NCBI GenBank assembly: GCA_017399555.1
Contig: JAFQBW010000063.1
Coordinates: 1-64,000 of the forward strand
Direction of reading: 5' to 3'
Length of the DNA: 64,000 nucleotides
Origin: Methanocorpusculum sp.
GTDB taxonomy: Archaea > Halobacteriota > Methanomicrobia > Methanomicrobiales > Methanocorpusculaceae
Shown: positions 1 through 64,000 of the stretch, piece after piece
How the letters are laid out: the number at the start of each line of letters is the position of its first letter
How positions within the stretch are numbered: the stretch's first letter is position 1
Program-made: the position numbers and the translations under genes
Notes under the pieces: generated by a model
What the model was told of the DNA's origin: nothing
What the model saw: only the letters and a program-made list of their open reading frames with translations
Databases searched by the model: none

Positions 1-100
1 GACAGCGACGCGTTGCGCGAGCGATAGGCGAGAGCGTGCTCGAGCCGTGAGCAAGACCGAAGGGCTTGCGACGCGAGCATCAGCGTTATCTGCGGTTTTT
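1..100. repeat. Partial GC-rich end of an intergenic inverted-repeat element
   Basis: The left edge of the window is GC-rich, non-coding sequence. Bases about 35-75 (GAGCCGTGAGCAAGACCGAA and neighbours) resemble the right-hand inner part of the element at 2739-3103 (AAGCCATGAGCACGACGGAA). It is therefore probably the end of another copy of that family whose remainder lies outside the window. No GATTCGYGT-type module is visible here. The rest of the stretch to 194 is the AT-rich upstream region of cofE, with no clear TATA box. Confidence 0.45.
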
Positions 101-194
101 TAAATCAGTTCAGTGTTCCTCTCCTGAAACATAATTTAGGATCAAAGCCTGCCAAACCAACTATTTTATCACCATACAAAAGAAAAACAAAACT

Positions 195-932
195 ATGTCT
201 ATTCAGGTCACCGGAATCACCGGAATCCCTCTTATCAAAACCGGCGACGACATCGCCAAAATCCTCTGTGAAAAGACCGCATTCGAAGACGGCGACATCG
301 TCTGCATCGCATCAACCATCGTCTCGAAAGCAAACGGCTACCTTCGTGCCTTAAAAGACATCGAGCCATCCGAAGATGCCGTGCGCATCTCCGCCCTCAC
401 CAAAGAAGACCCGCGCTTCATCCAGGGAATTCTTGACTCCTCCAAAGACATCATCATCGAATACCCCTTCATCTTATCCGAAGTCCCCTGCGGACACGTC
501 GGGGTTAGAGCAGGCGTTGACAACAGCAACGTCGAAGGAGAAAACATCATCATCCTCCCCAAAGACCCCATGGGAGACGCCGCAAAACTCCGCGACCAGA
601 TAAAAGCAGCATCCGGAAAAGACGTCGGTGTCATCATCACTGATACCTGCGGCAGAGCATTCCGCAGAGGACAGTGCGGAACAGCCATCGGCTGGGCAGG
701 CATGACCGCCATTCGTGACTTCAGAGGCGACCACGACCTCTTCGGACTCGAACTCGAAATCACCGAAGAAGCCGTCGTCGATGAAATCGCCGCCTTCTCC
801 AACTTCATCATGGGCGAGAGCAACGCCGGAATCCCGGCAGTCAAATTCTCCGGATGCGGAAGCTGGACCGGACACGACAACCTCTACTTCACCAAAGAAG
901 AGGACTTCATCAGAAAAGCCATCCACATCTAA
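195..932 (+). CDS. cofE: Coenzyme F420-0:L-glutamate ligase
   Basis: This 245-residue protein matches CofE, which adds glutamates by gamma-linkage to F420-0 using GTP in the last steps of coenzyme F420 synthesis in the cytoplasm. The N-terminus reads ITGIPLIKTGDD and is followed by the family's DIVCIASTIVSKANG stretch. Further on come PKDPMGDA and the conserved DTCGRAFRRGQCG segment. Length is normal for archaeal CofE (about 250). It is first in a tight operon: the next gene starts 2 nt downstream. F420 is the central hydride carrier of methanogenesis, which fits the host. Confidence 0.95.
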   Translation: MSIQVTGITGIPLIKTGDDIAKILCEKTAFEDGDIVCIASTIVSKANGYLRALKDIEPSEDAVRISALTKEDPRFIQGILDSSKDIIIEYPFILSEVPCGHVGVRAGVDNSNVEGENIIILPKDPMGDAAKLRDQIKAASGKDVGVIITDTCGRAFRRGQCGTAIGWAGMTAIRDFRGDHDLFGLELEITEEAVVDEIAAFSNFIMGESNAGIPAVKFSGCGSWTGHDNLYFTKEEDFIRKAIHI

Positions 933-934
933 GC

Positions 935-1603
935 ATGAAAATCATCCTTGCAGCCGACCTGAAAGACGGCATGGTCGTCCACGGAAAAAGCGGAAACCGC
1001 GAAGAGTACGCCCCGCTCAACTGGGGCCTGTCTCCATCTGCCGAGCCGCACTCCTACATCGCCGTCATGAAGCCGAAGTATCTCTATGTTGCAGACCTGG
1101 ACAGAATCGGCTTCTGCGGAGACCATACCGAAACCATCCTCCGCCTGGCAGGAAGCGTTTCTGAGATGTACGTGGACCGCGGAACAGAGATTCCGGAAGA
1201 GTACCTGCCGTCCCCGATAAAAACCATCGTCGGCACGGAAACCATCGACGCCCCCTTCGAAGAGTTCGAAGGCGGATATTTAAGCATCGACATCAAAGAA
1301 GGCTCGGTCATCCCAAACGGCGAAGAGCCGGCGGCATTTCTTGCATCCGTTGCCGACACCCCGTTTGAGGGATTCATCATCTTAAACATCAGCTCCGTTG
1401 GAACGGAGAGCGGAATCGACCGCGGATTTGTCGAACGACTCCGGGCAGTGACCAAAAAGCCGCTCTTCTACGGCGGCGGCGTCCGCTCGGAAGAAGACCT
1501 CCGTGTCTTAGCTGACGCCGGATTTGACGGGGCGATTATCTCGACTGCCGTGCACAAGGGAGCAATTCCGGCAAGCCTCATTCAGGAGGGAGAGTTTTGT
1601 TAA
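935..1603 (+). CDS. HisA/HisF-like TIM-barrel protein (COG1411 type)
   Basis: This 222-residue protein resembles the uncharacterised archaeal branch related to phosphoribosylformimino-AICAR-P isomerase. It has a HisA-like beginning (AADLKDGMVVHGKSGNREEY), a barrel strand YVADLDRI, and a phosphate-binding-like end, FYGGGVRSEEDL followed by FDGAIISTAVHKG. I start it at the ATG at 935; an upstream in-frame ATG lies inside cofE. It is not MfnB, which is encoded separately near 62.6 kb. The substrate is unknown. Its place between cofE and tmk suggests only co-transcription, not a proven cofactor role. Confidence 0.75.
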   Translation: MKIILAADLKDGMVVHGKSGNREEYAPLNWGLSPSAEPHSYIAVMKPKYLYVADLDRIGFCGDHTETILRLAGSVSEMYVDRGTEIPEEYLPSPIKTIVGTETIDAPFEEFEGGYLSIDIKEGSVIPNGEEPAAFLASVADTPFEGFIILNISSVGTESGIDRGFVERLRAVTKKPLFYGGGVRSEEDLRVLADAGFDGAIISTAVHKGAIPASLIQEGEFC

Positions 1604-2196
1604 TCACCCTGGAAGGAATCGACGGCTCGGGAAAGTCCACGCTTTACCGCGGCCTGGAAGAGCGGCTCGCAGACATAAACCCGCTCTTCACCCGTGAGCC
1701 GGGATCACCCTACTTAGGCGATGCGGTCCGCCGGGCAATCGCGGAAAACAGCGACCCCTTAGCCGAGGCGGCGCTCTTTGTCGCAGACCATGCAGTCCAT
1801 CTGGCAACGGTGGTCCGTCCGGCACTCGAAGAGGGACGGGTTGTCATCTCGGACCGCTACTCGGACTCCCGGTTCGCCTATCAGCAGGTATCCCTTGCGG
1901 GACACCACCCGTCGCCGAAGAGCTGGCTTACCGCAGTCCATGCCCGCTGGTCGATTGTCCCGGACATCACCTTCCTGATGCTTATTTCCCCGAAAACCGC
2001 ACTCGAAAGAGTCGGCGACCGCGGCGAGCGGGAACACTTTGAGCAGGAGGAGTTCTTAGAGGAAGTGCAGAAGAACTATCTGGACAGAATGGCGGAAAAT
2101 CCGTCCCGGTTCATTTTAGTGGATGCAGAACTGCCGCCGGAGACGATTCTGGATTTCGTGGAAAAGAGTATCCGCGAGCGGATAAACAGGCAGTAA
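1597..2196 (+). CDS. tmk: Thymidylate kinase (dTMP kinase)
   Basis: This 199-residue P-loop kinase phosphorylates dTMP to dTDP. The Walker A is LEGIDGSGKST at the N-terminus. The dTMP-binding DRYSDSRFAYQ stretch and a lid-like GDRGEREHFEQ follow. The start codon is TTG at 1597, supported by a strong ribosome site AGGAGGG at 1584-1590. The gene overlaps the end of the HisA-like gene by 7 nt, so translational coupling is likely. Length is typical. Confidence 0.93.
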   Translation: MLITLEGIDGSGKSTLYRGLEERLADINPLFTREPGSPYLGDAVRRAIAENSDPLAEAALFVADHAVHLATVVRPALEEGRVVISDRYSDSRFAYQQVSLAGHHPSPKSWLTAVHARWSIVPDITFLMLISPKTALERVGDRGEREHFEQEEFLEEVQKNYLDRMAENPSRFILVDAELPPETILDFVEKSIRERINRQ

Positions 2197-2219
2197 GAGG
2201 GGATTGTCCCCTCCCGATT

Positions 2220-2606
2220 TTATTTGAAGATTGATTCAGCCGCCGTCTTTCCATAGACGTAGGCAGGCATTCCGGCAAGCATGAAGGTAACACGGAGGAC
2301 TTCGTCAACCTCGCCTAAGGTGATGCCTAAGTTCTTTGCTCCCTGCAGCTGTGCATGGAGTGCGTGACTGTCCCGCATGGCCGCGGCGATGGAAATCGCC
2401 GTCAGTTTCTTCTGCTTTCTGGAAAGCAGACCGTCTGCCCAGATGTAGGAGTCAAGCTTTAAGACCGCATCATGCATCGTCGGGTCGGAGTCTGCAAGGT
2501 TCCTGAAGAAGATTGGCACATGCCCGATTTTTTCTTCGAGTCCGTGGTGCTTTCCCGGAAAGCCTCCGCCGTCTTTGGATGAGACATTGCAGGTTCCGCC
2601 GGACAT
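2220..2606 (-). CDS. Carboxymuconolactone decarboxylase (AhpD-like) family protein
   Basis: This 128-residue alpha-helical protein of the CMD/AhpD superfamily has the family core SRKQKKLTAISIAAAMRD and a C-terminal helix EVDEVLRVTFMLAGMPA. The CxxC redox pair of AhpD peroxidase partners is absent: the aligned region reads RDSHALHAQ, keeping the His but no Cys. Peroxidase-partner activity is therefore not expected. The ATG at 2606 has a strong site GGAGGAACAACC just upstream. A TATA-like CTATTATAC lies near 2668-2676. Function is unknown. Confidence 0.75.
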   Translation of the reverse strand: MSGGTCNVSSKDGGGFPGKHHGLEEKIGHVPIFFRNLADSDPTMHDAVLKLDSYIWADGLLSRKQKKLTAISIAAAMRDSHALHAQLQGAKNLGITLGEVDEVLRVTFMLAGMPAYVYGKTAAESIFK

Positions 2607-2738
2607 GGTTGTTCCTCCTTCTTTGGAGGGGATGCAGGGGTCTGATTTTGGTGTCATACTAGTTAGTTGTCGTCTGAGTATAATAGGGTGGAGATTGAGG
2701 TAATTTTTTGCGGGAGACTGGCATCGATAAAAGAGCAA

Positions 2739-3103
2739 ACCGCCAATCCACGCAAATCTCAGCCAATCGCATCTCGTAACCTTCGCTCTCATCCTCCCGT
2801 TGGTCGGATTCGTGGCTAATCGCCACCGCTCAGCGAGATGCTGTACTCGCGCTTCGGCGCTCGCCAAAGAAGATTATTCAAAGATGTACATTGGTATAGG
2901 AAATTATAGATTTTATTGGCGAGCGCCGAAGCGCGAGTCCAGCATTCCGCTGAGCGTTTGCGAGAGCAATACGAGACGCGACGATAAGTCGCGGCGAAGT
3001 AAGCGAAGGGCGAGAGGCACGAAGTGACTCAAGCCATGAGCACGACGGAACGGCGTGCGAAGGTACGGAATGCGATTGGCTGAGATTTGCGTGGATTGGC
3101 GGT
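2739..3103. repeat. Long nested inverted repeat, element A (GATT module outside, GC-rich stem inside)
   Basis: The outer arms 2739-2772 and 3070-3103 are a perfect 34-bp inverted repeat. Read from the right arm it begins ATGCGATTGGCTGAG and carries three GATT units about 10 bp apart. The inner arms 2829-2867 and 2916-2954 match over 39 bp with three mismatches and contain GCGAGCGCCGAAGCGCGAG. A 48-nt AT-rich loop separates them. The parts between inner and outer arms are unequal (56 and 115 nt). It sits upstream of both flanking genes. It shares modules with the elements near 6.6, 17.5, 33.6 and 35.8 kb. Confidence 0.9.
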
Positions 3104-3143
3104 TCATCCCTCATCCCTCACTGGATTTTCCTTCAACCCTATG

Positions 3144-3152
3144 TTATATATA
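3144..3152 (+). promoter_or_regulatory. TATA box of the flavoprotein/AlkD operon
   Basis: TTATATATA is centred about 28 nt before the ATG at 3176, the spacing expected for an archaeal promoter giving a leaderless or nearly leaderless transcript. Confidence 0.6.
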
Positions 3153-3175
3153 CTTACCAGACAAATTTCATTCCA

Positions 3176-3781
3176 ATGACTAAAATGGTGGCCGCCATCT
3201 TCGGAAGCAACATTTCCGGGGGCAATACGGATAAACTCCTCAAAGAAGCCATACGGGGCGTGGAGGATGCCGGATGTACTGTGGAACGGATTGATATCGC
3301 CCGGCATCCGGTAGCTTCCTGTATGCAGACCTTCGGCTGTATGACAGAGCCGCGGTGCGCAATCGAAGACGGCTTTGAGAAATATTTCAATATCCTGAAA
3401 AAAGCCGACGGGGTAATCATGGCAAGCCCGGTCATGACCTACGGAATCCCCGGAGCGCTGAAGTCCTTTATCGACCGCTGTCAGCCGTTTTACATGGCAA
3501 AATACTACCGTCAGCAGCCGCTGATTAAGCCCGACCACGCAAAAATCCGGCGTATGCTCTTTATCTGCATCGGCGGCATGGACAAAGACGACATCTTCAC
3601 CGGTCCGGTACTGACGGCAAAGGCGTTTTCGGATATCATTGACGCAAAGTATGCGGATGAGCTTCTGCAAAACGATATGGACAGAATCGGCAACATCGAA
3701 AAGAAGCCGGAGGTCTTAGCCGCCGCCTACGAGAAGGGCTTTGCACTGGGAAAGAGGATTGTCGATGAACGTGAAAAGTGA
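3176..3781 (+). CDS. Flavodoxin-like NADPH-dependent FMN reductase / iron-sulfur flavoprotein family
   Basis: This 201-residue protein begins with the FMN-phosphate loop of the family (AAIFGSNISGGNTDKLL) and has the central stretch VIMASPVMTYGIPGALKSFIDR typical of NADPH-dependent FMN reductases. A cysteine-containing segment, ASCMQTFGCMTEPRC at residues 47-61, follows the pattern seen in this family. It does not match the compact CxxCxxC of Isf proteins, so a bound 4Fe-4S cluster is uncertain. The likely role is a redox flavoprotein of unknown partner. It overlaps the downstream AlkD-like gene by 17 nt. Confidence 0.8.
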   Translation: MTKMVAAIFGSNISGGNTDKLLKEAIRGVEDAGCTVERIDIARHPVASCMQTFGCMTEPRCAIEDGFEKYFNILKKADGVIMASPVMTYGIPGALKSFIDRCQPFYMAKYYRQQPLIKPDHAKIRRMLFICIGGMDKDDIFTGPVLTAKAFSDIIDAKYADELLQNDMDRIGNIEKKPEVLAAAYEKGFALGKRIVDEREK

Positions 3782-4445
3782 ACTGGAAGGGCTTGCCGAG
3801 CCGGAGTATCAGAAGTTTTCCGCATCCCTGCTTCTGGGTGTGGAAAACATCTTAGGCGTCAGAATCCCGAAACTCCGCGTAATTGCCAAGCGGATTGCCA
3901 AAGAGAACTGGAAGGAGTTTTTAGAGGATGCAAAGGATGACTCCTTTGAAGAGATTCTGCTCCAGGGACTCGTTATCGGCTACGCAAAAGCAAACCCGAC
4001 CGAGATTATCACCGCTCTTGACGCATTCCTGCCGAAGATTGACAACTGGTCGGTCTGCGACAGCACGGCGATGACCTTAAAGGCGGCAAAAGACCACCCG
4101 GCATACTTCGGCTATGCGCAGTCCTGCATCGCCGAGGGGACGGAGTTTTCCGTCCGCTTCGGACTTGTTCTGCTGATGTCGCATTTCGTATCAGACGAGT
4201 ACATCGAGTCGGTCCTCGAAACCATCGAAAACGCCAAACTTCCCGGCTACTATGCAAAAATGGCCGCCGCCTGGGCAGTATCTGTCTGCTATGTAAAATA
4301 CCCGGAAAGAACCGAGGAGTGGCTTTCCTCGGCAAAGCTGGATGACTGGACGTTTAACAAATCCATCCAGAAGATAAAAGAGTCCCTGCGGGTCTCCGAA
4401 GAGGACAAAAAGCGGCTTGAGGGAATGAAAAGGAAAGATGATTGA
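3765..4445 (+). CDS. DNA alkylation repair family protein (AlkD-like HEAT-repeat)
   Basis: This 226-residue all-helical protein resembles the AlkD/COG4912 family of HEAT-like glycosylases that remove alkylated bases. Recognisable stretches are GVRIPKLRVIAKRI near residue 31 and LDAFLPKIDNWSVCDS. The conserved KSIQKIKESLRV stretch is near the C-terminus. I start at the ATG at 3765, inside the end of the preceding flavoprotein gene, preceded by GAGGAT. Substrate range cannot be read from sequence. Confidence 0.85.
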   Translation: MNVKSELEGLAEPEYQKFSASLLLGVENILGVRIPKLRVIAKRIAKENWKEFLEDAKDDSFEEILLQGLVIGYAKANPTEIITALDAFLPKIDNWSVCDSTAMTLKAAKDHPAYFGYAQSCIAEGTEFSVRFGLVLLMSHFVSDEYIESVLETIENAKLPGYYAKMAAAWAVSVCYVKYPERTEEWLSSAKLDDWTFNKSIQKIKESLRVSEEDKKRLEGMKRKDD

Positions 4446-4495
4446 AGAATCTGGTCAATCTATTCATATGCTGATAGAGAAAAGTATCTTTTAGG

Positions 4496-4510
4496 CAATG
4501 GTTAACATTG
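4496..4510. promoter_or_regulatory. Possible operator palindrome upstream of the protease gene
   Basis: CAATG-GTTAA-CATTG is a dyad centred about 36 nt upstream of the protease ATG. It could be bound by a regulator such as the winged-helix protein encoded downstream, but this is only a positional guess. Confidence 0.25.
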
Positions 4511-4538
4511 TCAAAAACCTTCAACGGAGGTAAAGCAT

Positions 4539-5684
4539 ATGAAATTACAGACATACAAAAGAAAAACTGCATACATAGTCTGCTTTTTCCTTATCCTGCT
4601 TGGATGTTTTGCAGGAGCTGTTTCTGCTGATGATTCTGAGAAACAGTTCAAACTCAGTACTGATGATATCGTGCGCGGATTATATAATCCGGATAACGAA
4701 CAGCTTAGGTCTACCGATTCTGAGATTGTAAAACTGAAAGAGAAGAGTGTTTATTCTCGTGATGGTTTATCATCTCTCACATTAAACGAGAATCTACAGA
4801 AATTGGCTCTGGTTTACAATGATGAAAATGTTTCCAGTTACTTCTCTAAATTGATGAAAGAAGGGATTGTAACTGGATTTGGAGTAAACAGACTTGGGTA
4901 TTACAAAGTATGGGTGAAGAGCTCAGTGGATGATGATGAAATCTCTTCACTGATAAGTGGCTTTGACAAAATTACATATGATACATATGGTAAACTCCCA
5001 ATTATTATTCAGGTTTCTGATGGGATTTCCCTTCAATCAGAACATGTTGAGATAAGCCCATTTGCAACTAAACTCGAAAATTGGAGGCCAATTATTGGTG
5101 GAATTAGAGTTCAAGCAGTCACAAATACTGGTGTTTGGAATGGAACTATTGGATTTGCGGCAACTAAAAATGGACAAAGTGGGTATGTTACTCATGGACA
5201 TAATCTTGCAGTAGGTTCACAAATGTATCAACCGTACGCTTCACCGTTATATCCTGCTGGAACTGTACAAGCAATCGGTTCAACAAATTCTGATTCATCA
5301 TGGGTTCCTTTTGGAAACACCGAAGCTTCAATCTATAGTTCAGGATCAACAGGTAATAAGCGGGCTGTATCTGCATATTCGTCTATTCCAGATGGTTCAA
5401 AAGTAGTAGTTATGGCTGGTTCAAATACATACTCTTACGGGTATGTAGATGATGTAATCACGGCCAGTCATCCATATTATGGTGAAATTCCTTATCAATG
5501 GACTGCAACATATGATAGTATTGAAGGAGACAGCGGCGCTCCTGTTTATCAACAGGACTCAGTTACACATGAATTTTGTCTTGTTGGACTCCATTGGGGT
5601 CGAAAAGTCAGTTCAGATGTGGCTGTATTTTCACCATTAAGCGGAGTTATGTCTGATTTGGGTATTGTTCCAAAAACACGCTGA
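4539..5684 (+). CDS. Secreted chymotrypsin-fold serine protease
   Basis: This 381-residue protein has an N-terminal signal peptide (residues 1-30, ending near SADDSE), a pro-region of about 150 residues, and a C-terminal trypsin-like domain. All three catalytic residues are visible: His221 in GYVTHGHN, Asp252 in SDSSWVPF and Ser332 in EGDSGAPV. The arrangement of signal, propeptide and protease resembles alpha-lytic-type secreted proteases. The start has a strong site ACGGAGG at 4524-4530. Base composition is much more AT-rich than the neighbouring genes, suggesting recent acquisition. Substrate unknown; the adjacent membrane-bound regulator is a candidate partner. Confidence 0.85.
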   Translation: MKLQTYKRKTAYIVCFFLILLGCFAGAVSADDSEKQFKLSTDDIVRGLYNPDNEQLRSTDSEIVKLKEKSVYSRDGLSSLTLNENLQKLALVYNDENVSSYFSKLMKEGIVTGFGVNRLGYYKVWVKSSVDDDEISSLISGFDKITYDTYGKLPIIIQVSDGISLQSEHVEISPFATKLENWRPIIGGIRVQAVTNTGVWNGTIGFAATKNGQSGYVTHGHNLAVGSQMYQPYASPLYPAGTVQAIGSTNSDSSWVPFGNTEASIYSSGSTGNKRAVSAYSSIPDGSKVVVMAGSNTYSYGYVDDVITASHPYYGEIPYQWTATYDSIEGDSGAPVYQQDSVTHEFCLVGLHWGRKVSSDVAVFSPLSGVMSDLGIVPKTR

Positions 5685-5715
5685 TTGTATCAATCCAAAT
5701 TTCAAAACGTGGCCA

Positions 5716-5750
5716 ATGAGTATTTATACTCATAACTCGTTTTTTTTTTT
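5716..5750 (+). terminator. Hairpin plus T-tract after the protease gene
   Basis: ATGAGTA and TACTCAT form a 7-bp stem (5716-5733) followed closely by an 11-base T run at 5740-5750. This is a typical termination signal between the protease and the regulator gene. The TATTTATA inside the loop could alternatively serve as the regulator's TATA box. Confidence 0.55.
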
Positions 5751-5780
5751 CTATAATCTTGTGAGTGGTGATGGACAGTG

Positions 5781-6596
5781 ATGGTTAAACACTTAACGGT
5801 TATATTGTCGTTACTCATTATGTCAATACTGTTATGGAATCCTGTATGTGGTATGGATATGGCTCCATATATTCCAGATACTAAGGTAGATTCTCATCCT
5901 GTCATTCAGAAATTCATTGTAAGTCCGGACAGTCTTATGTGGATAGTAAGACCTGTATATCTTGGGTATCTTCCATCCATGCCTGAAACAGCAGAAGATT
6001 TTATCCGCTATACACTATATCCATATGCTCTACTCCTTCTTACAATCCTTTCAGTATCAGGTTTTATCTTATTCAGCCGCAGAAATAATCCGGAAGAAAA
6101 ATTAGATTCAGCGCCGGCAAAGATTCTCTCATATCTGAATCATTATCCTCCAGCATCTCTGAGTAAACTCGTTAGAGAACTTGATATCTCTCGCGGCTCT
6201 GTAAGATATCAGATTCACCGTCTAAGTCGTGAGGGTAAAATATTTTCACAAGAGATTGGGGGCAGAACATTTTATTCTGCATCACCTGTTACAACGGACG
6301 AAAAAGTACAATCTTTCATACAAGTATTCGATGATGAAATAGATTGGAAAATTTGTGGTGTTCTTTTTGAAGTTGAGGAACTGTCACGGCAGAATATTGC
6401 AGAAAAAACAAAGTTGTCTCCTGATACTGTGTACTATCACCTAAGCCATATGGGGGAGGAAGTTGTACGAAAAAGAACTGAGAGCGGGACTGTATTCTAT
6501 CAGTTAAGTGATGAGATGCGGGAATGGAGTGAGAAGTATTATCTCTTAGATTTGATAAATTCAGTAAATTCTTCTCCTGTTCAAAATCCATCTTGA
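5781..6596 (+). CDS. Membrane-anchored tandem winged-helix transcriptional regulator
   Basis: This 271-residue protein has a signal-like hydrophobic N-terminus (1-24) and an outside segment of about 60 residues. A transmembrane helix near residues 84-107 (YALLLLTILSVSGFILF) is followed by a cytoplasmic part with two winged-helix domains. The first domain contains SLSKLVRELDISRGSVRYQI and the second NIAEKTKLSPDTVYYHL, both ArsR/MarR-like. A GTG at 5778 is possible but the ATG at 5781 has GGTGAT 8 nt upstream. Like the protease gene before it, it is AT-rich. It probably senses an envelope signal and binds DNA; no target is known. Confidence 0.8.
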   Translation: MVKHLTVILSLLIMSILLWNPVCGMDMAPYIPDTKVDSHPVIQKFIVSPDSLMWIVRPVYLGYLPSMPETAEDFIRYTLYPYALLLLTILSVSGFILFSRRNNPEEKLDSAPAKILSYLNHYPPASLSKLVRELDISRGSVRYQIHRLSREGKIFSQEIGGRTFYSASPVTTDEKVQSFIQVFDDEIDWKICGVLFEVEELSRQNIAEKTKLSPDTVYYHLSHMGEEVVRKRTESGTVFYQLSDEMREWSEKYYLLDLINSVNSSPVQNPS

Positions 6597-6838
6597 AACA
6601 CGAATCCACGCGAATCAACACTAATCGCACGTTCTTAACGGCGCGTAATCGGCTTATCGCCTACGCGCCTAAACGTGCTTGCGCCCTCGCAGTTGGCTCG
6701 GGCGGAAAGATTCGAGATTCAACATTACGCCCGAGCCGACTGCGAGGGCGCAAGCGTGCCTCGGCTCACCGCTATAAGCGGTGAAATGAGCCGTGAATAG
6801 GCACGCGATTCGTGTTGATTAGTGTGGATTCGTGTTTC
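6595..6838. repeat. Long nested inverted repeat, element B (GATT module outside, GC-rich stem inside)
   Basis: The outer arms 6595-6628 and 6805-6838 match over 34 bp with three mismatches. The right arm is three decamers in a row: GATTCGTGTT, GATTAGTGTG, GATTCGTGTT. The inner arms 6678-6704 and 6728-6754 match at 26 of 27 positions (CGCCCGAGCC-ACTGCGAGGG) around a 23-nt loop. The layout is the same as element A. The left arm begins inside the stop codon of the regulator gene, and the right arm ends 18 nt before the uppS stop. It therefore fills the whole space between two convergent genes and may also terminate both. Confidence 0.9.
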
Positions 6839-6856
6839 TCGAATAAAATAGAATAA

Positions 6857-7627
6857 TTACTGAGCAGATATTATCATCCGCTCATCATACGTCCGAAGAG
6901 CCCGCACCATATCCACATACCGGAACTCCGGCCAGGTCGGCACGCAGAAACAGACCGCCGCCTCGTTTCCGTTTGCAAGCCAGGGCAGGAAGTTTGATGT
7001 CCGGCGGTCATTTGCTGTACGGAGCACAAGGTCTACCGGCGGCATATCGCCTGCCGGATACATGGCTGTGGTAAACTTCTCCGGGGTGATATCTTCAAGC
7101 GTGATATCCCCTTTCTGATAATCTGCGACAAGCTGTTTTGCTGTCTCCACAATCTCATTTCTGCCGCCGTAGGCAAGCGCGAAATGGACATAATAGTTGC
7201 TGAAGTCTTTGGTTTTCTCCTCAACAGCTTCGATTTTCTTCAGAACCCTTGGGGGAATCAGCGTCCGGTCTCCGACAACCGTAACATTGATTTCATTCTC
7301 ATAGACGCGGGCATCGTTTAACATCTCAGTGAACTTATCAACGAACAGCTCCATCAATCCCTCGACCTCCTCCGCATCCCGGTTAAAGTTCTCCGTCGAG
7401 AAAGCGTAGAAGGTAACGTGTCTGATGGAGAGCTTCTTCATCCACTCAAGAACACGAAGCGTAGTGTCCGCTCCAAGCTTATGTCCCATATCGACGCTGA
7501 TGCCGTGCTCTTTTGCATACCGGCGGTTTCCATCCTGGATAACTGCGATATGCTGCGGGGTGTATTTCAGCTTCCGGAGAATTGCCTTTGCGTACACCTC
7601 TTCGGCAAAAGCGCGAAGCCTGCTCAA
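6857..7627 (-). CDS. uppS: Cis-prenyltransferase (undecaprenyl/polyprenyl diphosphate synthase family)
   Basis: This 256-residue enzyme condenses isopentenyl diphosphates onto an allylic primer to make the polyprenyl carrier lipid used for surface glycosylation. Signature segments are present: HIAVIQDGNRRYAK with catalytic Asp32, VTFYAFSTENFNR, and the C-terminal DLVLRTANDRRTSNFLPW. In that last segment the usual RTSGE reads RTAND. It overlaps the upstream radical SAM gene by 4 nt, indicating an operon. Confidence 0.92.
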   Translation of the reverse strand: MSRLRAFAEEVYAKAILRKLKYTPQHIAVIQDGNRRYAKEHGISVDMGHKLGADTTLRVLEWMKKLSIRHVTFYAFSTENFNRDAEEVEGLMELFVDKFTEMLNDARVYENEINVTVVGDRTLIPPRVLKKIEAVEEKTKDFSNYYVHFALAYGGRNEIVETAKQLVADYQKGDITLEDITPEKFTTAMYPAGDMPPVDLVLRTANDRRTSNFLPWLANGNEAAVCFCVPTWPEFRYVDMVRALRTYDERMIISAQ

Positions 7628-8628
7628 AGCGGAATCACCTCAACAATCATACCGTCGTTTGGATAGCGCTCGATGATTTTACGCTCGCCGCCGAACTTGC
7701 GCGGCAGTTTTCTCATCTGCTGCCAGTCCAGCTCAATCGTTCCATCCGGCATCTCCTCATAGTAGCTTCCCGGACGCATCAGTGAGAGAATCATCTCGAG
7801 GTCATCTAACGGGTCCATCACGCCGTACATGATGGTACCGTCGTCGGTAATCATATCGAACGGACGGGCGGAGTTTCTGGCGATGCGCTTTAAGCGTTCG
7901 CGCAGCTGAACCGAGTCCTTGAAGGTGGACGTGCAGTAGTGCACCTTCGGATGGCCGTTGACCTCGCCTGCCCATTTGGTCGAACCCTTAATGGCGTTGC
8001 AGAGCGGGTTAATCGGTTCGAGTTTTCGAAGCCGCATCGCTTCTGCGCAGGCGTCTCCCCACTCGAGCTGGTTGATGTTGAAGAAGTCAAGCGAATCAAA
8101 CAGCGGGAAGAAGTGGCGAAGTCCCTGCAGGGATGGAACCTCGATTCCCACATCGAATCCCATCCGCTTTGCCGCGGCAATCGACTTCGGATACTCCGAC
8201 TCCATAATCGTCGCCCACTCCTCATGCGGCGGGTGCATACGAATCTCGTCAACGCAGGGCTTGAGCGCCGCTAAATCCTCCTCGGTCGGGGCGCGTCCCG
8301 TATAGAGATGGATGTGGTGGTCTTCGCCGAAGTGCTTCTTAAGGGCTGTGCAGAACTCAACAACCCGTTCGATAACAAGGAGCGGCTCGCCGCCGGTAAC
8401 ACCGGTTCCCAGTGCATCCATAATCTCCGCCTCTTCGATAGCCTCTTCCGGCGTTGTGACCTTCTGGTCGTTTGCGAAGATAACATCCACATCCTTTCGT
8501 TCCTCGGAAAGCGGACAGTACCAGCAGGTTCTGTCGCACAGACCGGAGATGAAGAGCACCAGCTTTGCTCCCTGATAGCAGAGCTTGCACCCTTCGGAAA
8601 GGTTTCTCGGGATTTTGTCTTTTGCCAT
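7624..8628 (-). CDS. Radical SAM protein (COG2108, pyruvate formate-lyase activase-related)
   Basis: This 334-residue protein has the CxxxCxxC cluster motif at Cys31-Cys35-Cys38 (GLCDRTCWYCPL) and the GGEPLL SAM-binding motif later. Two further cysteines lie near the N-terminus (GCKLCYQG). It belongs to an archaeal family of unknown substrate. Start and stop codons are tightly packed with LysRS upstream (2 nt gap) and the cis-prenyltransferase downstream (4-nt overlap). The context therefore gives co-transcription but no clear pathway. Confidence 0.85.
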   Translation of the reverse strand: MAKDKIPRNLSEGCKLCYQGAKLVLFISGLCDRTCWYCPLSEERKDVDVIFANDQKVTTPEEAIEEAEIMDALGTGVTGGEPLLVIERVVEFCTALKKHFGEDHHIHLYTGRAPTEEDLAALKPCVDEIRMHPPHEEWATIMESEYPKSIAAAKRMGFDVGIEVPSLQGLRHFFPLFDSLDFFNINQLEWGDACAEAMRLRKLEPINPLCNAIKGSTKWAGEVNGHPKVHYCTSTFKDSVQLRERLKRIARNSARPFDMITDDGTIMYGVMDPLDDLEMILSLMRPGSYYEEMPDGTIELDWQQMRKLPRKFGGERKIIERYPNDGMIVEVIPL

Positions 8629-8630
8629 GA

Positions 8631-10145
8631 TTATGCCATCTGTGCGAGGCGTGCAAGGGTCTCTTCGCGGCCTAATGCCTCTAAGAACCAGCCGAGACGC
8701 GGGCCTCTGTCAGCACCGAGGAAGGCGCGGTAGACTGCGGTGAAGACATCCTTTCCGGAGACTCCGTGTGCCTCTGCTGCGTCATAGACTGCGTTGTGGA
8801 TGATGTCTGCTTTCCATTCGCCGTCCTTGATTGCGGCGGCATAGGCGGCGACTGCGGCCTTCACGTTTGCCGGCTCGTTTGCGGCAACTTCCGGCAGAGT
8901 CTCGGCGATGGCGAACTTGGCGTCTTCTGGGGCATAGCGCTCGAGCCAGATTCTTGCACGGTTTGCCTGGTCGAGGGTTGCTGTTCTGTCGGCGATTTCG
9001 TATCCGCTGCGTTCCAGCATGGAGAAGAGGTCGTCGTCGGTTCTGGCAATCTGGACTACGGTTGTCATGTGACGGAACGGAATTGCAGACTGCGGGGAGT
9101 TAATCTTGGAAAGTTCGTACTCGCGGGAGTCTCCGGCACGGGCTGCACGGTCGTACTCGTCGATTAAGCGTAGGAGTCCCATTCCCGGGTCGAAGGCGAT
9201 GGTCTTGTCCGGCTTGGTCTTGGCGATTAAGAAGCGGAGAACCTCCGGCGGCACGATGTCTAACATGTCGCGGATGGTAAGGACAACACCCTTGGAGGAG
9301 TGCATCTCGCCCTTTCCTTTGAGACTAATCCATTCGTAGGTTACCGGGACCGGCTCGTGGTAGCCGAAGATGTCGCGGGTGATGATTTTTCCGGTGTCGT
9401 AGGAACCTCCCGGCGATGCGTGGTCTTTTCCAAACGGCTCGACGGTGACGCCGTGGACTGCCCATCTCATCGGCCAGTCGACACGCCAGACGAGTTTACC
9501 CTCGCCCTTGGAGTAGTCGGAGACGCCTTCGTGTCCGCACGGGCATTTGTAGGTGACGGTGTGGTTTTCGACGTCGTGGGAGAGAATCTGGGCACGGGAA
9601 ATCTGGCCGCAGTTTCCGCAGATCGGGTAGTACGGGGTCCATCCGTCTTCGAGTTTTCTGCCGGAGACTTTCTCTAAGATTTCCTTAATCTCTTCTGCGT
9701 GGATTAATGCCTGTGCAATCTGCTCGGTGAACATGCCGGAGCGGTATGCTTCGCTGGTTCTGATGACACGCGGGTGGATGTCTAATTCTTCGATTGCGGA
9801 GAGGAATGGTTCGAGGAAGTGTTCTGCGTAGCTTTTGTGTTTTCCGCACGGGCACGGGATGTCGGAGACCGGCCAGCCGATATATTTCTGGTATTCGTCG
9901 GAGAGGAAGGGGTAGACTTTGCGTAAGGGGTCGAAGTCGTCTGCGATGTAGACAAGTTCTGCTTCGGTTCCGCGGGCAAGGAGCGCTTTGTAGATCATGT
10001 CTCCGGTCATGACTTCACGCATGTTTCCGAGGTGGATTGGGCCGGATGGGGTGATTCCGGTTGCCACTCTCTGCGGGGCGTCGGATGGTACCTGAGCAGC
10101 CTTGGCATCTGCCCAGTGGATTTTCTCGTGTACTTTTTCTTCCAT
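8631..10145 (-). CDS. lysS: Lysyl-tRNA synthetase, class I
   Basis: This 504-residue enzyme is the archaeal class I form of LysRS, unrelated to the class II bacterial enzyme. The HIGH-type motif is GPIHLGNMREV and the KMSKS-type motif is KGEMHSSKG. Two zinc-like cysteine clusters, PCPCGKH and CGNCG...CPCGH, are present. I prefer the ATG at 10145, preceded by GGTGA, over a TTG 15 nt upstream. A TATA box lies at 10176-10182. It is the first gene of the lysS-radical SAM-uppS operon. Confidence 0.95.
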   Translation of the reverse strand: MEEKVHEKIHWADAKAAQVPSDAPQRVATGITPSGPIHLGNMREVMTGDMIYKALLARGTEAELVYIADDFDPLRKVYPFLSDEYQKYIGWPVSDIPCPCGKHKSYAEHFLEPFLSAIEELDIHPRVIRTSEAYRSGMFTEQIAQALIHAEEIKEILEKVSGRKLEDGWTPYYPICGNCGQISRAQILSHDVENHTVTYKCPCGHEGVSDYSKGEGKLVWRVDWPMRWAVHGVTVEPFGKDHASPGGSYDTGKIITRDIFGYHEPVPVTYEWISLKGKGEMHSSKGVVLTIRDMLDIVPPEVLRFLIAKTKPDKTIAFDPGMGLLRLIDEYDRAARAGDSREYELSKINSPQSAIPFRHMTTVVQIARTDDDLFSMLERSGYEIADRTATLDQANRARIWLERYAPEDAKFAIAETLPEVAANEPANVKAAVAAYAAAIKDGEWKADIIHNAVYDAAEAHGVSGKDVFTAVYRAFLGADRGPRLGWFLEALGREETLARLAQMA

Positions 10146-10175
10146 ATTGAGTTTCACCAAAAATGGATGTGTCTG

Positions 10176-10182
10176 TATATAT
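10176..10182 (-). promoter_or_regulatory. TATA box of lysS
   Basis: TATATAT sits about 34 nt upstream of the lysS ATG and would give a leader of only a few nucleotides. Confidence 0.5.
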
Positions 10183-10263
10183 GGAACTTATGGAGAGATA
10201 ATACTTCGGAGGAGTTTTCGTTTACGTATCACGACACACAGCAGTTTGAAGGAAAATACTGAG

Positions 10264-10318
10264 TAAAAAAGACGGGTGAAAAAATATTTGAGTGAAGAAC
10301 TCGGTTCCAGAGAACCGA
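10264..10318 (-). terminator. Terminator of the AGCS symporter gene
   Basis: On the minus strand a TCGGTTC/GAACCGA 7-bp stem (10301-10318, loop 4 nt) lies just after the symporter stop. It is followed by two T-rich runs (10279-10284 and 10264-10270). Confidence 0.6.
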
Positions 10319-10337
10319 ACTCATCACGGAACAGGTC

Positions 10338-11813
10338 TTACTGCTTGTCGTCCTTTGGCGGCCAGCAGGTAACACCCTTCTGGCTCGGGAGACAGGACGG
10401 GTCAAAGACCGGCTCTTCAATACCCTCTCCTCTCTGGTCGAAGTAGTCCTTGAGTGCGGCAAATGCGTACTTGCCAAGGAAGAGAATGATTGCGGTGTTG
10501 AAGATACCCATGAGTGCCTGGAAGGTATCTGCTAAGTCCCATGCGAGACCCATGGACATCATGGATGCGAAGAAAACCATAGCGACGATGACAATACGTA
10601 AGACAACAACTGCACCCTTCTTCTCGGTGATGAACTTTAAGTTGGTCTCACTCATCGAGTAGTAGCTGATTAAACTGCTGAATGCGAAAACCAGCATGAA
10701 GACAGAAAGCACGTACGGTGCTGCGGCGCCGAGCATAGTTGCCTCAAGTGCCTCTGCGACAAGCGGGACACCGTTTAAGGTTCCGGCTAAGCCAAGCTCT
10801 GCGAAGTTGTATCCCGGATATGCCTGGTTGGTGTAGATGATGATAACAAATGCGGTTGCGGAACAGACAACAATCGTGTCGATTAAAACACCGACAGACT
10901 GCATCAGACCCTGCTTGACCGGGTGCTTAACATCTGCGGAAGAGGAAACGTTCGGGATAGAACCGATACCTGCTTCGTTGGAGAAGACACCGCGCTTCAG
11001 ACCCCAGAGAATCATCATACCCATACCTCCGCCGACAAACTGCTGAACGCCGAATGCGTAGGAGAAGATGGTCTCGATAACAGCCGGGACCTGGGTGAAG
11101 TTGACTAAGATGACTGCAAGTGCGAGAAGCATCCAGAGGATAGCCATAGTCGGAACAAGCCAGGTGGAAACTCTTGCGACTCTCTTGATACCGCCGAAGA
11201 CAATAAGTGCGGCAAGGACAGTCAGGATGACAGCGAAGACGATTGCAAACTCTGAACCGAATGCAGTCTGGAGTGCGTTGGATGCCTGGTTTGCCTGAAC
11301 ACCGACGAACATCAGACCGTAGGTGACGATGACAAGAAGTGCCATAAAGATTGCAAACTTCGGCTTTCCAAGACCGTTCTTGACATAGTATGCCGGACCG
11401 CCGTGGAAGTAACCGTCACCCTTCTTCTCCTTGAAGATCTGACCGACAGTACACTCGATGAAACTGGTTGCTGCACCAATGCAGGCAAAAATCCACATCC
11501 AGAAGACAGCTCCCGGACCTCCCATAACAACTGCTGCGGCGACACCAGCGATGTTACCGACACCAATTCTTGCACCCATACTGGTACAGAATGCCTGGAA
11601 GGAAGAGATGGTCTGCTTTCCTTTCTTTTCTTTAATACCGGTGAAGGCAACTCTGCATGCCTCACCAAGTCTGTTCAGCTGAACACCTTTGGTTCTGATG
11701 GTAAAGTAGAGACCTAAACCAATCAGGAACACGAATGCAAGATACCATGCATAGGTGTTGACAACTGAGTTGACGCTTGCGATAGCGTCGTTGATAGCCT
11801 CAAAGAAACTCAT
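10338..11813 (-). CDS. Sodium:alanine/glycine symporter (AGCS family)
   Basis: This 491-residue multi-pass membrane protein matches the AGCS (AlsT/DagA) family, which imports alanine or glycine with sodium. Family signatures are GARIGVGNIAGVAAAVVMGG followed by PGAVFWMW, and FSNEAGIGSIPNVSSSAD. About ten hydrophobic segments are evident. It stands alone with its own terminator. A duplicated 9-mer upstream of its TATA region (11849-11874) suggests specific regulation. Amino-acid uptake fits a partly heterotrophic methanogen. Confidence 0.92.
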   Translation of the reverse strand: MSFFEAINDAIASVNSVVNTYAWYLAFVFLIGLGLYFTIRTKGVQLNRLGEACRVAFTGIKEKKGKQTISSFQAFCTSMGARIGVGNIAGVAAAVVMGGPGAVFWMWIFACIGAATSFIECTVGQIFKEKKGDGYFHGGPAYYVKNGLGKPKFAIFMALLVIVTYGLMFVGVQANQASNALQTAFGSEFAIVFAVILTVLAALIVFGGIKRVARVSTWLVPTMAILWMLLALAVILVNFTQVPAVIETIFSYAFGVQQFVGGGMGMMILWGLKRGVFSNEAGIGSIPNVSSSADVKHPVKQGLMQSVGVLIDTIVVCSATAFVIIIYTNQAYPGYNFAELGLAGTLNGVPLVAEALEATMLGAAAPYVLSVFMLVFAFSSLISYYSMSETNLKFITEKKGAVVVLRIVIVAMVFFASMMSMGLAWDLADTFQALMGIFNTAIILFLGKYAFAALKDYFDQRGEGIEEPVFDPSCLPSQKGVTCWPPKDDKQ

Positions 11814-11848
11814 GCGCTAAATTGTTTCTGATTATAAGATAATTAATG

Positions 11849-11874
11849 TATGGTTACGCCTGAGTTATGGTTAC
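11849..11874. promoter_or_regulatory. Direct repeat TATGGTTAC x2, 17-bp period, upstream of the symporter
   Basis: TATGGTTAC occurs at 11849-11857 and 11866-11874. A TATA-like CTTATAAT lies at 11831-11838 between the repeats and the symporter start at 11813. The repeats sit just upstream of the core promoter, where an archaeal activator or Lrp-type regulator could bind. Confidence 0.35.
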
Positions 11875-11884
11875 TCAAAAATGA

Positions 11885-12202
11885 TTAGAGAGAATCCAGG
11901 GAAACGCCGAGGAAATCGTCCGCGTTTGTGGATTCGGCGATGCCGAAGGCGGAAAATGCCGCACGGGAATCAAGAGAGTTTGCGGCTTCTGCAACATAAT
12001 CCAGGATATCGACCGATAACTCGCGCTTTGCTTTGCTTGCCCGAAGCTGTTCGACCAAGGTGCGCATCGTTTCCGGGGATTCGTTTCTGAGTTTGGCAAG
12101 CGAGATGACACACAGATATATTCTGGTGAGATTCCTGTCAGTACCCGTAATGGTATCGAAGAACGCCTTGATGACCTGAGCCTGATAGACCTCGCTTCCC
12201 AT
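11885..12202 (-). CDS. Hypothetical protein, small and helical
   Basis: I do not recognise this 105-residue protein. It appears mostly alpha-helical (QVIKAFFDTITG, TMRTLVEQLRASKAK, VDILDYVAEAANSL), soluble, with no cysteine motif except one Cys. The ATG at 12202 is preceded by an AT-rich region with a TATA-like AATTATATTA about 35 nt upstream. Composition matches its neighbours. It lies downstream of the Obg-like GTPase gene on the same strand, separated by 38 nt. Confidence 0.6.
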   Translation of the reverse strand: MGSEVYQAQVIKAFFDTITGTDRNLTRIYLCVISLAKLRNESPETMRTLVEQLRASKAKRELSVDILDYVAEAANSLDSRAAFSAFGIAESTNADDFLGVSLDSL

Positions 12203-12240
12203 AGATATTCTATACTTACGTTTTATTTCCTAATATAATT

Positions 12241-13416
12241 TTACTTGGCGGTGCTGACAATCTTGATGACATCGCCGTGTTTGAGTTCCGCGGAGTCTTT
12301 AATCCGCATCTTGCTCTTTGCATCGACTGCATAGAGGAAGCCGTTTCCGATATCGGTGTGGATGCGGAAGGCTAAGTCACGCGGGGTTGTTCCCTTCGGA
12401 AGCAGGAGTGCATCGGGGAGGACGACGCCTTTTGCGTTGCAGTATTTTCCTTCATCTTCGACCGGGTAGACGATAATCATGCCGAGTTCTTCAAAGACGA
12501 CTTTGTTTAAGGTGTCCTGTACGCCGGTGCTGCCGAGCTTTTTCATGTTCTCGGCAATCATGGTAAGCGCTTTTACCTGCGGGGCGGAGAGTTTTGCGCC
12601 TTCGACCGGAGCAAAGGAGGCGTCTCCCGGGAGGTAGCGGAGGAGTTTTCCCGATGCGGCGGACTTTAAGGCAAGCTCTCCCGCGGCGATTGTCGGAACT
12701 GCGCCCATCTCTTTGAGGGCGGCGAGGTTTTCCTCGGATGCCTGGTCTGCTTTGTTTGCGGCGATAATCATCGGTTTGGAGACGCGAAGGAGCACTGCGG
12801 CAAGTTCGGCGATTTCCTCTTCGGTTGCTTTTGCGAGGTTGATGCCGCATTCATCGACGGCTTCGCGGATTTCAACCGGGCTGATGCGAAGGCCGGCGAG
12901 TGCTCCGCCGAGGAGGTCGATTAAGACCGGTTCTCTGTTCTGTGCCTGGCGGACTAACCGCGGGAGGTGTTTCTGGATGATGCCTGCCATCCACATGGCG
13001 AATTCGTATCTGAGGAATTCGACATCTTCCTTCGGGTTTCTGGTGCCGATGTCAACCGGGTTTCCTTCGGCGTCGGTGCTTCCGGATGCGTCGACGACCT
13101 GGATGATGGCGTCAGCCTCGCGGAGGTTGTCTAAGAACTGGTTTCCAAGTCCGCGGCCTAAGTGTGCGTCCGGGACAAGTCCTGCGACGTCTAAGAGTTC
13201 AACCGGGGTGAAGCGGACGCCGTCCACGCACTGGGTGCAGGTGTCTGCAACGCCTAACTCTTTGCAGGGACATGCCGAGCGCACGTAGGCGACACCTTTG
13301 TTCGCGTCAATAGTTGTGAAGGGGTAGTTTGCAATCTCTACATTTGCGAGGGTTAATGATTTGAAGAACGTCGATTTGCCGCAGTTCGGCTTTCCGGCGA
13401 GAGCGATAAGCAACAT
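12241..13416 (-). CDS. Obg/YchF-type GTP-binding protein with TGS domain
   Basis: This 391-residue GTPase begins with Walker A ALAGKPNCGKSTFF and has the switch region NYPFTTID. The DxxG motif is LLDVAGLV and the base-recognition motif is ANKAD. The last about 70 residues form a TGS domain (VVLPDALLLPKGTTPRDLAF). An internal cysteine-rich insert, RSACPCKELGVADTCTQC, typifies the archaeal Obg-like family. It probably acts on ribosomes or translation factors. The ATG at 13416 follows a TATA-like CAATATAGGA. Confidence 0.92.
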   Translation of the reverse strand: MLLIALAGKPNCGKSTFFKSLTLANVEIANYPFTTIDANKGVAYVRSACPCKELGVADTCTQCVDGVRFTPVELLDVAGLVPDAHLGRGLGNQFLDNLREADAIIQVVDASGSTDAEGNPVDIGTRNPKEDVEFLRYEFAMWMAGIIQKHLPRLVRQAQNREPVLIDLLGGALAGLRISPVEIREAVDECGINLAKATEEEIAELAAVLLRVSKPMIIAANKADQASEENLAALKEMGAVPTIAAGELALKSAASGKLLRYLPGDASFAPVEGAKLSAPQVKALTMIAENMKKLGSTGVQDTLNKVVFEELGMIIVYPVEDEGKYCNAKGVVLPDALLLPKGTTPRDLAFRIHTDIGNGFLYAVDAKSKMRIKDSAELKHGDVIKIVSTAK

Positions 13417-13536
13417 GATGATATCCTATATTGAGTATGTGTATGAATGGGTTTGGGGAATAGTTATGTCTTGTGTGTGGGACGTGATGGGTGCGGATGC
13501 TGGTAAAAAGAGATTTATCTATACTATATGCCCGGT

Positions 13537-14229
13537 TTATTTCCGCTTAACCCCGGTCATATTCGCCCCGCCAAGTTCAGCCCCTTCCAGATTTGCGCCG
13601 CGTAAATCCGCCATCCACAAATCCGCACTTTCCAGATGGGCATACGATAAATCCGCATCCCGCAGATTCACCTGCCGCAAATCCGCTCCTTCCAGATGCG
13701 CATACGACAGATTCGCTCCCGACAAATCAAGCCCGGCAAGAGACACCTCTTCTAAGTACGCACCGTAAAGCCGCACATTACTGTTCTCCTCGCAAAGCTT
13801 TGCCGCATACCACGGATTCCAGACATCTGATCCCATCTTCAAAAGCTCAAGCTGAACCGCATCAAACTTTACCTTTCCTGCCGGCTCGAAATGCGCCGAA
13901 TCAGGGTTTGCACCTTCCAGATTTGCGCCGCCCAAGTATGCCCGCCAGAGATTTGCGGAAAAGAGATTTGCACCTTCCAGATTCGCATCCTTCAGATACG
14001 AGTAGGAAAGGTCTGCCCCCTGCAGGGACGCAAACCGCAGGTCTGCACCTTCCAGATTCAGATAGGATAAATCCGCGCCGTCTAAATGAGCCCCGAAAAC
14101 ATTTGTCCCCCGCAGATGCTGTGTCTCCTTCAAATGTGCCGCATACCAGCGGTTCCATGCGGCAACATCCGCCGCCTTCACCGAAGAGACCAGCAGTTCA
14201 TACTGCTTTGCATCAAGCCGGGACTTCAT
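13537..14229 (-). CDS. Pentapeptide-repeat protein, internally duplicated
   Basis: This 230-residue protein is built from two similar halves. Each starts with a short helical segment (AADVAAWNRWYAAHLKE and GSDVWNPWYAAKLCE) and continues into A(D/N)LxxA-type pentapeptide repeats such as ANLEGANLFSANL and ADLRQVNLRDADL. Such repeats fold as a right-handed quadrilateral beta-helix; some members mimic DNA, but no function can be assigned here. The start at 14229 is supported by a TATA box about 27 nt upstream. An in-frame ATG much further up lies inside the permease gene. Confidence 0.88.
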   Translation of the reverse strand: MKSRLDAKQYELLVSSVKAADVAAWNRWYAAHLKETQHLRGTNVFGAHLDGADLSYLNLEGADLRFASLQGADLSYSYLKDANLEGANLFSANLWRAYLGGANLEGANPDSAHFEPAGKVKFDAVQLELLKMGSDVWNPWYAAKLCEENSNVRLYGAYLEEVSLAGLDLSGANLSYAHLEGADLRQVNLRDADLSYAHLESADLWMADLRGANLEGAELGGANMTGVKRK

Positions 14230-14251
14230 ATCAATACATTGTCCCGCAGGA

Positions 14252-14260
14252 TTATAAATA
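14252..14260 (-). promoter_or_regulatory. TATA box of the pentapeptide-repeat gene
   Basis: On the minus strand TATTTATAA is centred about 27 nt upstream of the ATG at 14229, predicting a leaderless transcript. It lies in the short gap between this gene and the permease. Confidence 0.55.
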
Positions 14261-14267
14261 TGGATGG

Positions 14268-15773
14268 TTACTGCAGAAGATAGCGCTTCGACTCTCCGCC
14301 CGCAGAGACCTGAAGTGCTGCACGGTCGCGGGAAAGGGTAAGGGTTACCGCGCCCTCGGCATCTGCCCGCTCCTCGGTTTCTTTGGCAATTGCTGAGACC
14401 TGCAGGCGGTTGAGCGTCCAAAGCTTTCCGCACTCCTGCACGAAATCATAGACCGCGGTACGTTCCAGAACCGCGGATTTGCGGTGCGGGATGCCGATTT
14501 TAAACAGCATGCCAAGAAGGACCGCAGTAATTGAACCTGCGGTCAGCGGGGAAGCGAAGAACAGCGCCGCCCATGCCGGAAGGTCCGCGTACAGGAAGGG
14601 GCAGAATCCGGAGGAGACGCCGATTAGAATCGGCAGAAGAACCGCAAACGTCCGGCGGGTATCCAGCATCCGCGAGGACAGGCTCTGGATGCCGCCAATC
14701 ATAACAAAGACAATCGCGTACAGCAGGACTGCGCCTAAGACCGGGCGCGGCAGGATGCGGAATACCCAGGCAACAACCGGCATGAAGCCGAAGAGGATTA
14801 AGAGAAGCCCAACCCCCACACCGATTTTCCGCGAGGCAATTCCGGTGCTTACCACAAGGCCCGCATCCGAAGATGATGTTCCAACACCGATTCCGCCGAG
14901 TGCGCCGGTTAGAGACAGACCTGCTCCTTCCAGCAGGAGGCCGCGGGATAAGGTGTTTCGGTCGCCTTTTCCGGTGTAGGAGGAAAGCAGCGTCAGGTTT
15001 CCGGCGGTCTTCATGATGATGCAGACAACACCGATTAAAAACGGCACAAGAAGGGCGGCATCAAAGGTGTAGCCAAAGAGAAATGCCGGCGTTGGAATCG
15101 CGAAAAGCGCAAGGTCTGCCGCCTCGGCGAGGACGTCGCCGGAAAAGACGCCGAGGATAACCGCGGTCACGCATCCAAGGGCCATTCCAAGGATGGTGGA
15201 GTAGAATTTGCAGAAGCGCGGCTTTGCGATGCTGAAAAGGATGATGGAAAGCAGCGTTACCGCGCCGACGACCGCGGATGCCGGGTCGAGCGGACTGCCG
15301 TTCGTGCTTCCGAAAAACAGCGGAAAGGCTGTCGGAATTATGGCGATTCCAAGCAGGAAGAGGACAACGCCTGTTACCTCCTCCGGGAATATCCGGCGGA
15401 AGAAGCGGGTAAAGCGGCTGACGAGCATCTCAAGAAGCCCGGAGAGGATAAGCATGCCTGATAGAAGCGGGATGCCGCCAGCTCCCGCGGCGAGAACGGA
15501 GGCTGGAAGATAGGAGGAATTCGGGATAATCGGCATGGGAAATCCCGTCCCGAACCGCTTTGAGGACAGCAGAAGGGTTGCGAATCCGCAGCCGATTAAG
15601 GTCAGGCTGATGAGGTTTGCCGTCATGTCCGCCGTCCCGCAGACCGCAGCACTGATGATTACCGGGTAGGTCATATAGACAGCAATCGCAAACAGGTGCT
15701 GGATTACCGAGAGCAGAAGGGTTCCTTTCGGAATCGCATCATCAGTATTGTACACCGGCGGTTCATCAGCCAT
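14268..15773 (-). CDS. NCS2-family nucleobase (uracil/xanthine) permease with C-terminal extension
   Basis: This 501-residue membrane transporter matches the nucleobase:cation symporter-2 family. Motifs include PMPIIPNSSYLP and the helix-10 region GGIGVGTSSSDAGLVVSTGIA. About 12-14 hydrophobic segments are present. After the last membrane helix a soluble tail of about 70 residues (VYDFVQECGKLWTLNRLQVS onward) extends beyond the usual family end. The start at 15773 is chosen because the upstream in-frame sequence is poorly conserved-looking. The substrate is not readable from sequence. Confidence 0.85.
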   Translation of the reverse strand: MADEPPVYNTDDAIPKGTLLLSVIQHLFAIAVYMTYPVIISAAVCGTADMTANLISLTLIGCGFATLLLSSKRFGTGFPMPIIPNSSYLPASVLAAGAGGIPLLSGMLILSGLLEMLVSRFTRFFRRIFPEEVTGVVLFLLGIAIIPTAFPLFFGSTNGSPLDPASAVVGAVTLLSIILFSIAKPRFCKFYSTILGMALGCVTAVILGVFSGDVLAEAADLALFAIPTPAFLFGYTFDAALLVPFLIGVVCIIMKTAGNLTLLSSYTGKGDRNTLSRGLLLEGAGLSLTGALGGIGVGTSSSDAGLVVSTGIASRKIGVGVGLLLILFGFMPVVAWVFRILPRPVLGAVLLYAIVFVMIGGIQSLSSRMLDTRRTFAVLLPILIGVSSGFCPFLYADLPAWAALFFASPLTAGSITAVLLGMLFKIGIPHRKSAVLERTAVYDFVQECGKLWTLNRLQVSAIAKETEERADAEGAVTLTLSRDRAALQVSAGGESKRYLLQ

Positions 15774-15866
15774 AGTACTCTTAGATATGCGGTTTGCAAA
15801 AGAAATACCTGACGAAAATTCCGCCACCGAAGGATATTTCCCGTCTGACGCTGATTACTCTGTAGG

Positions 15867-16964
15867 ATGTATCAGAAAGACGAGTTTCTCTCCCGTATCC
15901 GGGAGCAGATTGCATCGGAAGAGAAGTATTCCGCGATTCTTGACGAAGCGCCGGGGAAGTTTGCCCGTTCAAGGAAGTTCCTGCTTATCCCGCTGGTGTT
16001 CTATCTGGTCGCGGTTTTTCTCTCGGTTCTGCGTGACCATACGCTGGAAAATGTTCTGGTGCTGTGGATTTGCTCGGTCTTTATTCTCTATATGGTGAAC
16101 TTTTTCATCATGATGATTCCGTCGTTCGGTTCAGACGCGGACATTAAAATCATCGACAAACCGATTCCGGAGTTAATCCGTGATTTCCTGCGGCTCGCCA
16201 ATATCGTAAAGACGGTGAATAAGAATAAAATCACGATTGTCGAGTTCTTCTGGAATGCGTTTATCATTAATACGAAAGCACTTGCCCGCGGGTTTTCGCT
16301 GCTGTTTGTCTCGAATGTGTTCTGCGCAGCAGTTCTTTTTGCGATGGGGACGATGCACTGGACGACGTTTCTGATTCTTGCAGGACAGACGGCAGTTATT
16401 GTTCTGATGTACTGGAAAATCGTTAAGGCCGTGCCGGGCACTCCCGGATTTTTTACGAAGTACGGGATTCCTGAGGAGCGGATGGGAATTGCCAAGGGAG
16501 TTCATGTGTGGCTGTCGATTGGAATTTTCAGTGTGCTGACGGTGGTGATTCTCATCGGCGGTATGATGCTTCCGGGAATGACGCTCGGAGATTATCTTTC
16601 CGATGTGACGCTGATGCCGGTTGAGTACCCGATTATGCTTGCGGCAACGCTTGTTCTGCTTGGGCTGTGGATGCGGTATATGAATGGTGTTGACAGCGCA
16701 AAGGTGATGCGGCGGATGAATCTGACGCACCTGTCGGTTTTGAAGTCCGACCTTCTGCCGGCAGCAGAGAAGGCGGAGGGAGAAGAGCTTTCGGCACTGA
16801 AAAGACGCTTTATTCTTCTGTCGATGAATAAGCTGATTGTGCAGGAGTTTTTCCACCGGTTTCCGGTGTATGCGCTGATGCCGAATATTGTAATCGTCGC
16901 GGATAAGGGGGCGCAGGAGATGCTGAATAACGGCGAGGATAAGAAGCTTACCGAGCTTCTATAA
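15867..16964 (+). CDS. Multi-pass membrane protein of unknown function
   Basis: I do not recognise this 365-residue protein. It has a short soluble N-terminus and about seven hydrophobic segments, for example FLLIPLVFYLVAVFLSVL near residue 38, FSLLFVSNVFCAAVLFAMG and LSIGIFSVLTVVILIGGMML. The C-terminus is soluble, charged and about 90 residues long. No transporter or enzyme motif is visible. It is divergent from the NCS2 permease and lies 46 nt before the peptide deformylase gene on the same strand. Confidence 0.75.
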   Translation: MYQKDEFLSRIREQIASEEKYSAILDEAPGKFARSRKFLLIPLVFYLVAVFLSVLRDHTLENVLVLWICSVFILYMVNFFIMMIPSFGSDADIKIIDKPIPELIRDFLRLANIVKTVNKNKITIVEFFWNAFIINTKALARGFSLLFVSNVFCAAVLFAMGTMHWTTFLILAGQTAVIVLMYWKIVKAVPGTPGFFTKYGIPEERMGIAKGVHVWLSIGIFSVLTVVILIGGMMLPGMTLGDYLSDVTLMPVEYPIMLAATLVLLGLWMRYMNGVDSAKVMRRMNLTHLSVLKSDLLPAAEKAEGEELSALKRRFILLSMNKLIVQEFFHRFPVYALMPNIVIVADKGAQEMLNNGEDKKLTELL

Positions 16965-17010
16965 TTTTTTTGCCGCCACAATTAAAACTCAACAAAAGAA
17001 ATACCATAGT

Positions 17011-17508
17011 ATGATTCAGCAAATCCGCAAATACGGCGACCCGTGTCTTACGGCGGTCTGTGAGACGGTCGCGGAAATCGGCGATGAGGAGCGCCGGATT
17101 CTTGACGATATGGAAGAGACGATGCGGGAGTATCACTGCGTGGGGCTGTCCGCTCCGCAGATTGGTGTCTGCCGCCGGCTCTTTATTGTCGCGGTGGGCG
17201 GAGTGTTTATCCGCGGTGCAAACCCGGAGGTTTTGTCGGCCGGCGCACTGGCAGAGGATGTTGAGGGAAGCCCGTGTATTCCGGGAATCCAGCGCCCCAT
17301 CCGCCGCCCGAAAAAGATTCTCTGCCGCTATCTGGATGAGAGCGGGGAGACTGTCGAGTGCGAACTCAAAGGAATTGCCGCCCGTGCTTTCTGCCACGAG
17401 ATGGACCACCACGAAGGAAAGATGTTCATCGACCACCTAAAGCCGGCACAGAGAAAGCTTATCCAGAAAGAGCTGGATAAAATTGCGGCTGAGGAAAATA
17501 TCCAATAA
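17011..17508 (+). CDS. def: Peptide deformylase-like protein with altered metal-ligand motif
   Basis: This 165-residue protein has peptide deformylase motif 1 GLSAPQIG (45-52) and motif 3 HEMDHHEG (129-136), which supplies two His ligands and the catalytic Glu. Motif 2, normally EGCLS(V/I)P, reads EGSPCIP (85-91). The cysteine is thus two positions later, at Cys89, where Ser is expected. Bacterial deformylases remove formyl groups from initiator Met, but archaea do not generally formylate. The substrate is therefore unclear. It may be a divergent amidase using the same fold. Confidence 0.85.
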   Translation: MIQQIRKYGDPCLTAVCETVAEIGDEERRILDDMEETMREYHCVGLSAPQIGVCRRLFIVAVGGVFIRGANPEVLSAGALAEDVEGSPCIPGIQRPIRRPKKILCRYLDESGETVECELKGIAARAFCHEMDHHEGKMFIDHLKPAQRKLIQKELDKIAAEENIQ

Positions 17509-17723
17509 GCAATGCGATAGTATTGCGAAAGAGCGAAGGTGCGATGAGCACCGGAGCGACCACACTATAGAGAAAATATATGTTGTACATTCGCGTAGAT
17601 TCGCGTGTAAGTTCAAAAAAAAAACGCGAATCTACGCGAATAATAAAAATATATTTTTGGGATGTGCCGTCGCTCCGTCGCTTATCGCTCCTTCGCTGAT
17701 TATGCAATGCTGTCGCATTGCTT
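17507..17723. repeat. Long nested inverted repeat, element C (GC-rich stem outside, GATT module inside)
   Basis: The outer arms, about 17507-17564 and 17664-17723, pair imperfectly over about 58 bp (GCAATGCGATAGTATTGCG, then GGTGCGATGAGCACCGGAGC). The inner arms 17589-17606 and 17624-17641 are a perfect 18-bp inverted repeat of ATTCGCGTAGATTCGCGT, two 10-bp units, around a 17-nt A-rich loop. The nesting order is opposite to elements A and B. The left end overlaps the stop codon of the deformylase gene. Confidence 0.9.
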
Positions 17724-17859
17724 TATGGGGTTTTATGCAATTTAGGAGCAACGCCTTGGTTTTACTTGAAAAACACAGATGAGCATCTGTGTTTTTAAAT
17801 ATAATTCCAAACCTCCCTCATACAGCAGATTGATAAAGATAAACAGCGGAACAACTAGT
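17724..17859 (+). other. Leader region of the ferredoxin-thioredoxin reductase gene
   Basis: Together with element C this completes the 350-bp gap between the deformylase and reductase genes. It contains a 13-bp-arm palindrome (17769-17796), a TATA-like TTTTAAATATAATT at 17793-17806, and about 30 nt of probable leader. No gene is seen. Confidence 0.6.
17769..17796. promoter_or_regulatory. Near-perfect palindrome adjacent to the FTR promoter
   Basis: CACAGATG-AG-CATCTGTG extended by A/T pairs gives 13-bp arms with a 2-nt centre. It directly abuts the TATA-like sequence of the reductase gene. It could be an operator for a dimeric regulator, or an intrinsic terminator for transcription coming from the deformylase gene since a T run follows. 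Confidence 0.45.
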
Positions 17860-18156
17860 ATGACAGCACAACCAACCCGCGAAGAAATCAAAGCGAAAGC
17901 CGAGGAGATTTACCCCGGCGTCCTCCGTGTTGCCGAAGTCAAAGGCTGGGGACTGAACGAGAATAAAGACATTGCAGATTCCATCGTTGAGGGACTTGCA
18001 AGAAACGTCCTTCTCCGCGGCAAGAAATACTGTCCGTGTGTTCTGCCGTCCGGTGATGCCGAAGAGGACAAAAAATACATCTGTCCCTGCCGGAACTCGG
18101 ATAAGGATGTGGAAGAGACGGGGCACTGCCACTGTTATTTATATCTGAAAAAATAA
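17860..18156 (+). CDS. Ferredoxin-thioredoxin reductase catalytic subunit-type protein
   Basis: This 98-residue protein carries the three cysteine pairs that define the FTR catalytic subunit: YCPC, ICPC and HCHC. In the family these bind a 4Fe-4S cluster next to a redox-active disulfide and pass electrons from ferredoxin to thioredoxin-like proteins. No variable subunit is nearby, as usual in archaea. The start ATG at 17860 gives normal family length. A possible partner is the disulfide reductase at 33.9-35.1 kb, but that is speculation. Confidence 0.9.
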   Translation: MTAQPTREEIKAKAEEIYPGVLRVAEVKGWGLNENKDIADSIVEGLARNVLLRGKKYCPCVLPSGDAEEDKKYICPCRNSDKDVEETGHCHCYLYLKK

Positions 18157-18197
18157 CCACTTTCCTTTTTTCCACTGTGAAACCTGCGAACGGTAAG

Positions 18198-18206
18198 TTA
18201 TATATT
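18198..18206 (+). promoter_or_regulatory. TATA box of the binding-lipoprotein gene
   Basis: TTATATATT is centred about 28 nt before the ATG at 18230, predicting a nearly leaderless transcript. A T run at 18165-18170 just upstream probably terminates the preceding reductase transcript. Confidence 0.6.
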
Positions 18207-18229
18207 CGTAGTGTGACAATGTTTAACAG

Positions 18230-19006
18230 ATGCACAAGAAAGCACTTATGGGGATTGGTGTATCCCTTTTAGTTATCTTTGCCGTCTTAATGGCAGGATG
18301 TGTCACGACTGATGACAACGTCTATGTTGTTGGTATCGACGGTGAATACCCGCCGTACTCCTATATCAATGAGACCGGTGTCCCGGTTGGATTCGATGTT
18401 GAATCCATCCAGTGGATTGCAGAGCAGAAGGGCTTTGAAGTAGAAATCGCCCCAACCGCATGGGACGGTATCATCCCGGCACTTCTCGCAGGCAAGATTG
18501 ACATGGTCTACTCCGGTATGAGTATCACTCCGGACCGCTTAGAGAAAGTCACCTTCTCCAACCCGTACTGGGAAGTTAACCAGGGTGTTGTCGGAAAGGA
18601 AGGAACCACCGCAACTATTGCTGACTTCGAAGCAGGCAAGCTCATCATTGGTGTCCAGAGAAGCTGTTCCGCAGACCAGTGGATGCAGGACGAGTTCGGA
18701 CAGGAAAAGTACGACCAGATGGTAAAGGACGGAAAGATTAAGCTCTACGACTCCTTCCCGCAGTCCATGGTTGCACTCGAGCAGGGACTTGTTGAGTGTG
18801 TCATCTTCGACGATGTAAACATCGAGGATTACATCAAGAAGGCAGACGGCTTCCAGATGATTGGCGTAATTGAGACCGGTGAGGTTTACGCAGTCGCTAT
18901 GCGCAATGAAGACACTGACCTCCACGCACTCATCAACGAAGGTCTTGCAGAACTCATGGCCTCTGAGAAGTGGGAAGAGCTCAAAGTCAAATACATCGTT
19001 GAGTAA
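18230..19006 (+). CDS. Amino-acid ABC transporter substrate-binding lipoprotein (family 3)
   Basis: This 258-residue protein has a lipobox-like signal (LLVIFAVLMAGC, Cys24) for lipid anchoring outside the membrane. A family 3 solute-binding fold follows, with VVGIDGEYPPYSYINETG and the signature GFDVESIQWIAEQKG. The segments ALLAGKIDMVYSGMSITPDR and VGVQRSCSADQWM-like complete it. Polar amino acids are the likely ligand. No permease or ATPase gene is adjacent, and a strong terminator follows. Transport partners must therefore be elsewhere, or the protein acts as a sensor. Confidence 0.9.
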   Translation: MHKKALMGIGVSLLVIFAVLMAGCVTTDDNVYVVGIDGEYPPYSYINETGVPVGFDVESIQWIAEQKGFEVEIAPTAWDGIIPALLAGKIDMVYSGMSITPDRLEKVTFSNPYWEVNQGVVGKEGTTATIADFEAGKLIIGVQRSCSADQWMQDEFGQEKYDQMVKDGKIKLYDSFPQSMVALEQGLVECVIFDDVNIEDYIKKADGFQMIGVIETGEVYAVAMRNEDTDLHALINEGLAELMASEKWEELKVKYIVE

Positions 19007-19013
19007 ATCAATT

Positions 19014-19041
19014 AACTGCCTCTCCGGCAGTTTCTTTTTTT
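19014..19041 (+). terminator. Intrinsic-type terminator of the binding-lipoprotein gene
   Basis: AACTGCC and GGCAGTT form a 7-bp stem around TCTCC, followed by a T-rich run. It begins 8 nt after the stop codon. Confidence 0.75.
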
Positions 19042-19061
19042 CATACATCCTATAGTCTTAC

Positions 19062-19610
19062 ATGGAATGCAGTAAATGCCGAAGCGAAGCGGTTGTAACG
19101 CAGGCATATTCCGGTCTCTCTCTTTGCATGCGGCATCTGATTTCCGATATCGAGTCGAAGGCAAAAAAGGAAATCCGCAAGAAAGGCGGACTTGCCTCTG
19201 CAGAACGCATCTTCCTGAAAGGAGACGACGACTTCCGGCTGTTTGCACTGCGGATTTTTCTCAGTTCCCTCTTTCTGAAGCGGACAGATATCGTTTTTGT
19301 CGCAGACGAGGCCGAGGCGACAACGGTTTTCAGCGCGGAAACCTTAGACGATGCCGCCTGCGGACTGCTGGATGCGGTTCTGGAAGGAAGGACTGCCGAG
19401 TATCTGAACCCGCGGGACAAGCGGATAATAGCCCCGCTTTCGGTGATTCCGGCAGCAGAGGTCTTCCTCTACGCACAGGCTCACAACTGGAAAGGGGCAG
19501 GCCCGGTGGAGAGCGAAACCGCACGGTTCCTGGATGAGTTTTCCGCAAACCGCCCCGGCACAAAATATGCACTCAAAAATACTGCTGATTATCTGGAGAA
19601 TATATCATGA
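19062..19610 (+). CDS. Degenerate TtuA/Ncs6-like protein without PP-loop
   Basis: This 182-residue protein starts like TtuA/Ncs6 tRNA thiolases, with a zinc finger Cys3-Cys6...Cys22-xx-His25. It ends with their ADP-side region (PRDKRIIAPLSVIPAAEVFLYA and FLDEFSANRPGTKY). The ATP-binding SGGKDS loop is missing: the place reads KGDDDF. The C-terminal zinc finger is also absent; full-length members are about 300 residues. A catalytic thiolase role is unlikely, but a structural or regulatory remnant is possible. Its stop overlaps the nadE start (ATGA), so the two are co-translated. Confidence 0.7.
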   Translation: MECSKCRSEAVVTQAYSGLSLCMRHLISDIESKAKKEIRKKGGLASAERIFLKGDDDFRLFALRIFLSSLFLKRTDIVFVADEAEATTVFSAETLDDAACGLLDAVLEGRTAEYLNPRDKRIIAPLSVIPAAEVFLYAQAHNWKGAGPVESETARFLDEFSANRPGTKYALKNTADYLENIS

Positions 19611-20350
19611 CCATGTGTGAATGTATCGGATGCGAGATTGTGAAAATAAAAGACCATATGCGCTCGGCGGTCTGGAATGCCCGCGCGGCAGGTTTTGTCG
19701 TCGGCATCTCCGGCGGGATTGATTCTGCCGTTGCCTGTGCTCTGGCGGCAAAGGCGGTAGGGCCGGAGCGGGTGCTTGGCGTGAGCATGCCGGTCTCTTC
19801 CAACTCCCCGCAGGACGCCGCAGATGCAAAAGCGCTCTGCGATGCGTTCGGCGTGCGGCTGATAACCGTTCCCTTAGGGGATGTGCAGGAGGCGTTCCTC
19901 GCCAAAGAGCACATTACGGGAACGCCGCTTCTTGCAGGCAACATCGCATCGCGGCTTCGGATGACCGCACTCTACAATATTGCCGCGGCAAACAGGTATC
20001 TGGTCTGCGGAACGTCGAATAAGACCGAGTACTTAATCGGCTACTCCACCAAATGGGGTGACGGAGCGGCAGATGTCCAGCCGCTTCTCCATCTCTACAA
20101 AAAGGATGTCTATGCACTGGCAGAGGAGCTTGGAATCCCGCAGGAGATTATCGACAAAGCACCAAGCGCCGGATTCTTTGAGGGGCAGACGGATGAGGCG
20201 GATATTGGACTTTCCTATGCGGAGCTGGATTCGGCGCTCTGGAATCTGGAGCTGAATGAGTTTGTGCCGCAGAATGCGGTGGAAGAGAAGGTGCTCGCGC
20301 TTGTTCTCAAGAGCGAGCATAAAAGAAAGCCGCCGGTGTTTTTACCGTAA
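19607..20350 (+). CDS. nadE: NAD+ synthetase, ammonia-dependent
   Basis: This 247-residue protein amidates nicotinic acid adenine dinucleotide to NAD+ using ATP and ammonia. The PP-loop is GISGGIDSAVACALA. Downstream lie SRLRMTALYNIAAAN, GTSNKTEYLIGYSTKWGDGA and APSAGFFEGQTDE, all typical of NadE. There is no glutaminase domain, so ammonia is the nitrogen donor. It overlaps the TtuA-like gene by 4 nt and ends 2 nt before the convergent YgiQ gene. Confidence 0.95.
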   Translation: MTMCECIGCEIVKIKDHMRSAVWNARAAGFVVGISGGIDSAVACALAAKAVGPERVLGVSMPVSSNSPQDAADAKALCDAFGVRLITVPLGDVQEAFLAKEHITGTPLLAGNIASRLRMTALYNIAAANRYLVCGTSNKTEYLIGYSTKWGDGAADVQPLLHLYKKDVYALAEELGIPQEIIDKAPSAGFFEGQTDEADIGLSYAELDSALWNLELNEFVPQNAVEEKVLALVLKSEHKRKPPVFLP

Positions 20351-20352
20351 AA

Positions 20353-22167
20353 TCAGCGGCGCTTCGGCGGACGTGCCGGAATTCCTTTGTTCGGCACTAA
20401 GTCCCCGATTAAGTCCCGCCGTCCTGCTTTCAGCAGACCGGAGACGACGAGGTCATACTGTTTCGGGTCTTTCCACTGCAGAACGGCCCGCTGGATTCTT
20501 TTTTCTCCGCCGGTCGGGACATATACCCGCTTTCCGGTGAACGGATGCAGACCGGTGTAGTACATGGCTGTGGAAAGTGTCATGGGAGACGGAGTGAAGT
20601 CCTGCACCTGCTCGGTGTACATGTTGTGCTCCCGAAGGTAGAGCGCGAGTTTTACCATGTCTTCGATTCTGCATCCGGGGTGTGAGGACATTAAGTACGG
20701 CACTAAGTACTGCCGTTTCTGTTTTCCTTCCTGCAGTTTTTCAAACCGGCGGCGGAAGCGCTCAAAGACGGCTTCTCCGGGTTTGTTCATCATCTGGGTT
20801 ACGCGGTCAGAGATATGCTCCGGGGCTACTTTCATGTGACCGGAGATGTGGGATTCGCTGATGGTTTTGAGGTAGGCGTCGCCTTCGGCGTTTTCGGGAA
20901 TCAGGTCATAGCGGATGCCGGAGCTGATGAAGACGTGTTTGACTTTGGGGATTTTTTGGATTTCGGAAAGCAGGGCAAGCTGGCGTGCGGTGCCGTCCTG
21001 CAAGGAAGGGCATCCTATGCAGGATTTGTTTTTGCAGGCACCGTGTTTTTCCCATTTGGGGCAGTGTGCGCCGTACATGTTGGCAGAGGGACCGCCGACA
21101 TCGGAGATGGTGCCTCTGAATTCCGGCATTTTTGCCATGCGTTTTGCTTCGCGGAGGATGGATTCTTCGCTGCGGGAGACAATCTGTTTTCCCTGGTGGT
21201 GGGTGATGGAGCAGAATGAGCAGGCGCCAAAGCACCCTCTGTGGGTGATTATGGAGAACTGGATGGGAGCAAGGGCAGGGATTGTTTCTTTGACTGCGGG
21301 GTGCTGTCTGCGGGCGAAGGGGAGTTCATAAATCCGGTCCATCTCTTCGGTGCTGAGGGGAACTGCGGGTGGATTCTGGACGATTACGGTTTTCGGGTGC
21401 GGCTGGATGATGATGCCGTCTGCATCACTGAAAGTTTTCCAGGCGGCGGCGAAGTCGGGTTTTTCGGAGACGAGCGGGTATGCCGGAAGCTGTGTTCCTT
21501 TGATGTCGGATTTGCGGTATTCGCCGACGCTCATGGTGTAGCAGGTGCCGCGGACATCACGGATTTCGTTTGCCGGAACACCAGAGGCCATGCGGTGGGC
21601 GATTTCGCAGATTGCCCGTTCACCCATGCCGTAGACAAGAAGCGTTGCCGGCGCGTCGGCTAAGATTCCCTGCCTGACGCTGTCGCTCCAGTAGTCATAG
21701 TGGGCGAACCGCCGAAGGCTTGCCTCAACGCCGCCGATGATAATCGGGACGTCCGGATAGAGGCGGTGGAGCATGTTGGTGTAGACGATGGTGGTCCTGT
21801 CCGGGCGGGTAAGCTTTCCTCCGGGGGAGTATGCGTCGTCACGCCGCTTTCGAAGCGCCGGCGTGTAGGCGTTAATCATGGGGTCGACTGCTCCGGGAAC
21901 AACGGCGAAGAAGAGGTTTGGTTTGCCGAACTCAGCAAAGCTTTTGCCGGAGCGGTCTTTCCAGTCCGGCTGGCTGATGACGGCAACGCTGTATCCTGCT
22001 TCTATTAAGGTTCGTCCAAGCAGGGCGGTTGGAAAAGACGGGTGGTCTACGTAGGCGTCTGCGGAGACCAGGATGATATCAGGGTTTTTGTTCCAGAGTT
22101 TCTTCGCTTCGGCTTGCTGTATGGGGAGGTATTTGGGCTGGGGAAGCGGAGGTCTGGCGGTAAACAT
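20353..22167 (-). CDS. YgiQ-family radical SAM protein
   Basis: This 604-residue protein matches the YgiQ/UPF0313 family. It has an N-terminal B12-binding-like region (IILVSADAYVDHPSF, IIGGVEASLRRFAHYDYWSD) and a radical SAM core with CxxxCxxC in HRGCFGACSFCSITHHQG. A cysteine-rich insert, CKNKSCIGCPSLQDG, and the proline-rich C-terminus PARPPKRR are also present. The reaction is unknown. I take the ATG at 22167; an in-frame ATG 60 nt upstream gives a less family-like extension. It is convergent with nadE. Confidence 0.88.
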   Translation of the reverse strand: MFTARPPLPQPKYLPIQQAEAKKLWNKNPDIILVSADAYVDHPSFPTALLGRTLIEAGYSVAVISQPDWKDRSGKSFAEFGKPNLFFAVVPGAVDPMINAYTPALRKRRDDAYSPGGKLTRPDRTTIVYTNMLHRLYPDVPIIIGGVEASLRRFAHYDYWSDSVRQGILADAPATLLVYGMGERAICEIAHRMASGVPANEIRDVRGTCYTMSVGEYRKSDIKGTQLPAYPLVSEKPDFAAAWKTFSDADGIIIQPHPKTVIVQNPPAVPLSTEEMDRIYELPFARRQHPAVKETIPALAPIQFSIITHRGCFGACSFCSITHHQGKQIVSRSEESILREAKRMAKMPEFRGTISDVGGPSANMYGAHCPKWEKHGACKNKSCIGCPSLQDGTARQLALLSEIQKIPKVKHVFISSGIRYDLIPENAEGDAYLKTISESHISGHMKVAPEHISDRVTQMMNKPGEAVFERFRRRFEKLQEGKQKRQYLVPYLMSSHPGCRIEDMVKLALYLREHNMYTEQVQDFTPSPMTLSTAMYYTGLHPFTGKRVYVPTGGEKRIQRAVLQWKDPKQYDLVVSGLLKAGRRDLIGDLVPNKGIPARPPKRR

Positions 22168-22236
22168 GATTATTGTATTTGCGGGGAGGAGGGATAAGGT
22201 ATTGGATGAGGCCTGAACGTCTTTCACGGTTATTTG

Positions 22237-22303
22237 CCTGAGTGTGTTGGGGCTTTTTTCCTACACACCTGGTACAGCAACCCAACAAAAACTAAACAAA
22301 AAA
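22237..22303 (-). terminator. T-rich terminator region after the riboflavin kinase gene
   Basis: On the minus strand a seven-T run (CTCTTTTTTTG) follows the stop at 22314 within 20 nt. A further GTGTGT...ACACAC stem with intervening A-rich loop lies at 22237-22268. These separate the riboflavin kinase gene from the YgiQ gene. Confidence 0.5.
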
Positions 22304-22313
22304 AGAGATAAAT

Positions 22314-22976
22314 TCAGGAGATAACAATCTCCACCGCAGAGCCGTCTTCCGCATTCAGTGCCTCACGGAGCCGCTCGCCGGAAATCAGCTCAACAATCTC
22401 GGACGGGTGGTGCGTTCGAAGAGGGGCGACGATTGCACACGGGATGCCGCCAATCGTACACTTCAGACAGCGGACTGCACCGAACTGGCGGTGTTCATCC
22501 GTAAAGCCTGGGATAATCTGCCATTCCAGAGACTCCAGGCGGTTTCGAATCTGCATGCTCTGCGGATTCAGCTTCACATTCAGCGTTCCCGGATACGGAG
22601 TAAATCCGCAGATCTCCTGAATCTTATCCGAGTAGATGGACATATAGTATCTTCCCTCGCCCACACCGGAAACCACAACTCCCTGCATCGAATAGAGTTC
22701 TGATGAAGTGTCGAAAATCTTGCAGTACTCCGCAAACTCACGCCGCAGATGCTCTTCGCCTTCTGCCGTAATCAGCACATGCTGACCGCTCGACTCCGCT
22801 GTTCTTGTCACCATCTTTAAGCGCTCCAGAGACAGGAGTCTGCGCGAGGCAGTCTGCTGACTGATTCCAAGCATTTCCCCCAATGCCTGCGTAGAAATCC
22901 GAACCGGACCCTTAATCCCGCCAAGGGAAGCGAGTTTGCGCAGACAGAGCGTATCTTCCGCATCAATATTGGTCAT
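22314..22976 (-). CDS. ribK: CTP-dependent riboflavin kinase with N-terminal winged helix
   Basis: This 220-residue protein joins an N-terminal winged helix (ISTQALGEMLGISQQTASRR) to the archaeal CTP-dependent riboflavin kinase domain. That domain shows GVVVSGVGEGRYYMSIY, CGFTPYPGTLNVKL and a C-terminal ERLREALNAEDG. The enzyme makes FMN. The fused form in archaea is known as RbkR, which also represses riboflavin genes. The ATG at 22976 is about 26 nt downstream of a TATATAT box, so the transcript is likely leaderless. Confidence 0.92.
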   Translation of the reverse strand: MTNIDAEDTLCLRKLASLGGIKGPVRISTQALGEMLGISQQTASRRLLSLERLKMVTRTAESSGQHVLITAEGEEHLRREFAEYCKIFDTSSELYSMQGVVVSGVGEGRYYMSIYSDKIQEICGFTPYPGTLNVKLNPQSMQIRNRLESLEWQIIPGFTDEHRQFGAVRCLKCTIGGIPCAIVAPLRTHHPSEIVELISGERLREALNAEDGSAVEIVIS

Positions 22977-22998
22977 TGTTCCAATATTAGAGCGCTTC

Positions 22999-23007
22999 CT
23001 ATATATG
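22999..23007 (-). promoter_or_regulatory. TATA box of ribK
   Basis: On the minus strand CATATATAG is centred about 26 nt upstream of the ribK ATG. Confidence 0.55.
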
Positions 23008-23087
23008 AGTTCACATTAGATTCGATTCGGCAATTTACGAAGTCGACGACCAGCCTTTTATGCAAGTAACGAAAAACTATATACTGT

Positions 23088-23798
23088 ATGAAGCCGGGAC
23101 TGCGTCAGCAGCTTGCCGAAAAGATGGCAGGCGAAATCACTCTCTCAGACTCGCCGGGAAAGGCACTGAAAAAATGGCGGACAAGCTTCCAGATTCCCCC
23201 CAGTGCACTTGCCGAATACCTCGGAGTATCGCCTTCTGTAATCAGCGACTACGAAAGCGGAAGAAGAAAAAGTCCGGGAACCGGTGTTGTCGGAAAAATC
23301 GTTGACAGCATCTTGGATATTGACGAAGAAAACGGCGGGAAGTTCATCAAAAAATATGGAAAACTCCTGTTCTCCAACTATGACGACGAGGTCATCTATG
23401 ATATTCATGACTTCGCCGCATCAGTTCCCATCACGGAGCTTTCGGAAATATTAGAGTGCGAGACAATCTGCGGAGAGACCAGCGCTCAGATTTTCGGATA
23501 CACCGTTGTCAACAGCTTAAATGCGATTATTAATCTCTCGCCCAGTGAGTTCAACCGCATTTACGGCTGGAGTACTGAGAGGGCACTGATATTTACGGAT
23601 GTCTCGTCTGGAAAATCCCCAATGATTGCCATTCGGGTAACGCCGTTTAAACCTCCGTATGTAATTCTGCAAGGGATTACTCCTGATAAAGTTCACCCGC
23701 TCGTCAAACTCCTGGCCGAGAAAGATCATATCACTATCCTCTGCACTGCGTTAAGCGTGCAGGAGATTATTACCAGACTGAGGAAAGCAAAATGGTAG
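23088..23798 (+). CDS. XRE-type transcriptional regulator of the mevalonate-gene cluster
   Basis: This 236-residue protein has a helix-turn-helix near residues 35-65 ([20 protein letters not shown] then ESGRRKSPG) and a larger C-terminal ligand-binding-like domain. It resembles the archaeal COG1709 predicted regulators. Its end overlaps the HMG-CoA synthase start by 7 nt. This coupling suggests it controls or monitors the HMGS-thiolase-DUF35 operon that follows, perhaps by sensing an acyl-CoA or isoprenoid. The ligand is unknown. Confidence 0.85.
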
Positions 23799-24835
23799 GT
23801 ATCATAACCTACGGGGCATACATTCCCCGTTATCGAATAAAAGTAGAGGAGATTGCCCGCGTGTGGGGAGCCAACGCGGCAGAAATTTCCGGCGGCCTTG
23901 GTGTTTTTGAAAAGGCCGTCCCGGACTATGATGAAAACACAGCAACCTTTGCCGTCGAGGCAGCACGTGCGGCTCTTGCACGCCGCAGCGTTGATGTTTC
24001 GGAGATTCGCGCAGTCTATGTCGGCTCCGAGTCGCATCCGTATGCGGTAAAGCCGACCGCGGTTACCGTAGGCGAAGCAATCGGCGCCACCCCGGTGATG
24101 ACTGCGGCAGACTATGAGTTTGCCTGCAAGGCAGGAACAGCGGCAATCCAGACCTCTATGGGCCTTGTTGCATCCGGTATGATGAAGTACGCGGTTGCGG
24201 TTGGCGCAGACACTGCACAGGGAGCTCCGGGAGATGCCCTCGAATATACGGCCGCCGCCGGAGGTGCCGCCTATGTTATCGGAAATGATGACCCGATTGC
24301 GGAGATTAACGAGACCTGTTCGTTTACGAGCGATACGCCTGACTTCTGGCGCCGCGAAGGAGAGGACTATCCGCGGCACGGCGGAAGGTTCTCCGGAGAG
24401 CCGGGATATTTCAAGCATGTGGAATCAGCCGCAAAGATGATGATGGAGCGCCGCGGCACTCGTCCTTCGGACTATGATTATGCGGTGTTCCACCAGCCGA
24501 ATGCAAAGTTCCCGCAGAAGGCGGCAAAGAGTCTCGGTTTTACTGCCGAGCAGATTAAGCCGGGACTTCTTGTGCCGCGCCTTGGAAATACGTACAGCGG
24601 TGCGGTGCCGTTAGGTCTTGCGGCGGTTCTGGATATCGCAAAACCGGGAGACCGGATTTTTGTCACGAGCTACGGAAGCGGTGCAGGTTCTGATTCCTTC
24701 GATATTACGGTAACGGAGGCAATTCTCGATAAGATTGACCGTTCCCGTGCTCCGTCTGTTGAGTCGATGCTGAATAAGAAGAAGTATCTTGACTATGCGG
24801 TGTATGCACGCCACAAGGGAAAGATTAAGGTGTGA
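23792..24835 (+). CDS. Hydroxymethylglutaryl-CoA synthase (archaeal type)
   Basis: This 347-residue thiolase-fold enzyme condenses acetoacetyl-CoA with acetyl-CoA to HMG-CoA, the second committed step toward archaeal lipids. The catalytic Cys112 is in [13 protein letters not shown], Glu80 in VGSES, and the His in [12 protein letters not shown]. It is followed by thiolase and DUF35 genes. Studies of archaeal homologues show these three form one complex that channels acetoacetyl-CoA. Start ATG overlaps the regulator gene. Confidence 0.95.
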
Positions 24836-24841
24836 GGGAAA

Positions 24842-26008
24842 ATGGTAGAAGTAGCAGTTATTGGCGCCGGAATGACGAAGTTCGGCGAACGCTGGGATGC
24901 ATCGCTTCGTGATCTCTGTACGGAGGCAGGTGTTTCCGCGCTTGAGGATGCGAATGTTTCCGGCGAGCAGATTGACGCGCTGTTTGTCGGTTCGATGTCT
25001 GCGGGACGCTTTATCGGACAGGAGCACGTGGGTGCACTGGTTGCAGACTACGTAGGGCTTGGCGGAGATTTACACACGCCGGCAACCCGCGTGGAGGCCG
25101 CCTGTGCATCAGGAGGTCTTGCGTTCCGCCAGGCGGTTGCCGCGGTGGCTTCGGGTATGTCTGATATTGTAATCGCCGCAGGTGTTGAGAAGATGACGGA
25201 TGTGGGTGACGCAACGGATGTCTTAGCAGGCGCTGCGGACCGCGAGTGGGAGAGTTTTGCCGGTGCGACTTTCCCTGGTCTCTATGCGATGATTGCCTGT
25301 GATTACATGAATAAGTACGGGTTAACCCGCGAGGAACTGGCACAGGTTGCGGTAAAGAACCACTACCACGGGGCACGGAATCCGTATGCCCATTTCCAGA
25401 ATGAGATTTCGCAGTCTACGGTGATGAACTCGACGATGGTTGCATCTCCACTGCGGCTCTTTGACTGTTCTCCGGTTTCCGACGGAGCAGCAGCGGTTGT
25501 TGTCTGTTCGCTGGAGAAGGCACGCGAGTTTACAGACACGCCGATTACGGTCCTCGCGTCCGCTCAGGCAGGAGATACGATTGCACTCCATGACAGACCG
25601 GACTTTTCGACGATGGGGGCCACCGTTGCCGCAGGCCGCAAGGCTTTCGCTCAGGCGAAGATTGAGCACAAGGATGTGGATTTCGTGGAGGTTCATGACT
25701 GTTTCACGATTGCAGAGCTGTGTGCGATTGAGGATTTAGGGTTTGTTCCGAAGGGAACGGCAGGTAAGTTTACGGCGGAAGGCGAGACGCAGATTGGCGG
25801 TAAGCTTCCGGTAAATACGTCCGGCGGTCTGAAGGCCTGCGGACATCCGGTTGGAGCAACCGGTATCAAGCAGGTCTGGGAGGTTGTCCAGCAGCTGAGA
25901 GGCGAGGCAGGACGCCGTCAGGTTGACGGAGCAGAGATTGGTATGACGCAGAATGTGGGAGGAACCGGTGCTACGGTTGTGAGCCACATTTTCCGGAGGG
26001 CATGCTGA
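24842..26008 (+). CDS. Acetoacetyl-CoA thiolase (archaeal HMGS-partner type)
   Basis: This 388-residue thiolase makes acetoacetyl-CoA from two acetyl-CoA. The nucleophile is Cys88 in [16 protein letters not shown]. The second active-site part is [17 protein letters not shown]. It lies 6 nt after HMGS and overlaps the DUF35 gene (TGATG). This gene order matches the known three-protein thiolase/HMGS complex, in which DUF35 bridges the two enzymes. Confidence 0.94.
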
Positions 26009-26400
26009 TGACGGTTGCAAGATTCTGGCGGCGCATTCCGCAGAGATATAATCTGATTGGAACGAAGTGCGAGACCTGCGGTCATGTGTTTTTCCCGCCA
26101 AGAGCGTTCTGCCCGCACTGCAGAAGAGGGGGAGATCTGCATGAGATTCAGTTTTCCGGTAAAGGAAAGGTGCTGACATTCTCTATTGTCCACTCGGCAA
26201 GCGACCAGTATGCGGAGCAGAAGCCGTATGTCTTAGCGATTATCGAGCTGGAAGAGGGAGCACGGATGACGACGCACATTGTCTGCGAACCGGATGAGGT
26301 GTATATCGGTATGCCGGTAAAGTCGGTGTTCCGCGTGCTTGATGCGGAAGGCGCGGACGGTGTGATTCACTACGGAACCAAGTTCGTTCCGGATGAATAA
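26008..26400 (+). CDS. DUF35 / Zn-ribbon OB-fold protein bridging thiolase and HMGS
   Basis: This 130-residue protein has an N-terminal rubredoxin-like zinc ribbon (TKCETCGHVFFPPRAFCPHC) and a C-terminal OB-fold. In archaeal complexes it forms the shared CoA-binding site between thiolase and HMGS. I choose the second of two close ATGs (26008), because GGAGGG at 25995-26000 is then 7 nt away instead of 1. A T-rich stretch at 26407-26419 probably terminates the operon. Confidence 0.93.
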   Translation: MTVARFWRRIPQRYNLIGTKCETCGHVFFPPRAFCPHCRRGGDLHEIQFSGKGKVLTFSIVHSASDQYAEQKPYVLAIIELEEGARMTTHIVCEPDEVYIGMPVKSVFRVLDAEGADGVIHYGTKFVPDE

Positions 26401-26454
26401 ATCCTCCTTCTTTTTTTTAATATTAGTCCGGATAATCGGACGGGAAAAATAGAT

Positions 26455-26976
26455 TTAGAGCTGATCAACCGCGGCAGATGCGAGAGTTAGCACCTGCTCC
26501 TGGTTGAACCGCTCGGAGCTGAGGACGAGGTCATAAATCGTCTGATCGGTGATGTCGATATCATAGTATGCCATATACCGGTCAGCTTCGCACTTCTCAC
26601 GCTCAACGGTTAATTCATAGGATTTTTCGGGCGTCAGATCTTCTCTTTCCGCAATTCTTGCGGAACGGCACCGCTGGGATGCCCAGAGAAGAATCTTCAG
26701 GTCTGCCTCTTCCACCATCCAGCCGGCAAGGCGGCCTTCCAGGATAATATTATCATTGGTTTTGGCAAACTCCTTCTGACGCTCATCGACTTCCTTATCA
26801 ATTGCCGGGTCTTTCTTGGCAAGTTCTCCGAAGGCGGCTAAATCCATACCGCGTTCTTTTGCACATGCCCGGAAAAACTCTCCTGCAGAGACATAGCGGA
26901 GTCCGTACTTCTCGGCAAGAGCCTTGCCGAGCGTGGTCGTTCCTGACCCCGGAGATCCGCTAATGGTAATTCTCAC
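26455..26976 (-). CDS. cmk: Cytidylate kinase (archaeal)
   Basis: This 173-residue P-loop kinase phosphorylates CMP to CDP. The P-loop is ISGSPGSGTTTLGKAL and the family's NIILEGRLAGWMV follows. It starts immediately next to the DUF106 gene with no gap, in the conserved archaeal order adk-DUF106-cmk usually found downstream of ribosomal protein/secY genes. Length is typical for the small archaeal enzyme. Confidence 0.94.
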   Translation of the reverse strand: MRITISGSPGSGTTTLGKALAEKYGLRYVSAGEFFRACAKERGMDLAAFGELAKKDPAIDKEVDERQKEFAKTNDNIILEGRLAGWMVEEADLKILLWASQRCRSARIAEREDLTPEKSYELTVEREKCEADRYMAYYDIDITDQTIYDLVLSSERFNQEQVLTLASAAVDQL

Positions 26977-27624
26977 CTACATTCCCCCGATGTTTAACGC
27001 CTTGCGGATAATCTGTGTCATACACAGAGAGCAGAGCAGATACCAGAGAATCCACAGCGGGAATATCCAGAGGTAGATGTCGAAGTAGGAGGAAAGGCCG
27101 GCAAACGGAATCACAATCGAGTTGGATAAATCAGCAATTGCCGCCGTAACTTCTCCCGGCATCGGCATATATCTAATCTTCTCATAAATCCAGAAGAAGA
27201 TCGGGATTGTCACAATCATGATGTAAATCATCGGAGTGAACTGCTTCTGCGTCATCTGCATCTGCTCGGATAACAGTGCCTGCTGGCGGGCCTGCATCTT
27301 CTTTATCAGGCGCTCATCCCCGGACATCTGAGCTTCGCGGAACTTCACATTAAAGTCCTTCATCTTCTCCTGAACTTCTGCCATCTTCTCATAATCCATC
27401 GTGTACTTCTGGATTAAGGAGGAGTAGAAACCGGTAATGGTTGCCAGAATCAGGATGAGGGCAAAGAACGGGAGACCCATTGCCACGAACGGGCCGATGA
27501 TGATATCAACAACTCCGGCAATAGTCTGGCGTGCCCACTCCCACTGATAGAGCAGCATAATGCCAATCATCGCGGCAAGAGCGATGAACATTCCGTATTT
27601 ATTGCCGAACTCGGAGAGTTTCAT
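26977..27624 (-). CDS. DUF106 membrane protein (archaeal Oxa1/YidC/EMC3-like insertase)
   Basis: This 215-residue protein has an N-terminal transmembrane helix and a second after it (LPFFALILILATITGFYSSL). A charged coiled-coil hairpin (MAEVQEKMKDFNVKFREAQ) and further C-terminal membrane helices follow. This is the pattern of DUF106, the archaeal relatives of Oxa1, EMC3 and TMCO1 that help insert membrane proteins. It lies between adkA (6-nt gap) and cmk. Confidence 0.88.
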   Translation of the reverse strand: MKLSEFGNKYGMFIALAAMIGIMLLYQWEWARQTIAGVVDIIIGPFVAMGLPFFALILILATITGFYSSLIQKYTMDYEKMAEVQEKMKDFNVKFREAQMSGDERLIKKMQARQQALLSEQMQMTQKQFTPMIYIMIVTIPIFFWIYEKIRYMPMPGEVTAAIADLSNSIVIPFAGLSSYFDIYLWIFPLWILWYLLCSLCMTQIIRKALNIGGM

Positions 27625-27630
27625 GAAGAA

Positions 27631-28233
<603 letters not shown>

Positions 28234-28256
28234 TTATAACGTTTGATTTGCAGGAT

Positions 28257-28266
28257 TATAAATATG
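28257..28266 (-). promoter_or_regulatory. TATA box of the adkA operon
   Basis: On the minus strand ATATTTATAA lies about 58 nt upstream of adkA. The resulting leader contains the strong ribosome site GGGAGG. Confidence 0.6.
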
Positions 28267-28329
28267 CGGGCTGTGCATCTCTGAGAGACTCACAGGAAAA
28301 TTCAGAAAAGAAAAAATTGGGTATTGGAT

Positions 28330-28779
28330 TTACTCGTAGAGCTGTCCCTCGTCGATCTTTGCGTATGCGACGAGTTCGGACTCTTCGAAGTGGATTGCAA
28401 TCTCGCGTGCTGCGCTTTCTGGTGCGTCAGATGCGTGGATTACATTCTTTCCAATAGAGAGGGCATAGTCACCGCGGACGGTGCCTGGTGCTGCCTCTGC
28501 CGGGTTGGTTGCTCCGTTCATCTTGCGGACGGTGGCGATTACATTGTCTCCTTCGAGGACAAAGCGGAAAACTGGTCCGCTGGTGATGTATGCCTTCATG
28601 CCCGGGTAGAACGGTTTTTCCAGGTGCTCTTCGTAGTGCTTGTCAACAACTGCTTCGGAAAGGACGCCGAACTTTGCGGCGACAATCTTGAATCCTTTCT
28701 TCTCGAAGCGGGAGAGAATCTCGCTGACGAGTCCGCGCTGGACTCCGTCCGGCTTGACCATTACAAAGGTCTGCTCCAT
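28330..28779 (-). CDS. ndk: Nucleoside diphosphate kinase
   Basis: This 149-residue enzyme equilibrates nucleoside di- and triphosphates. It opens with [18 protein letters not shown] and contains [14 protein letters not shown]. The substrate loop [12 protein letters not shown] precedes the active-site His in [13 protein letters not shown]. It is the last gene of the L7Ae-S28e-L24e-ndk operon, 5 nt after L24e, an arrangement common in euryarchaea. Confidence 0.96.
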
Positions 28780-28784
28780 ACTGA

Positions 28785-28976
28785 TTACTCCTTTCCGCGT
28801 GCTTTACGGCCTGCTGCAGTCCATGCAACACGTCTTGGGAGTCTGCCGAGCTTATAGTTGCTCTGGCACTTGGAGGAGCAGAAGTAGAATACTGCACCGT
28901 CTTTTCTTACAAAGAGCTTGCCGGTTCCCGGTTCAAGCTGCTTTCCACAGTAGCTGCAGGTGTATCTGTCGACCAT
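28785..28976 (-). CDS. rpl24e: Ribosomal protein L24e
   Basis: This 63-residue protein of the large ribosomal subunit has a zinc-binding CSYCGK...CSSKC pattern. [16 protein letters not shown] lies between the cysteine pairs. Length is typical for the archaeal form. It sits between S28e and ndk. Confidence 0.95.
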
Positions 28977-28982
28977 TTTTGC

Positions 28983-29192
28983 TCACCGTCTCGAAAGTTT
29001 CTTTGCTTCGCGTTCAGTCTCAAGGAGCATTAAGATGTCACCCTCACGGATTGGACCGAAAGTGTTGCGGGTGATAATACGTCCCTTGTTCGGGCCGTCA
29101 AGGACGCGGCATTTAATCTGGGATGCTTCACCGTGCATTCCAGTAAGGCCGACGACCTCGATGACTTCTGCCGGCGTTGCGTCGTCTGCCAT
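28983..29192 (-). CDS. rps28e: Ribosomal protein S28e
   Basis: This 69-residue OB-fold protein of the small subunit has the family stretch [18 protein letters not shown] and the conserved C-terminus [17 protein letters not shown]. It is co-transcribed with L7Ae upstream (4-nt gap) and L24e downstream. Confidence 0.96.
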
Positions 29193-29196
29193 GGAC

Positions 29197-29565
29197 TTAT
29201 CCTCTCAGTGCTTTGATCTGACCTGCGAGTTCGTCGACGATTTCCTTTCCTTTGCCGACTTTAACGATTGCAACAGCAGTGCATCCGACTTCAAGGCCGC
29301 ATGCGGCTCCGATGTCTGCCTGCTTGTTGATGAAGACGAACGGGATTTCCTTCTCGTCTGCAAGGCCCGGGATGTGCATAACAATCTCTTCCGGTGCAAC
29401 GTCTGCGCCGATTAAGACAAGTGCTGCGGTTCCGCGCTCGACGGCCTTGGTTGCCTCGTTTGCGCCTTTCTTGATCTTTCCGGTGTCACGTGCAAGCTCT
29501 AATGCTTCAAGTGCTTTGTTCTGGAGTTCTTCCGGAACTTCAAACATCTGGTAAATTTTTGCCAT
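29197..29565 (-). CDS. rpl7ae: Ribosomal protein L7Ae
   Basis: This 122-residue kink-turn RNA-binding protein serves in the large ribosomal subunit, box C/D and H/ACA RNPs, and archaeal RNase P. It contains [20 protein letters not shown] then GADVAPEEI and the C-terminal [14 protein letters not shown]. The ATG at 29565 follows AAGTGATT. It heads the L7Ae-S28e-L24e-ndk operon and has an unusually long predicted leader (about 110 nt). Confidence 0.96.
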
Positions 29566-29584
29566 GATAATCACTTCACTCGAG

Positions 29585-29596
29585 GGGGCATGCCCC
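29585..29596 (-). promoter_or_regulatory. Palindrome in the L7Ae mRNA leader near a box C-like motif
   Basis: The perfect 12-mer GGGGCATGCCCC lies 20 nt before the L7Ae start in the predicted leader. Just 5' of it the leader reads CTGATGAGCGATGACAGG, which contains a UGAUGA box C-like sequence. L7Ae is known to bind such kink-turn motifs and to autoregulate in some archaea; here it is only a candidate. Confidence 0.3.
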
Positions 29597-29906
29597 TGTC
29601 ATCGCTCATCAGCGGCTATGTCGTGGTAGTTCAAACACTTATCAGGAGAGCTTCCTTTCATGTTTCCACGGATGACATGTCAACCGTTGCTGGCGTAACT
29701 ATATTTATGGAACTTTGTATGGCATAAAGGTATGGTTCGTCTGTGGCGGTTTTGCAGGGTTTCGTCTGCCCCTGTTTCCTCTCGCGCAGACCTGTTGTGA
29801 AACTGGGGTATTTCATGTTTCTCCTGCGAGGTTTCTGTCTGCATAAGAAACTTTTTGACTGATATCAGCCAATACTAACACAGTCATAATATATTCCATG
29901 ACTCAC

Positions 29907-29914
29907 ATATATAA
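29907..29914 (+). promoter_or_regulatory. TATA box of the CetZ-surface protein operon
   Basis: ATATATAA is about 28 nt before the ATG at 29939. A second TATA-like ATAATATATT at 29886-29895 would give a leader that includes the ribosome site AGGTG. Confidence 0.55.
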
Positions 29915-29938
29915 CACAATTAATTAGGTGTCACCAAC

Positions 29939-31129
29939 ATGCGAGTATTCTTTATAGGATTCGGACAGGCAGGCGGCAAACTGGTTGATATGTTCCTGTC
30001 TCAGGACAAGAAGACCGGAGCAAACAGTTTCCGCGGTATTATCATCAATACTGCCCGTACTGATTTAATGGGAGTCAAAAACATCCCGATGGAAGACCGT
30101 CTGTTAATCGGTCAGACCAAAGTCAAAGGACATGGTGTCGGAACAGACAACGTTACCGGCGCAAAAGTTGCAGCCGATGAAATTGATACGATTATCAATG
30201 CCATCGACCGCCGCGGAACTCATGACATCGACGCATTCGTTGTCTGTGCAGGTCTTGGAGGCGGAACTGGTTCCGGAGGAGCTCCGGTTCTCTGCCGTCA
30301 CTTAAAGCGCATCTACCGCGAGCCGGTTTACGCATTAGGAGTTATCCCGGCACCGGAAGAGGGACGTCTCTACTCCTTAAACGCAGCCCGCAGTTTATCC
30401 ACGCTGGTCAACGAAGCAGACAATGTTATCGTCTTCGACAACAGCGCCTGGAAGAACGACGGTGAAAGCGTTAAGAGTGCATACGAGCGCTTAAACGAGG
30501 AAATCGTCCGCCGCTTCGGTGTTCTCTTCCGTGCGGGAGAAGTCACCAAGTACGGTGTCGGTGAAATGGTTGTTGACTCCAGTGAAATTATCAACACCTT
30601 ACGCGGCGGAGGTATCTCCTCTGTCGGATACGCCATCAGCGAAGCCATCCCGAAGGGCGCCAAGTCTCCTGCCAAGTCCGGCGGATTATTCGGCGGCCTT
30701 CTCGGCAAGAAGGAAAAGGCAGAGCCGCATGTTGACATCACCGGAGATGACAAGTCGGCAAAAATCATCGGTCTTGTCCGCCGTGCAATGCTTGGCCGCT
30801 TAACTCTCCCGTGCGATTACTCGACAGCAGAGCGTGCACTGGTTCTCGTCGCCGGTCCGCCGGCAGAGCTGGACCGCAAGGGTGTGGAAAAATCCAAGAG
30901 CTGGGTTGAGGAAAACATTGCGGGAGTCGAAGTCCGCGGTGGTGACTACCCGGTAGACAGCGGCTATGTCGCAGCAGTTGTCCTTCTTGCATCCATTGGA
31001 AACGCCCCGCGTATCCGCGAGCTCATGGAGCTTGCAAAAGAGGCAAAAGAAGAGGTCGCCAGATCACGCGAGCGTGCAGCGGCTGTTTCCATGTTTGAAG
31101 ACAGCGAGGTTGACCCGCTGTTCGAATGA
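29939..31129 (+). CDS. Tubulin/FtsZ-superfamily GTPase (CetZ-like)
   Basis: This 396-residue protein has the N-terminal nucleotide loop IGFGQAGGKLVD and the tubulin signature LGGGTGSGGAPVL. CetZ-like features are the INTARTDLMG stretch, GVIPAPEEGRLYSLNAARSL and a C-terminal extension ending in an acidic SEVDPLFE. It probably polymerises at the membrane and affects cell shape or division. The insertion KSPAKSGGLFGGLLGKKEK around residue 245 is a glycine/lysine-rich loop. The next gene, encoding a membrane-anchored surface protein, starts 10 nt downstream. Confidence 0.88.
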   Translation: MRVFFIGFGQAGGKLVDMFLSQDKKTGANSFRGIIINTARTDLMGVKNIPMEDRLLIGQTKVKGHGVGTDNVTGAKVAADEIDTIINAIDRRGTHDIDAFVVCAGLGGGTGSGGAPVLCRHLKRIYREPVYALGVIPAPEEGRLYSLNAARSLSTLVNEADNVIVFDNSAWKNDGESVKSAYERLNEEIVRRFGVLFRAGEVTKYGVGEMVVDSSEIINTLRGGGISSVGYAISEAIPKGAKSPAKSGGLFGGLLGKKEKAEPHVDITGDDKSAKIIGLVRRAMLGRLTLPCDYSTAERALVLVAGPPAELDRKGVEKSKSWVEENIAGVEVRGGDYPVDSGYVAAVVLLASIGNAPRIRELMELAKEAKEEVARSRERAAAVSMFEDSEVDPLFE

Positions 31130-31139
31130 GGTTTAAGAG

Positions 31140-32216
31140 ATGAAAATTATGAGAAAGATTATCGGAATCCTTGCTGTACTCCTCCTCTGTACAGCATTTG
31201 TCGGAGCAGGAGCGGCATTCACGTATTCATCAAATGATGCTGTAGTTACTCCGTCAGGCGCATTAACACCAGGACAGACAGTCACCGCATCAATGGAAAT
31301 CACTGTAACTGGCAAATCCCTCGACGTCGGAGATTCAATCACCTTCAGTACACCGCTTACCAACCCGAAATGGTCCACTGACATCTACCGTGGCGGAGTT
31401 GTCATCGTAAATGATTACGAATCCAACAAAATCTCCGGATTCATGTTAGAGAGTGACTCTAATCTTGTCCTCAAGATTTCTTTGTCCGGAACAGTGTCGT
31501 CTGGTTCAAAAGGAAAGGAAATCTCCATACTTTCGATTACTGCAACCGACAAGGAAACGAATGGATATGCGTCATTCTCTACAAAAAAGCAGAAAGTCTA
31601 TGATGCAAGCAACTATGCAAATGATCTCTCTGCATTAAACACAGCAATTACTAATCTTGAGAAGAGAGCCACCACTTACGCAGGATACGGTGCTGATATT
31701 TCAACCGTAAATGCCACCATCAAAGATGCAAAGAACAAGTACTCTGCCGCAAAGTCTGCCGGAACCGGAAATCTGGTAACCGCATACGCAAACCTTGAAG
31801 CAGGCGAAATCTATGCAGAAAAAGGAGAGAGAGCCCTCGCATATGCAGGATTAGATTGTGCTCGTGTCAGTATTGGAAAAATTAACTCTATTGCTGTAAC
31901 TCTCTACGACCGCGGATGGGACACCGAAGCACAATATCTGGAAACAAAGTCCATATCTCTGACCTATACCTATGAGATTCTGGCTGACACTTACGGTGAC
32001 GGTGAGACACCAAGCGCATCCAAGATGGATACCTTCATGGGCGATGTCCAGAAGACCCTTAATCAAGCAAACGAGTACCTTGAGGATTCCAAGATTCCGA
32101 AATTCGTAAAATTCATCCCGATTGTTATCGGAGTAATTGTCGCAGTCGGAGCAGTTGTCGGAATTGTCTTCCTTATCCGCCGCAGAAGAGCAAACAGCTG
32201 GGATGAGTTAGGATAA
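31140..32216 (+). CDS. Membrane-anchored surface protein co-transcribed with the CetZ-like gene
   Basis: I do not recognise this 358-residue protein as a named family. It has a signal peptide (1-26, ending GAGAAF), a beta-rich domain of about 125 residues, and a helical region of about 140 residues (LNTAITNLEKRATTYAGYG and onward). One C-terminal transmembrane helix near 328-345 and a short basic cytoplasmic tail RRRRANSW complete it. GAGGT precedes the ATG. Shared transcription with a tubulin-like gene suggests a link between envelope and cytoskeleton, which is inference. Confidence 0.8.
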   Translation: MKIMRKIIGILAVLLLCTAFVGAGAAFTYSSNDAVVTPSGALTPGQTVTASMEITVTGKSLDVGDSITFSTPLTNPKWSTDIYRGGVVIVNDYESNKISGFMLESDSNLVLKISLSGTVSSGSKGKEISILSITATDKETNGYASFSTKKQKVYDASNYANDLSALNTAITNLEKRATTYAGYGADISTVNATIKDAKNKYSAAKSAGTGNLVTAYANLEAGEIYAEKGERALAYAGLDCARVSIGKINSIAVTLYDRGWDTEAQYLETKSISLTYTYEILADTYGDGETPSASKMDTFMGDVQKTLNQANEYLEDSKIPKFVKFIPIVIGVIVAVGAVVGIVFLIRRRRANSWDELG

Positions 32217-32254
32217 CCTCATCCAAAAGACACCTTTCTTTTTTTCAAAAATTC

Positions 32255-32911
32255 TCAGCGGAATAAATCTTCCATATATTCTACAGACCGCGCTTCCGCT
32301 TCCTCTTTGGTGAACACCGTAATCACATCCTCCGGGAGAAGCACCACATCGCCGCTTGGAATAATCAGTTTTCCACCTCTGCGAATCGCGATGTAGAGCA
32401 TATCCTTAACGCCTGATGCTTCGCGGACTGTTTTGTTCACGCCTTTTGCTCCTTCGGCTACGGTAATCTCGAAGATGGTTCCTCCTTCGATAGCTGCGAG
32501 AAGCTGAGTGTCCGGGTTTTCTGCCCAGAGGAAAAGACTGCGGGCGACAATCTCATCCGGGTTTTCACTGATGCGCACGCCCACTTCCTTAAAGAGTTCG
32601 GCATGCTCCTTCTGATTCACGATGGAGACGAGCGTTCTGACCGAATACTTCTTCGCAAGCCAGCAGGCCATCAGGTTCAGCGCATCATCGCTTGTTGTGG
32701 CGACTAAGGCATCCGCACGGTCAATTCCTGCATCTTCCAGGGTATTCTTATCGGTTGCGTTTCCGGAGACGGCGAGGAGGTCGTATTCTTCTAAGATATT
32801 GGCGCACTTTTCCTCGTCGCGGTCGATAACAACCACACTGTGCCCTTCCTCCGCGGCAAGACCTGCGAGCGCTCTGCCGATTCCGCCGAGACCGACAACA
32901 ATCAGATACAT
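32255..32911 (-). CDS. TrkA-type NAD-binding regulatory protein (KTN/RCK + TrkA-C)
   Basis: This 218-residue protein has a Rossmann domain starting LIVVGLGGIGRALA with the acidic VVIDRDEEKC. The YDLLAVSGNATDKNTLEDAG stretch that follows is typical of potassium-transport subunits. A C-terminal TrkA-C domain ends VVLLPEDVITVFTKEE. It would gate a Trk/Ktr potassium channel, but no channel gene is adjacent. The start at 32911 leaves 59 nt to the divergent RNase HII gene. Upstream in-frame sequence is non-coding-looking. Confidence 0.88.
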   Translation of the reverse strand: MYLIVVGLGGIGRALAGLAAEEGHSVVVIDRDEEKCANILEEYDLLAVSGNATDKNTLEDAGIDRADALVATTSDDALNLMACWLAKKYSVRTLVSIVNQKEHAELFKEVGVRISENPDEIVARSLFLWAENPDTQLLAAIEGGTIFEITVAEGAKGVNKTVREASGVKDMLYIAIRRGGKLIIPSGDVVLLPEDVITVFTKEEAEARSVEYMEDLFR

Positions 32912-32970
32912 AAGAAATAGTATGCTTGCCGGAGATATTAATACCTGTCTTCGACAAACAGGAGTATCAC

Positions 32971-33606
32971 ATGTGGATATGCGGCATAGATGAGGCAGGA
33001 AAAGGCCCGGTTTTAGGACCGATGGTCGCGGCAGGAGTTCTGGTTTCATCTGACGATGATTTATCATCCCTCGGCATCAAAGACTCAAAACAGCTCTCGG
33101 CAAAAAAACGCGAGGCCGTGTTTGCCGAAATCTGCGCATCATACAAGACCGCGGTTGTCATCAAAACCCCGGCAGAGATTGATGCGCGGGACTGTACCAT
33201 GAACCAGTTCACCGTTCTCTGCCATGCAGAAGTTCTCCGCTCTCTCCATCCGGCGCGGGTATATCTGGATGCCTGCGATGTAAATGCCGAGCGGTTCGGC
33301 ACAAATGTGCTTTCGGCGTCCGGTGTCTCGGCGGAAGTCATCTCCGAACACAAAGCCGATGCCCGCTACGCAGTAGTCGGCGCGGCAAGTATTGTCGCGA
33401 AGGTGACGCGGGATAGAATCATTGAGGAGCTGAAAGCAGAGTTCGGCGAGATTGGAAGCGGATATCCGTCAGATGCCAAAACCGTTGCCTTCCTGACTGA
33501 ATATATTACAGAGCACGGCGCACCGCCGTCGTGCGCACGGAAAAGCTGGCAGACGGTGAGTGATATTCTCTCCAAATCTGCACAGAAAAATCTGTTTGAC
33601 TTCTAA
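32971..33606 (+). CDS. rnhB: Ribonuclease HII
   Basis: This 211-residue enzyme removes RNA from RNA-DNA hybrids and single ribonucleotides from DNA. The catalytic start is CGIDEAGKGPVLGPMV. Further acidic residues appear in YLDACDVNAERFG, and EHKADARYAVVGAASIVAKV is the family signature. The ATG at 32971 is preceded by AGGAG. The stop lies about 5 nt before repeat element D. Confidence 0.94.
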   Translation: MWICGIDEAGKGPVLGPMVAAGVLVSSDDDLSSLGIKDSKQLSAKKREAVFAEICASYKTAVVIKTPAEIDARDCTMNQFTVLCHAEVLRSLHPARVYLDACDVNAERFGTNVLSASGVSAEVISEHKADARYAVVGAASIVAKVTRDRIIEELKAEFGEIGSGYPSDAKTVAFLTEYITEHGAPPSCARKSWQTVSDILSKSAQKNLFDF

Positions 33607-33610
33607 AAAC

Positions 33611-33846
33611 CGCGAATCGCAATGCGATAGCATTGCGGAACAAGCGCAGGTGCGATGAGCACCGAAGCGACAACGTATCTGCAAAACGTAATATCCTGAT
33701 TCGTGTAAATTCGCGTCTTTGTTCTCTTGCAGTGAGTTGGCAAGAAACACGCGAATCTCCGCGAATCACCCATAAACCATTGTCCTATAGGCTGTCGAAC
33801 GCTTCGCTCATCGCTCGCGTTCTGTTCTGCAACGCTCTCGCGTTGC
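33611..33846. repeat. Long nested inverted repeat, element D (GC-rich stem outside, GATT module inside)
   Basis: The outer arms 33619-33674 and 33794-33846 pair imperfectly (GCAATGCGATAGCATTGC and GGTGCGATGAGCACCGAAGC on the left). The inner arms 33698-33716 and 33749-33767 (GATTCGTGTAAATTCGCGT) match at 16 of 19 positions. A further short stem CTTGC/GCAAG closes the centre. Same topology as C and E. It lies between convergent RNase HII and disulfide reductase genes, starting within about 5 nt of the RNase stop. Confidence 0.9.
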
Positions 33847-33880
33847 TTTCTATGTTTTGAAAAAAAGAGTTTGTAAGTAA

Positions 33881-35071
33881 TTATTTCTTCAGATATGCGT
33901 ATGCGGAAAGCAGCGCCTTCACACCCTCACCGACAGACGAGGCAATCTGTTTTGCCTTAATCGAGGTGGAATCTCCTGCGGCAAAGAATCCCGGAACATT
34001 GGTCTCGCAGTTCTCGTTGACGATAATCTCCTTCTCCGCGTTCATCTCAACCAGTCCCTCGAACATCATCGTGTTCGGGTTCAGACCGATTCCAAGGAAG
34101 ACACCTTCGACCGGAATCTTCTCGATGCCGGACTTGAAGAGCTTCGTAATGCCGCCGCCGAGTTTTTTCAGCGCGATTCCTTCCACAAACTGACCGCCGT
34201 AAATCTCCTCGATTTCATATCCGGTGTGGAAGACAACATTACTCTTGGTCTTTAAGCGGTTTAAGAGAATCTCATCTCCGCGAACCTTGCTTCTGACAAT
34301 TACATGCACCTCGGAGGCGATGTCTGCAAGTTCGAGCGCCATATCAAGGCCCGTGTTTCCGCCGCCGATAACCGCAACCGATTTTCCTTTATAGAGCGGC
34401 CCGTCGCAGGTGGTACAGACCGCAACACCTTTTCCGAAGAAATCAGTCTCTCCCTTCGCACCGGAGAACCGCGGGATTCTGCCTGTCGCGGCGATAACTG
34501 CTTTTGCGGTTACCTTGTGCCCGTTGAGCGTCTCGATTTCGAAAACCCCGCCCTTTCTGACGATGGATGTTCCAACATCCTCTAAGAACTCAACGCCCGT
34601 GGACTTTGCATGCTCGGCAAGCTTGCCCATTAAGACATCCCCCGGGACATCCGGGATTCCCGGATAGTTCTCGACGGTCTTGCTCTGGTTCACCATACCG
34701 CCGATAGCTCCGCCGATAACAAGCGTGTCAAGCTCCTTTCTTCCTGCATAGAGTGCCGCCGGAAGACCGGCAGCGCCTGCGCCGATGATAACCAGCTCAT
34801 GGTCTGCAGTAATCGGGGCTTCTGCTGCCGGCTCGTCGCCTAAGAGCAGAATCTGGAGCTTCATTAAATCATCGCCGATAACAATTTCTTTTCCGTCAAT
34901 GATAATAACCGGCACTCCGCGCTGACCGGAAATCTCAATCATCTTTTTTGCGTTTGCACTGTCGGATACGTCATAATTCGTATATTCGATATTGTGTTTT
35001 GCGAAGAATGACTTCACGTTTTTACAGTGCGGACAGTCCGGAAGAGAATAAATCTCAACAGTATGTGGCAT
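33881..35071 (-). CDS. Glutaredoxin-thioredoxin reductase fusion
   Basis: This 396-residue protein joins an N-terminal glutaredoxin-like domain (IYSLPDCPHCKNVKSFF, active CPHC; GVPVIIID cis-Pro loop) to a complete thioredoxin reductase. The reductase has an FAD site VIIGAGAAGLPAALYAG, a redox pair in VAVCTTCDGPLY, an NAD(P) site VIGGGNTGLDMALELA and a C-terminal FFAAGD. The fused glutaredoxin could be its own electron acceptor. The host cofactor (NADPH or F420H2) cannot be told from sequence. Single gene with its own start at 35071. Confidence 0.9.
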   Translation of the reverse strand: MPHTVEIYSLPDCPHCKNVKSFFAKHNIEYTNYDVSDSANAKKMIEISGQRGVPVIIIDGKEIVIGDDLMKLQILLLGDEPAAEAPITADHELVIIGAGAAGLPAALYAGRKELDTLVIGGAIGGMVNQSKTVENYPGIPDVPGDVLMGKLAEHAKSTGVEFLEDVGTSIVRKGGVFEIETLNGHKVTAKAVIAATGRIPRFSGAKGETDFFGKGVAVCTTCDGPLYKGKSVAVIGGGNTGLDMALELADIASEVHVIVRSKVRGDEILLNRLKTKSNVVFHTGYEIEEIYGGQFVEGIALKKLGGGITKLFKSGIEKIPVEGVFLGIGLNPNTMMFEGLVEMNAEKEIIVNENCETNVPGFFAAGDSTSIKAKQIASSVGEGVKALLSAYAYLKK

Positions 35072-35125
35072 ACTATACCTATCGGCTTTTGAACCTATTA
35101 AGCTGTCGGATTCAGGAAAAAAAGG

Positions 35126-35683
35126 TTAGTTGTATTTTTTGATTTTGATATCAGAAGTAATCGACTCGTCAATCTCGAGCGGGTTTAAATTCTCGATTTT
35201 TCTGATACCGATTCCATGCACCGAAAGGCTTCCGGCAATGGCATACTTCTTGACGACCATACCGACCGCTTCGATATTGTCTCCGACCTTAATCTCCTCA
35301 TCGAGCGGCATGGAACGGAAAACAATCAGAGCACCCGAACCGTCGAAGATCTGGTACTTTGGTCTGCCCATGAACTTACCCTTGACACTCTGGACAACTC
35401 CCTCGACTCTGACCGCCTTTCCCTGCATGTTGAGGTTGACATTCTTGATTCTCATCGGCTTTGCGCCTGCTTCATACTCGGGAAGGAGCTTGATGTACTG
35501 TCCGCCGAGACTGTAACTGCTCACAGCCGGGATGATTAAGAGACACAGACAAAGCGGCAGTCCCCAGTAGATGTAGCTGAAGTCGTTGGTTAAGAAGAAC
35601 GACCAGATAAACAGCAGAACAAAGAAGACAAATACGATGATTACCGCAGGAGATACATGGATTTTCACGCCTTTGATTTTCAT
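35126..35683 (-). CDS. Membrane protein with two N-terminal helices and an OB-fold domain
   Basis: This 185-residue protein has two transmembrane helices in the first 60 residues (AVIIVFVFFVLLFIWSFFL, and LCLCLLIIPAV). A soluble domain follows (VRVEGVVQSVKGKFMGRPKY then QIFDGSGALIVF) that looks like an OB-fold of the tRNA-anticodon/NfeD kind. The function is unknown. The ATG at 35683 is about 34 nt downstream of a strong TATA box. Confidence 0.75.
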   Translation of the reverse strand: MKIKGVKIHVSPAVIIVFVFFVLLFIWSFFLTNDFSYIYWGLPLCLCLLIIPAVSSYSLGGQYIKLLPEYEAGAKPMRIKNVNLNMQGKAVRVEGVVQSVKGKFMGRPKYQIFDGSGALIVFRSMPLDEEIKVGDNIEAVGMVVKKYAIAGSLSVHGIGIRKIENLNPLEIDESITSDIKIKKYN

Positions 35684-35712
35684 AATTCTCTTAATCTATC
35701 AAATGATTCCGA

Positions 35713-35722
35713 TTATATAAAT
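35713..35722 (-). promoter_or_regulatory. TATA box of the OB-fold membrane protein gene
   Basis: On the minus strand ATTTATATAA lies about 35 nt upstream of the ATG at 35683. Confidence 0.6.
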
Positions 35723-35757
35723 AGTTACTTCTTTTACGGCTCTACTTATTTAATTCA

Positions 35758-35993
35758 AGCAGCGCGATAATGCTGCGTTAGCAGCGGAGGAGCGATAAGC
35801 GACGGAGCGACTACACAAAATACCAGTCTCAATTATTTGATTCGTGTGGATTCGCGTGTTCTTTTCTTATAGCCGCGGTTTTGAAAATATGGACACGCGA
35901 ATCTCCGCAAATCAATAATAAACCGTTATCTCATGTGCAGTCACTCCGGTGCTCATCGCACCTTCGCTTGTTACGCGATGCTTTCGCATCGCT
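35758..35993. repeat. Long nested inverted repeat, element E (GC-rich stem outside, GATT module inside)
   Basis: The outer arms 35758-35816 and 35935-35993 pair imperfectly; the right arm reads CTCCGGTGCTCATCGCACC in the middle. The inner arms 35839-35858 and 35894-35913 carry GATTCGTGTGGATTCGCGTG and its near complement. The right end stops 3 nt before the UPF0146 stop codon. Same topology as C and D. Confidence 0.9.
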
Positions 35994-35996
35994 ATT

Positions 35997-36398
35997 TTAT
36001 GGCTGTGACAGCCTTTTCACGTACCTATGCAGCATCACGCCATCCGCATCGATTCTCTCTCCGCCGTTCTGGTACAGCTCGAATCCTAAGTGATACACAA
36101 TCAAATCGCATCCGACCCGTTTTGCAAGAGCAATCAGCGCGGGCACGATTTCCACCCCGGGACGGATGGCGTAGATAACATCCGCATTTTCATAGAGCGA
36201 AAAGTCCGGTTCGACACAGTCGTCGACTACCGCCGGCACATCGGTGTTGTAGGTGTGCACATCCGTGCAGAGCACCGGAATCCCTGCATCCAGCAGAATC
36301 TTTGCGGCAACTGTCTTTCCGCCGAATCCCACCTCCACCGCAGATGTATAGTGGTCTCTGATATAATTTCCAACAGCAGTTTCGATATGGTACATCAT
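35997..36398 (-). CDS. UPF0146 family protein
   Basis: This 133-residue protein has a truncated Rossmann-like start, AVEVGFGGKTVAAKILLDAG, and VLCTDVHTYN, resembling a small SAM-methyltransferase fold. It matches the archaeal UPF0146 family of unknown function. Two adjacent ATGs (36398 and 36395) are possible. It is divergent from archaemetzincin with only 54 nt between, so the two may share a control region. Confidence 0.85.
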   Translation of the reverse strand: MMYHIETAVGNYIRDHYTSAVEVGFGGKTVAAKILLDAGIPVLCTDVHTYNTDVPAVVDDCVEPDFSLYENADVIYAIRPGVEIVPALIALAKRVGCDLIVYHLGFELYQNGGERIDADGVMLHRYVKRLSQP

Positions 36399-36452
36399 GC
36401 AAACTCGTTAAGGTACATTTATGTCCCTTTGCAGAGAAAATATCTATCGATT

Positions 36453-37058
36453 ATGGGGGTACATATTTTCTGGGACTCGCGTGTCCCAATCGGACTCTCG
36501 CGTCCGGTCACTGAAGAACTTTCCGCCGTCCTTGGAGCACCGGTTTCCCGGATAGACAACGGCATCTTCCCCCTCGAAGGATACGACCCTGCACGGTGTC
36601 AGTACGATGCGGTAAAAATTTTAACCAAACTCGATATGTTCCGCAGACGGCGTCCTGACCTCTTCAAACCGCAGGACATGGATGCGGACTTCTTCAACCG
36701 CTACAACCATATTTATGAGAAAGTCCTGCTGATAACGCCGGGAGACCTGTTTGCCCCAAAGACCAGTTTCGTCTACGGTCTGGCGCACTTAAAGCTCGGC
36801 GTTGCGGTTGTTTCCACCTACCGCCTGACAAACGAATTCTACGGAAGACACCCAGACGACAACGCCTTAATCAACCGGATGGTCACCGAAGGCGCTCATG
36901 AAATCGGCCACCTCTACGGCCTCGAGCACTGCGAGAATCCCGCCTGCATCATGTACTGCCCGAACAACTTAGACGACCTCGACCGCAAACGCAAATACTT
37001 CTGCGGAAAGTGCCGGCTCACGCTTGAGTCCCGTATCAGAGGAGGGTTTGAGTATTGA
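36453..37058 (+). CDS. amzA: Archaemetzincin zinc metalloprotease
   Basis: This 201-residue protein has the archaemetzincin active site HEIGHLYGLEH, followed by the family cysteines in CENPACIM and the later CGKC. These give one catalytic zinc and one structural zinc. Substrates of archaemetzincins are poorly defined. The ATG at 36453 gives family length. The gene overlaps the solo cas1-like gene by 4 nt, so both are probably made from one transcript. That pairing is unusual and has no known meaning. Confidence 0.92.
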   Translation: MGVHIFWDSRVPIGLSRPVTEELSAVLGAPVSRIDNGIFPLEGYDPARCQYDAVKILTKLDMFRRRRPDLFKPQDMDADFFNRYNHIYEKVLLITPGDLFAPKTSFVYGLAHLKLGVAVVSTYRLTNEFYGRHPDDNALINRMVTEGAHEIGHLYGLEHCENPACIMYCPNNLDDLDRKRKYFCGKCRLTLESRIRGGFEY

Positions 37059-37972
37059 TTCCCTGGGTTACGGTCTGGGGATATTCCGCTGACATCAGTA
37101 TCCGCGGGCAGACGCTGTTTGTCCGGGAGAAGGGCATGCGGGAAGCGGCGCGCTATCCGCTCGATACGGTCTCGCATCTCCTGATTGCCGGAGATAATAT
37201 TCTGCACACTGCGGTCATCTCGCAGTGCGCCAAACGAAACATCCCGATTTCTTTCTTCGATATCCACGGAAAGCCGGAGGGTTCGCTCTTCTGCAGAGAG
37301 CCGCACCTTTCTGCGGCGCAGGATGCTGTCCCGAAGCATGCCTTCTCCCTCGCGGCGGCAGAGGCGGCGGCGGATTCCCGTATGCGGTTTCTGCATGAGC
37401 TTGCGGAGTCTCACGAGGCACTGTTCTATCAGGGCGAGTTTGATATCCTCGCCCATGCGCGCTCGGAGTTCGAGTATCTGATTACCCTGCCGGAGCTGTC
37501 CCGCGGCTATGCGCTGACGAAGAACATGTATTATGAGATTCTCTCGCGTGTTGTCCCAAAGAGCCTCGGCTACGTCCGCCGCGTGGAAGGCGCCGCCCCC
37601 GACCCGGTAAATGTCCTCTTCTCGCGGGGATATGCGGTTCTCTATGCGACGGTTTCTGCCGCCTGTGCCGGCGCCGGCCTTGACCTGAACAAAGGCTCGC
37701 TCTACGACAAACCGGGAGCCTGCGTCCTTGAGATTATGGAGCCAGCTTTAGTCCCGCTGGTGGACAAAGCCGTCATCAAAACCGCATCATCAGGACTTCT
37801 CAACTCCTTTGCCCGCTCCGCTTCGCGCTGCATCATCCCGGAAGAGGCAGCTGCATTCTTCGCAGACGAACTCTCGCACTCGCTTGACCGAAAAATCATC
37901 GAGGAAAACGTCTGTGCCTATGCAAATGCCGTAGAGGAAGGGGCGGTTGTTTCCTATCACTATCCGGCGTGA
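37055..37972 (+). CDS. Solo Cas1-like protein with altered catalytic residues
   Basis: This 305-residue protein follows the Cas1 layout. It has an N-terminal beta domain (VSHLLIAGDNILHTAVISQC and NIPISFFDIHGKPEGSL) and a helical domain with PDPVNVLFSRGYAVLYA, GLDLNKGSLY and LEIMEPALVPLVD. By eye, the usual catalytic Glu aligns with Tyr152, the His of GFLH with Tyr217 in GSLY, and the Asp of DLMEP with Glu226. Metal-dependent integrase activity is therefore doubtful. The start is TTG at 37055 with GGAGGG at 37041-37046. No cas2, CRISPR array, DNA polymerase or terminal repeats are nearby. Solo Cas1 lineages, including casposases, are known. Confidence 0.85.
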   Translation: MIPWVTVWGYSADISIRGQTLFVREKGMREAARYPLDTVSHLLIAGDNILHTAVISQCAKRNIPISFFDIHGKPEGSLFCREPHLSAAQDAVPKHAFSLAAAEAAADSRMRFLHELAESHEALFYQGEFDILAHARSEFEYLITLPELSRGYALTKNMYYEILSRVVPKSLGYVRRVEGAAPDPVNVLFSRGYAVLYATVSAACAGAGLDLNKGSLYDKPGACVLEIMEPALVPLVDKAVIKTASSGLLNSFARSASRCIIPEEAAAFFADELSHSLDRKIIEENVCAYANAVEEGAVVSYHYPA

Positions 37973-37982
37973 GTGTAAAAAA

Positions 37983-38037
37983 CGCAGATGTACGCTCCTG
38001 GACACCTGCGAAGAATAAAATAAAAAAAGTTTTTTTT
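37983..38037. terminator. Bidirectional terminator between solo cas1 and tyrS
   Basis: CGCAGATGT and ACACCTGCG form a nearly complete 9-bp stem at 37983-38010. A seven-A run (38022-38028) and an eight-T run (38030-38037) follow, so both convergent genes can terminate here. Confidence 0.6.
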
Positions 38038-38050
38038 GAATCTTATCGAT

Positions 38051-39010
38051 TCAGGCTCTGCCCTTATAGCTCTGCACGTATGCGTATGCGTCGGCTAACA
38101 GCTCGATTAACGCATCACCGCAGGCATTCTTTAAGTCCATCGGGTGAACCTTTCCTGCACCGTACGACTCTGCAAGCTCTGCGTAGCTGTGGAACTCTAA
38201 ATCTCCGCCGAACTTTTCCGGTCTGCGGATAGCCACGGTATCCATTCTCGGGAAGATATTGTACTGGAAGATCTGCATAATCGGGTTGCCCTCAATCTCC
38301 GGCGGGCAGAAGGCCTTCTTCATCTTCTTCTTAATCTCCTCCGGAGAGTCTGCAACAGAGACCACATTTCCTTTGGAAGAGGACATCTTCTCACCGTCGA
38401 GACCGTTGACAATCGGCGTGTGGATACATACCGGCGGCTTGTATCCTAAGGACGGCAGGTGCTCACGGGCAAGCATGTGAATCTTTCTCTGGTCAATTCC
38501 GCCGACTGCAGCGTCAACGCCCAAGGTCGGAATGTCGACGACCTGCATAACCGGGTAGACCATCTGGGAAACCATCGGGTTGTCCATGGCGCGGCCAACC
38601 TCATCCATACTGCGGGTGGCACGGTTTAAGGTAATCTCCTGACAGAGGGTTAACACCTCGGTCTGGTACTTTGGCGTCAGCTGAACATCCGTTCCTAAAA
38701 CAAACTCTGCTCCCTTCAGACCGACTGCCTCGATACATGCCTTGTTATAGTCTGCGAGCTCTTTAATCTGCTCGAAGGTTCCTTTTCTGTTCAGATATGC
38801 GTGCAGGTTTGCGATTAAGACCACTACGTCAAACCCTGCATTTTTCATATCCATCAGTTTATTGATGGTCACAAGGTGACCTAAGTGAATCTCGCCGCTT
38901 GGCTCATAGCCGGTATAGACCCGTTTTGTCGGTTTTGCGAGCAGTGCTCTCAGTTCGTCTTCGGTGACGATCTCAGCCGTATTCCGGGTGACGAGTTCGT
39001 ATGCGTCCAT
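38051..39010 (-). CDS. tyrS: Tyrosyl-tRNA synthetase (archaeal)
   Basis: This 319-residue class I synthetase charges tRNA-Tyr. The HIGH motif is GEIHLGHLVTINKL and the KMSKS motif is DGEKMSSSKGNVV. The tyrosine-binding YTGYEPSG and QVVDIPTLGVDAAVGGIDQR are present. It is of the short archaeal/eukaryal type without the bacterial C-terminal S4 domain. It stands alone on the minus strand, convergent with the solo cas1 gene. Confidence 0.96.
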   Translation of the reverse strand: MDAYELVTRNTAEIVTEDELRALLAKPTKRVYTGYEPSGEIHLGHLVTINKLMDMKNAGFDVVVLIANLHAYLNRKGTFEQIKELADYNKACIEAVGLKGAEFVLGTDVQLTPKYQTEVLTLCQEITLNRATRSMDEVGRAMDNPMVSQMVYPVMQVVDIPTLGVDAAVGGIDQRKIHMLAREHLPSLGYKPPVCIHTPIVNGLDGEKMSSSKGNVVSVADSPEEIKKKMKKAFCPPEIEGNPIMQIFQYNIFPRMDTVAIRRPEKFGGDLEFHSYAELAESYGAGKVHPMDLKNACGDALIELLADAYAYVQSYKGRA

Positions 39011-39055
39011 ATGTCATACACGTTAGCAGTAAAAAGAGATAAGGGTAGTGGTATC

Positions 39056-39673
39056 TTATGCCTCAGGACATTCGGCCTGCCCGTGACGGGTTAAGAAGTA
39101 GAAGATTGGCGTGTCTGCAATGGCGATAAGGACCTTGATAATATACTGGCTGAAAATCATGACCAGCAGGTTCGGGACGACACCCACAAAGGCGATGGTG
39201 ATGAAGATGGTCGTGTCGATTAACTGGCTTACGATGGTGACATTATTTCTCATCCACTTCGGCTTGAAGCGTGCTTTGATTCTGTGGAAGACTTCGACAT
39301 CAAAGCTCTGGGCGACTAAGTACGCAATCATAGAGGCGAAGACGAAGCGTGCGGAGCTGCCGAGTGTTGCCGCAAACGATGTCTGGAACTCTGTCATGTA
39401 GGATGCCGGCGGCAGGAAGACTGCAGCGTAGATTAAGACGAGCGAGAAGAGCTGGACGACGAATCCGAGACGGACGAGGAAGTTTGCCTCTTTCTTTCCC
39501 CAGATTTCACTGACAAGGTCGGTGCAGAGGAAGGTTATCGGGTACGCAACAACGGCCGCCGGAATCTCAATCCATCCAATCTGTACGACTTTGGAGGCGA
39601 TAATGTTGGAGATGACCAGAGCTGTTACGAAAAACGCGGTAACGATGGTGAGGTTTCTGGTAGTTTTATACAA
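39056..39673 (-). CDS. YhhQ-family transporter (queuosine-precursor type, COG1738)
   Basis: This about 205-residue membrane protein has five or six hydrophobic helices and the family stretches TALVISNIIASKVV and PITFLCTDLVSEIWGKKEA. Bacterial relatives import queuosine precursors. In an archaeon the product could be salvaged deazapurines for archaeosine, which is inference. The start is uncertain: I use TTG at 39673. The upstream in-frame ATG (39805) lies inside the divergent trmY gene. Confidence 0.78.
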   Translation of the reverse strand: MYKTTRNLTIVTAFFVTALVISNIIASKVVQIGWIEIPAAVVAYPITFLCTDLVSEIWGKKEANFLVRLGFVVQLFSLVLIYAAVFLPPASYMTEFQTSFAATLGSSARFVFASMIAYLVAQSFDVEVFHRIKARFKPKWMRNNVTIVSQLIDTTIFITIAFVGVVPNLLVMIFSQYIIKVLIAIADTPIFYFLTRHGQAECPEA

Positions 39674-39778
39674 AGTGCTTATAGTATTTGTGCTGAAGGG
39701 ATATGATACCTGCCCCTCTTCTGCTCTTCCCCGGTTGCGCTGGCTTAATGAGTAAGCCCGCCCAATATGTATAGAACT

Positions 39779-40351
39779 ATGCTCAGATTCGCAATCGTCG
39801 GTCACAAAGCAACAACCGAACCCACCTTCTCCTTAAACGACATGCCGGGAGGAGCAGGACGGCTGGACATTCTTTGCCGATGCATCAACAGTTCCTTCTT
39901 CTTAAGTCACGACCTGCGCCGCGACGTCGAATGCTACCTCATCTTACAGGGAGGAGAGCCGACAAAAACACTCCGTTTCGCAGGAGAGACCATCCGCTCC
40001 CTAAACCCTGACGAAAGAAGCGCCGGTGCACTCATCAAAAAAGGTCTCACCAAAGAGGCGACCTCCTCCTTCCAGAAGGCCGCAGACGGCATCCACATCA
40101 GAGCAGGCGGCCTTGCCGAACTCTTGGCGGAAATCCCCTTTGCCGTCCTCGATGAAAACGGAGAAGACATCAGAGAAGCAGAAACTCTCCCTGAAAACTT
40201 CCTCTTATCGGATCACATGAACTTCACTGAAGAAGAGATGGAGTTAATCAAAGATCTGCCGAAGTATTCTGTAGGTCCCCGTGTCCTGCACGCAGACCAC
40301 ACCATTACTGTTCTCTTAAACGAATTCGACCGGAGGGCAACCCATGAGTGA
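39779..40351 (+). CDS. trmY: tRNA pseudouridine(54)-N1-methyltransferase TrmY
   Basis: This 190-residue SPOUT-family enzyme methylates pseudouridine-54 of archaeal tRNA to m1-psi54. It starts MLRFAIVGHKATTEPTF and has PGGAGRLDILCRCINSSFFL, typical of TrmY. The C-terminus is the conserved LNEFDRRATHE region. I choose the ATG at 39779 over one 12 nt earlier. It overlaps pus10, which makes the substrate pseudouridine, by 8 nt, so the two act in sequence on the same nucleotide. Confidence 0.95.
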   Translation: MLRFAIVGHKATTEPTFSLNDMPGGAGRLDILCRCINSSFFLSHDLRRDVECYLILQGGEPTKTLRFAGETIRSLNPDERSAGALIKKGLTKEATSSFQKAADGIHIRAGGLAELLAEIPFAVLDENGEDIREAETLPENFLLSDHMNFTEEEMELIKDLPKYSVGPRVLHADHTITVLLNEFDRRATHE

Positions 40352-41591
40352 AGAGATTACCGGCATCCTGGAAAAAGTCCACCAGATTTTAGAGTACGGC
40401 GACATCTGTGACCACTGCTTAGGGCGCCTTTTTGCCAAGCGCTCCTTCGGACTTACCAACGTCGAGCGCGGCCATGCCCTCCGCGTTGCGCACGCACTCG
40501 CCTACAATATTCCATTCAGTGAGTATGAGGAAGGAACCTGCTGGGTCTGCAACGACCTCTTCCTCCAGATACCGTACTGGGCAGAGAAGGCAGCAGAAGC
40601 CGCAGAAGGCATTGAGTACGAGACCTTTGTTATCGGCACCCGTGTGCCGCCGATGATGACCGAGTCCGAGGAGATGCTCTGGTCCGACCTGCATCTTGAA
40701 AACCCGGAGCCGTTAAAGTCCGAAATGAACCGCGAGGTTGGAAAGGCGGTTGCAGCCCTTACCGGCAAGCGCGGAGATCCGAAAAACCCGGAGCTTACCA
40801 TCGTCTTAAACATCGCAGACGACTGTACTGAGCTGCAGATTGCCTCCCTCTACTTCTACGGCAGATACTTAAAACACGTGCGCGGAATCCCACAGACCCA
40901 CTGGGACTGCCGCGCATGCCGCGGAAAAGGCTGTGAGCTGTGCAACTTCACCGGCAAACAATACCCGACATCTGTAGAGGAAGAGATTGCGAAAGTCCCG
41001 GTTGAAATCTTCCAGGCTGACGCTGGAATCCTGCACGGGGCCGGCAGAGAGGATATTGACGCCCTCTGCTACGGTACGGGAAGACCGTTTGTCATGGAGA
41101 TGGCAAACCCGAAAATCAGAACCGCCGACCTTCGCGAGTTAGAGGAGGCTATCAATAAATCCGCGATGCCTGAGGTGGAAGTGCGCCTGGAATCCTGGTC
41201 AAACAAGAAAACTGTGGAAATGCTTAAATCACACAAAGGGCATAAAACATACAGGATTCTGGTTTCAGTAGATGACCGTATCTCTCTGGAAAACATCCAG
41301 AACGCCGTTTCAAAGCTGAATGGGGCTTGGATTGCCCAGCGCACGCCAAATCGCGTCTCGCACAGGCGTGCGGATTTGGTTCGCAAGCGTCAGGTTATCG
41401 GCATCCAGGTTCTTGGAGTGGAAAACGGACTCTACCGGCTCGAAGTGGTCGGTGACAGCGGTCTCTACATCAAAGAACTTATCTCAGGCGATGAGGGCAG
41501 AACAAGCCCGAGTTTGTCTGAAATCCTCGCCGCACCCGCGAAAGTCACTGAGTTGGACGTAGTGCAGGTCGACGGATTATCAAATACATGA
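40344..41591 (+). CDS. pus10: tRNA pseudouridine synthase Pus10
   Basis: This 415-residue enzyme makes pseudouridine at positions 54 and 55 of archaeal tRNA. The N-terminal zinc/THUMP region has DHCLGRLFAKRSFGLTN. Paired cysteines appear in CWVCND and CRACRGKGCELC. The catalytic domain contains GAGREDIDALCYGTGRPFV with the catalytic Asp. A C-terminal VIGIQVLGVENGLYRLEVVG segment is also present. It is coupled to trmY and followed 12 nt later by L21e. Confidence 0.95.
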   Translation: MSEEITGILEKVHQILEYGDICDHCLGRLFAKRSFGLTNVERGHALRVAHALAYNIPFSEYEEGTCWVCNDLFLQIPYWAEKAAEAAEGIEYETFVIGTRVPPMMTESEEMLWSDLHLENPEPLKSEMNREVGKAVAALTGKRGDPKNPELTIVLNIADDCTELQIASLYFYGRYLKHVRGIPQTHWDCRACRGKGCELCNFTGKQYPTSVEEEIAKVPVEIFQADAGILHGAGREDIDALCYGTGRPFVMEMANPKIRTADLRELEEAINKSAMPEVEVRLESWSNKKTVEMLKSHKGHKTYRILVSVDDRISLENIQNAVSKLNGAWIAQRTPNRVSHRRADLVRKRQVIGIQVLGVENGLYRLEVVGDSGLYIKELISGDEGRTSPSLSEILAAPAKVTELDVVQVDGLSNT

Positions 41592-41603
41592 GAGTGATTA
41601 AAA

Positions 41604-41900
41604 ATGGCAAAACACAACGGAATTAAGAAAAGAACAAGATATAAGCTGCAGAAAACCCTCCGTACCCGCGGAATGCCGAATGTAACCAAATGCATCCAGC
41701 ACTTCGAAGAGGGACAGAAGGTCCACATCGTTCTCGACTCCAGCGTCCAGAAGGGACAGCCGCACCCGAGATTCCACGGCAAGACCGGAACCATCGTTGG
41801 TCAGAGAGGAAGAGCATGGCTCCTTCAGATTAAGGACGGAAAGGCAACCAAGACCGTTATTGCCAGACCGCAGCACCTTACTGCACAGAAATATAATTAA
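41604..41900 (+). CDS. rpl21e: Ribosomal protein L21e
   Basis: This 98-residue large-subunit protein contains NGIKKRTRYKLQKTLRTRG and GQPHPRFHGKTGTIVGQRG, both diagnostic of L21e. It starts the conserved euryarchaeal cluster L21e-rpoF-DUF655-ksgA-hemK. The start codon ATG lies 12 nt after the pus10 stop. Confidence 0.96.
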   Translation: MAKHNGIKKRTRYKLQKTLRTRGMPNVTKCIQHFEEGQKVHIVLDSSVQKGQPHPRFHGKTGTIVGQRGRAWLLQIKDGKATKTVIARPQHLTAQKYN

Positions 41901-41939
41901 ACCCCCAATACTTATTTTACATTACTTTTGGAGGTCGGC

Positions 41940-42311
41940 ATGAAAGTTAAGAAAATTATTCAGGAAGAAATGATGACACTGCCTGAGCTCCGCGAAGAGC
42001 TTATTGCTATCCGCGACCAGAGAGCCGGCGGTCTTGAGGAGACGGAAGGTGCTGTCCGCACACTGTCTTACGAACTGCGTAAAAGCATCGACCATGCCGA
42101 CACCCTTGGTAAATGCAGTGTCGAAACCGCAAAAGCACTCTACGATGAGCTTGCAGGTCTGGAGAAGATTACTCCGACAATTGCCTCCCGCATTGTCAAC
42201 ATCATGCCGGCAAGCCGCGAGGAAATCCGTGCAATCTATGCAAAAGAGCGATTCGCCCTTGTAACCGAGGACGTGGATCAGATCTTAGACATTCTTCGCA
42301 AGTACGAGTGA
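41940..42311 (+). CDS. rpoF: RNA polymerase subunit F (Rpo4/Rpb4-like)
   Basis: This 123-residue protein is the archaeal homologue of eukaryotic Rpb4 and forms the RNA polymerase stalk with subunit E. The pattern TLPELREELIAIRDQ and the C-terminal ITPTIASRIVNIMPASREEI (HRDC-like) are typical. The ATG at 41940 is preceded by GGAGG; an in-frame ATG 12 nt upstream precludes that site. Its place next to L21e is conserved. Confidence 0.92.
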   Translation: MKVKKIIQEEMMTLPELREELIAIRDQRAGGLEETEGAVRTLSYELRKSIDHADTLGKCSVETAKALYDELAGLEKITPTIASRIVNIMPASREEIRAIYAKERFALVTEDVDQILDILRKYE

Positions 42312-42321
42312 GGGAGGAGTT

Positions 42322-42900
42322 ATGCCCCCGAAAACAGAAAGAACTGACAAGAAGGAAGTGGAGGCTATTGTGCTTGATTATCTCCAGTGGGGATATGCAG
42401 GCGACAAGCGTCCGTTAAATCAGCGCGAGCCGATTATTCTCGCGGTGGGTACCGATCAGTTCAAGCTCCTGGAACTTATTGCAAAGAAGGACAAGGCAAT
42501 CAATCTCCACGACACCGTATACATTGGTGACGGCGAGAGAAAGGTTGTCGAGCGCGTAAAGCGCCGTGTCTCCTTTGCCGAGCTGACCCCGACTGCCAAG
42601 GGTGAACTTGAGCCGGCGGTTGCCGAAATTATTGCGGCGTCCGAGGAACGGTTCGTGGAGTTCTACAATACGGCAGTTCCGGTCAGTTTGAAGATGCATA
42701 TGCTCAATCTTCTCCCTGGGTTCGGCAAGAAGACGTTAACCGACACGCTTGCCGAGCGTGAAAAGAAGCCGTTTGAAAGCTTTGCCGACATTAAGGCACG
42801 GGTAAAGACTCTCCAGAAGCCGGAGAAGTTCATCCTTGAGCGGATTATGCTTGAGCTGGAAAATCCCGAAGAGAAGTACCATCTCTTCACTTCAAAATAA
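42322..42900 (+). CDS. DUF655 protein (OB-fold plus helix-hairpin-helix)
   Basis: This 192-residue protein matches archaeal DUF655. Its first half is beta-rich (IILAVGTDQFKLLELIAK). The second half contains a helix-hairpin-helix (MLNLLPGFGKKTLTDTLAER) likely to bind RNA or DNA. Function is unknown. It lies 10 nt after rpoF, with a GGGAGGAGTT ribosome site, and before ksgA in the usual cluster. Confidence 0.9.
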   Translation: MPPKTERTDKKEVEAIVLDYLQWGYAGDKRPLNQREPIILAVGTDQFKLLELIAKKDKAINLHDTVYIGDGERKVVERVKRRVSFAELTPTAKGELEPAVAEIIAASEERFVEFYNTAVPVSLKMHMLNLLPGFGKKTLTDTLAEREKKPFESFADIKARVKTLQKPEKFILERIMLELENPEEKYHLFTSK

Positions 42901-42907
42901 CTTTTTT

Positions 42908-43684
42908 ATGAGAGCTCCCAACGATCAGCATTTCCTGGTTGATGATTATGCCGTAGAACAGATTGCTGATGCTGTGCCGGTCTTTGACCGTGCCGTTCTG
43001 GAAATCGGTCCGGGTGGCGGTGTTCTGACGTCTGCACTTTTAGAGCGCGGTGCGCATGTGCGGGCGGTCGAGCTTGACACCAAGCTTCTGCCGAATCTGG
43101 AACGCCGTTTCTCCGCTGAGCTTGCGAGCGGGGATTTGACGATTACCGTCGGCGATGCATCCAAGGTCCAGCTTCCGGAGTTTGATCTGGTTGTGGCAAA
43201 TCTGCCGTACTCGATTTCTTCGAAGATTACCTTCCGTCTGCTGGAAGCGGGCTTCGAGAAGGCGGTTTTGATGTATCAGCTGGAGTTTGCAAAGCGCCTT
43301 GCAGCCGCTCCCGGAAACGGAGACTACGGACGCCTTTCTGTAATGACGCAGGCGTTGGCGGATGTGGAATTCCTGCTGGAGCTTCCTCCCGAGTCGTTCA
43401 ACCCGCCGCCGGAGGTCTGGTCCGCGGTGGTTGTGTTAACGCCGCGTGCTCCGCCGGTTCCAATCGCAAACCAGAAGGTATTCTCCGATGTGGTTCGCGA
43501 GGCGTTCTCCCACCGGAGAAAGACGCTGTCCAACTGTCTCAAAGGCCTCTCTTCCCTCTACGGAAAGGAAAAGACCGCGGAGTTTCTGGCATCCCTTCCC
43601 AAAGACCTCCTGCAGAAGCGGCCTGAGGTCTTGTCGGTTGCGGAGTTTATCGAGCTTTCCAATTCCTTTGCGGCACGCCTATGA
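42908..43684 (+). CDS. ksgA: 16S rRNA dimethyladenosine transferase KsgA/Dim1
   Basis: This 258-residue SAM-dependent enzyme dimethylates two adenines near the 3' end of 16S rRNA during small-subunit assembly. Motifs are QHFLVDDYAVEQIADAV, the SAM site EIGPGGGVLTSALL and the catalytic NLPYSISSKI. The ATG at 42908 follows directly after DUF655. It overlaps the next methyltransferase gene by 4 nt. Confidence 0.95.
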   Translation: MRAPNDQHFLVDDYAVEQIADAVPVFDRAVLEIGPGGGVLTSALLERGAHVRAVELDTKLLPNLERRFSAELASGDLTITVGDASKVQLPEFDLVVANLPYSISSKITFRLLEAGFEKAVLMYQLEFAKRLAAAPGNGDYGRLSVMTQALADVEFLLELPPESFNPPPEVWSAVVVLTPRAPPVPIANQKVFSDVVREAFSHRRKTLSNCLKGLSSLYGKEKTAEFLASLPKDLLQKRPEVLSVAEFIELSNSFAARL

Positions 43685-44247
43685 GTTTTGATGCGTCTCA
43701 GGTGTATCAGCCGGCAGAGGATACCTTTTTGTTAATCCGGGCAGCGCTTGCTGAGGTGAAACCGGAGGATTCAGTGATTGAGATTGGGACTGGTTCGGGG
43801 GCTGTGGCTTCTGCGGTGCAGAAGGCAGCGCCGCGGACTATTGGTGTGGATATCAATCCGCATGCCGTTGCATACGCGCACGCGGTAAACGGGGTGGAGA
43901 CGGTTCGAAGCGACCTGTTCTCGGCGGTTTCCGGGATGTTTGACCTGATTCTCTTCAATGCGCCGTATCTTCCAACGCTTCCCGAGGAACGGATTGACGA
44001 CTGGCTTGAGTATGCGTTAGACGGCGGCGTTTCGGGCCGGGATGTTATTGAGCGCTTCCTGCCGCAGGCGCTCTCTCACCTGACTGATACGGGCAGAATC
44101 CTTCTGCTGATTTCATCACTCACCGGGCTTTCCGAGACCGTTTCGCTTTGTGCGGCATGCGGGGCTGATGCCGCAGTCTGTGCCGAGGAAGAAGTCGAGG
44201 ACGGCGAGATGCTCTATGTCCTAAAAATCATGCGGTCCCTTGTATGA
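43681..44247 (+). CDS. HemK/Mtq2-type class I methyltransferase
   Basis: This 188-residue methyltransferase begins VYQPAEDTFLLIRAA and has SAM motif EIGTGSGAVASAV. The catalytic motif, usually NPPY, reads LFNAPYLP. Relatives methylate the glutamine of translation release factor aRF1, the likely substrate here. It is coupled to ksgA (4-nt overlap) and to the following ferredoxin-type gene (4-nt overlap). Confidence 0.88.
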   Translation: MSFDASQVYQPAEDTFLLIRAALAEVKPEDSVIEIGTGSGAVASAVQKAAPRTIGVDINPHAVAYAHAVNGVETVRSDLFSAVSGMFDLILFNAPYLPTLPEERIDDWLEYALDGGVSGRDVIERFLPQALSHLTDTGRILLLISSLTGLSETVSLCAACGADAAVCAEEEVEDGEMLYVLKIMRSLV

Positions 44248-45062
44248 AGCAGTATCTTCCCTCCCTTCTGATTTTTTCCGTATTCGCCGCGGTCGCAGTG
44301 ATTCTCTGGCAGACGCTGGATAATCTGTTTTATCTCGTAAACTTCCTCTACATCGGAACGGCTGTCTCGCTTGGTTCGTTTCTTTATGTTCGAAAGTACC
44401 GCCACGCCCGCCGTATCGTTCAGCTCTTTGTGGGACTCTATATGCTGGTGTATCTCGGTCTTATCTGCCGTGAGAATATGCAGATTGAGGGCTTCTGGTA
44501 CTATCTGTTCCTCGGTGTCTTTGATGCCGCGGTGATTCATTATGCGGTGGCGAAAATCTTCGGTCCGCTGGTTTTCGGCAGGGGCTGGTGCGGGTATGCC
44601 TGCTGGACAGCTATGGTTCTGGATTTCCTGCCGTATAAAGTCCCTCAGGCCCCGCGAAAGCGTCTCGGCTGGATGCGGTATGCGGTCTTTGTCCTCTCAC
44701 TGATGTTCGTTTTGGCGCTGTTCCTTCTCCCTGTCTCCAACGCGGCAGAGGTGATGTTTTGGGCATTCATCGTTGGAAACCTGCTCTACTATGCGGCAGG
44801 CATCCTCCTCGCGGTTCTTTTCAGGGATAACCGGGCGTTCTGCAAATATCTCTGTCCGGTTGCGGTGTTCTTAAAGCCGATGAGCTACTTCTCGCTGCTT
44901 CGCATCCGCTGTGATACGACAAAGTGCGTCTCCTGCGGCAGATGCGAGAGAGTCTGCCCGATGAATGTGAAGGTAACAGACAACTCCAGAAAGCGGGAGA
45001 ACGGGACGGAATGTATTCTGTGCATGGAGTGCGTAAAGGAGTGCCCGAAAAAGGCGCTCTAA
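44244..45062 (+). CDS. NapH-like membrane protein with 4Fe-4S ferredoxin domain
   Basis: This 272-residue protein has about five to six membrane helices and a CGYACWTAM motif of NapH/MauN-type electron-transfer proteins. A FCKYLCPVAVF segment follows, then a C-terminal tail with two 4Fe-4S motifs (CVSCGRCERVCP and CILCMECVKECP). It probably passes electrons at the membrane, but its partners are unknown. Its stop codon overlaps the convergent TIM-barrel gene by 4 nt. Confidence 0.88.
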   Translation: MKQYLPSLLIFSVFAAVAVILWQTLDNLFYLVNFLYIGTAVSLGSFLYVRKYRHARRIVQLFVGLYMLVYLGLICRENMQIEGFWYYLFLGVFDAAVIHYAVAKIFGPLVFGRGWCGYACWTAMVLDFLPYKVPQAPRKRLGWMRYAVFVLSLMFVLALFLLPVSNAAEVMFWAFIVGNLLYYAAGILLAVLFRDNRAFCKYLCPVAVFLKPMSYFSLLRIRCDTTKCVSCGRCERVCPMNVKVTDNSRKRENGTECILCMECVKECPKKAL

Positions 45063-45775
45063 ATTCTCTTTAGGTATTCCAGGGATTTTAGCACGGCATC
45101 GAACTCCATACACTCAATAATGCCGACTGCATCAAGCGAAAGCACCCGGGAAAAATCAATATCTCCGTCACCGAGCGCCGCGTGTTCATCCCATCCGCCG
45201 TGGTTGTCATGCAGATGGACATGAACCGGGTTCTTTTCCAGAAAACCAGGCAGGGCGGCGTTGAGGTTCGCATGTCCGACATCCAGGCAGAACCCGAGTC
45301 CGGCATCAGATACCACGTCGGCAAATGCCGGAAACCGGAAGTGACAGCAGTCCCAGCTTCCCAGATTTTCCATGACAAACCGGACCGAGAATTCTTCCTG
45401 CATCTTTCCCAAATCAGAAATCGATTTTATGAGTGCTTTTTCCGAATCTCGGAAGCGTTCCGGTTCCAGGCAGAAGCCGGGGTGAATTACCAGTGTCTCT
45501 GCACCGAGAGCGTCTGCTGCCTCTGCTGATTCTCGGATGACTGCCAGGGATGCCTGCCGGATTTTCTCAAACGACTCGGCGATGTTTCCATCTGAGGTCG
45601 GAGAGTGCACCGAGTACCGGAGGGAAAATGATTCGGCGGCTTCTGCATACTCCGGCAGGGAGTGACCGCACGCAGACATAATCTCCACATAGTCGGTAAT
45701 ACTGCTCAGCACCTCCAGTGCTGAAAAGAGCGTCTGCTTCATCAGGCAGTTTGAGGAAATCCCCAGCGTTCTCAT
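45059..45775 (-). CDS. Sugar-phosphate isomerase/epimerase-like TIM-barrel protein
   Basis: This 238-residue protein matches the AP-endonuclease-2/xylose-isomerase-like TIM barrels. It contains LVIHPGFCL, FVMENLGSW, GFCLDVGHANLN, HVHLHDNHG and GDGDIDFSRV, the metal-binding His/Glu/Asp pattern of the family. The substrate is unknown. The start at 45775 is chosen for a family-like MRTLGISSNC; a Met 33 nt further in is an alternative. TATA-like sequences lie in 45783-45815. Confidence 0.85.
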   Translation of the reverse strand: MRTLGISSNCLMKQTLFSALEVLSSITDYVEIMSACGHSLPEYAEAAESFSLRYSVHSPTSDGNIAESFEKIRQASLAVIRESAEAADALGAETLVIHPGFCLEPERFRDSEKALIKSISDLGKMQEEFSVRFVMENLGSWDCCHFRFPAFADVVSDAGLGFCLDVGHANLNAALPGFLEKNPVHVHLHDNHGGWDEHAALGDGDIDFSRVLSLDAVGIIECMEFDAVLKSLEYLKRI

Positions 45776-45900
45776 AATGTCTGTATATACATAGGAGTTA
45801 TTGGTAATTAATTTGCGGTTTTTCAAAATCAATTTATTAATATGTGCTATTCCTCGTACACATGTGCAGAAATCCTGAGTAATCGGCGACACAAATTAAA

Positions 45901-45908
45901 TTTATATG
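45901..45908 (+). promoter_or_regulatory. TATA box of the PGF-CTERM binding protein gene
   Basis: TTTATATG is centred about 26 nt before the ATG at 45931, predicting a leaderless transcript. Confidence 0.6.
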
Positions 45909-45930
45909 TACTAACTGCAAATTATATTGT

Positions 45931-46938
45931 ATGAAGATGCGAACATTTCTTGTAAGCTCCCTCCTGTTCCTGCTTGTCTTTGCAGGGGCGGCATCTGCCG
46001 CAGACTGGGAGCCGGTAACGATTACTGATGATTTGGGTGTCACAGTAACTATTAATAAGTATCCGGAGCGCATTGTATCGCTTTCTCCGGCAAACACAGA
46101 AATTCTGTTTGCATTAGGTCTTGGTGACCGTATTGTCGGCGTTACCGAGTACTGTACCTATCCGGAAGCCGCTTTTTCCAAAGACAAAATCGGCGGATTC
46201 TCAACCATCAACACAGAAAAAATTGCGGTTCTGAATCCTGACTTACTGGTTGCCGCGGATGGAAACTCCGAAGAAACAATCGCCCATTTACGAGAACTCG
46301 GATACACTATCATCACCGTAAATGCGGATACTATTGATACGACGCTTGCAGACATCCGGCTCATTGGAAAGGCTGCCGGTGTTGACTCTGCCGCAGAAGA
46401 ACTGGTTTCTTCGATGCAGGCCGACCTTGCCGAGATTGCAGAAAAGACTAAGGGCGCAGAAAAGCCGACGATTCTTCACTGCATGTGGACCGACCCGTTA
46501 TGGGTTTCCGGAAGCGGCACGTTCCAGGATGAGATGATTTCTGCTGTCGGCGGAGTCAACGCCGCGGCAGCGGAAGGCGGCTGGGTTGCTCTTACGATGG
46601 AAAAGTTCCTGACCATGAATCCGGATATCATTGTGGTGGATTCCGGTGACGGCATGGGCGTGGGAACGGATGATGCCTTAAAGAACTTCTTCCTGAAAGA
46701 TTCCCGCATGCAGTCCTTATCCGCAGTCCAGAATGAACGCGTCTATGTGGTAAACGCAGACATCATCGACCGCGGCGGTCCGCGTATCGTCGAGGGTGTT
46801 GAAGCACTGGCAGAAATCGCTCATCCGGATATCTTTGGTGAGTACGGCGGAAACACGAATACTGTTGTGTCTCCCGGATTCGGTATTCTTGGCGTTCTTG
46901 CAGGACTTTGCGTCTGTCTTGCAGTCAGAAGAAAATAA
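45931..46938 (+). CDS. BtuF/FepB-type substrate-binding protein with PGF-CTERM anchor
   Basis: This 335-residue protein has a signal peptide (1-24, ending SAADWE) and a helical-backbone periplasmic-binding-protein fold. Landmarks are RIVSLSPANTEILFALGLGD, VALTMEKFLTMNPDIIVV and VYVVNADI. This class binds cobalamin or iron chelates. The C-terminus PGFGILGVLAGLCVCLAVRRK-like (PGF motif, membrane helix, basic end) is a PGF-CTERM signal processed by archaeosortase. No transporter genes adjoin it. A T run follows at 46942-46951. Confidence 0.9.
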   Translation: MKMRTFLVSSLLFLLVFAGAASAADWEPVTITDDLGVTVTINKYPERIVSLSPANTEILFALGLGDRIVGVTEYCTYPEAAFSKDKIGGFSTINTEKIAVLNPDLLVAADGNSEETIAHLRELGYTIITVNADTIDTTLADIRLIGKAAGVDSAAEELVSSMQADLAEIAEKTKGAEKPTILHCMWTDPLWVSGSGTFQDEMISAVGGVNAAAAEGGWVALTMEKFLTMNPDIIVVDSGDGMGVGTDDALKNFFLKDSRMQSLSAVQNERVYVVNADIIDRGGPRIVEGVEALAEIAHPDIFGEYGGNTNTVVSPGFGILGVLAGLCVCLAVRRK

Positions 46939-47001
46939 CCTCTCTTTTTTTGCCATTCCCGCAAGGTCTTTCCCCTTCAAACATCATACATATATTCACT
47001 C

Positions 47002-47862
47002 ATGACTATCTCCGCCGAAGATATCAAAAATCTCCATAAATATGAAATCCGCATCCTCAAAGCATTGGAGCGGATGATGAGAAGATACCGCTGGGTTCCG
47101 GAAGACGACCTCCGGGCGGCGGTTCACTTATCCGAACAGGAGCTCAAGTTCCGCCTCGGAAATTTAATCCATAAAGATTTAGTCCGCTCTGATTCCGTCC
47201 CCTACAAAGGCTATGCCTTAGTCTTTGCCGGATATGATGCGTTAGCTCTTGCCGGCCTTGCTGACAAAGGCAGTATTACGGCTCTTGGGGCACACATTGG
47301 TGTCGGCAAGGAGTCGGAAATCTACGAGGCGTTAGGGTTTGGCGTTGTGGTCTTAAAACTCCATAAAATCGGTCAGCGCTCCTTTAATACAGTTCGGACC
47401 AACCGCGAATACATGCCGGAAGGCGGGCACTGTCCATGGATTTTTGCCTCTGCCAAATCCGCTGAACGTGAGTTCGAGGCTTTGCAGGCATTAAACGGCA
47501 AGGTAAGCGTGCCGGTTCCAATTGACCTGAACCGCCACACTATTGTTATGTCTTTTGTGCCGGGAGTGAATCTGAACCGCTGTACACTGGAAAACCCCAA
47601 GGCAACCTGGGACGAGATTATCGCACAGGTCAAAGCCGCCTATGATTTAGGCTACATCCACGGTGACTTATCCGAGTACAACATCATGATATCCGATGAT
47701 TCCCTCTGGATTATCGACTGGCCGCAGTGGGTATCTCCGGATCATGTAAATGCCGAGGTCACGCTCCGCCATGACCTGGAAACGGTTGCGGAGTTCTTCC
47801 GCAAGAAGTACCAGATTATGCCGGATGTCGAGGCCGCTGTCTCCTTTATCAAGTCCGCATGA
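47002..47862 (+). CDS. rio2: RIO-type serine kinase/ATPase, RIO2
   Basis: This 286-residue protein has an N-terminal winged helix (KYEIRILKALERMMRRYRWV) and a RIO kinase domain. That domain contains a P-loop-like GVGKESEIYEA, a catalytic HGDLSEYNIMI and a metal-binding IIDWPQ. RIO2 helps finish small ribosomal subunits in eukaryotes and archaea. It overlaps the DUF460 gene (ATGA) and probably shares its transcript. Confidence 0.95.
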   Translation: MTISAEDIKNLHKYEIRILKALERMMRRYRWVPEDDLRAAVHLSEQELKFRLGNLIHKDLVRSDSVPYKGYALVFAGYDALALAGLADKGSITALGAHIGVGKESEIYEALGFGVVVLKLHKIGQRSFNTVRTNREYMPEGGHCPWIFASAKSAEREFEALQALNGKVSVPVPIDLNRHTIVMSFVPGVNLNRCTLENPKATWDEIIAQVKAAYDLGYIHGDLSEYNIMISDDSLWIIDWPQWVSPDHVNAEVTLRHDLETVAEFFRKKYQIMPDVEAAVSFIKSA

Positions 47863-50078
47863 CCAGAGTTTTCGGTATCGACATCCGGAAAGGAAACATC
47901 AGAAGCCAGACTGTCTCTCCGCATTTCAGTTTGGTCTGTGTGGAAGACGGAAAGGTTGTCTTTGAGGAAAAGGAGGTCTCCATCCCGAAACTTTTCCGCA
48001 TGCTCCGGCAGGACCGTCCGGATATTTTAGCGGTCGATTCTGTGCAGGAGATAGCACCGTCCGATAAGGACCTGTTCTCTTTTCTCTCCGCCATGCCGGC
48101 GGAGACTAAGCTTGTTCAGGTAACCGGCGATGGAATAAAGATGGAATCTCTTCCATCGGTTGCCGCCCGCTATAATCTGAAGTTCGATAAAACAAATCCG
48201 GCAGAAGAGGCAAAAGCATCTGCTCTGGTTGCTTCATTCGGCGGAGGATATGAGGTTCTGGCGTTTGAAGGGGTTACGACGGTTACTGTTTCCCGCGGCA
48301 GGTCTCTGGGACGCGGGGGATGGAGTCAGAATAGGTATGTCAGAAAGGTTCATGGTGGGGTAAAAACCCGCTCCCGCGAAATTGAGGCAAAACTCGCAGA
48401 AGCCGGGCTTTCCTATACGGTCGAAGCACGCCGTGCATTCGGCGGAGAGAGCCGTACAATTATCTCGGTCCGCGCTCCCCGTGAGGCAGTGCCTGTCTCC
48501 GGCATGAAGTCCGGAGACATTCAGGTCCATGTTATCCCGAAACGCCGCGACAAAATCAGTTATGTGCCGCTGACGCGAAAGACTTCGTACGTAATTGTCG
48601 GACTTGATCCGGGAACGACTGTTGGTTTGTCTATCCTTGATTTGGATGGAAACCTGCTCCACATCGCAAGTGTTCGTGCGCAGTCTCCGGCAGAAGTGAT
48701 TGCCGAGATTTCCCGGATTGGAAAACCGGTGGTTGTCGCAACCGATAAGGCGGAGATGCCTGCCGGAGTGGAGAAGATCCGGCGGGCTTTCGCTGCTGTT
48801 TCCTGGACGCCGAAGAAGGATATCCTGATTAAAGAGAAGTATGCGGCAGCAGAAGGATATCCGTTCGCCGACGATCATCAGCGTGATTCTCTGGCGGCGG
48901 CGGTTCTTGCCTTCCGCAGTTTCCAGCCGAAGTTTGAGAATCTGAAAAAACGTCTGCCGGCAGGAACAGATGTGGACTTTGTACGTGCCGGAATCATCCG
49001 TGGAAAGACGCTCGACCAGATTCTCTTACCGTCTGCGGTAAGAACCGAAGCAGAACCGGCAGTTCCTGATGTTTTGGAACAGCCTCCGGATGAAAAAGAT
49101 CTGGAGATTGCCCGTCTCGAGTCGGAGGTGCTGAAACTGCGTAAACTTATTCGCGGTTTATCGGAGGATTTGGAGAGTCGCGACAAGGCGCTTCGCTCCC
49201 TTCAGCGGCGGCTTTCTCTGGAAAGAAACGAGCGGACAGCGGATGTTCTCTTGTCCGAAGAGATTGCCTCCCGCGACAAAGAGCTTGCCCAGACGAAAAA
49301 GGCTCTCAGAAAAGAGGAGCGCAGAAGCAAGAATCTCCGCATCCGCCTTGACCGGATGAAGAACTATGTTGCACTTCAGGCAGGAGACGGATGTCTCGCC
49401 ATCAAAGTCATGCAGCTTTTGTCCCGCGATGCGGTGAAAAGTGTTGATGAGGAGATGGGAGTTCACGACGGTGATATTCTCTATGTCCTCAAGATTGACG
49501 GATGGGGAAAATCGGTTCTCCGCGATTTGCAGGATGCAAAAATCAAAGCGGTTATCTTCCCGAAACTCGTGTATGACCGCGCCCGCGAACAGCACCTGAT
49601 TCAGGAGTTTAGAAAACTCAACCTGCCGGCACTTTCCGGTGCGGCTCTCTCTCCCCGCGTGAAGGGCAAAATCGGAGTGGTAAACGAGGCGGCATTTCTG
49701 CGGGCGCTTTCCGAGTGGGAGGTATCCGAAGAGGTCTTCCTCAAGGAACAGCGGCAGGAGGAGTTCTCCGGCATGGTTGAGGAGTACCAGGTTCAGCGCC
49801 GCCGTGAAGTAAATGTCTTAGGAATCGACCCGGCAACCCTTCCCTATAACCAGGTGCCGCCGGCAGTTCCCGCACCTCCTGTACCAAAACCCGCTTCGGT
49901 AAAGCCGGCTCCGCCAAAGGCATCCAAGGCAAAGCCGGTTTTGCAGAAGATTACTGTGCCTCCTGCACCAAAACCGCAGAAAAAACCTGAGCCGAAGACC
50001 GCAGATGTCTTCTCCGCAGTCCTTTCCGAGTATCGGAAGGAGCGCAGAAAAGAGATGGAGAAAACGGAAAATGGATGA
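47859..50078 (+). CDS. DUF460 protein with two RNase H-like halves and coiled coil
   Basis: This 739-residue protein begins FGIDIRKGN and has a second nuclease-like start near residue 247 (VGLDPGTTVGLSILD). Both resemble the first beta strand of RNase H folds. A long coiled coil follows (around 415-505, EIARLESEVLKLRKLIRGL and onward). A conserved C-terminal domain and a proline/lysine-rich tail of about 80 residues complete it. It matches archaeal COG2433/DUF460. Nuclease or Holliday-junction-like activity is possible but untested. It lies between rio2 and thiL with overlaps. Confidence 0.88.
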   Translation: MTRVFGIDIRKGNIRSQTVSPHFSLVCVEDGKVVFEEKEVSIPKLFRMLRQDRPDILAVDSVQEIAPSDKDLFSFLSAMPAETKLVQVTGDGIKMESLPSVAARYNLKFDKTNPAEEAKASALVASFGGGYEVLAFEGVTTVTVSRGRSLGRGGWSQNRYVRKVHGGVKTRSREIEAKLAEAGLSYTVEARRAFGGESRTIISVRAPREAVPVSGMKSGDIQVHVIPKRRDKISYVPLTRKTSYVIVGLDPGTTVGLSILDLDGNLLHIASVRAQSPAEVIAEISRIGKPVVVATDKAEMPAGVEKIRRAFAAVSWTPKKDILIKEKYAAAEGYPFADDHQRDSLAAAVLAFRSFQPKFENLKKRLPAGTDVDFVRAGIIRGKTLDQILLPSAVRTEAEPAVPDVLEQPPDEKDLEIARLESEVLKLRKLIRGLSEDLESRDKALRSLQRRLSLERNERTADVLLSEEIASRDKELAQTKKALRKEERRSKNLRIRLDRMKNYVALQAGDGCLAIKVMQLLSRDAVKSVDEEMGVHDGDILYVLKIDGWGKSVLRDLQDAKIKAVIFPKLVYDRAREQHLIQEFRKLNLPALSGAALSPRVKGKIGVVNEAAFLRALSEWEVSEEVFLKEQRQEEFSGMVEEYQVQRRREVNVLGIDPATLPYNQVPPAVPAPPVPKPASVKPAPPKASKAKPVLQKITVPPAPKPQKKPEPKTADVFSAVLSEYRKERRKEMEKTENG

Positions 50079-50943
50079 CCGTAAACTGCTGGAAGGAATC
50101 CGCTCCTTAATTGGAGAGGCCGAGACTGCTGATGACTGCGCAATGTTTGCCTTAGGCGACGGGCGCATTCTGGTTTCAAGTACAGATATGCTGCACGAAA
50201 CAACCGACTTCCCGCAGGGGATGACCGAGTTTGAGATGGGGTGGATGAGCGTTGCCGTCACTCTTTCAGACATCGCCTCTACCGGGGCTTCCCCTCTCCA
50301 GGTTCTGGTGGCGGTTGGTCTCGACCGTCCGGAACGTCTTCTTCCGTTCATGGAAGGGGCGGTCGCCTGCGCAAAAACCTTCGGCGCCTCGGTTTCCGGC
50401 GGAGATATTGACTCGCATCAGGAGCTGACTGCGGTAACCACGGCATTTGGAATCGTGCCGGAGGAAAATTACTGCCGCCGCTCTGCCGCCCGTGTCGGCG
50501 ATGCGGTTTGCATTACCGGAATACCGGGCAGAGCCCAGGCGGCACTGGACGGACGGGAGGAGTACCGGAAGTATCTCTTAACGCCGGAGCCGCAGGTCGC
50601 CGCAGGACAAGAGATTGCCCGCTGCGGTGCGCATGCCATGATGGATATCTCTGACGGACTTGTCATCTCGCTGTACGATATTGCCGATGCCTCTTCGGTG
50701 GGACTCGTTCTGGACGAGGCATCATTTCCGCTCTTTGAACCAACAGAGTATGCAAAGACCTGTTTCCTCTTCGGCGGCGGAGACTTCGGCCTTCTCTTCA
50801 CCGCTCCCGACTCTGTCCTTGCAGAGATTTCGGCTGAATTTACCGTAATCGGCAGAGTAACTGCAGGAGATTCAGTTGTCTTAGAGGGAGACATTCTCCC
50901 GCGCAAAGGCTATGCTCATGTCTGGGGCGATGCCGGAAATTAG
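50071..50943 (+). CDS. thiL: Thiamine-monophosphate kinase
   Basis: This 290-residue PurM-fold enzyme phosphorylates thiamine monophosphate to thiamine diphosphate. Motifs are DDCAMFALGDGRILVSSTDM, VTLSDIASTGASP, SGGDIDSHQELT and MMDISDGLVISLYDIA. The ATG at 50071 overlaps the DUF460 end by 8 nt. Its stop overlaps the stop of the convergent GspF-like gene by 3 bases. Confidence 0.93.
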   Translation: MDDRKLLEGIRSLIGEAETADDCAMFALGDGRILVSSTDMLHETTDFPQGMTEFEMGWMSVAVTLSDIASTGASPLQVLVAVGLDRPERLLPFMEGAVACAKTFGASVSGGDIDSHQELTAVTTAFGIVPEENYCRRSAARVGDAVCITGIPGRAQAALDGREEYRKYLLTPEPQVAAGQEIARCGAHAMMDISDGLVISLYDIADASSVGLVLDEASFPLFEPTEYAKTCFLFGGGDFGLLFTAPDSVLAEISAEFTVIGRVTAGDSVVLEGDILPRKGYAHVWGDAGN

Positions 50944-52376
50944 AGAATCCCTGTTGCAAAAAACACCAGCATGCCTGATGCAAACAGCACGCAGGCATGT
51001 TTTACTCCTGCCAGAACCGCACCCTCTCCCATTTTTCCCGCGGCAAGCCCGGAACAGATTCCCTGAATCAGTACGGCATTGATGAGTGCCGTCTCATACA
51101 GTTCTCCGGAAAATTCCGCCGCAGACATCGCCGGCAGAAAAACGGTCAGCAGAATCACTGCCACAAATACGAAGACGCAGTATGCCAGATAGATTACGGC
51201 AGTGTAAAGCGACATACCTTCTTTTCGCGCCAGTGAATGCCTGAGCTGTTCTTTAATCTCGCATGACGCAGCAGCCGCGGTTTGAGAGATATCTGCAGAG
51301 TATCTTGCGCTTTCGGTCAGCAGAATTACGGTCCGGTCAACAGAGAGCAGTTTTACCCGCGAGGCAAACCGATACAGAGCAGATGCAACAGTTTCTCCTA
51401 AGCGAATCTCTCCGGAAAGCCTGCGTATATCGTTTTCCAGCGGGCTTTTCTCTTCTGCCGCGATGCGCTCTATTGCACAGGAGAGACATTCTCCCTGTGA
51501 TACAGCGCCGGCAAGTCTTCGGCAGAAGTCCGGAACAGACGTCTCCTTTGCCGCCTGCTCCCGCTCATGCAGGAAGTGAAACACTGCATAGGGAACAAAC
51601 ACTGTCAGAAGAAACAGCAGTGTCCAGAGATAGGGAAAATCCGTAAACGGCAGGCTCACAAGGATTCCGGCGGGCAGACTTACCTGAAACACCGTCTCGG
51701 GTTTCCGGGTAAAATATGCCGCCGTTCCAAAGCGGCATTCCTGGCGTGCTCTTCGCTTCATGTATGCCCGAAGCTTTGGGCTTTGCAGTTCCTCTCCCTT
51801 CTCTGCAAAATCCCGGTGCGGAAGGGAGATGCTCTCGTCCATACTGTCCAGCAGGAGGAGATATGCGGCAGTTCCCGGGATGAGGAACAGCGGGATTCCG
51901 AGGCTCAGGAACGCCGGTTCTGCCGAGTTCAGCATCCCAAGCACCATCCCGGTGATGACGGCAAAAAGAGGCAGAGCCACAAACAGTGTCAGATAAATCT
52001 CGGCAAACACTTCCAGCGCGGAAAGATACTTCTCCTGACGGATTCGTTTCTCCTCCCGCAGGGTTTCGAGCACATCTTCCAGATAGGGAACAGCCGTGCC
52101 GCTGGTGTTTACTGCCGCGGTGTATCCAAAGAGAAACTGCCTAAACTTTTCCGACGGTGTTGTTTCTGCCAGACGGCAGATTCCCTCATGCAGAGTGCAT
52201 CCCAGGCGGGTATCGGAGACAACCTGCCGGAATGCTTTTGCGGCCTCTCCGAAATAGTCTGCATACTCTGCCAGAGACTGTACGGCATCAAACGGTGCCG
52301 CTCCGCTCCGATGCAGGATTGCAAGATACAGCACGGCATCATAGAGCGATGCTTCGGTTTTTCGGCGGGATGTCAC
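50940..52376 (-). CDS. Type II/IV secretion inner-membrane protein (GspF/TadC-like)
   Basis: This 478-residue protein has two GspF-like halves. Each consists of a helical bundle (LAEYADYFGEAAKAFRQVV, and RRLAGAVSQGECLSCAIERI) followed by transmembrane helices. It would form the membrane platform of an archaeal pilus or secretion machine. It overlaps the ATPase gene by 4 nt. No pilin or prepilin peptidase gene is near, so the exported substrate is unknown. Confidence 0.87.
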   Translation of the reverse strand: MTSRRKTEASLYDAVLYLAILHRSGAAPFDAVQSLAEYADYFGEAAKAFRQVVSDTRLGCTLHEGICRLAETTPSEKFRQFLFGYTAAVNTSGTAVPYLEDVLETLREEKRIRQEKYLSALEVFAEIYLTLFVALPLFAVITGMVLGMLNSAEPAFLSLGIPLFLIPGTAAYLLLLDSMDESISLPHRDFAEKGEELQSPKLRAYMKRRARQECRFGTAAYFTRKPETVFQVSLPAGILVSLPFTDFPYLWTLLFLLTVFVPYAVFHFLHEREQAAKETSVPDFCRRLAGAVSQGECLSCAIERIAAEEKSPLENDIRRLSGEIRLGETVASALYRFASRVKLLSVDRTVILLTESARYSADISQTAAAASCEIKEQLRHSLARKEGMSLYTAVIYLAYCVFVFVAVILLTVFLPAMSAAEFSGELYETALINAVLIQGICSGLAAGKMGEGAVLAGVKHACVLFASGMLVFFATGIL

Positions 52377-53866
52377 GGCTCTCCTGTTCTCTCTGTCATG
52401 TAGGCGTCAATCATCTCCGAGACGCAGCGAAAATCGGTGATGTCCTCCTGCACCATACGCGTGAGAAGAGATATTCTTCGCTCAATCTCTGCGGCAAGAG
52501 CATCTGCTCCCATCCCGGTCTGGGACAGGATATCAGCATAGATTTTTGCGTCACGGCAGACGACTGCGCAGTCGTCTGTTTCCCGGTAGGAAAAGACGGT
52601 GTTTGTCTGCAGTTCCTGTTCTCCGGTACTGCCGGTGATTTCCACAATCTCACTGCACCGCCGAATCTGAGCGCCGTCTTTGAGTATGCGTTTTTGTGAC
52701 AGCACAATGTCAAGCGATTCAATCATTGCCCGCGGGATGTTTAACGGCGAACTCTGCAGGCGGTTTACGGCATTTCTGAAATTTCCTGCATGGAAGGTGG
52801 AAAGCGACGTATGTCCGGTGTTTATCGCCTGAAACATCGCTGATGTCTCCTCGCCTCTGACTTCGCCGACAATCAGATACTCCGGTCTCTGCCGCATGGC
52901 AGCAGACACAAGGTCGAAGAGAGTAATTGCTTTTCCGTCTCCGGAAGGAGGTACAACAGTGGGGTGCCAGTTTCCGTGGCAGAGCATGAGTTCTCTGGTG
53001 TCTTCAATGGTGACGATTTTTGCAAGCGGCGGGATGAACTGGGAGAGTGCATTCAGGGTGGTGGTTTTTCCGGATGCGGTACCTCCGATGATAAGGATTG
53101 AGTGGTTGTATTCCACGGCAAACCAGAGATACACCATCTCCAAAACCGTAAAGGTACGGTTTTTCAGGAGGTCAATTACCGAGTACGGGGTGTCGCGGAA
53201 TTTCCGGATGGTAAAGGATGATCCTCTGGAAGAAACAGCAGAGCCGTAGGTCATCTGGATTCTTGATCCGTCAGGCAGGGTGCCGTCTACAATCGGCTGT
53301 GCCAGAGAGAGCTGTTTTCCTGCTTTCTGGGCAAAGAGGGTAACGGCATGGTTCAGTTCTTCTGCGGAACCAAACCGGATGTTTGTTTCCATGTCCCGAT
53401 ACCGCCGGTGGTAGAGGTAGACCGGATAGTCTGCGCCGACGCAGGAGATATCTTCGATATCTTTGTCATGTCGGAGCAGTTCCAGTTTACCCCAGCCGAA
53501 TATGGTTGTTTCAAGGTAGTACCGGAGTTTTTGTACGGTGCTGTTTTCGAGCGGTATTTTCATACCGGCAAGGATTTCATCGGCAGTCTTTTGGAGTTCC
53601 TCTGCGGTGTATGCGGCATCTTTCTTTTTTGCAAGCACTTCCCGGACGGTTTTGATGAGAACGGAAAGCAGTTCCTCTTCGAATTGGGATAGCTTCGGCT
53701 CGCGAAGCAGATACTGTGGTGCGGAGTTTTCTCCCCGGCGGATTTCAATGCCGGAGATGCCGGGTTTAATCCAGAATGCTTCGATAGAGTCTTCTGTGCG
53801 GAGTTCTGTGATGTCTTCTGTTCCGTCAGGCGCGGGGATTGTCAATTGTTTTTTTCTGCGGAACAC
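52373..53866 (-). CDS. Type II/IV secretion system ATPase (GspE/VirB11-like)
   Basis: This ATPase of about 497 residues powers assembly of the pilus-like machine with the GspF-like partner. Walker A is IIGGTASGKTTTLNAL, the Asp box EDTRELML, Walker B YLIVGEVRGEET, and the His box TGHTSLSTFHAG. The N-terminal domain is family-like (SIEAFWIKPGISGIEIR). The start is uncertain: GTG at 53866, TTG at 53845, or an ATG at 54007 overlapping the VOC gene by 98 nt. I use 53866. Confidence 0.9.
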   Translation of the reverse strand: MFRRKKQLTIPAPDGTEDITELRTEDSIEAFWIKPGISGIEIRRGENSAPQYLLREPKLSQFEEELLSVLIKTVREVLAKKKDAAYTAEELQKTADEILAGMKIPLENSTVQKLRYYLETTIFGWGKLELLRHDKDIEDISCVGADYPVYLYHRRYRDMETNIRFGSAEELNHAVTLFAQKAGKQLSLAQPIVDGTLPDGSRIQMTYGSAVSSRGSSFTIRKFRDTPYSVIDLLKNRTFTVLEMVYLWFAVEYNHSILIIGGTASGKTTTLNALSQFIPPLAKIVTIEDTRELMLCHGNWHPTVVPPSGDGKAITLFDLVSAAMRQRPEYLIVGEVRGEETSAMFQAINTGHTSLSTFHAGNFRNAVNRLQSSPLNIPRAMIESLDIVLSQKRILKDGAQIRRCSEIVEITGSTGEQELQTNTVFSYRETDDCAVVCRDAKIYADILSQTGMGADALAAEIERRISLLTRMVQEDITDFRCVSEMIDAYMTERTGEP

Positions 53867-53909
53867 AAAGGAGTGTTTTCCTGTGTCCGGATATGTATTT
53901 TTGGAATTT

Positions 53910-54386
53910 TCAAGGGGTGTCCGGATTTTGGATACATTGTGACACCAGGCTGAGCGGAATATCCATCCGTTCTGCGATTTCTTCTGCGGAAAGCCCGCTT
54001 TCTGCAAAGCGGAGAATTACCGATGACAAAGGTTCTGCAATCTCTATGATGTGTGAATCCGCATCATAAATTCTGACAACCCGCTGTCCCCAGCGGTGTT
54101 CAAGCGGCGGATGAACATAGGAGATGCCGGGAATCTTTTGCAGCCGCAGGAGAAAACCGTCGAAGTCTTCTTCTTCAAAATAGAGTTCCGCATCACATCC
54201 GCCGAAGGTGACGGTGTCTGCGGAGATGAAACCTTTCCAGGAAAACTCTGTCTGGAGACAGAGTCCTCCGGTAAGGGTGATATTTTCCCCGAAATCCTGT
54301 TCTACGGATAGTCCCAGAACCTCTGCATAGAATGCCTTTGCGGCATTCAGGTCTTTTACCACGAGCAGCGGGTTTTTCAGATTCAT
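53910..54386 (-). CDS. VOC-family (glyoxalase-fold) protein with C-terminal HTH-like segment
   Basis: This 158-residue protein has the paired beta-alpha-beta modules of the vicinal-oxygen-chelate fold (LLVVKDLNAAKAFYAEVLGL and VVRIYDADSHIIEIAEP). It resembles uncharacterised glyoxalase-like proteins. The last about 35 residues (ILRFAESGLSAEEIAERMDI then PLSLVSQC) look like a helix-turn-helix, an unusual addition. It overlaps the ATP-grasp gene by 4 nt, placing it in the same operon. Confidence 0.82.
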   Translation of the reverse strand: MNLKNPLLVVKDLNAAKAFYAEVLGLSVEQDFGENITLTGGLCLQTEFSWKGFISADTVTFGGCDAELYFEEEDFDGFLLRLQKIPGISYVHPPLEHRWGQRVVRIYDADSHIIEIAEPLSSVILRFAESGLSAEEIAERMDIPLSLVSQCIQNPDTP

Positions 54387-55186
54387 CTGCGGGAAAGTTT
54401 GTCCTGCTCAACTAAGTATTCTGCTAAGAGCCGCGGGATTGGCGCTGTCATGCAGTGCCAGTTCGGCGTTCCGTTGACCTCAAGACAGGTGTATCCTCCG
54501 TCTTCGGTTGGGAGAAGGTCAACTCCGCAGTAGTCGATGTTGACTGCACGGGCTGCGGCCTCTGCTGCTTCTGCCATTTCTTTGGGAATCTCGACTGCAC
54601 AGCCGGTTCCGCCCTGGTGGATGTTGTGCGTTAAGTGGTCGGAGACACGCTGGATTGCGCCGACTGCTTTGTTTCCGATGACGAAGATTCTGAAATCGCG
54701 GTCGTTTTTTACATACTCCTGCACATAGTACGGAGGTTCTTCCTTGATTTCGTCTGCGGAGTGGAACATATAGATGCCGTTTCCGTCGAATCCGTAGACC
54801 GGCTTATAGACCGCGCGGCCGCCGTGCTCGTCAACGAACCGCTGGACTACGGCTTTGTCGTTGGTAAAACAGGTGGCAGGGCTTGGTGCGCCGATGTGAA
54901 ACATCTTGGCGGTCGTGGTTACTTTGCTTGCGCAGGTGGCTATAGCCTCGGTGGAGTTGATGACACGGTTTTCCATTTCAAGTGCTTTTAACAGCTCGAA
55001 CTGAACTCCGTCCTGTTTGATGCCGCATGCCCAGATGGTTTCCCCGGATACCGGCAGATTGAACGGATCAACAGAGGCAAGGTCTAAGACCTCGAAGGGA
55101 ACACCCATCTTGCGCAGCGCGTCCATTACCATCCCGGTGGAGTTATCGTCCGGGGTGTCGGTTGGTTTGGGGATAATATGAATCAT
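54383..55186 (-). CDS. RimK/MptN-CofF-type ATP-grasp ligase
   Basis: This 267-residue ATP-grasp enzyme resembles RimK-like alpha-L-glutamate ligases. Landmarks are GGRAVYKPVYGFDGNGIYMF, VQEYVKNDRDFRIFVIGNKA, NIHQGGTG and CLEVNGTPNWH. In methanogens this group includes MptN, which adds glutamate to tetrahydromethanopterin, and CofF, which caps F420. I cannot say which, or whether it modifies a protein. It is the first gene of the operon running into VOC, GspE and GspF. Confidence 0.85.
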   Translation of the reverse strand: MIHIIPKPTDTPDDNSTGMVMDALRKMGVPFEVLDLASVDPFNLPVSGETIWACGIKQDGVQFELLKALEMENRVINSTEAIATCASKVTTTAKMFHIGAPSPATCFTNDKAVVQRFVDEHGGRAVYKPVYGFDGNGIYMFHSADEIKEEPPYYVQEYVKNDRDFRIFVIGNKAVGAIQRVSDHLTHNIHQGGTGCAVEIPKEMAEAAEAAARAVNIDYCGVDLLPTEDGGYTCLEVNGTPNWHCMTAPIPRLLAEYLVEQDKLSRR

Positions 55187-55219
55187 GTATTCTCTCTATG
55201 CGGTTCGAGGGGATAAGGA

Positions 55220-56782
55220 TTACTTCACAACCCGCTTTCTTCTCAGCAGACGGTTGTACTCAATCGCGAACCGGTGGGCTTCGTCTCTGATTTCCTGCAG
55301 GTACATGTTTGCCCGCGTCTTTTTATCGAACGGCAGCGGGAAGGGAACGCCGGAGACAAAGACCTCCTCCTCGCGTTCAGCAAGAGAGATAACCGGCGTT
55401 TCCACTTCCAAATCATCCAGCACCCGCTTTGCCGAACTCAGCTGTCCTTTTCCGCCGTCAATGAGAATCAGGTCCGGAAGGTCACGGTCTTCTTCTAAAA
55501 GCCGCGTGTATCTTCGGCGGACAACCTCGGACATGGATGCGAAATCGTCAATGCCGTCAACTGTCTTTATCTTAAAGCGGCGGTAGTTTCTCTTGTCCGG
55601 CTTACCATTCCGGAACTGAACCATAGAAGCGACCGTATCCGTTCCCGAGAGATGGGAGATATCAAAGCACTCAATAACATTCGGCGGCGTTTTCAGATGG
55701 AGGGCTTTTTGGAGTTCATGCACCTTTATCTCGTCTCCAAAGTGTACCGTCTCGATATTTTTGCCGGCAAGTTCCACCAGCTTCTTCTTTGCTCCCTGCC
55801 GCGGGGTTGTCAGGATTACCTTGTGCTTTGCAAGCCCTTCCAGATAGGGGACAAGTGTGTCATCCAGTACCTCTTCGGTGATAATCTCTTTTGGGATGGT
55901 GTTTTCCGCATAATAGCGGGAGACAAACTCCTCAAAACAGCCGTCTGTGTAGTCGAAGATGAACTCGTCTCTTCCGCCAAGCGTTCCCTTGTACACGTGA
56001 AACACCATCAGATATACAATGCCGGAGGCTACGCGGTACGCAATCACATCCTCATCATGGTCGGTCTTCCGGGAAACATACTGCCGGGATGAGAGATTGG
56101 TAACTGCCGTTATCATATCCCGGCACCGCATCGCATCCTCGAACTCCATCTTCTCCGAGTATGCCTGCATCTCTGCTGTCAGCGCTTCTATCAGCGGTTT
56201 GGTGTTTCCTTTGAGGGCATCTGCCGCATAGGAACACTGCTTCTGATATGCCTCTTCCGTGACTGCGCCGACACACGGTCCTGCACAGTAGCCGATATGA
56301 TACCGAAGGCAGGCGCGGTGATTCTTCGGCATGGTTTTGCAGGAGCGAAGGCGGAAGGTCTTTTTGACAACCGAGAGACAGTAATCCCGCTCGCGTCCGG
56401 AAACGAACGGTCCGAAGAACGTTCCTTTTCCTTTCTTATTCCGGGCGATAGCGATTCGCGGAAATTTTTCTTTGGTGAGGATAATGTACGCGTAGGACTT
56501 TGCATCACGCAGGTCGATGTTGTACTTCGGCTGGTGGCGTTTGATTAAGGTATTTTCCAGAAGGTATGCCTCTTCGTCCGTTGCGGTTACGATGTATTCA
56601 AAGGAGTCTATGGTCTCGACGAGTTTTCTGGTCTTCGGGTCATGGTCCTTTTTCTGGAAGTAGGAGGAGACGCGGCGTTTTAAGTCCTTGGCTTTTCCCA
56701 CATAAATGATAGTGCCGGTGCTGTCCTTATAGAGATAACATCCCGGAGAGTGCGGAACATCAGATATGTCGGGATATGTCAT
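55220..56782 (-). CDS. uvrC: Excinuclease UvrC lacking the C-terminal helix-hairpin-helix region
   Basis: This 520-residue protein has the UvrC parts in order. They are a GIY-YIG nuclease (SPGCYLYKDSTGTIIYVGKA), cysteines of the cluster region (LRSCKTMPKNHRACLRYHIG) and a UVR motif near 200. An RNase H-like nuclease follows (VIECFDISHLSGTDTVASMV, LILIDGGKGQLSSA) with a terminal RDEAHRFAIEYNRLLRRKR. It stops there, about 60-90 residues short of usual UvrC, so the tandem HhH domain is missing. Start at 56782 gives a family-like N-terminus. UvrA/UvrB are not in this window. Confidence 0.9.
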   Translation of the reverse strand: MTYPDISDVPHSPGCYLYKDSTGTIIYVGKAKDLKRRVSSYFQKKDHDPKTRKLVETIDSFEYIVTATDEEAYLLENTLIKRHQPKYNIDLRDAKSYAYIILTKEKFPRIAIARNKKGKGTFFGPFVSGRERDYCLSVVKKTFRLRSCKTMPKNHRACLRYHIGYCAGPCVGAVTEEAYQKQCSYAADALKGNTKPLIEALTAEMQAYSEKMEFEDAMRCRDMITAVTNLSSRQYVSRKTDHDEDVIAYRVASGIVYLMVFHVYKGTLGGRDEFIFDYTDGCFEEFVSRYYAENTIPKEIITEEVLDDTLVPYLEGLAKHKVILTTPRQGAKKKLVELAGKNIETVHFGDEIKVHELQKALHLKTPPNVIECFDISHLSGTDTVASMVQFRNGKPDKRNYRRFKIKTVDGIDDFASMSEVVRRRYTRLLEEDRDLPDLILIDGGKGQLSSAKRVLDDLEVETPVISLAEREEEVFVSGVPFPLPFDKKTRANMYLQEIRDEAHRFAIEYNRLLRRKRVVK

Positions 56783-56853
56783 TTTCAGAATAACATTTCG
56801 CGGCTGAGATAATATAGATAGGTTAATGTTACCCAAAGAACAAGGTTACTAAC

Positions 56854-57075
56854 ATGGTTGTCCCGTGTTTATCCTGCTGTCATTTAGGTGACCACAAATA
56901 TCTGAGAAATGAAGATACCTGGGAGTTTGAATACTTCTTAACCTGTAAGAAAGGACATGAACTGCCGTCTCCGATGCCGAAACAGGGATTCGAGTGTGCA
57001 GAGTATGAGAATAAACTCGCGATTCTCCCGCGTACCAAGAGAAGCCAGTGCGCTATTGAAATCCGGCAGGATTAA
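56854..57075 (+). CDS. Small cysteine-containing hypothetical protein
   Basis: I do not recognise this 73-residue protein. It has a metal-binding-like N-terminus (PCLSCCHLGDHKY: Cys5, Cys8, Cys9, His10) and further Cys31, Cys48 and Cys66. A TATA-like AATATAGATA lies about 40 nt upstream at 56811-56820. Composition fits its neighbours. It is divergent from uvrC and convergent with the PH-SHOCT gene, with 1 nt between stops. Confidence 0.65.
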   Translation: MVVPCLSCCHLGDHKYLRNEDTWEFEYFLTCKKGHELPSPMPKQGFECAEYENKLAILPRTKRSQCAIEIRQD

Positions 57076-57076
57076 T

Positions 57077-58288
57077 TCACTCTTCTTTTTCAAACAGACT
57101 CAAACACCGCTTCTTATACTCAGCTTCCGAGATAATCTTGTTTTCCCGCAGGAACTTCAGCGCTTCCAGAGACTTGTCAACCGTCTCCTCATCAATTCCT
57201 TCCTTCGGCTGCAGGGTTACCGCCTCTGGATTTTTCTGCCGCCGGAAAATCATCACCGGCTCGGGGGCAGGCTCTGCCGGAGCTTCCGACACTTCCGCTT
57301 TTTTTGCCCGCGGCTTTACGGAAGGATTCGGAAGAACCGTTACCTTCTCGATAATCTCCACTTCAGTCTCCTGCGCAGGTGCGGCTTTCGGCTGCGGGAC
57401 AATCAGCTTTGGACGCTCGCCTGCGGAGTACACTTCTGAGTCATCATCTTCTGGAGAGAACACCTCCCGAACCGGCGATACCGGGGCTTTCGGGGCATTC
57501 TTCCAGGGACTGCCGCGGGGAAGAATCTCCGCATCTCCTCCTCCTTCACCGTTCCACTGTTCGTTTCGGGAAAGAGATACCGGCTCATAAATCACCGCAT
57601 CATTTTCCGGCGGCAGGGGTGCCTTGGTTTCCGAGGGGAGTTCGGTTGACTGAATCATCCGTGCAACCCGTTCATCAACAGCGGCGGCGTGTGTGTCTGA
57701 GGTATCTTCTGCTGCTTCGAAGACATCATCCTCGCCGGCGCTGGAGAAGCGGGCAAATAAATCATCCTCAATTTCTGCCGGAGCGGGGGTCGGGTCGGGT
57801 GTTTGGAGTACTGCATCCTCGAAGATATCCTCATCAGCGGCAAACACCGGCACATCCGGGTTTTCATGGAGCAGATACTCATCCGTTAACAGATTCTTTC
57901 TCTGGGAAAGCGAAAAGTGCCGGGAGGAAAGCGTGCGGATGCTCTCAGCCGCAGAAAGCAGAGCGCTTCTGACATCATCCACCGGATCCTGAATGTGCGG
58001 GAAAACAATATCCTTGCCGAGTGCGGTATGGAAAACCAGAGTTGCGGAAACTGCCGGCGGGAACTTCGCGAAAATCGAGAGCACATCCACATACTGCAGG
58101 GTAAATACTTTGTACACCGTCTGCGTCTCCGGGTATCCCCAGAGGATTCTCTTTCTGGAGAACAGAATCGGAATCAGATATTTATCCTTTGAGCGGCCGA
58201 ATAAGACATTCAAAACCTCTTCATCCGCAGAGATATCATCTAAAATCTCCATCGGAAGGTCATACTGATACAAAACTTCGCGCCGCAC
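57077..58288 (-). CDS. PH-like and SHOCT-domain protein with long acidic linker
   Basis: This 403-residue protein has an N-terminal domain of about 120 residues resembling a bacterial PH fold (LNVLFGRSKDKYLIPILFSR, ILWGYPETQTVYKVF). A low-complexity acidic, proline-rich linker of about 230 residues follows. A C-terminal SHOCT motif (LEALKFLRENKIISEAEYKK) mediates oligomerisation in other proteins. Such PH-SHOCT proteins occur at membranes in bacteria. Function here is unknown, and no transmembrane segment is evident. Confidence 0.75.
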   Translation of the reverse strand: MRREVLYQYDLPMEILDDISADEEVLNVLFGRSKDKYLIPILFSRKRILWGYPETQTVYKVFTLQYVDVLSIFAKFPPAVSATLVFHTALGKDIVFPHIQDPVDDVRSALLSAAESIRTLSSRHFSLSQRKNLLTDEYLLHENPDVPVFAADEDIFEDAVLQTPDPTPAPAEIEDDLFARFSSAGEDDVFEAAEDTSDTHAAAVDERVARMIQSTELPSETKAPLPPENDAVIYEPVSLSRNEQWNGEGGGDAEILPRGSPWKNAPKAPVSPVREVFSPEDDDSEVYSAGERPKLIVPQPKAAPAQETEVEIIEKVTVLPNPSVKPRAKKAEVSEAPAEPAPEPVMIFRRQKNPEAVTLQPKEGIDEETVDKSLEALKFLRENKIISEAEYKKRCLSLFEKEE

Positions 58289-58349
58289 AATCTGTTCTCC
58301 TGTTACCTATACTGTTGGTTCTTGGAATAGTAAAAACTCACGATGAAGA

Positions 58350-58385
58350 GTGATAAAAAGAGTATTGGGGCAGGGTATGCCTGCC
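58350..58385 (-). terminator. Terminator of the thermosome gene
   Basis: On the minus strand GGCAGG-CATAC-CCTGCC forms a 6-bp stem (58369-58385), followed by a T run at 58355-58359. Confidence 0.55.
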
Positions 58386-58415
58386 GATATTAGCGGGAAT
58401 TGTACGCTGGTGACT

Positions 58416-60062
58416 TTACATCATGCCCGGCATTCCGCCCATTCCGCCGCCCATGGCTGCCATCTCTTCCGGAGACGGTCCTGCGGACTTTGCAGAGGCA
58501 ATTACATCATCAATTCTGAGGATCATAACTGCTGCTTCTGCTGCGGAGGCAATTGCCTGGGTCTTGACTCTCAGCGGCTCAACGACGCCTGCTTCCCACA
58601 TGTCAACCGGCTTGCCCTCGAAGACATCAAGACCGAAGGTCTTCTGTCCCTTCTCGTGTGCTGCACGGAGGTCGACGAGTTTGTCAATCGGGTCGAGACC
58701 TGCGTTCTCTGCGAGGGTTCTCGGGATGACTTCAAGTGCGGATGCGAATGCCTCGATTGCGAGCTGGATTCTGCCGCCCTGGGTTGCTGCGTACTCACGG
58801 AGTCTTAAGGAAAGCTCAACTTCCGGTGCCCCTCCGCCTGCGACAACCTTCTTGTCCTCAACGACACAGCCGACAACGCGGAGTGCGTCTTCAAGTGCTC
58901 TGCCAAGCTCGTCAACGACGTGCTCAGTTCCGCCCTTGATGATGATGGAGACTGCCTTCGGGTTCTTGCACTTCTCAACGAAGACCATTGCTTCGCCGGT
59001 TCCGACCTTGCGCTCTTCAACGAGTCCTGCAACTCCAAGCTCATCGCCGGAGATTGCGTCAATGGAGGAGATGATGGATCCGCCGGTTGCACGGGCGAGT
59101 TTTTCCATGTCGGACTTCTTAACGCGGCGGATTGCAAAGATGCCTGCCTTGGATAAGTAGTGCTGTGCGATGTCGTCGATACCCTTCTGACAGAAGAGGA
59201 CGTTTGCACCGGAGTTGACAATCTTATCAACAATGCCCTTGATCATGCGTTCTTCTTCATCGAGGAAGAGCTGGAGCTGGTCCGGGGAGGTGATGGAGAT
59301 TTCTGCATCGACTTCGGTCTTCTTGTACTCAACTGCTGCGTTTAAGAGAAGGATCTTTGCGTCTGCAACGGTCTTCGGCATGCCTGGGTGGACACGCTCT
59401 TTGTCGATGAGCATACCCTCGACAATCTCGGAGTCCTCGATTGCACCGCCGACACGCTTCTCGACTTTGACGTTTTCGGTGTCAACAGTTCCGTCCTCGT
59501 CTGCGACGAGAGTGATTGCACGAACGATTAAGTCACAGAGCTTTTCCTTGGATGCCTCTGCGTTCTTTCCGGTCATGGCAGTACCTGCAATCTTTGCAAG
59601 GATATCAGTGTCGTTTGCTTCGACATCCTGTGCAATGCCCTGAAGGAGTTCCTGTGCTTTCTCTGCTGCCTGTCTGTATCCGAGGGTGATAACGGTCGGG
59701 TGGACGTCCTGCTCGAGGAGTTCTTCAGACTTCTTTAAGAGTTCACCTGCAATAACAACTGCGGAGGTGGTTCCGTCTCCGACTTCGTCGTCCTGGGTCT
59801 TGGAGACTTCGACCATCATCTTTGCAGCCGGGTGCTCAATGTCCATCTCTTTTAAGATGGTGACACCGTCGTTGGTGATGACAACATCTCCAATGGTGTC
59901 GACAAGCATCTTGTCCATGCCTTTCGGACCAAGGGTGGTTCTGACTGCACCTGCAACTGCCTTTGCTGCTGCGATGTTCATACTCTGTGCGTCGCGTCCG
60001 CGGGTGCGGGATCCGCCTTCTTTGAGGATTAAAATTGGCTGTCCGCCAAGCTGTGCTGACAT
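58416..60062 (-). CDS. Thermosome subunit (group II chaperonin)
   Basis: This 548-residue chaperonin subunit folds proteins in a double ring with a built-in lid. ATP-site motifs are [11 protein letters not shown] and [12 protein letters not shown]. The C-terminus is the typical Gly/Met tail ([14 protein letters not shown]). I use the ATG at 60062, preceded by AGGTGATT; an in-frame ATG 12 nt upstream is less likely. A strong TATA box lies at 60121-60129. Single-gene transcript. Confidence 0.97.
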
Positions 60063-60120
60063 AGTAATAATCACCTAATACCCGTTAGGGTAATGTATCA
60101 ATTATGTTGTTTAGTGGTTC

Positions 60121-60129
60121 TATATAAAG
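60121..60129 (-). promoter_or_regulatory. TATA box of the thermosome gene
   Basis: On the minus strand CTTTATATA lies about 60 nt upstream of the thermosome ATG, giving a leader of about 35 nt that contains the ribosome site. Confidence 0.65.
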
Positions 60130-60167
60130 CTGTTGTTTGCCCCTCCCAATCGGCGGAAGGGATGGAA

Positions 60168-60180
60168 GGGAAAAAAAAGT
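60168..60180 (-). terminator. T-tract terminator after the disulfide flavoprotein gene
   Basis: On the minus strand an eight-T run lies about 45 nt after the stop at 60222. It is followed by pyrimidine-rich sequence. Confidence 0.45.
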
Positions 60181-60221
60181 GAGCAGGTCCAAACCCTCAT
60201 ACGCGCCAATGCGGCACACGG

Positions 60222-61514
60222 TTACTGTGCGGAAAAGCGGATGAGTGAGTAGAGTCCGTCAGAGTTCGGGTGAACCTCAAGCATCGGGGAGAACTCGTGA
60301 ACGGTGATGCCCTTTCTTACTAAGTAGCCGAGGTAGGTGCCGACCAGACTGGTCGAAGGGCCGGAGCTTGCAAAGCCGAGAATGGTGCCGTCCACACCGG
60401 TTTCAAGCTGCATGTGACCGACCGTTCCGTCCAAGACATGCCAGTAGGAACCGGGTCCTGCAATGTTTGGCATTGTCTCCTTTTCACCGGCGGTCTTTGG
60501 CGGGCAGACAGTATAGTCAAGTCCGAGGACTACGGAGAACGGAATCTGGGAGAGGTCAACTTTGCGCGGATTGCCGAGGATGGCATCTGCCGCGGCAAAT
60601 CCCTGCAGACGGGCTGCCGGTGTGAAACACTTTCCGCCGATGATATCTCCTGCGGCATAAACGCCGGGAATGGAGGTTTCCATCTGTTCGTTTACGAGAA
60701 TTGCGCCGTCAGCCCCTTTGGCAACGCCGGAGACAAAAGGCGACTCCGGTTTTACGCCGGTTGCGAAAAGCACTGCATCGCAGGGCATTGTTTCCCCGCC
60801 GGCAACAACGCCTTCCACGCAGTTTGTGCCGAGGATTTTTTCAAGCGGCGTGTTCTCGCGGATGTCAACCGCCGAGAGGTCACGGCGGGCGTCGGCTAAG
60901 AGCGGCTCCGGGAGCATCGAAAGAAGCGAGCTTCTTGCAATCAGTGTCACCTCACAGCCGAATGCCGCATAGATGTAGGCAAACTCAGCCGCGGAAATTC
61001 CGCCGCCGATAATTACCAGACGCTTTGGAAGCGCCGGCATGGAGCGAAGGGTTCTTGCATTGTATGTTCCAGGCAAATCTTTTCCTTCCACATCCGGGAT
61101 GTTCATCTGACCACCGGCCGCAATAATTACCGCTTCCGCCTCGCGGGGCTTGCCGTCCACATAGACAACACCGTCTCTGACCTCAGCCTCAACGCCGTAC
61201 TCGACTTTGACGCCGGCGCCGGTTGTCTCCATATTCAGGATATAGCGGAGCTTGTCCTGCGTTGCCTCAAGCTTTTCCAAAAGCGAGGGATAGTCAACCG
61301 TGACATTTCCTGCAAGGATTCCCATCTCTTCGAGATGGCGGGCGCTCATGATACTGCGGGCAACATCGTTTAACGCACAGACAAGCATACATCCGTCATG
61401 CACACACTGCCCGCCGAGCGCCCGTTTTTCGAGGATAGTGACCTCGCGGCCTGCACCGGCAAGGCGGAGCGCCGCCATTCTTCCGGCAGGGCCGCCGCCG
61501 ACAACAATAATCAC
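60222..61514 (-). CDS. Dihydrolipoamide dehydrogenase-like FAD/NAD disulfide oxidoreductase
   Basis: This 430-residue flavoprotein has the FAD site IIVVGGGPAGRMAALRLAG and an active disulfide in LGGQCVHDGCMLV (CxxxxC). The NAD site is LVIIGGGISAAEFAYIYAA and the second FAD motif PGVYAAGDIIGG. The C-terminal dimerisation domain is present but lacks the full HxxxxE active-site signature of lipoamide dehydrogenase. The substrate may therefore differ. The start is GTG at 61514. It follows the next gene upstream by 1 nt. Confidence 0.88.
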   Translation of the reverse strand: MIIVVGGGPAGRMAALRLAGAGREVTILEKRALGGQCVHDGCMLVCALNDVARSIMSARHLEEMGILAGNVTVDYPSLLEKLEATQDKLRYILNMETTGAGVKVEYGVEAEVRDGVVYVDGKPREAEAVIIAAGGQMNIPDVEGKDLPGTYNARTLRSMPALPKRLVIIGGGISAAEFAYIYAAFGCEVTLIARSSLLSMLPEPLLADARRDLSAVDIRENTPLEKILGTNCVEGVVAGGETMPCDAVLFATGVKPESPFVSGVAKGADGAILVNEQMETSIPGVYAAGDIIGGKCFTPAARLQGFAAADAILGNPRKVDLSQIPFSVVLGLDYTVCPPKTAGEKETMPNIAGPGSYWHVLDGTVGHMQLETGVDGTILGFASSGPSTSLVGTYLGYLVRKGITVHEFSPMLEVHPNSDGLYSLIRFSAQ

Positions 61515-61515
61515 G

Positions 61516-62457
61516 TCAGAAGACCTCGCATCCCTCGTCGGACGGGAGTGCTAACTCCTGACCATTGAATGCGTTGACTTCCACAATATCTCTCTTGCCT
61601 CTGACCTGCCAGACCGGAACATAGACCTTATCGACCTTGACGACAATGTTGTCCTCGGTCGGTCTGAACTCCTTCTCCTCAGCAAAGATTGCATCCCCTG
61701 CAGTGGTCTTGATTCTGACACGGCGGGTAAGCTTCTTGATGAGTCCGGCCATAACCGTCTCTTTGGCTTCACTCTTCTGGGTTACCGGAGCGACAATATC
61801 CGCGTCAGCCGGAAGTTCTCCCGGTACAGGGATGGCATCGTCTTCGAACTCCCACTCAAGGCCGTTTACCGCGTTAATCCATCCGTCTCCTTCGGCATCA
61901 AAGCAGACACTCTTTCCTTTATAGGTTGCTTCACCGCCGCTGGTGTAGTGGTATCTCCAGTATGGAATCATGCGAAGCACGGTCGGACCTTCCTGGTGTG
62001 CTACGCGGACGGCATCCTTTGCCGTGATTCTGATTGGAAGCATTAAGTCGTAGCCGACAGCGGAAATGTCCGGTGTTGCCCCTGCCGGGTAGGCGAAGGA
62101 CGGCGTTGCTTCAATATCGAACGGAAGTCCGTAGATTCGAGCCTCTGCGGAGAGCGCAATGTTCTGGAGGAGCTGGTCCTTGGTCCAGAGCGTGGACTCC
62201 TTCGGCTGGAAGTACGAGTTTCCGGTAAAGATGATTTTATCACAGCGGACCTTTGAGCCGCCAAGCATAATGGTGTACGGCGTCATATCGAAGCGCTGGA
62301 GACCGTTTAAGTCATCCGAACACATGACCAGCACACACTTGTTTCCGCGAACGCCGGAGAGGTTAAACGGACCATCTTCCGGTTCGCAGTCATATCCGGC
62401 AGTCTGCAGGACCGCGGTAATCTCTGCGGCTGCCTGTTCGTGGTTTGGTTCACCCAT
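61516..62457 (-). CDS. Hypothetical protein paired with the disulfide flavoprotein
   Basis: I do not recognise this 313-residue soluble protein. It has an N-terminal part around CVLVMCSDDLNGLQRFDM and a central YTSGGEATYKGKSVCFDAEG. A C-terminal VYVPVWQVRGKRDIVEVNAF precedes EGCEVF at the end. It is first in a two-gene operon with the flavoprotein (1-nt gap), so it may be a substrate or partner. A TATA-like TTTTATC lies near 62482-62489, about 28 nt upstream of the ATG. Confidence 0.7.
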   Translation of the reverse strand: MGEPNHEQAAAEITAVLQTAGYDCEPEDGPFNLSGVRGNKCVLVMCSDDLNGLQRFDMTPYTIMLGGSKVRCDKIIFTGNSYFQPKESTLWTKDQLLQNIALSAEARIYGLPFDIEATPSFAYPAGATPDISAVGYDLMLPIRITAKDAVRVAHQEGPTVLRMIPYWRYHYTSGGEATYKGKSVCFDAEGDGWINAVNGLEWEFEDDAIPVPGELPADADIVAPVTQKSEAKETVMAGLIKKLTRRVRIKTTAGDAIFAEEKEFRPTEDNIVVKVDKVYVPVWQVRGKRDIVEVNAFNGQELALPSDEGCEVF

Positions 62458-62610
62458 GATTATTCTATATTGGTTCTCTGATTTGATAAAACGTTAGTGC
62501 TTACACCGGCATGCGGTCCGGGAGAAAATCCTGCCGTTCCGTCCGGAGATTTGGTGCCTCAATCCTGCTGAGAGGCAATACATATTAAGAACAAACACCA
62601 CATAATATAC

Positions 62611-63300
62611 ATGAAATTATTAGTCAGCCCAAGCTCTATAGATGAGGCAAAATTCTGCCTTGATGCTGACATCATCGACGTCAAGCGCCCTGCAGAGGGA
62701 TCGCTTGGAGCTAATTTTCCGTGGGTAATCCGCGAAATTAAGAAGATGGCCGGAGAAAAGCCTGTTTCCGCAGCAATCGGAGACTACAACCCGACTCCGG
62801 GAAATGCCGCCCTTGCCGCATACGGTGCAGCCTGCGCCGGTGCTGATTTTGTCAAAATCGGACTTATGTTCAAGGACAAAGAATCTGCAAAGGAAGTAAT
62901 TGAGGCAGTTGTCCGTGCAGTCAAGGAACCGTTCCCGGAAAAGACTGTTGTTATTGCCGGATACTCTGATTATGAACGCTTAGGAACTATCAGCCCGTTT
63001 GATATCTCCCCGCTCGCAGCAGCAGCCGGTGCAGACTATTCCATGATTGACACCGGAATGAAGGATGGAAAGAGCACCTTCGAGTTCATGGATGCAGAAA
63101 CCTTAACCAAGTTCACCGAATTAAACCGTTCCCTTGGTCTCGGCACTGCTCTTGCAGGATCTCTGAAGTTCGAGGATATTCCGGTCTTAAAACAGATTAA
63201 TCCGGAAATCATCGGCGTCCGCGGCATGGTCTGCGGCGGCGACAGAACGACTATGGTCCAGGAAGAGCTTGTCAGAAAAGCAATCGAAATGGTACACTAA
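62611..63300 (+). CDS. mfnB: (5-formylfuran-3-yl)methyl phosphate synthase MfnB
   Basis: This 229-residue TIM-barrel enzyme condenses two glyceraldehyde-3-phosphate molecules to make the furan ring of methanofuran, the first C1 carrier of methanogenesis. It begins MKLLVSPSSIDEAKF and has DVKRPAEGSLGANFPWVI with the probable catalytic Lys25. AAIGDYNPTPGNAALAAYG and the C-terminal GVRGMVCGGDR follow. A TATA-like ACATATTA lies about 27 nt upstream. The IMP dehydrogenase gene starts 1 nt downstream. Confidence 0.95.
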   Translation: MKLLVSPSSIDEAKFCLDADIIDVKRPAEGSLGANFPWVIREIKKMAGEKPVSAAIGDYNPTPGNAALAAYGAACAGADFVKIGLMFKDKESAKEVIEAVVRAVKEPFPEKTVVIAGYSDYERLGTISPFDISPLAAAAGADYSMIDTGMKDGKSTFEFMDAETLTKFTELNRSLGLGTALAGSLKFEDIPVLKQINPEIIGVRGMVCGGDRTTMVQEELVRKAIEMVH

Positions 63301-63301
63301 A

Positions 63302-64000
63302 ATGTTCGCAGACAAATTCAAAGTGGAAACCTCCTACACCTTTGACGATGTCCTTATCGAGCCGGCAGAGTCCTGGGTCGAGCCAAACACCGTTGACGTA
63401 AAATCCGTCTTCACCAAGAACATCCCGTTAATCACTCCGCTCGTCAGTGCCGCTATGGATACCGTGACCGAGGCCGAGATGGCTATCGCTATGGCAAGAG
63501 CCGGCGGTATCGGCGTTCTTCACAGAAACTGTTCTCCGGAGCAGGAAGTGGAGTTTGTCCGTCAGGTTAAAGCCGCAGACAATGTGATTGAGCCGGATGT
63601 CCGCTACGTCTCTCCGGACACCACCATCTCCTTTGTTGCAAACTTAATGGAGAGATACTCTATCGGCGGCGTTCCGGTTGTCGGTTCCAAGGGTAAGCTT
63701 GTCGGTATCGTCTCCCGCCGTGATGTCCGCGGTGTCATCAACAAGATGGGAGCAGAGCCGGTCGAGGCAATCATGACCAAGCGCCCGATTGCTGTCCACG
63801 AGGATATCACAGCAGACGAGGCAATCAACGTCATGTACACCAAGAAGGTCGAGAGACTGCCGGTTGTTGACGATAAGAAGAAGCTTGTCGGTATCATTAC
63901 TATGCAGGACCTTCTTGAGAAGCAGCAGTACCCGCAGGCAAACCGCGACAAGAACGGCAAGCTCCGTGTTGCCGCATCTGTCGGCCCGTTCGACCTCCGC
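63302..64000 (+). CDS. guaB: Inosine-5'-monophosphate dehydrogenase (N-terminal part)
   Basis: The reading frame runs from ATG at 63302 to the window edge without a stop, encoding at least 233 residues. It starts YTFDDVLIEPAESWV and has SAAMDTVTEAEMAIAMARAG and GIGVLHRNCSPEQE. Two CBS domains follow (ISFVANLMERYSIGGVPVVG, GIITMQDLLEKQQ). The active-site Cys loop lies beyond the window. It converts IMP to XMP in guanine nucleotide synthesis and is co-transcribed with mfnB. Confidence 0.95.
   Translation, partial: MFADKFKVETSYTFDDVLIEPAESWVEPNTVDVKSVFTKNIPLITPLVSAAMDTVTEAEMAIAMARAGGIGVLHRNCSPEQEVEFVRQVKAADNVIEPDVRYVSPDTTISFVANLMERYSIGGVPVVGSKGKLVGIVSRRDVRGVINKMGAEPVEAIMTKRPIAVHEDITADEAINVMYTKKVERLPVVDDKKKLVGIITMQDLLEKQQYPQANRDKNGKLRVAASVGPFDLR

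Follow-up and report, generated by a model that had tools for sequence, protein, structure and literature searches.

A secreted S1-type serine protease recurrently encoded beside membrane-anchored winged-helix regulators in Methanocorpusculum and its order: a candidate outside-in sensing module

Two neighbouring AT-rich genes of the archaeon Methanocorpusculum sp. raise the question of whether a secreted serine protease and a transcription factor tethered to the membrane form a functional pair through which the cell reads its exterior. The genes lie in a stretch of 64,000 nucleotides (contig JAFQBW010000063.1 of assembly GCA_017399555.1, G000:C58 in our set; hereafter the window) from a genome of 2.02 Mb in 67 contigs. 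The first-pass annotation of this stretch had proposed a protease that either cleaves the regulator encoded next to it or is sensed by that regulator. The features on which the argument draws are the following, with the strand given for coding features:

4446–6856: inserted island, GC 0.39, delimited by GC and by flanking genes that abut elsewhere
4496–4510: weak dyad CAATG-N5-CATTG with 5-nt arms, upstream of the protease and weak alone
4539–5684, plus strand: secreted S1-family serine protease, 381 aa, by profile match and fold match
4539–4631, plus strand: signal peptide, about residues 1–31, by hydropathy
4773–5018, plus strand: N-terminal (pro-type) domain, residues 79–160, by structure model and free homologues in relatives
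5082–5681, plus strand: chymotrypsin-fold catalytic domain, residues 182–381, by alignment, profile and fold match
5199–5201, 5292–5294 and 5532–5534, plus strand: catalytic residues H221, D252 and S332, by 6-row alignment
5710–5731: 22-nt block unchanged in the related species G018 amid otherwise diverged intergenic DNA
5781–6596 (start 5778/5781), plus strand: membrane-anchored double winged-helix regulator, REG, 271 aa, by ORF and Pfam
5853–6008, plus strand: predicted outside segment of REG, residues 25–76, by hydropathy
6009–6074, plus strand: transmembrane helix of REG, about residues 77–98, by hydropathy
6111–6290, plus strand: winged helix 1, by Pfam HTH_20 / HTH_HVO_0163_N within residues 111–174
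6315–6518, plus strand: winged helix 2, best stretch of NF033788, residues 179–246
6595–6838: palindromic repeat element at the right edge of the island, with 34-nt outer arms (6595–6628 and 6805–6838) that are 91% complementary

The two genes had been picked out as low-GC neighbours on one strand, and this description holds, since both open reading frames occupy the plus strand with a GC content of 0.386 (protease) and 0.379 (regulator) against 0.520 for the whole window. In sliding windows of 2,058 nt, the minimum GC (0.380) falls at position 4401 and the lowest non-overlapping value is 0.476 (mean 0.519, sd 0.031), and the GC3 values of the protease (0.25) and the regulator (0.29) are the lowest two among 62 ORFs of at least 150 aa, the next being 0.435. 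The island of about 2.4 kb is located between two convergent housekeeping genes, identified by Pfam as a DNA_alkylation gene ending at 4445 and an undecaprenyl-diphosphate synthase gene ending at about 6857, and contains only these two plus-strand genes together with one other listed ORF of at least 80 aa, antisense to REG. The DNA_alkylation gene, present in 16 of 25 genomes of the genus (15 besides the window), served to locate the site. Both flanking genes abut in 11 of these 15 other loci, and G018 is the sole carrier of the island among them; the locus in G023 ends 243 nt downstream, with island sequence absent at the expected position, G008 has a different neighbour beside the DNA_alkylation gene, and in G002 the second flank was not displayed by ORF picking. 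The most similar flanking gene is that of G023 (L198 1–330), followed by about 26 nt shared with the left edge of the island and then by other repeat-like DNA up to the end of the contig. The palindromic element also has inner arms of 31 nt and one further near-full copy in the genome (G000:C60:7707–7952). No integrase or transposase occurs among the ORFs listed within 4446–6856, so the island does not qualify as a self-mobile element. Relatives sought in collections of viral contigs, plasmids and phages were not found there, and a phage or plasmid source is thus unsupported in those collections. The island is an insertion carrying two genes.

The full catalytic triad ascribed to the protease on first inspection is confirmed by the alignment with relatives, in which H221, D252 and S332 are unchanged in all six rows; the triad comes with the motif GDSG. 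Searched singly, the sequence reached no peptidase model of Pfam or NCBIfam. A profile of the six-row family compared with PDB chains retrieved the alpha-lytic-type 5mrr_A (E 1.2e-10) and streptogrisin B (2.1e-6). Folded alone, the protein gave a model that was discarded (pLDDT 36), and the AlphaFold model built from the family alignment (pLDDT 65, pTM 0.65) was used instead. This model matches the alpha-lytic group with Z about 20 over some 177–183 residues, as with 5mrt_B (Z 20.5, 183 residues, rmsd 2.6). By predicted fold, triad and sequence, the protein would thus be a member of peptidase family S1 of the alpha-lytic/streptogrisin-like kind. It shares with that group the chymotrypsin fold, the triad and secretion, but differs in its low identity (about 22%), in its link to a membrane regulator and in an N-terminal domain, a putative propeptide modelled as helix-helix-strand-strand-helix-strand, that is unmatched to bacterial pro regions; the fold-match list contained no bacterial alpha-lytic pro region, which excludes nothing. 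Residues 80–381 of the model, N-terminal domain included, also align with rice NAL1 (8pmi_B; Z 20.3, 270 residues, rmsd 3.9), but this is a plant protein of 14% identity, absent from the sequence-profile matches, and TM-scores for the two-domain comparison are about 0.5 or lower; the modelled likeness would be one of fold only. The closest full-length relative of the protease is found in a contig of Methanocorpusculum sp. RGIG2143 from goat colon (G018:C9), the only other one of the 25 genomes of the genus in which a close full-length relative (67% identity) was found. Trypsin-like proteins are described as few in archaea in the excerpted text of a survey of prokaryotic serine proteases (PMC2605481), and a term search of the Methanocorpusculum genus paper (PMC10035134) returned neither "protease" nor "peptidase".

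The second gene had been read as a regulator with an outside segment of about 60 residues, one transmembrane helix and two DNA-binding domains. Hydropathy and helix-turn-helix models above their cut-offs, exceeded by both winged-helix stretches in Pfam, bear out the helix and the two domains. The outside segment is likewise present, but it measures about 52 residues by hydropathy, slightly shorter than claimed; hydrophobic segments were called by hydropathy only, one from residue 1 and the second from about residue 77–80. As predicted from its sequence, REG combines a DNA-binding domain and a transmembrane region in one protein and would be a transmembrane transcription regulator (TTR). Its PADLOC matches are confined to the winged-helix parts. 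The genome also encodes an intramembrane M50 protease (PF02163 above cut-off), which is not specific to it, as 14 of 14 control genomes match too.

Both dyads reported for the DNA upstream of the two genes lie exactly where they had been placed, with arms of 5 nt (4496–4510) and 8 nt (5716–5733, ATGAGTATTTATACTCAT). The first sits in an upstream stretch of 106 nt, 105 positions of which are identical in G018, and the second overlaps the 22-nt identical block, which also overlaps a TATA-like TTTATA.

Evidence for a link between the two genes comes from their neighbourhood in other genomes, where the conserved adjacency suggested as a check was indeed recovered. The protease family profile has matches in 45 of the 232 genomes of the order, and the 24 loci that show a catalytic domain, whether intact or broken, were all examined with their flanks. 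In 20 of them a winged-helix gene with a membrane anchor is no more than 1.2 kb from the protease, against about 1.4% expected per locus from the local background: the density of such regulators is 0.39 per kb inside 1.2 kb and 0.0043 per kb, about 90-fold sparser, across 231 kb of the same regions. These 20 linked loci share ancestry and are, therefore, not 20 independent events. Two unlike, non-orthologous regulator architectures are nonetheless involved, and the adjacency persists across different flanking genes. The REG type adjoins the protease in the window, G018 and G007, and a small secreted gene separates the two in G017, so that in four of the four same-genus genomes with the protease it is adjacent or one small secreted gene away; in G068 and G160 it lies in divergent orientation behind a small secreted gene, and in G051 it stands at 939 nt. 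A short wHTH+2TM type accounts for 13 further protease loci (beside the protease in G058, G053, G043, the second locus of G052, G176, G138, G128, G120, G159, G164 and G166, and at 473 nt in G104 and G101). The remaining four loci showed no regulator inside the 1.2 kb (the first of G052, G186, G211, which is at a contig end, and G192). The protease of G007 has its catalytic His replaced by Gln and has lost part of its C-terminus, beside an intact regulator (L057 5321–6379), and the protease frame is broken in G043 and G053, which were counted because catalytic fragments follow in other frames. Some of these three cases among the 24 are possibly due to assembly error; taken as they stand, they indicate that a pair can do without a functional protease. 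The pairing is, thus, not peculiar to the archaeon of the window, and functional coupling of protease and membrane regulator is supported by this comparison of gene neighbourhoods. A role in envelope stress is unsupported.

What normally accompanies the regulator can be seen from its relatives. REG-type genes are found at E ≤1e-15 in 21 of the 33 genomes of the family, with up to 13 per genome, and those elsewhere in the genome of the window are also fairly AT-rich (GC 0.39–0.49). A listing of 59 REG-type ORFs, a few of them incomplete or duplicate, shows that, where the upstream sequence is long enough, many are preceded by a secreted gene of about 140–160 aa, which overlaps the regulator gene by 11 nt in a good part of the cases. 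At L062 4464–5685 and similar loci, for instance, a secreted protein of about 150 aa and a membrane double winged-helix regulator are encoded with the 11-nt overlap. One such partner has a weak PPC match (E 0.0042, below cut-off). The first-pass annotation had held that homologous regulators without a protease neighbour would speak against its proposal; many REG relatives do answer to that description, but in most of them, where the upstream sequence suffices, another secreted protein is encoded there. It follows that in the window, G018 and G007 the protease occupies the place of that partner, and that REG, whose relatives mostly have a small secreted protein upstream, looks like an archaeal "co-component" transmembrane regulator, the gene of an extracytoplasmic partner being adjacent in these three genomes as in many relatives. 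The likely general picture from these gene orders is one of an outside partner with a membrane regulator, the protease being one kind of partner.

The N-terminal domain also occurs apart from the protease, as a free gene product. A phylum-wide search matched 46 of 392 sampled genomes and yielded family f8, of which 20 of the listed loci were fetched (L173–L192). Some free copies in f8 carry a C-terminal membrane helix or, on one copy, HEAT repeats. A REG-type gene also lies within 3 kb in L179, L181 and L184, whereas the match in L176 was not called membrane-anchored by the hydropathy rule and was left out of this count. Among 23 standalone loci of the domain, four (G045, G050b, G115 and G102) were dropped for want of such an ORF by the local profile, and a membrane regulator lies within 3 kb in 7 of the remaining 19 (G075, G073, G184, G119, G051b, G067 and G038). 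In G052 (L054 4033–6932), the protease stands between two short membrane winged-helix genes, with a free N-terminal-domain gene completing a four-gene cluster. The 17 best matches of the wHTH+2TM type (at least 155 bits) are similarly placed: 16 flank a protease or a free N-terminal-domain gene, one of them at a contig edge and judged by eye, and the other is at a contig end, while none of 20 weaker paralogs adjoins either kind of gene. The outside loop after the first membrane helix contains P-[RK]-L in 15 of 18 linked rows (L128, the contig-end case, included; G075, G104 and G101 lack it) and in none of the 20 unlinked control paralogs, a link that is confounded with ancestry because the linked rows are mostly one clade.

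Several explanations can be weighed against this evidence. Quite possible, if on balance doubtful, is that the membrane protein is a local regulator only, sensing an unrelated outside or membrane cue and controlling expression of the neighbouring protease with no contact between the proteins. Seven wHTH+2TM genes diverge from the protease across a shared promoter region (G058, G053, G176, G138, G159, G164 and G166), the classic layout of regulator and target; several of these intergenic regions hold inverted repeats, and this regulator type has just a short outside loop. Such a role leaves unexplained, however, why free N-terminal-domain genes pair with wHTH+2TM regulators without a protease (G119, G184 and G038), and why the genes of secreted partners and REG-type regulators overlap in the wider family. 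Somewhat less probable is that protease-inhibitor logic comes first, the N-terminal domain being an inhibitor or folding helper, its free copies stand-alone inhibitors, and the regulator a means of tuning their balance. A free N-terminal-domain gene adjoins the protease in 20 of the 20 fetched f8 loci, which look like protease-inhibitor pairs from their gene content, and within the order the same arrangement recurs in G051, G068, G160, G186 and G211, but no free copy stands beside the pair of the window. This explanation may overlap with the sensing module discussed below.

It is improbable, in turn, that protease and regulator have nothing to do with each other and ride along in AT-rich islands that gather secreted proteins and regulators. 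An insertion of odd GC with a repeat element at its edge, and a protease whose close full-length relative is confined to one other same-genus genome, would suit such hitchhiking, but the scarcity of these regulators in the background of the same regions and an adjacency kept despite different flanking genes argue against it. Compared with these alternatives, an acquired sensing-and-response module, in which REG reads the protease outside the cell and controls the promoters of the module, is put forward tentatively, as a reading that comes close to an even chance. Against it speak the four protease loci in which no regulator was found close by, the broken proteases, the weakness of the upstream dyad at 4496–4510, and family f8, where a free N-terminal domain rather than a regulator is the constant neighbour of the protease; adjacency, moreover, does not amount to contact.

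Comparison of the pair with that of G018 bears on how such a module would have changed. At fourfold sites, with boundaries chosen after inspection, the arms (protease residues 1–100 and the winged helices) differ at 20 of 99 positions, the centre (protease 101–381 and REG 1–60) at 55 of 99 and the flanking genes at 210 of 384, and in a window-range permutation within the island 161 of 5000 runs attained the observed value. The arms are, thus, too similar, having been either recently exchanged or constrained. The centre diverges silently like the flanks (p 0.91), yet its protein sequence changes faster (dN 0.31 for the catalytic domain and 0.72 for the ectodomain, against 0.016–0.105 for flanking genes). 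An anciently diverged central cassette is not what the fourfold sites indicate, as the centre is no more diverged there than the flanks. Between the window and G018 the outside segment is diverged, but between G017 and G007 no part of REG is better conserved (84% identical, against 42% for winged helix 2), and the idea of a generally variable outside segment was rejected on this ground. Among 10 other protease pairs, three were left undivided, as no start motif of the catalytic domain was recognised in them; in L175/L180 the signal peptide is conserved and the remainder diverged, and the remaining pairs compared gave no clear contrast between conserved and variable parts.

In the sensing module, REG would act as a TTR whose short outside segment is joined by a single membrane helix to two winged helices within the cell. 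Its family is often paired with a small secreted partner encoded upstream, in the logic of ToxR/ToxS, and the alpha-lytic-type protease would fill that place here. The protease, or its N-terminal domain, may engage the outside segment of REG, by binding or by a site-1-like cut, through which REG would read whether the protease is present or active outside the cell and control the promoters of the module, probably via the dyad over the TATA-like element at 5710–5733. The topology, the physical contact, the direction of the signal and the autoregulation are parts of this scheme that we infer, and an outside-in module of the co-component type with the protease as partner is the reading that we favour. 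In regulated intramembrane proteolysis of the SREBP or sigma-E type, an outside protease cuts a membrane-held transcription factor, which is then processed by an S2P-type protease. The present case resembles it in having a candidate outside protease, a membrane-held factor and an S2P-type protease in the genome, but differs in that the protease is encoded as the neighbour of the regulator.

Among described regulators, TTRs form a recognised class, in which Methanomicrobia are enriched, and some of them work with dedicated partner proteins in "cocomponent systems", as excerpted from PMC10269533. ToxR, TcpP and their partners (PMC10269533, same excerpt) likewise unite DNA-binding domain and membrane helix in one protein and involve a partner protein, although here a serine protease, or a secreted protein with a weak likeness to PPC, takes the part of the partner; a protease-TTR pairing in archaea is not described in that excerpt. 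ArnR and ArnR1 of Sulfolobus are archaeal membrane-bound one-component regulators according to excerpts of PMC6396743 and PMC13286277, with an N-terminal helix-turn-helix as in the wHTH+2TM relatives, whereas the membrane helix of REG comes before its two winged helices, a layout other than that of ArnR, and a protease partner is not named in the excerpt of PMC6396743. Parts of two further sources mention a membrane-bound regulator in archaeal pilus loci (PMC4858521) and the rarity in archaea of response regulators with DNA-binding domains (PMC5847659). A description of the pairing of protease and membrane winged-helix regulator was not found in the literature searched.

The recurrence of a protease with a membrane-bound DNA-binding neighbour suggests a little-studied way in which archaea sense the cell exterior. 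A bolder extension, which we regard as a long shot, is that methanogens possess a family of modules for extracellular sensing, with a secreted S1 protease, or the N-terminal domain in its free form, as dedicated ligand of a transcription factor tethered to the membrane, by which the cell would read proteolysis in its surroundings; in Methanocorpusculum, the rapidly evolving domain of the protease and the ectodomain of the receptor would then form a matched block between conserved arms, like the specificity groups of quorum sensing. Archaeal sensing beyond the membrane is poorly known, and the recurrent combination of a protease and a membrane-bound transcription factor is a concrete candidate for outside-in signalling. 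Part of the abundant methanomicrobial TTRs would thereby gain a partner, and a protease family that has no library name comes into view together with its free N-terminal domain.

Follow-up and report, generated by a model that had tools for sequence, protein, structure and literature searches.

Cas1 is usually treated as an enzyme of immunity or of transposition. What, then, is a Cas1 homologue kept for when no CRISPR array accompanies it and two of its catalytic residues are missing? The question is raised by a gene at positions 37055 to 37972 (forward strand) of the window, by which is meant the whole 64,000-nucleotide stretch of Methanocorpusculum DNA analysed here. The explanation favoured below, and considered probable, is that of a vertically inherited, mostly single-copy Cas1 paralogue that has been a core component of Methanomicrobiales since their common ancestor, has lost the integrase/nuclease chemistry and now serves as a binding scaffold.

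The solo cas1 gene and its surroundings

The gene belongs to Cas1-solo group 1 and is referred to here as solo cas1. The open reading frame and its translation run from a TTG codon at 37055 to a TGA stop at 37972 without internal stops, giving a protein of 305 amino acids, and the TTG start is backed by relatives that begin with MIPWVTVWGY or LIPWVTVWG at the equivalent position. The protein matches PF01867 (E=6.8e-30, 104.6 bits; cut-off 22.3) and the NCBIfam model TIGR00287 (81.9 bits; cut-off 71.7), and PADLOC profiles also assign it to the Cas1 family; its homology to Cas1 is far above chance level. The AlphaFold2 model (pLDDT 89.9, pTM 0.88) displays an N-terminal β domain and a C-terminal helical domain, both of which match solved Cas1 and casposase structures (6opm, TM 0.82; 7mi9, 0.82; 7mi4, 0.81). 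These profile and structure matches confirm the Cas1-fold signatures and the intact, full-length protein that an earlier note had read from the letters alone. TIGR00287 is the NCBI equivalog “CRISPR-associated endonuclease Cas1,” and the solo protein passes its cut-off although the active site is missing. Systematic misnaming across the order is therefore likely, and Methanomicrobiales genomes can be miscounted as having CRISPR adaptation.

The surroundings are those of a stand-alone gene. A k-mer test, a repeat search and Rfam all fail to find a CRISPR array in the window, and casposon-like terminal inverted repeats are absent within 34500-41000, as the earlier note had stated for both features. 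The ORF list of 33000-42000 contains no recognised cas2 or other cas gene and no polymerase-sized ORF that might represent polB. The k-mer test reports an array for 48 of the 54 canonical cas1 loci and for none of the solo loci examined, many of which include only ~1.5 kb of flank and about fifty 5-8 kb.

Repeats of another kind occur elsewhere in the window, where an ORF on the reverse strand (13537-14433) contains imperfect 48-nt direct repeats at 13879-14061 and its translation displays pentapeptide-like repeats (e.g., ANLEGA, ADLSYA). The genome from which the window derives (G000) further contains a type I-C cas1 that is intact and adjoins a CRISPR array (contig C38:7321-8193).

Residues lost and gained

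CRISPR-type Cas1 carries E, H, D and E at the four catalytic columns in 54/54 aligned sequences, which upholds the earlier hand alignment of these positions. The canonical residues are Glu, His, Asp and Asp/Glu; the window protein has Tyr152, Tyr217, Glu226 and Glu229 (YYEE). Tyr152 (codon 37508-37510, forward strand) and Tyr217 (codon 37703-37705, forward strand) occupy the positions of E141 and H208 in Escherichia coli Cas1. The kept acidic pair, Glu226 to Glu229 (codons 37730-37741, forward strand), corresponds to E. coli D218 and D221, the latter a catalytic acid. It had been claimed that only Glu229 remains; Glu and His are truly lost, but Glu226 is a conservative change from Asp and Glu229 is equivalent to a catalytic acid, so that the real losses are Glu and His.

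The same columns were counted in 118 distinct sequences of the solo family, one of them gapped at the catalytic positions. The Glu column is occupied by H (49), F (20), S (16), E (12) or Y (11), with Q, D, N, A or L in the few others, and the His column by H (47), Y (23), N (18), R (9) or S (9), with F, K, Q, A or T in the rest. Both columns are invariant in canonical Cas1, and within the solo family they rank at the 57th (Glu) and 70th (His) percentile of entropy. Column 226 is D in 112 sequences and E in 5, and column 229 is E in 72, D in 32, N in 11 and A in 2. The quartet reads HHDE or HHDD in 23 sequences and is incomplete in 116/118, the remaining two being the gapped sequence and a single complete one. 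The idea of a Tyr/Tyr/Glu family signature fails, the exact pattern being restricted to the window protein and a 97% relative (2/118); the order-wide pattern is loss of Glu, drift of His and retention of the acidic pair. The sole member with a full E/H/D/E set is L095:7969-8895 (genome G125). Its congeners (L196-L198) retain Glu and have N or K in the His column, and for this reason the quartet of L095 looks like drift inside the solo group. The possibility that another invariant acid (E128, E147 or E161) has taken over from the lost Glu was also considered; the predicted helix spacing does not support it, as E147 is separated from E161 by 14 residues within a single predicted helix.

Outside the active site, the clade has acquired invariants of its own. 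The motif MYYE (residues 158-161, codons 37526-37537, forward strand) is invariant in a 32-row order-wide alignment of the solo clade; Y159 is common to canonical Cas1, and M158, Y160 and E161 are not. Among the invariant residues that set the solo clade apart from canonical Cas1, where their columns are not invariant, are W4, G127, E128, R150, Y160, E161 and R165; E147, M158, H41, R175, R258 and C259 come close to the same pattern. After redundancy removal, six of the nine conserved basic columns of canonical Cas1 prove to be lost in the solo proteins and six other basic columns gained, with R176 kept and also, outside Methanocorpusculum, K232. Net charge per 100 residues is -1.5 in solo proteins and +1.2 in canonical ones (p=1.4e-4). 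The chemistry has thus been remodelled, and with it a large part of the surface presumed to contact DNA.

According to the favoured explanation, a Cas1 paralogue lost its catalytic Glu and His and the integrase/nuclease chemistry, and the order has kept it since its common ancestor. The resulting protein would neither cut nor join DNA, and would act by binding, as a Cas1-like and probably dimeric scaffold. This explanation has to accommodate the complete quartet of L095 and the near-invariance of the acidic pair (D226, E/D229), which may be a sign of residual metal chemistry. A DNA-binding role, as suggested in the earlier note, is possible; however, the loss of six of the nine basic columns and the negative net charge somewhat weaken the simplest form of that idea. 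The likeliest partner, advanced tentatively, would be a structured nucleic acid that takes part in chromosome maintenance, and a protein or small ligand is nearly as likely.

A role without nucleic acids is a serious contender, although it falls short of an even chance. The Cas1 fold would have become a module that binds a protein or a small ligand, in which the new invariant residues (W4, H41, GE127-128, E147, R150, MYYE158-161, R165 and R258-C259) form the functional surface. Such a change is consistent with the disappearance of conserved basic columns and with the polar and acidic residues that have become invariant in this clade specifically. However, the RR..D..N segment (R175/R176, D183, N186) and Y193 are retained, and several of the newly conserved residues are themselves Arg (109, 150, 165, 175 and 258).

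Residual chemistry at an altered metal site is unlikely. It would mean that across much of the order His stands in for Glu, alongside His/Asp/Glu, and that the Tyr/Phe variants of Methanocorpusculum represent further decay. H is indeed the commonest residue in both the Glu (49/118) and the His column (47/118), the acidic pair scarcely varies and the HHDE and HHDD sequences would suit such a site, but the two columns are among the more variable ones and the S, F, N, R and K substitutions leave no constant set of ligands.

Retention and gene order across Methanomicrobiales

Homologues of solo cas1 are present in 217/232 genomes of the order, in 133/135 good genomes and in 38/40 genera, mostly as a single copy, and none of the listed matches contains a stop codon. 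In a tree that includes CRISPR Cas1, four solved Cas1 references and one casposase fragment, all solo sequences form one clade with support 100/100; the exact sister group of this clade is ambiguous in the tree. In the phylum sample, solo members score 321-470 bits and the top outsider, whose E/H/D/E site is intact, scores 162 bits; no solo-like scorer was found outside Methanomicrobiales in this non-exhaustive search, and no relative was found in viral contigs. Solo cas1 is a core gene of Methanomicrobiales, forming a single clade and vertically inherited.

The earlier note had proposed a comparison of dN/dS across species, and the median over 142 pairs of solo genes is 0.14 (0.136 between the window and L003). 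For the same two loci, the adjacent archaemetzincin gene has dN 0 and dS 0.106, a dS similar to that of solo cas1. The solo gene is under purifying selection. The intact gene, the broken site and this selection support the earlier view of a CRISPR-independent Cas1 homologue kept for a purpose other than integration.

Distribution also bears on the possibility of a dead subunit that partners CRISPR Cas1 in hetero-oligomers. Cas1 functions as dimers, and an intact type I-C Cas1 is available beside an array on another contig of the genome to which the window belongs. However, the solo gene is the sole Cas1 match in about 45 good genomes (counted from the per-genome table), including the single-contig genomes G051, G111, G120, G157, G189 and G193, and it never adjoins an array at the loci examined, which makes such a partnership very improbable. 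A functionless decaying copy, with which the free variation of the catalytic residues would agree, is contradicted by the near-universal presence, the lack of stop codons in the listed matches, the dN/dS of about 0.14 and the many invariant residues, and can practically be dismissed.

The archaemetzincin gene (peptidase M54; 36453-37058, forward strand) lies directly upstream of solo cas1, and its TGA stop (37056-37058) overlaps the TTG start (TTGA). Its product scores 164.5 bits against NF033823 (cut-off 145) and has an intact HEXXHXXGXXHC..CXM motif. In Methanocorpusculum, the same gene is directly upstream at every locus checked, frequently with a 4-base overlap, and it is also found upstream of solo cas1 in the sister genus. 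Archaemetzincin is present in 37/37 genomes of the order tested, but in the 31 outside Methanocorpusculaceae it is unlinked, lying about 50 kb or more from the solo gene or on another contig. The protease coupling pointed out in the earlier note is therefore real, as an intact and overlapping gene, but local to Methanocorpusculaceae, and a part for it in an order-wide function was rejected. Solo cas1 of Methanocorpusculum is probably co-translated with archaemetzincin through a local arrangement, the two not constituting one joint system.

Outside this family, the solo gene is mostly alone, between divergent and convergent genes. In a gene order common to several families, it is flanked on one side by genes for a phenylacetate-CoA-ligase-like protein and an ACT-domain protein and on the other by those for acylphosphatase, a protein of about 1185 amino acids and phosphoglucomutase/phosphomannomutase. 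The protein of about 1185 amino acids has no Pfam match (e.g., L112:9440-13018) and is encoded by a convergent neighbour of solo cas1 in 20 of 50 wide loci.

Near-universal retention under purifying selection, in the presence or absence of CRISPR, means that the solo protein very probably has a job other than CRISPR adaptation. A bolder version, which we regard as possible but doubtful, is that a CRISPR-type integrase has turned into an order-wide housekeeping protein that is essential or nearly so, is independent of CRISPR and uses a new ligand or partner site built from the clade invariants. If a broken Cas1 is indeed kept by almost all species of the order, even where CRISPR is absent, domestication would be one more end point of the exchange between mobile elements, immunity and cell machinery.

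Solo cas1 among known Cas1 systems

The solo protein shares its two domains with CRISPR Cas1, of which the Archaeoglobus fulgidus protein (4n06) is the closest solved sequence to the family profile (115.7 bits). By contrast, canonical Cas1 has E/H/D/E in 54/54 sequences and an array nearby in 48/54. Casposases (Cas1-solo group 2; 6opm, TM 0.82) share the Cas1 fold and the lack of a CRISPR array, and are farther from the profile (73.7 bits). Moreover, they possess all four catalytic residues, polB and flanking inverted repeats (PMC4046053), whereas the window protein is YYEE and has no such repeats within 34500-41000. Haloferax volcanii Cas1, which is involved in DNA repair (PMC9051519), is an earlier example of an archaeal Cas1 with a role beyond CRISPR. 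There, the E158A mutant did not show the repair-related processing of flaps (PMC9051519), and the solo protein, which also lacks the catalytic Glu, cannot simply carry out that reaction; any action on DNA would thus have to be by binding.

The closest known system is Cas1-solo group 1, for which Krupovic et al. (2014; PMC4046053) cite Makarova et al. (2013). Krupovic et al. described the group as limited to Methanomicrobiales, without horizontal transfer and with the full active site in no member, and set it aside; a 2023 review repeats this description (PMC9939771). No later functional work on the group was found in the literature searched, most subscription papers being outside its reach. 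The window protein, matched via the published description, is a member of this known but unstudied group, and the feature that the earlier note thought most notable, active-site loss, had already been published as group-wide in 2014 (PMC4046053). The present results agree with that account in the restriction to Methanomicrobiales within the sampled phylum, the stand-alone position, the incomplete active site and the lack of visible horizontal transfer. They differ from it in the larger sample, in the status of a near-universal core gene and in one member of 118 with the full quartet, L095, which by its aligned residues is a small exception to the published claim. What is new is the near-universality, the retention without CRISPR, the pattern of drift, the clade invariants, the gene order, the selection and the family-local link to a protease.
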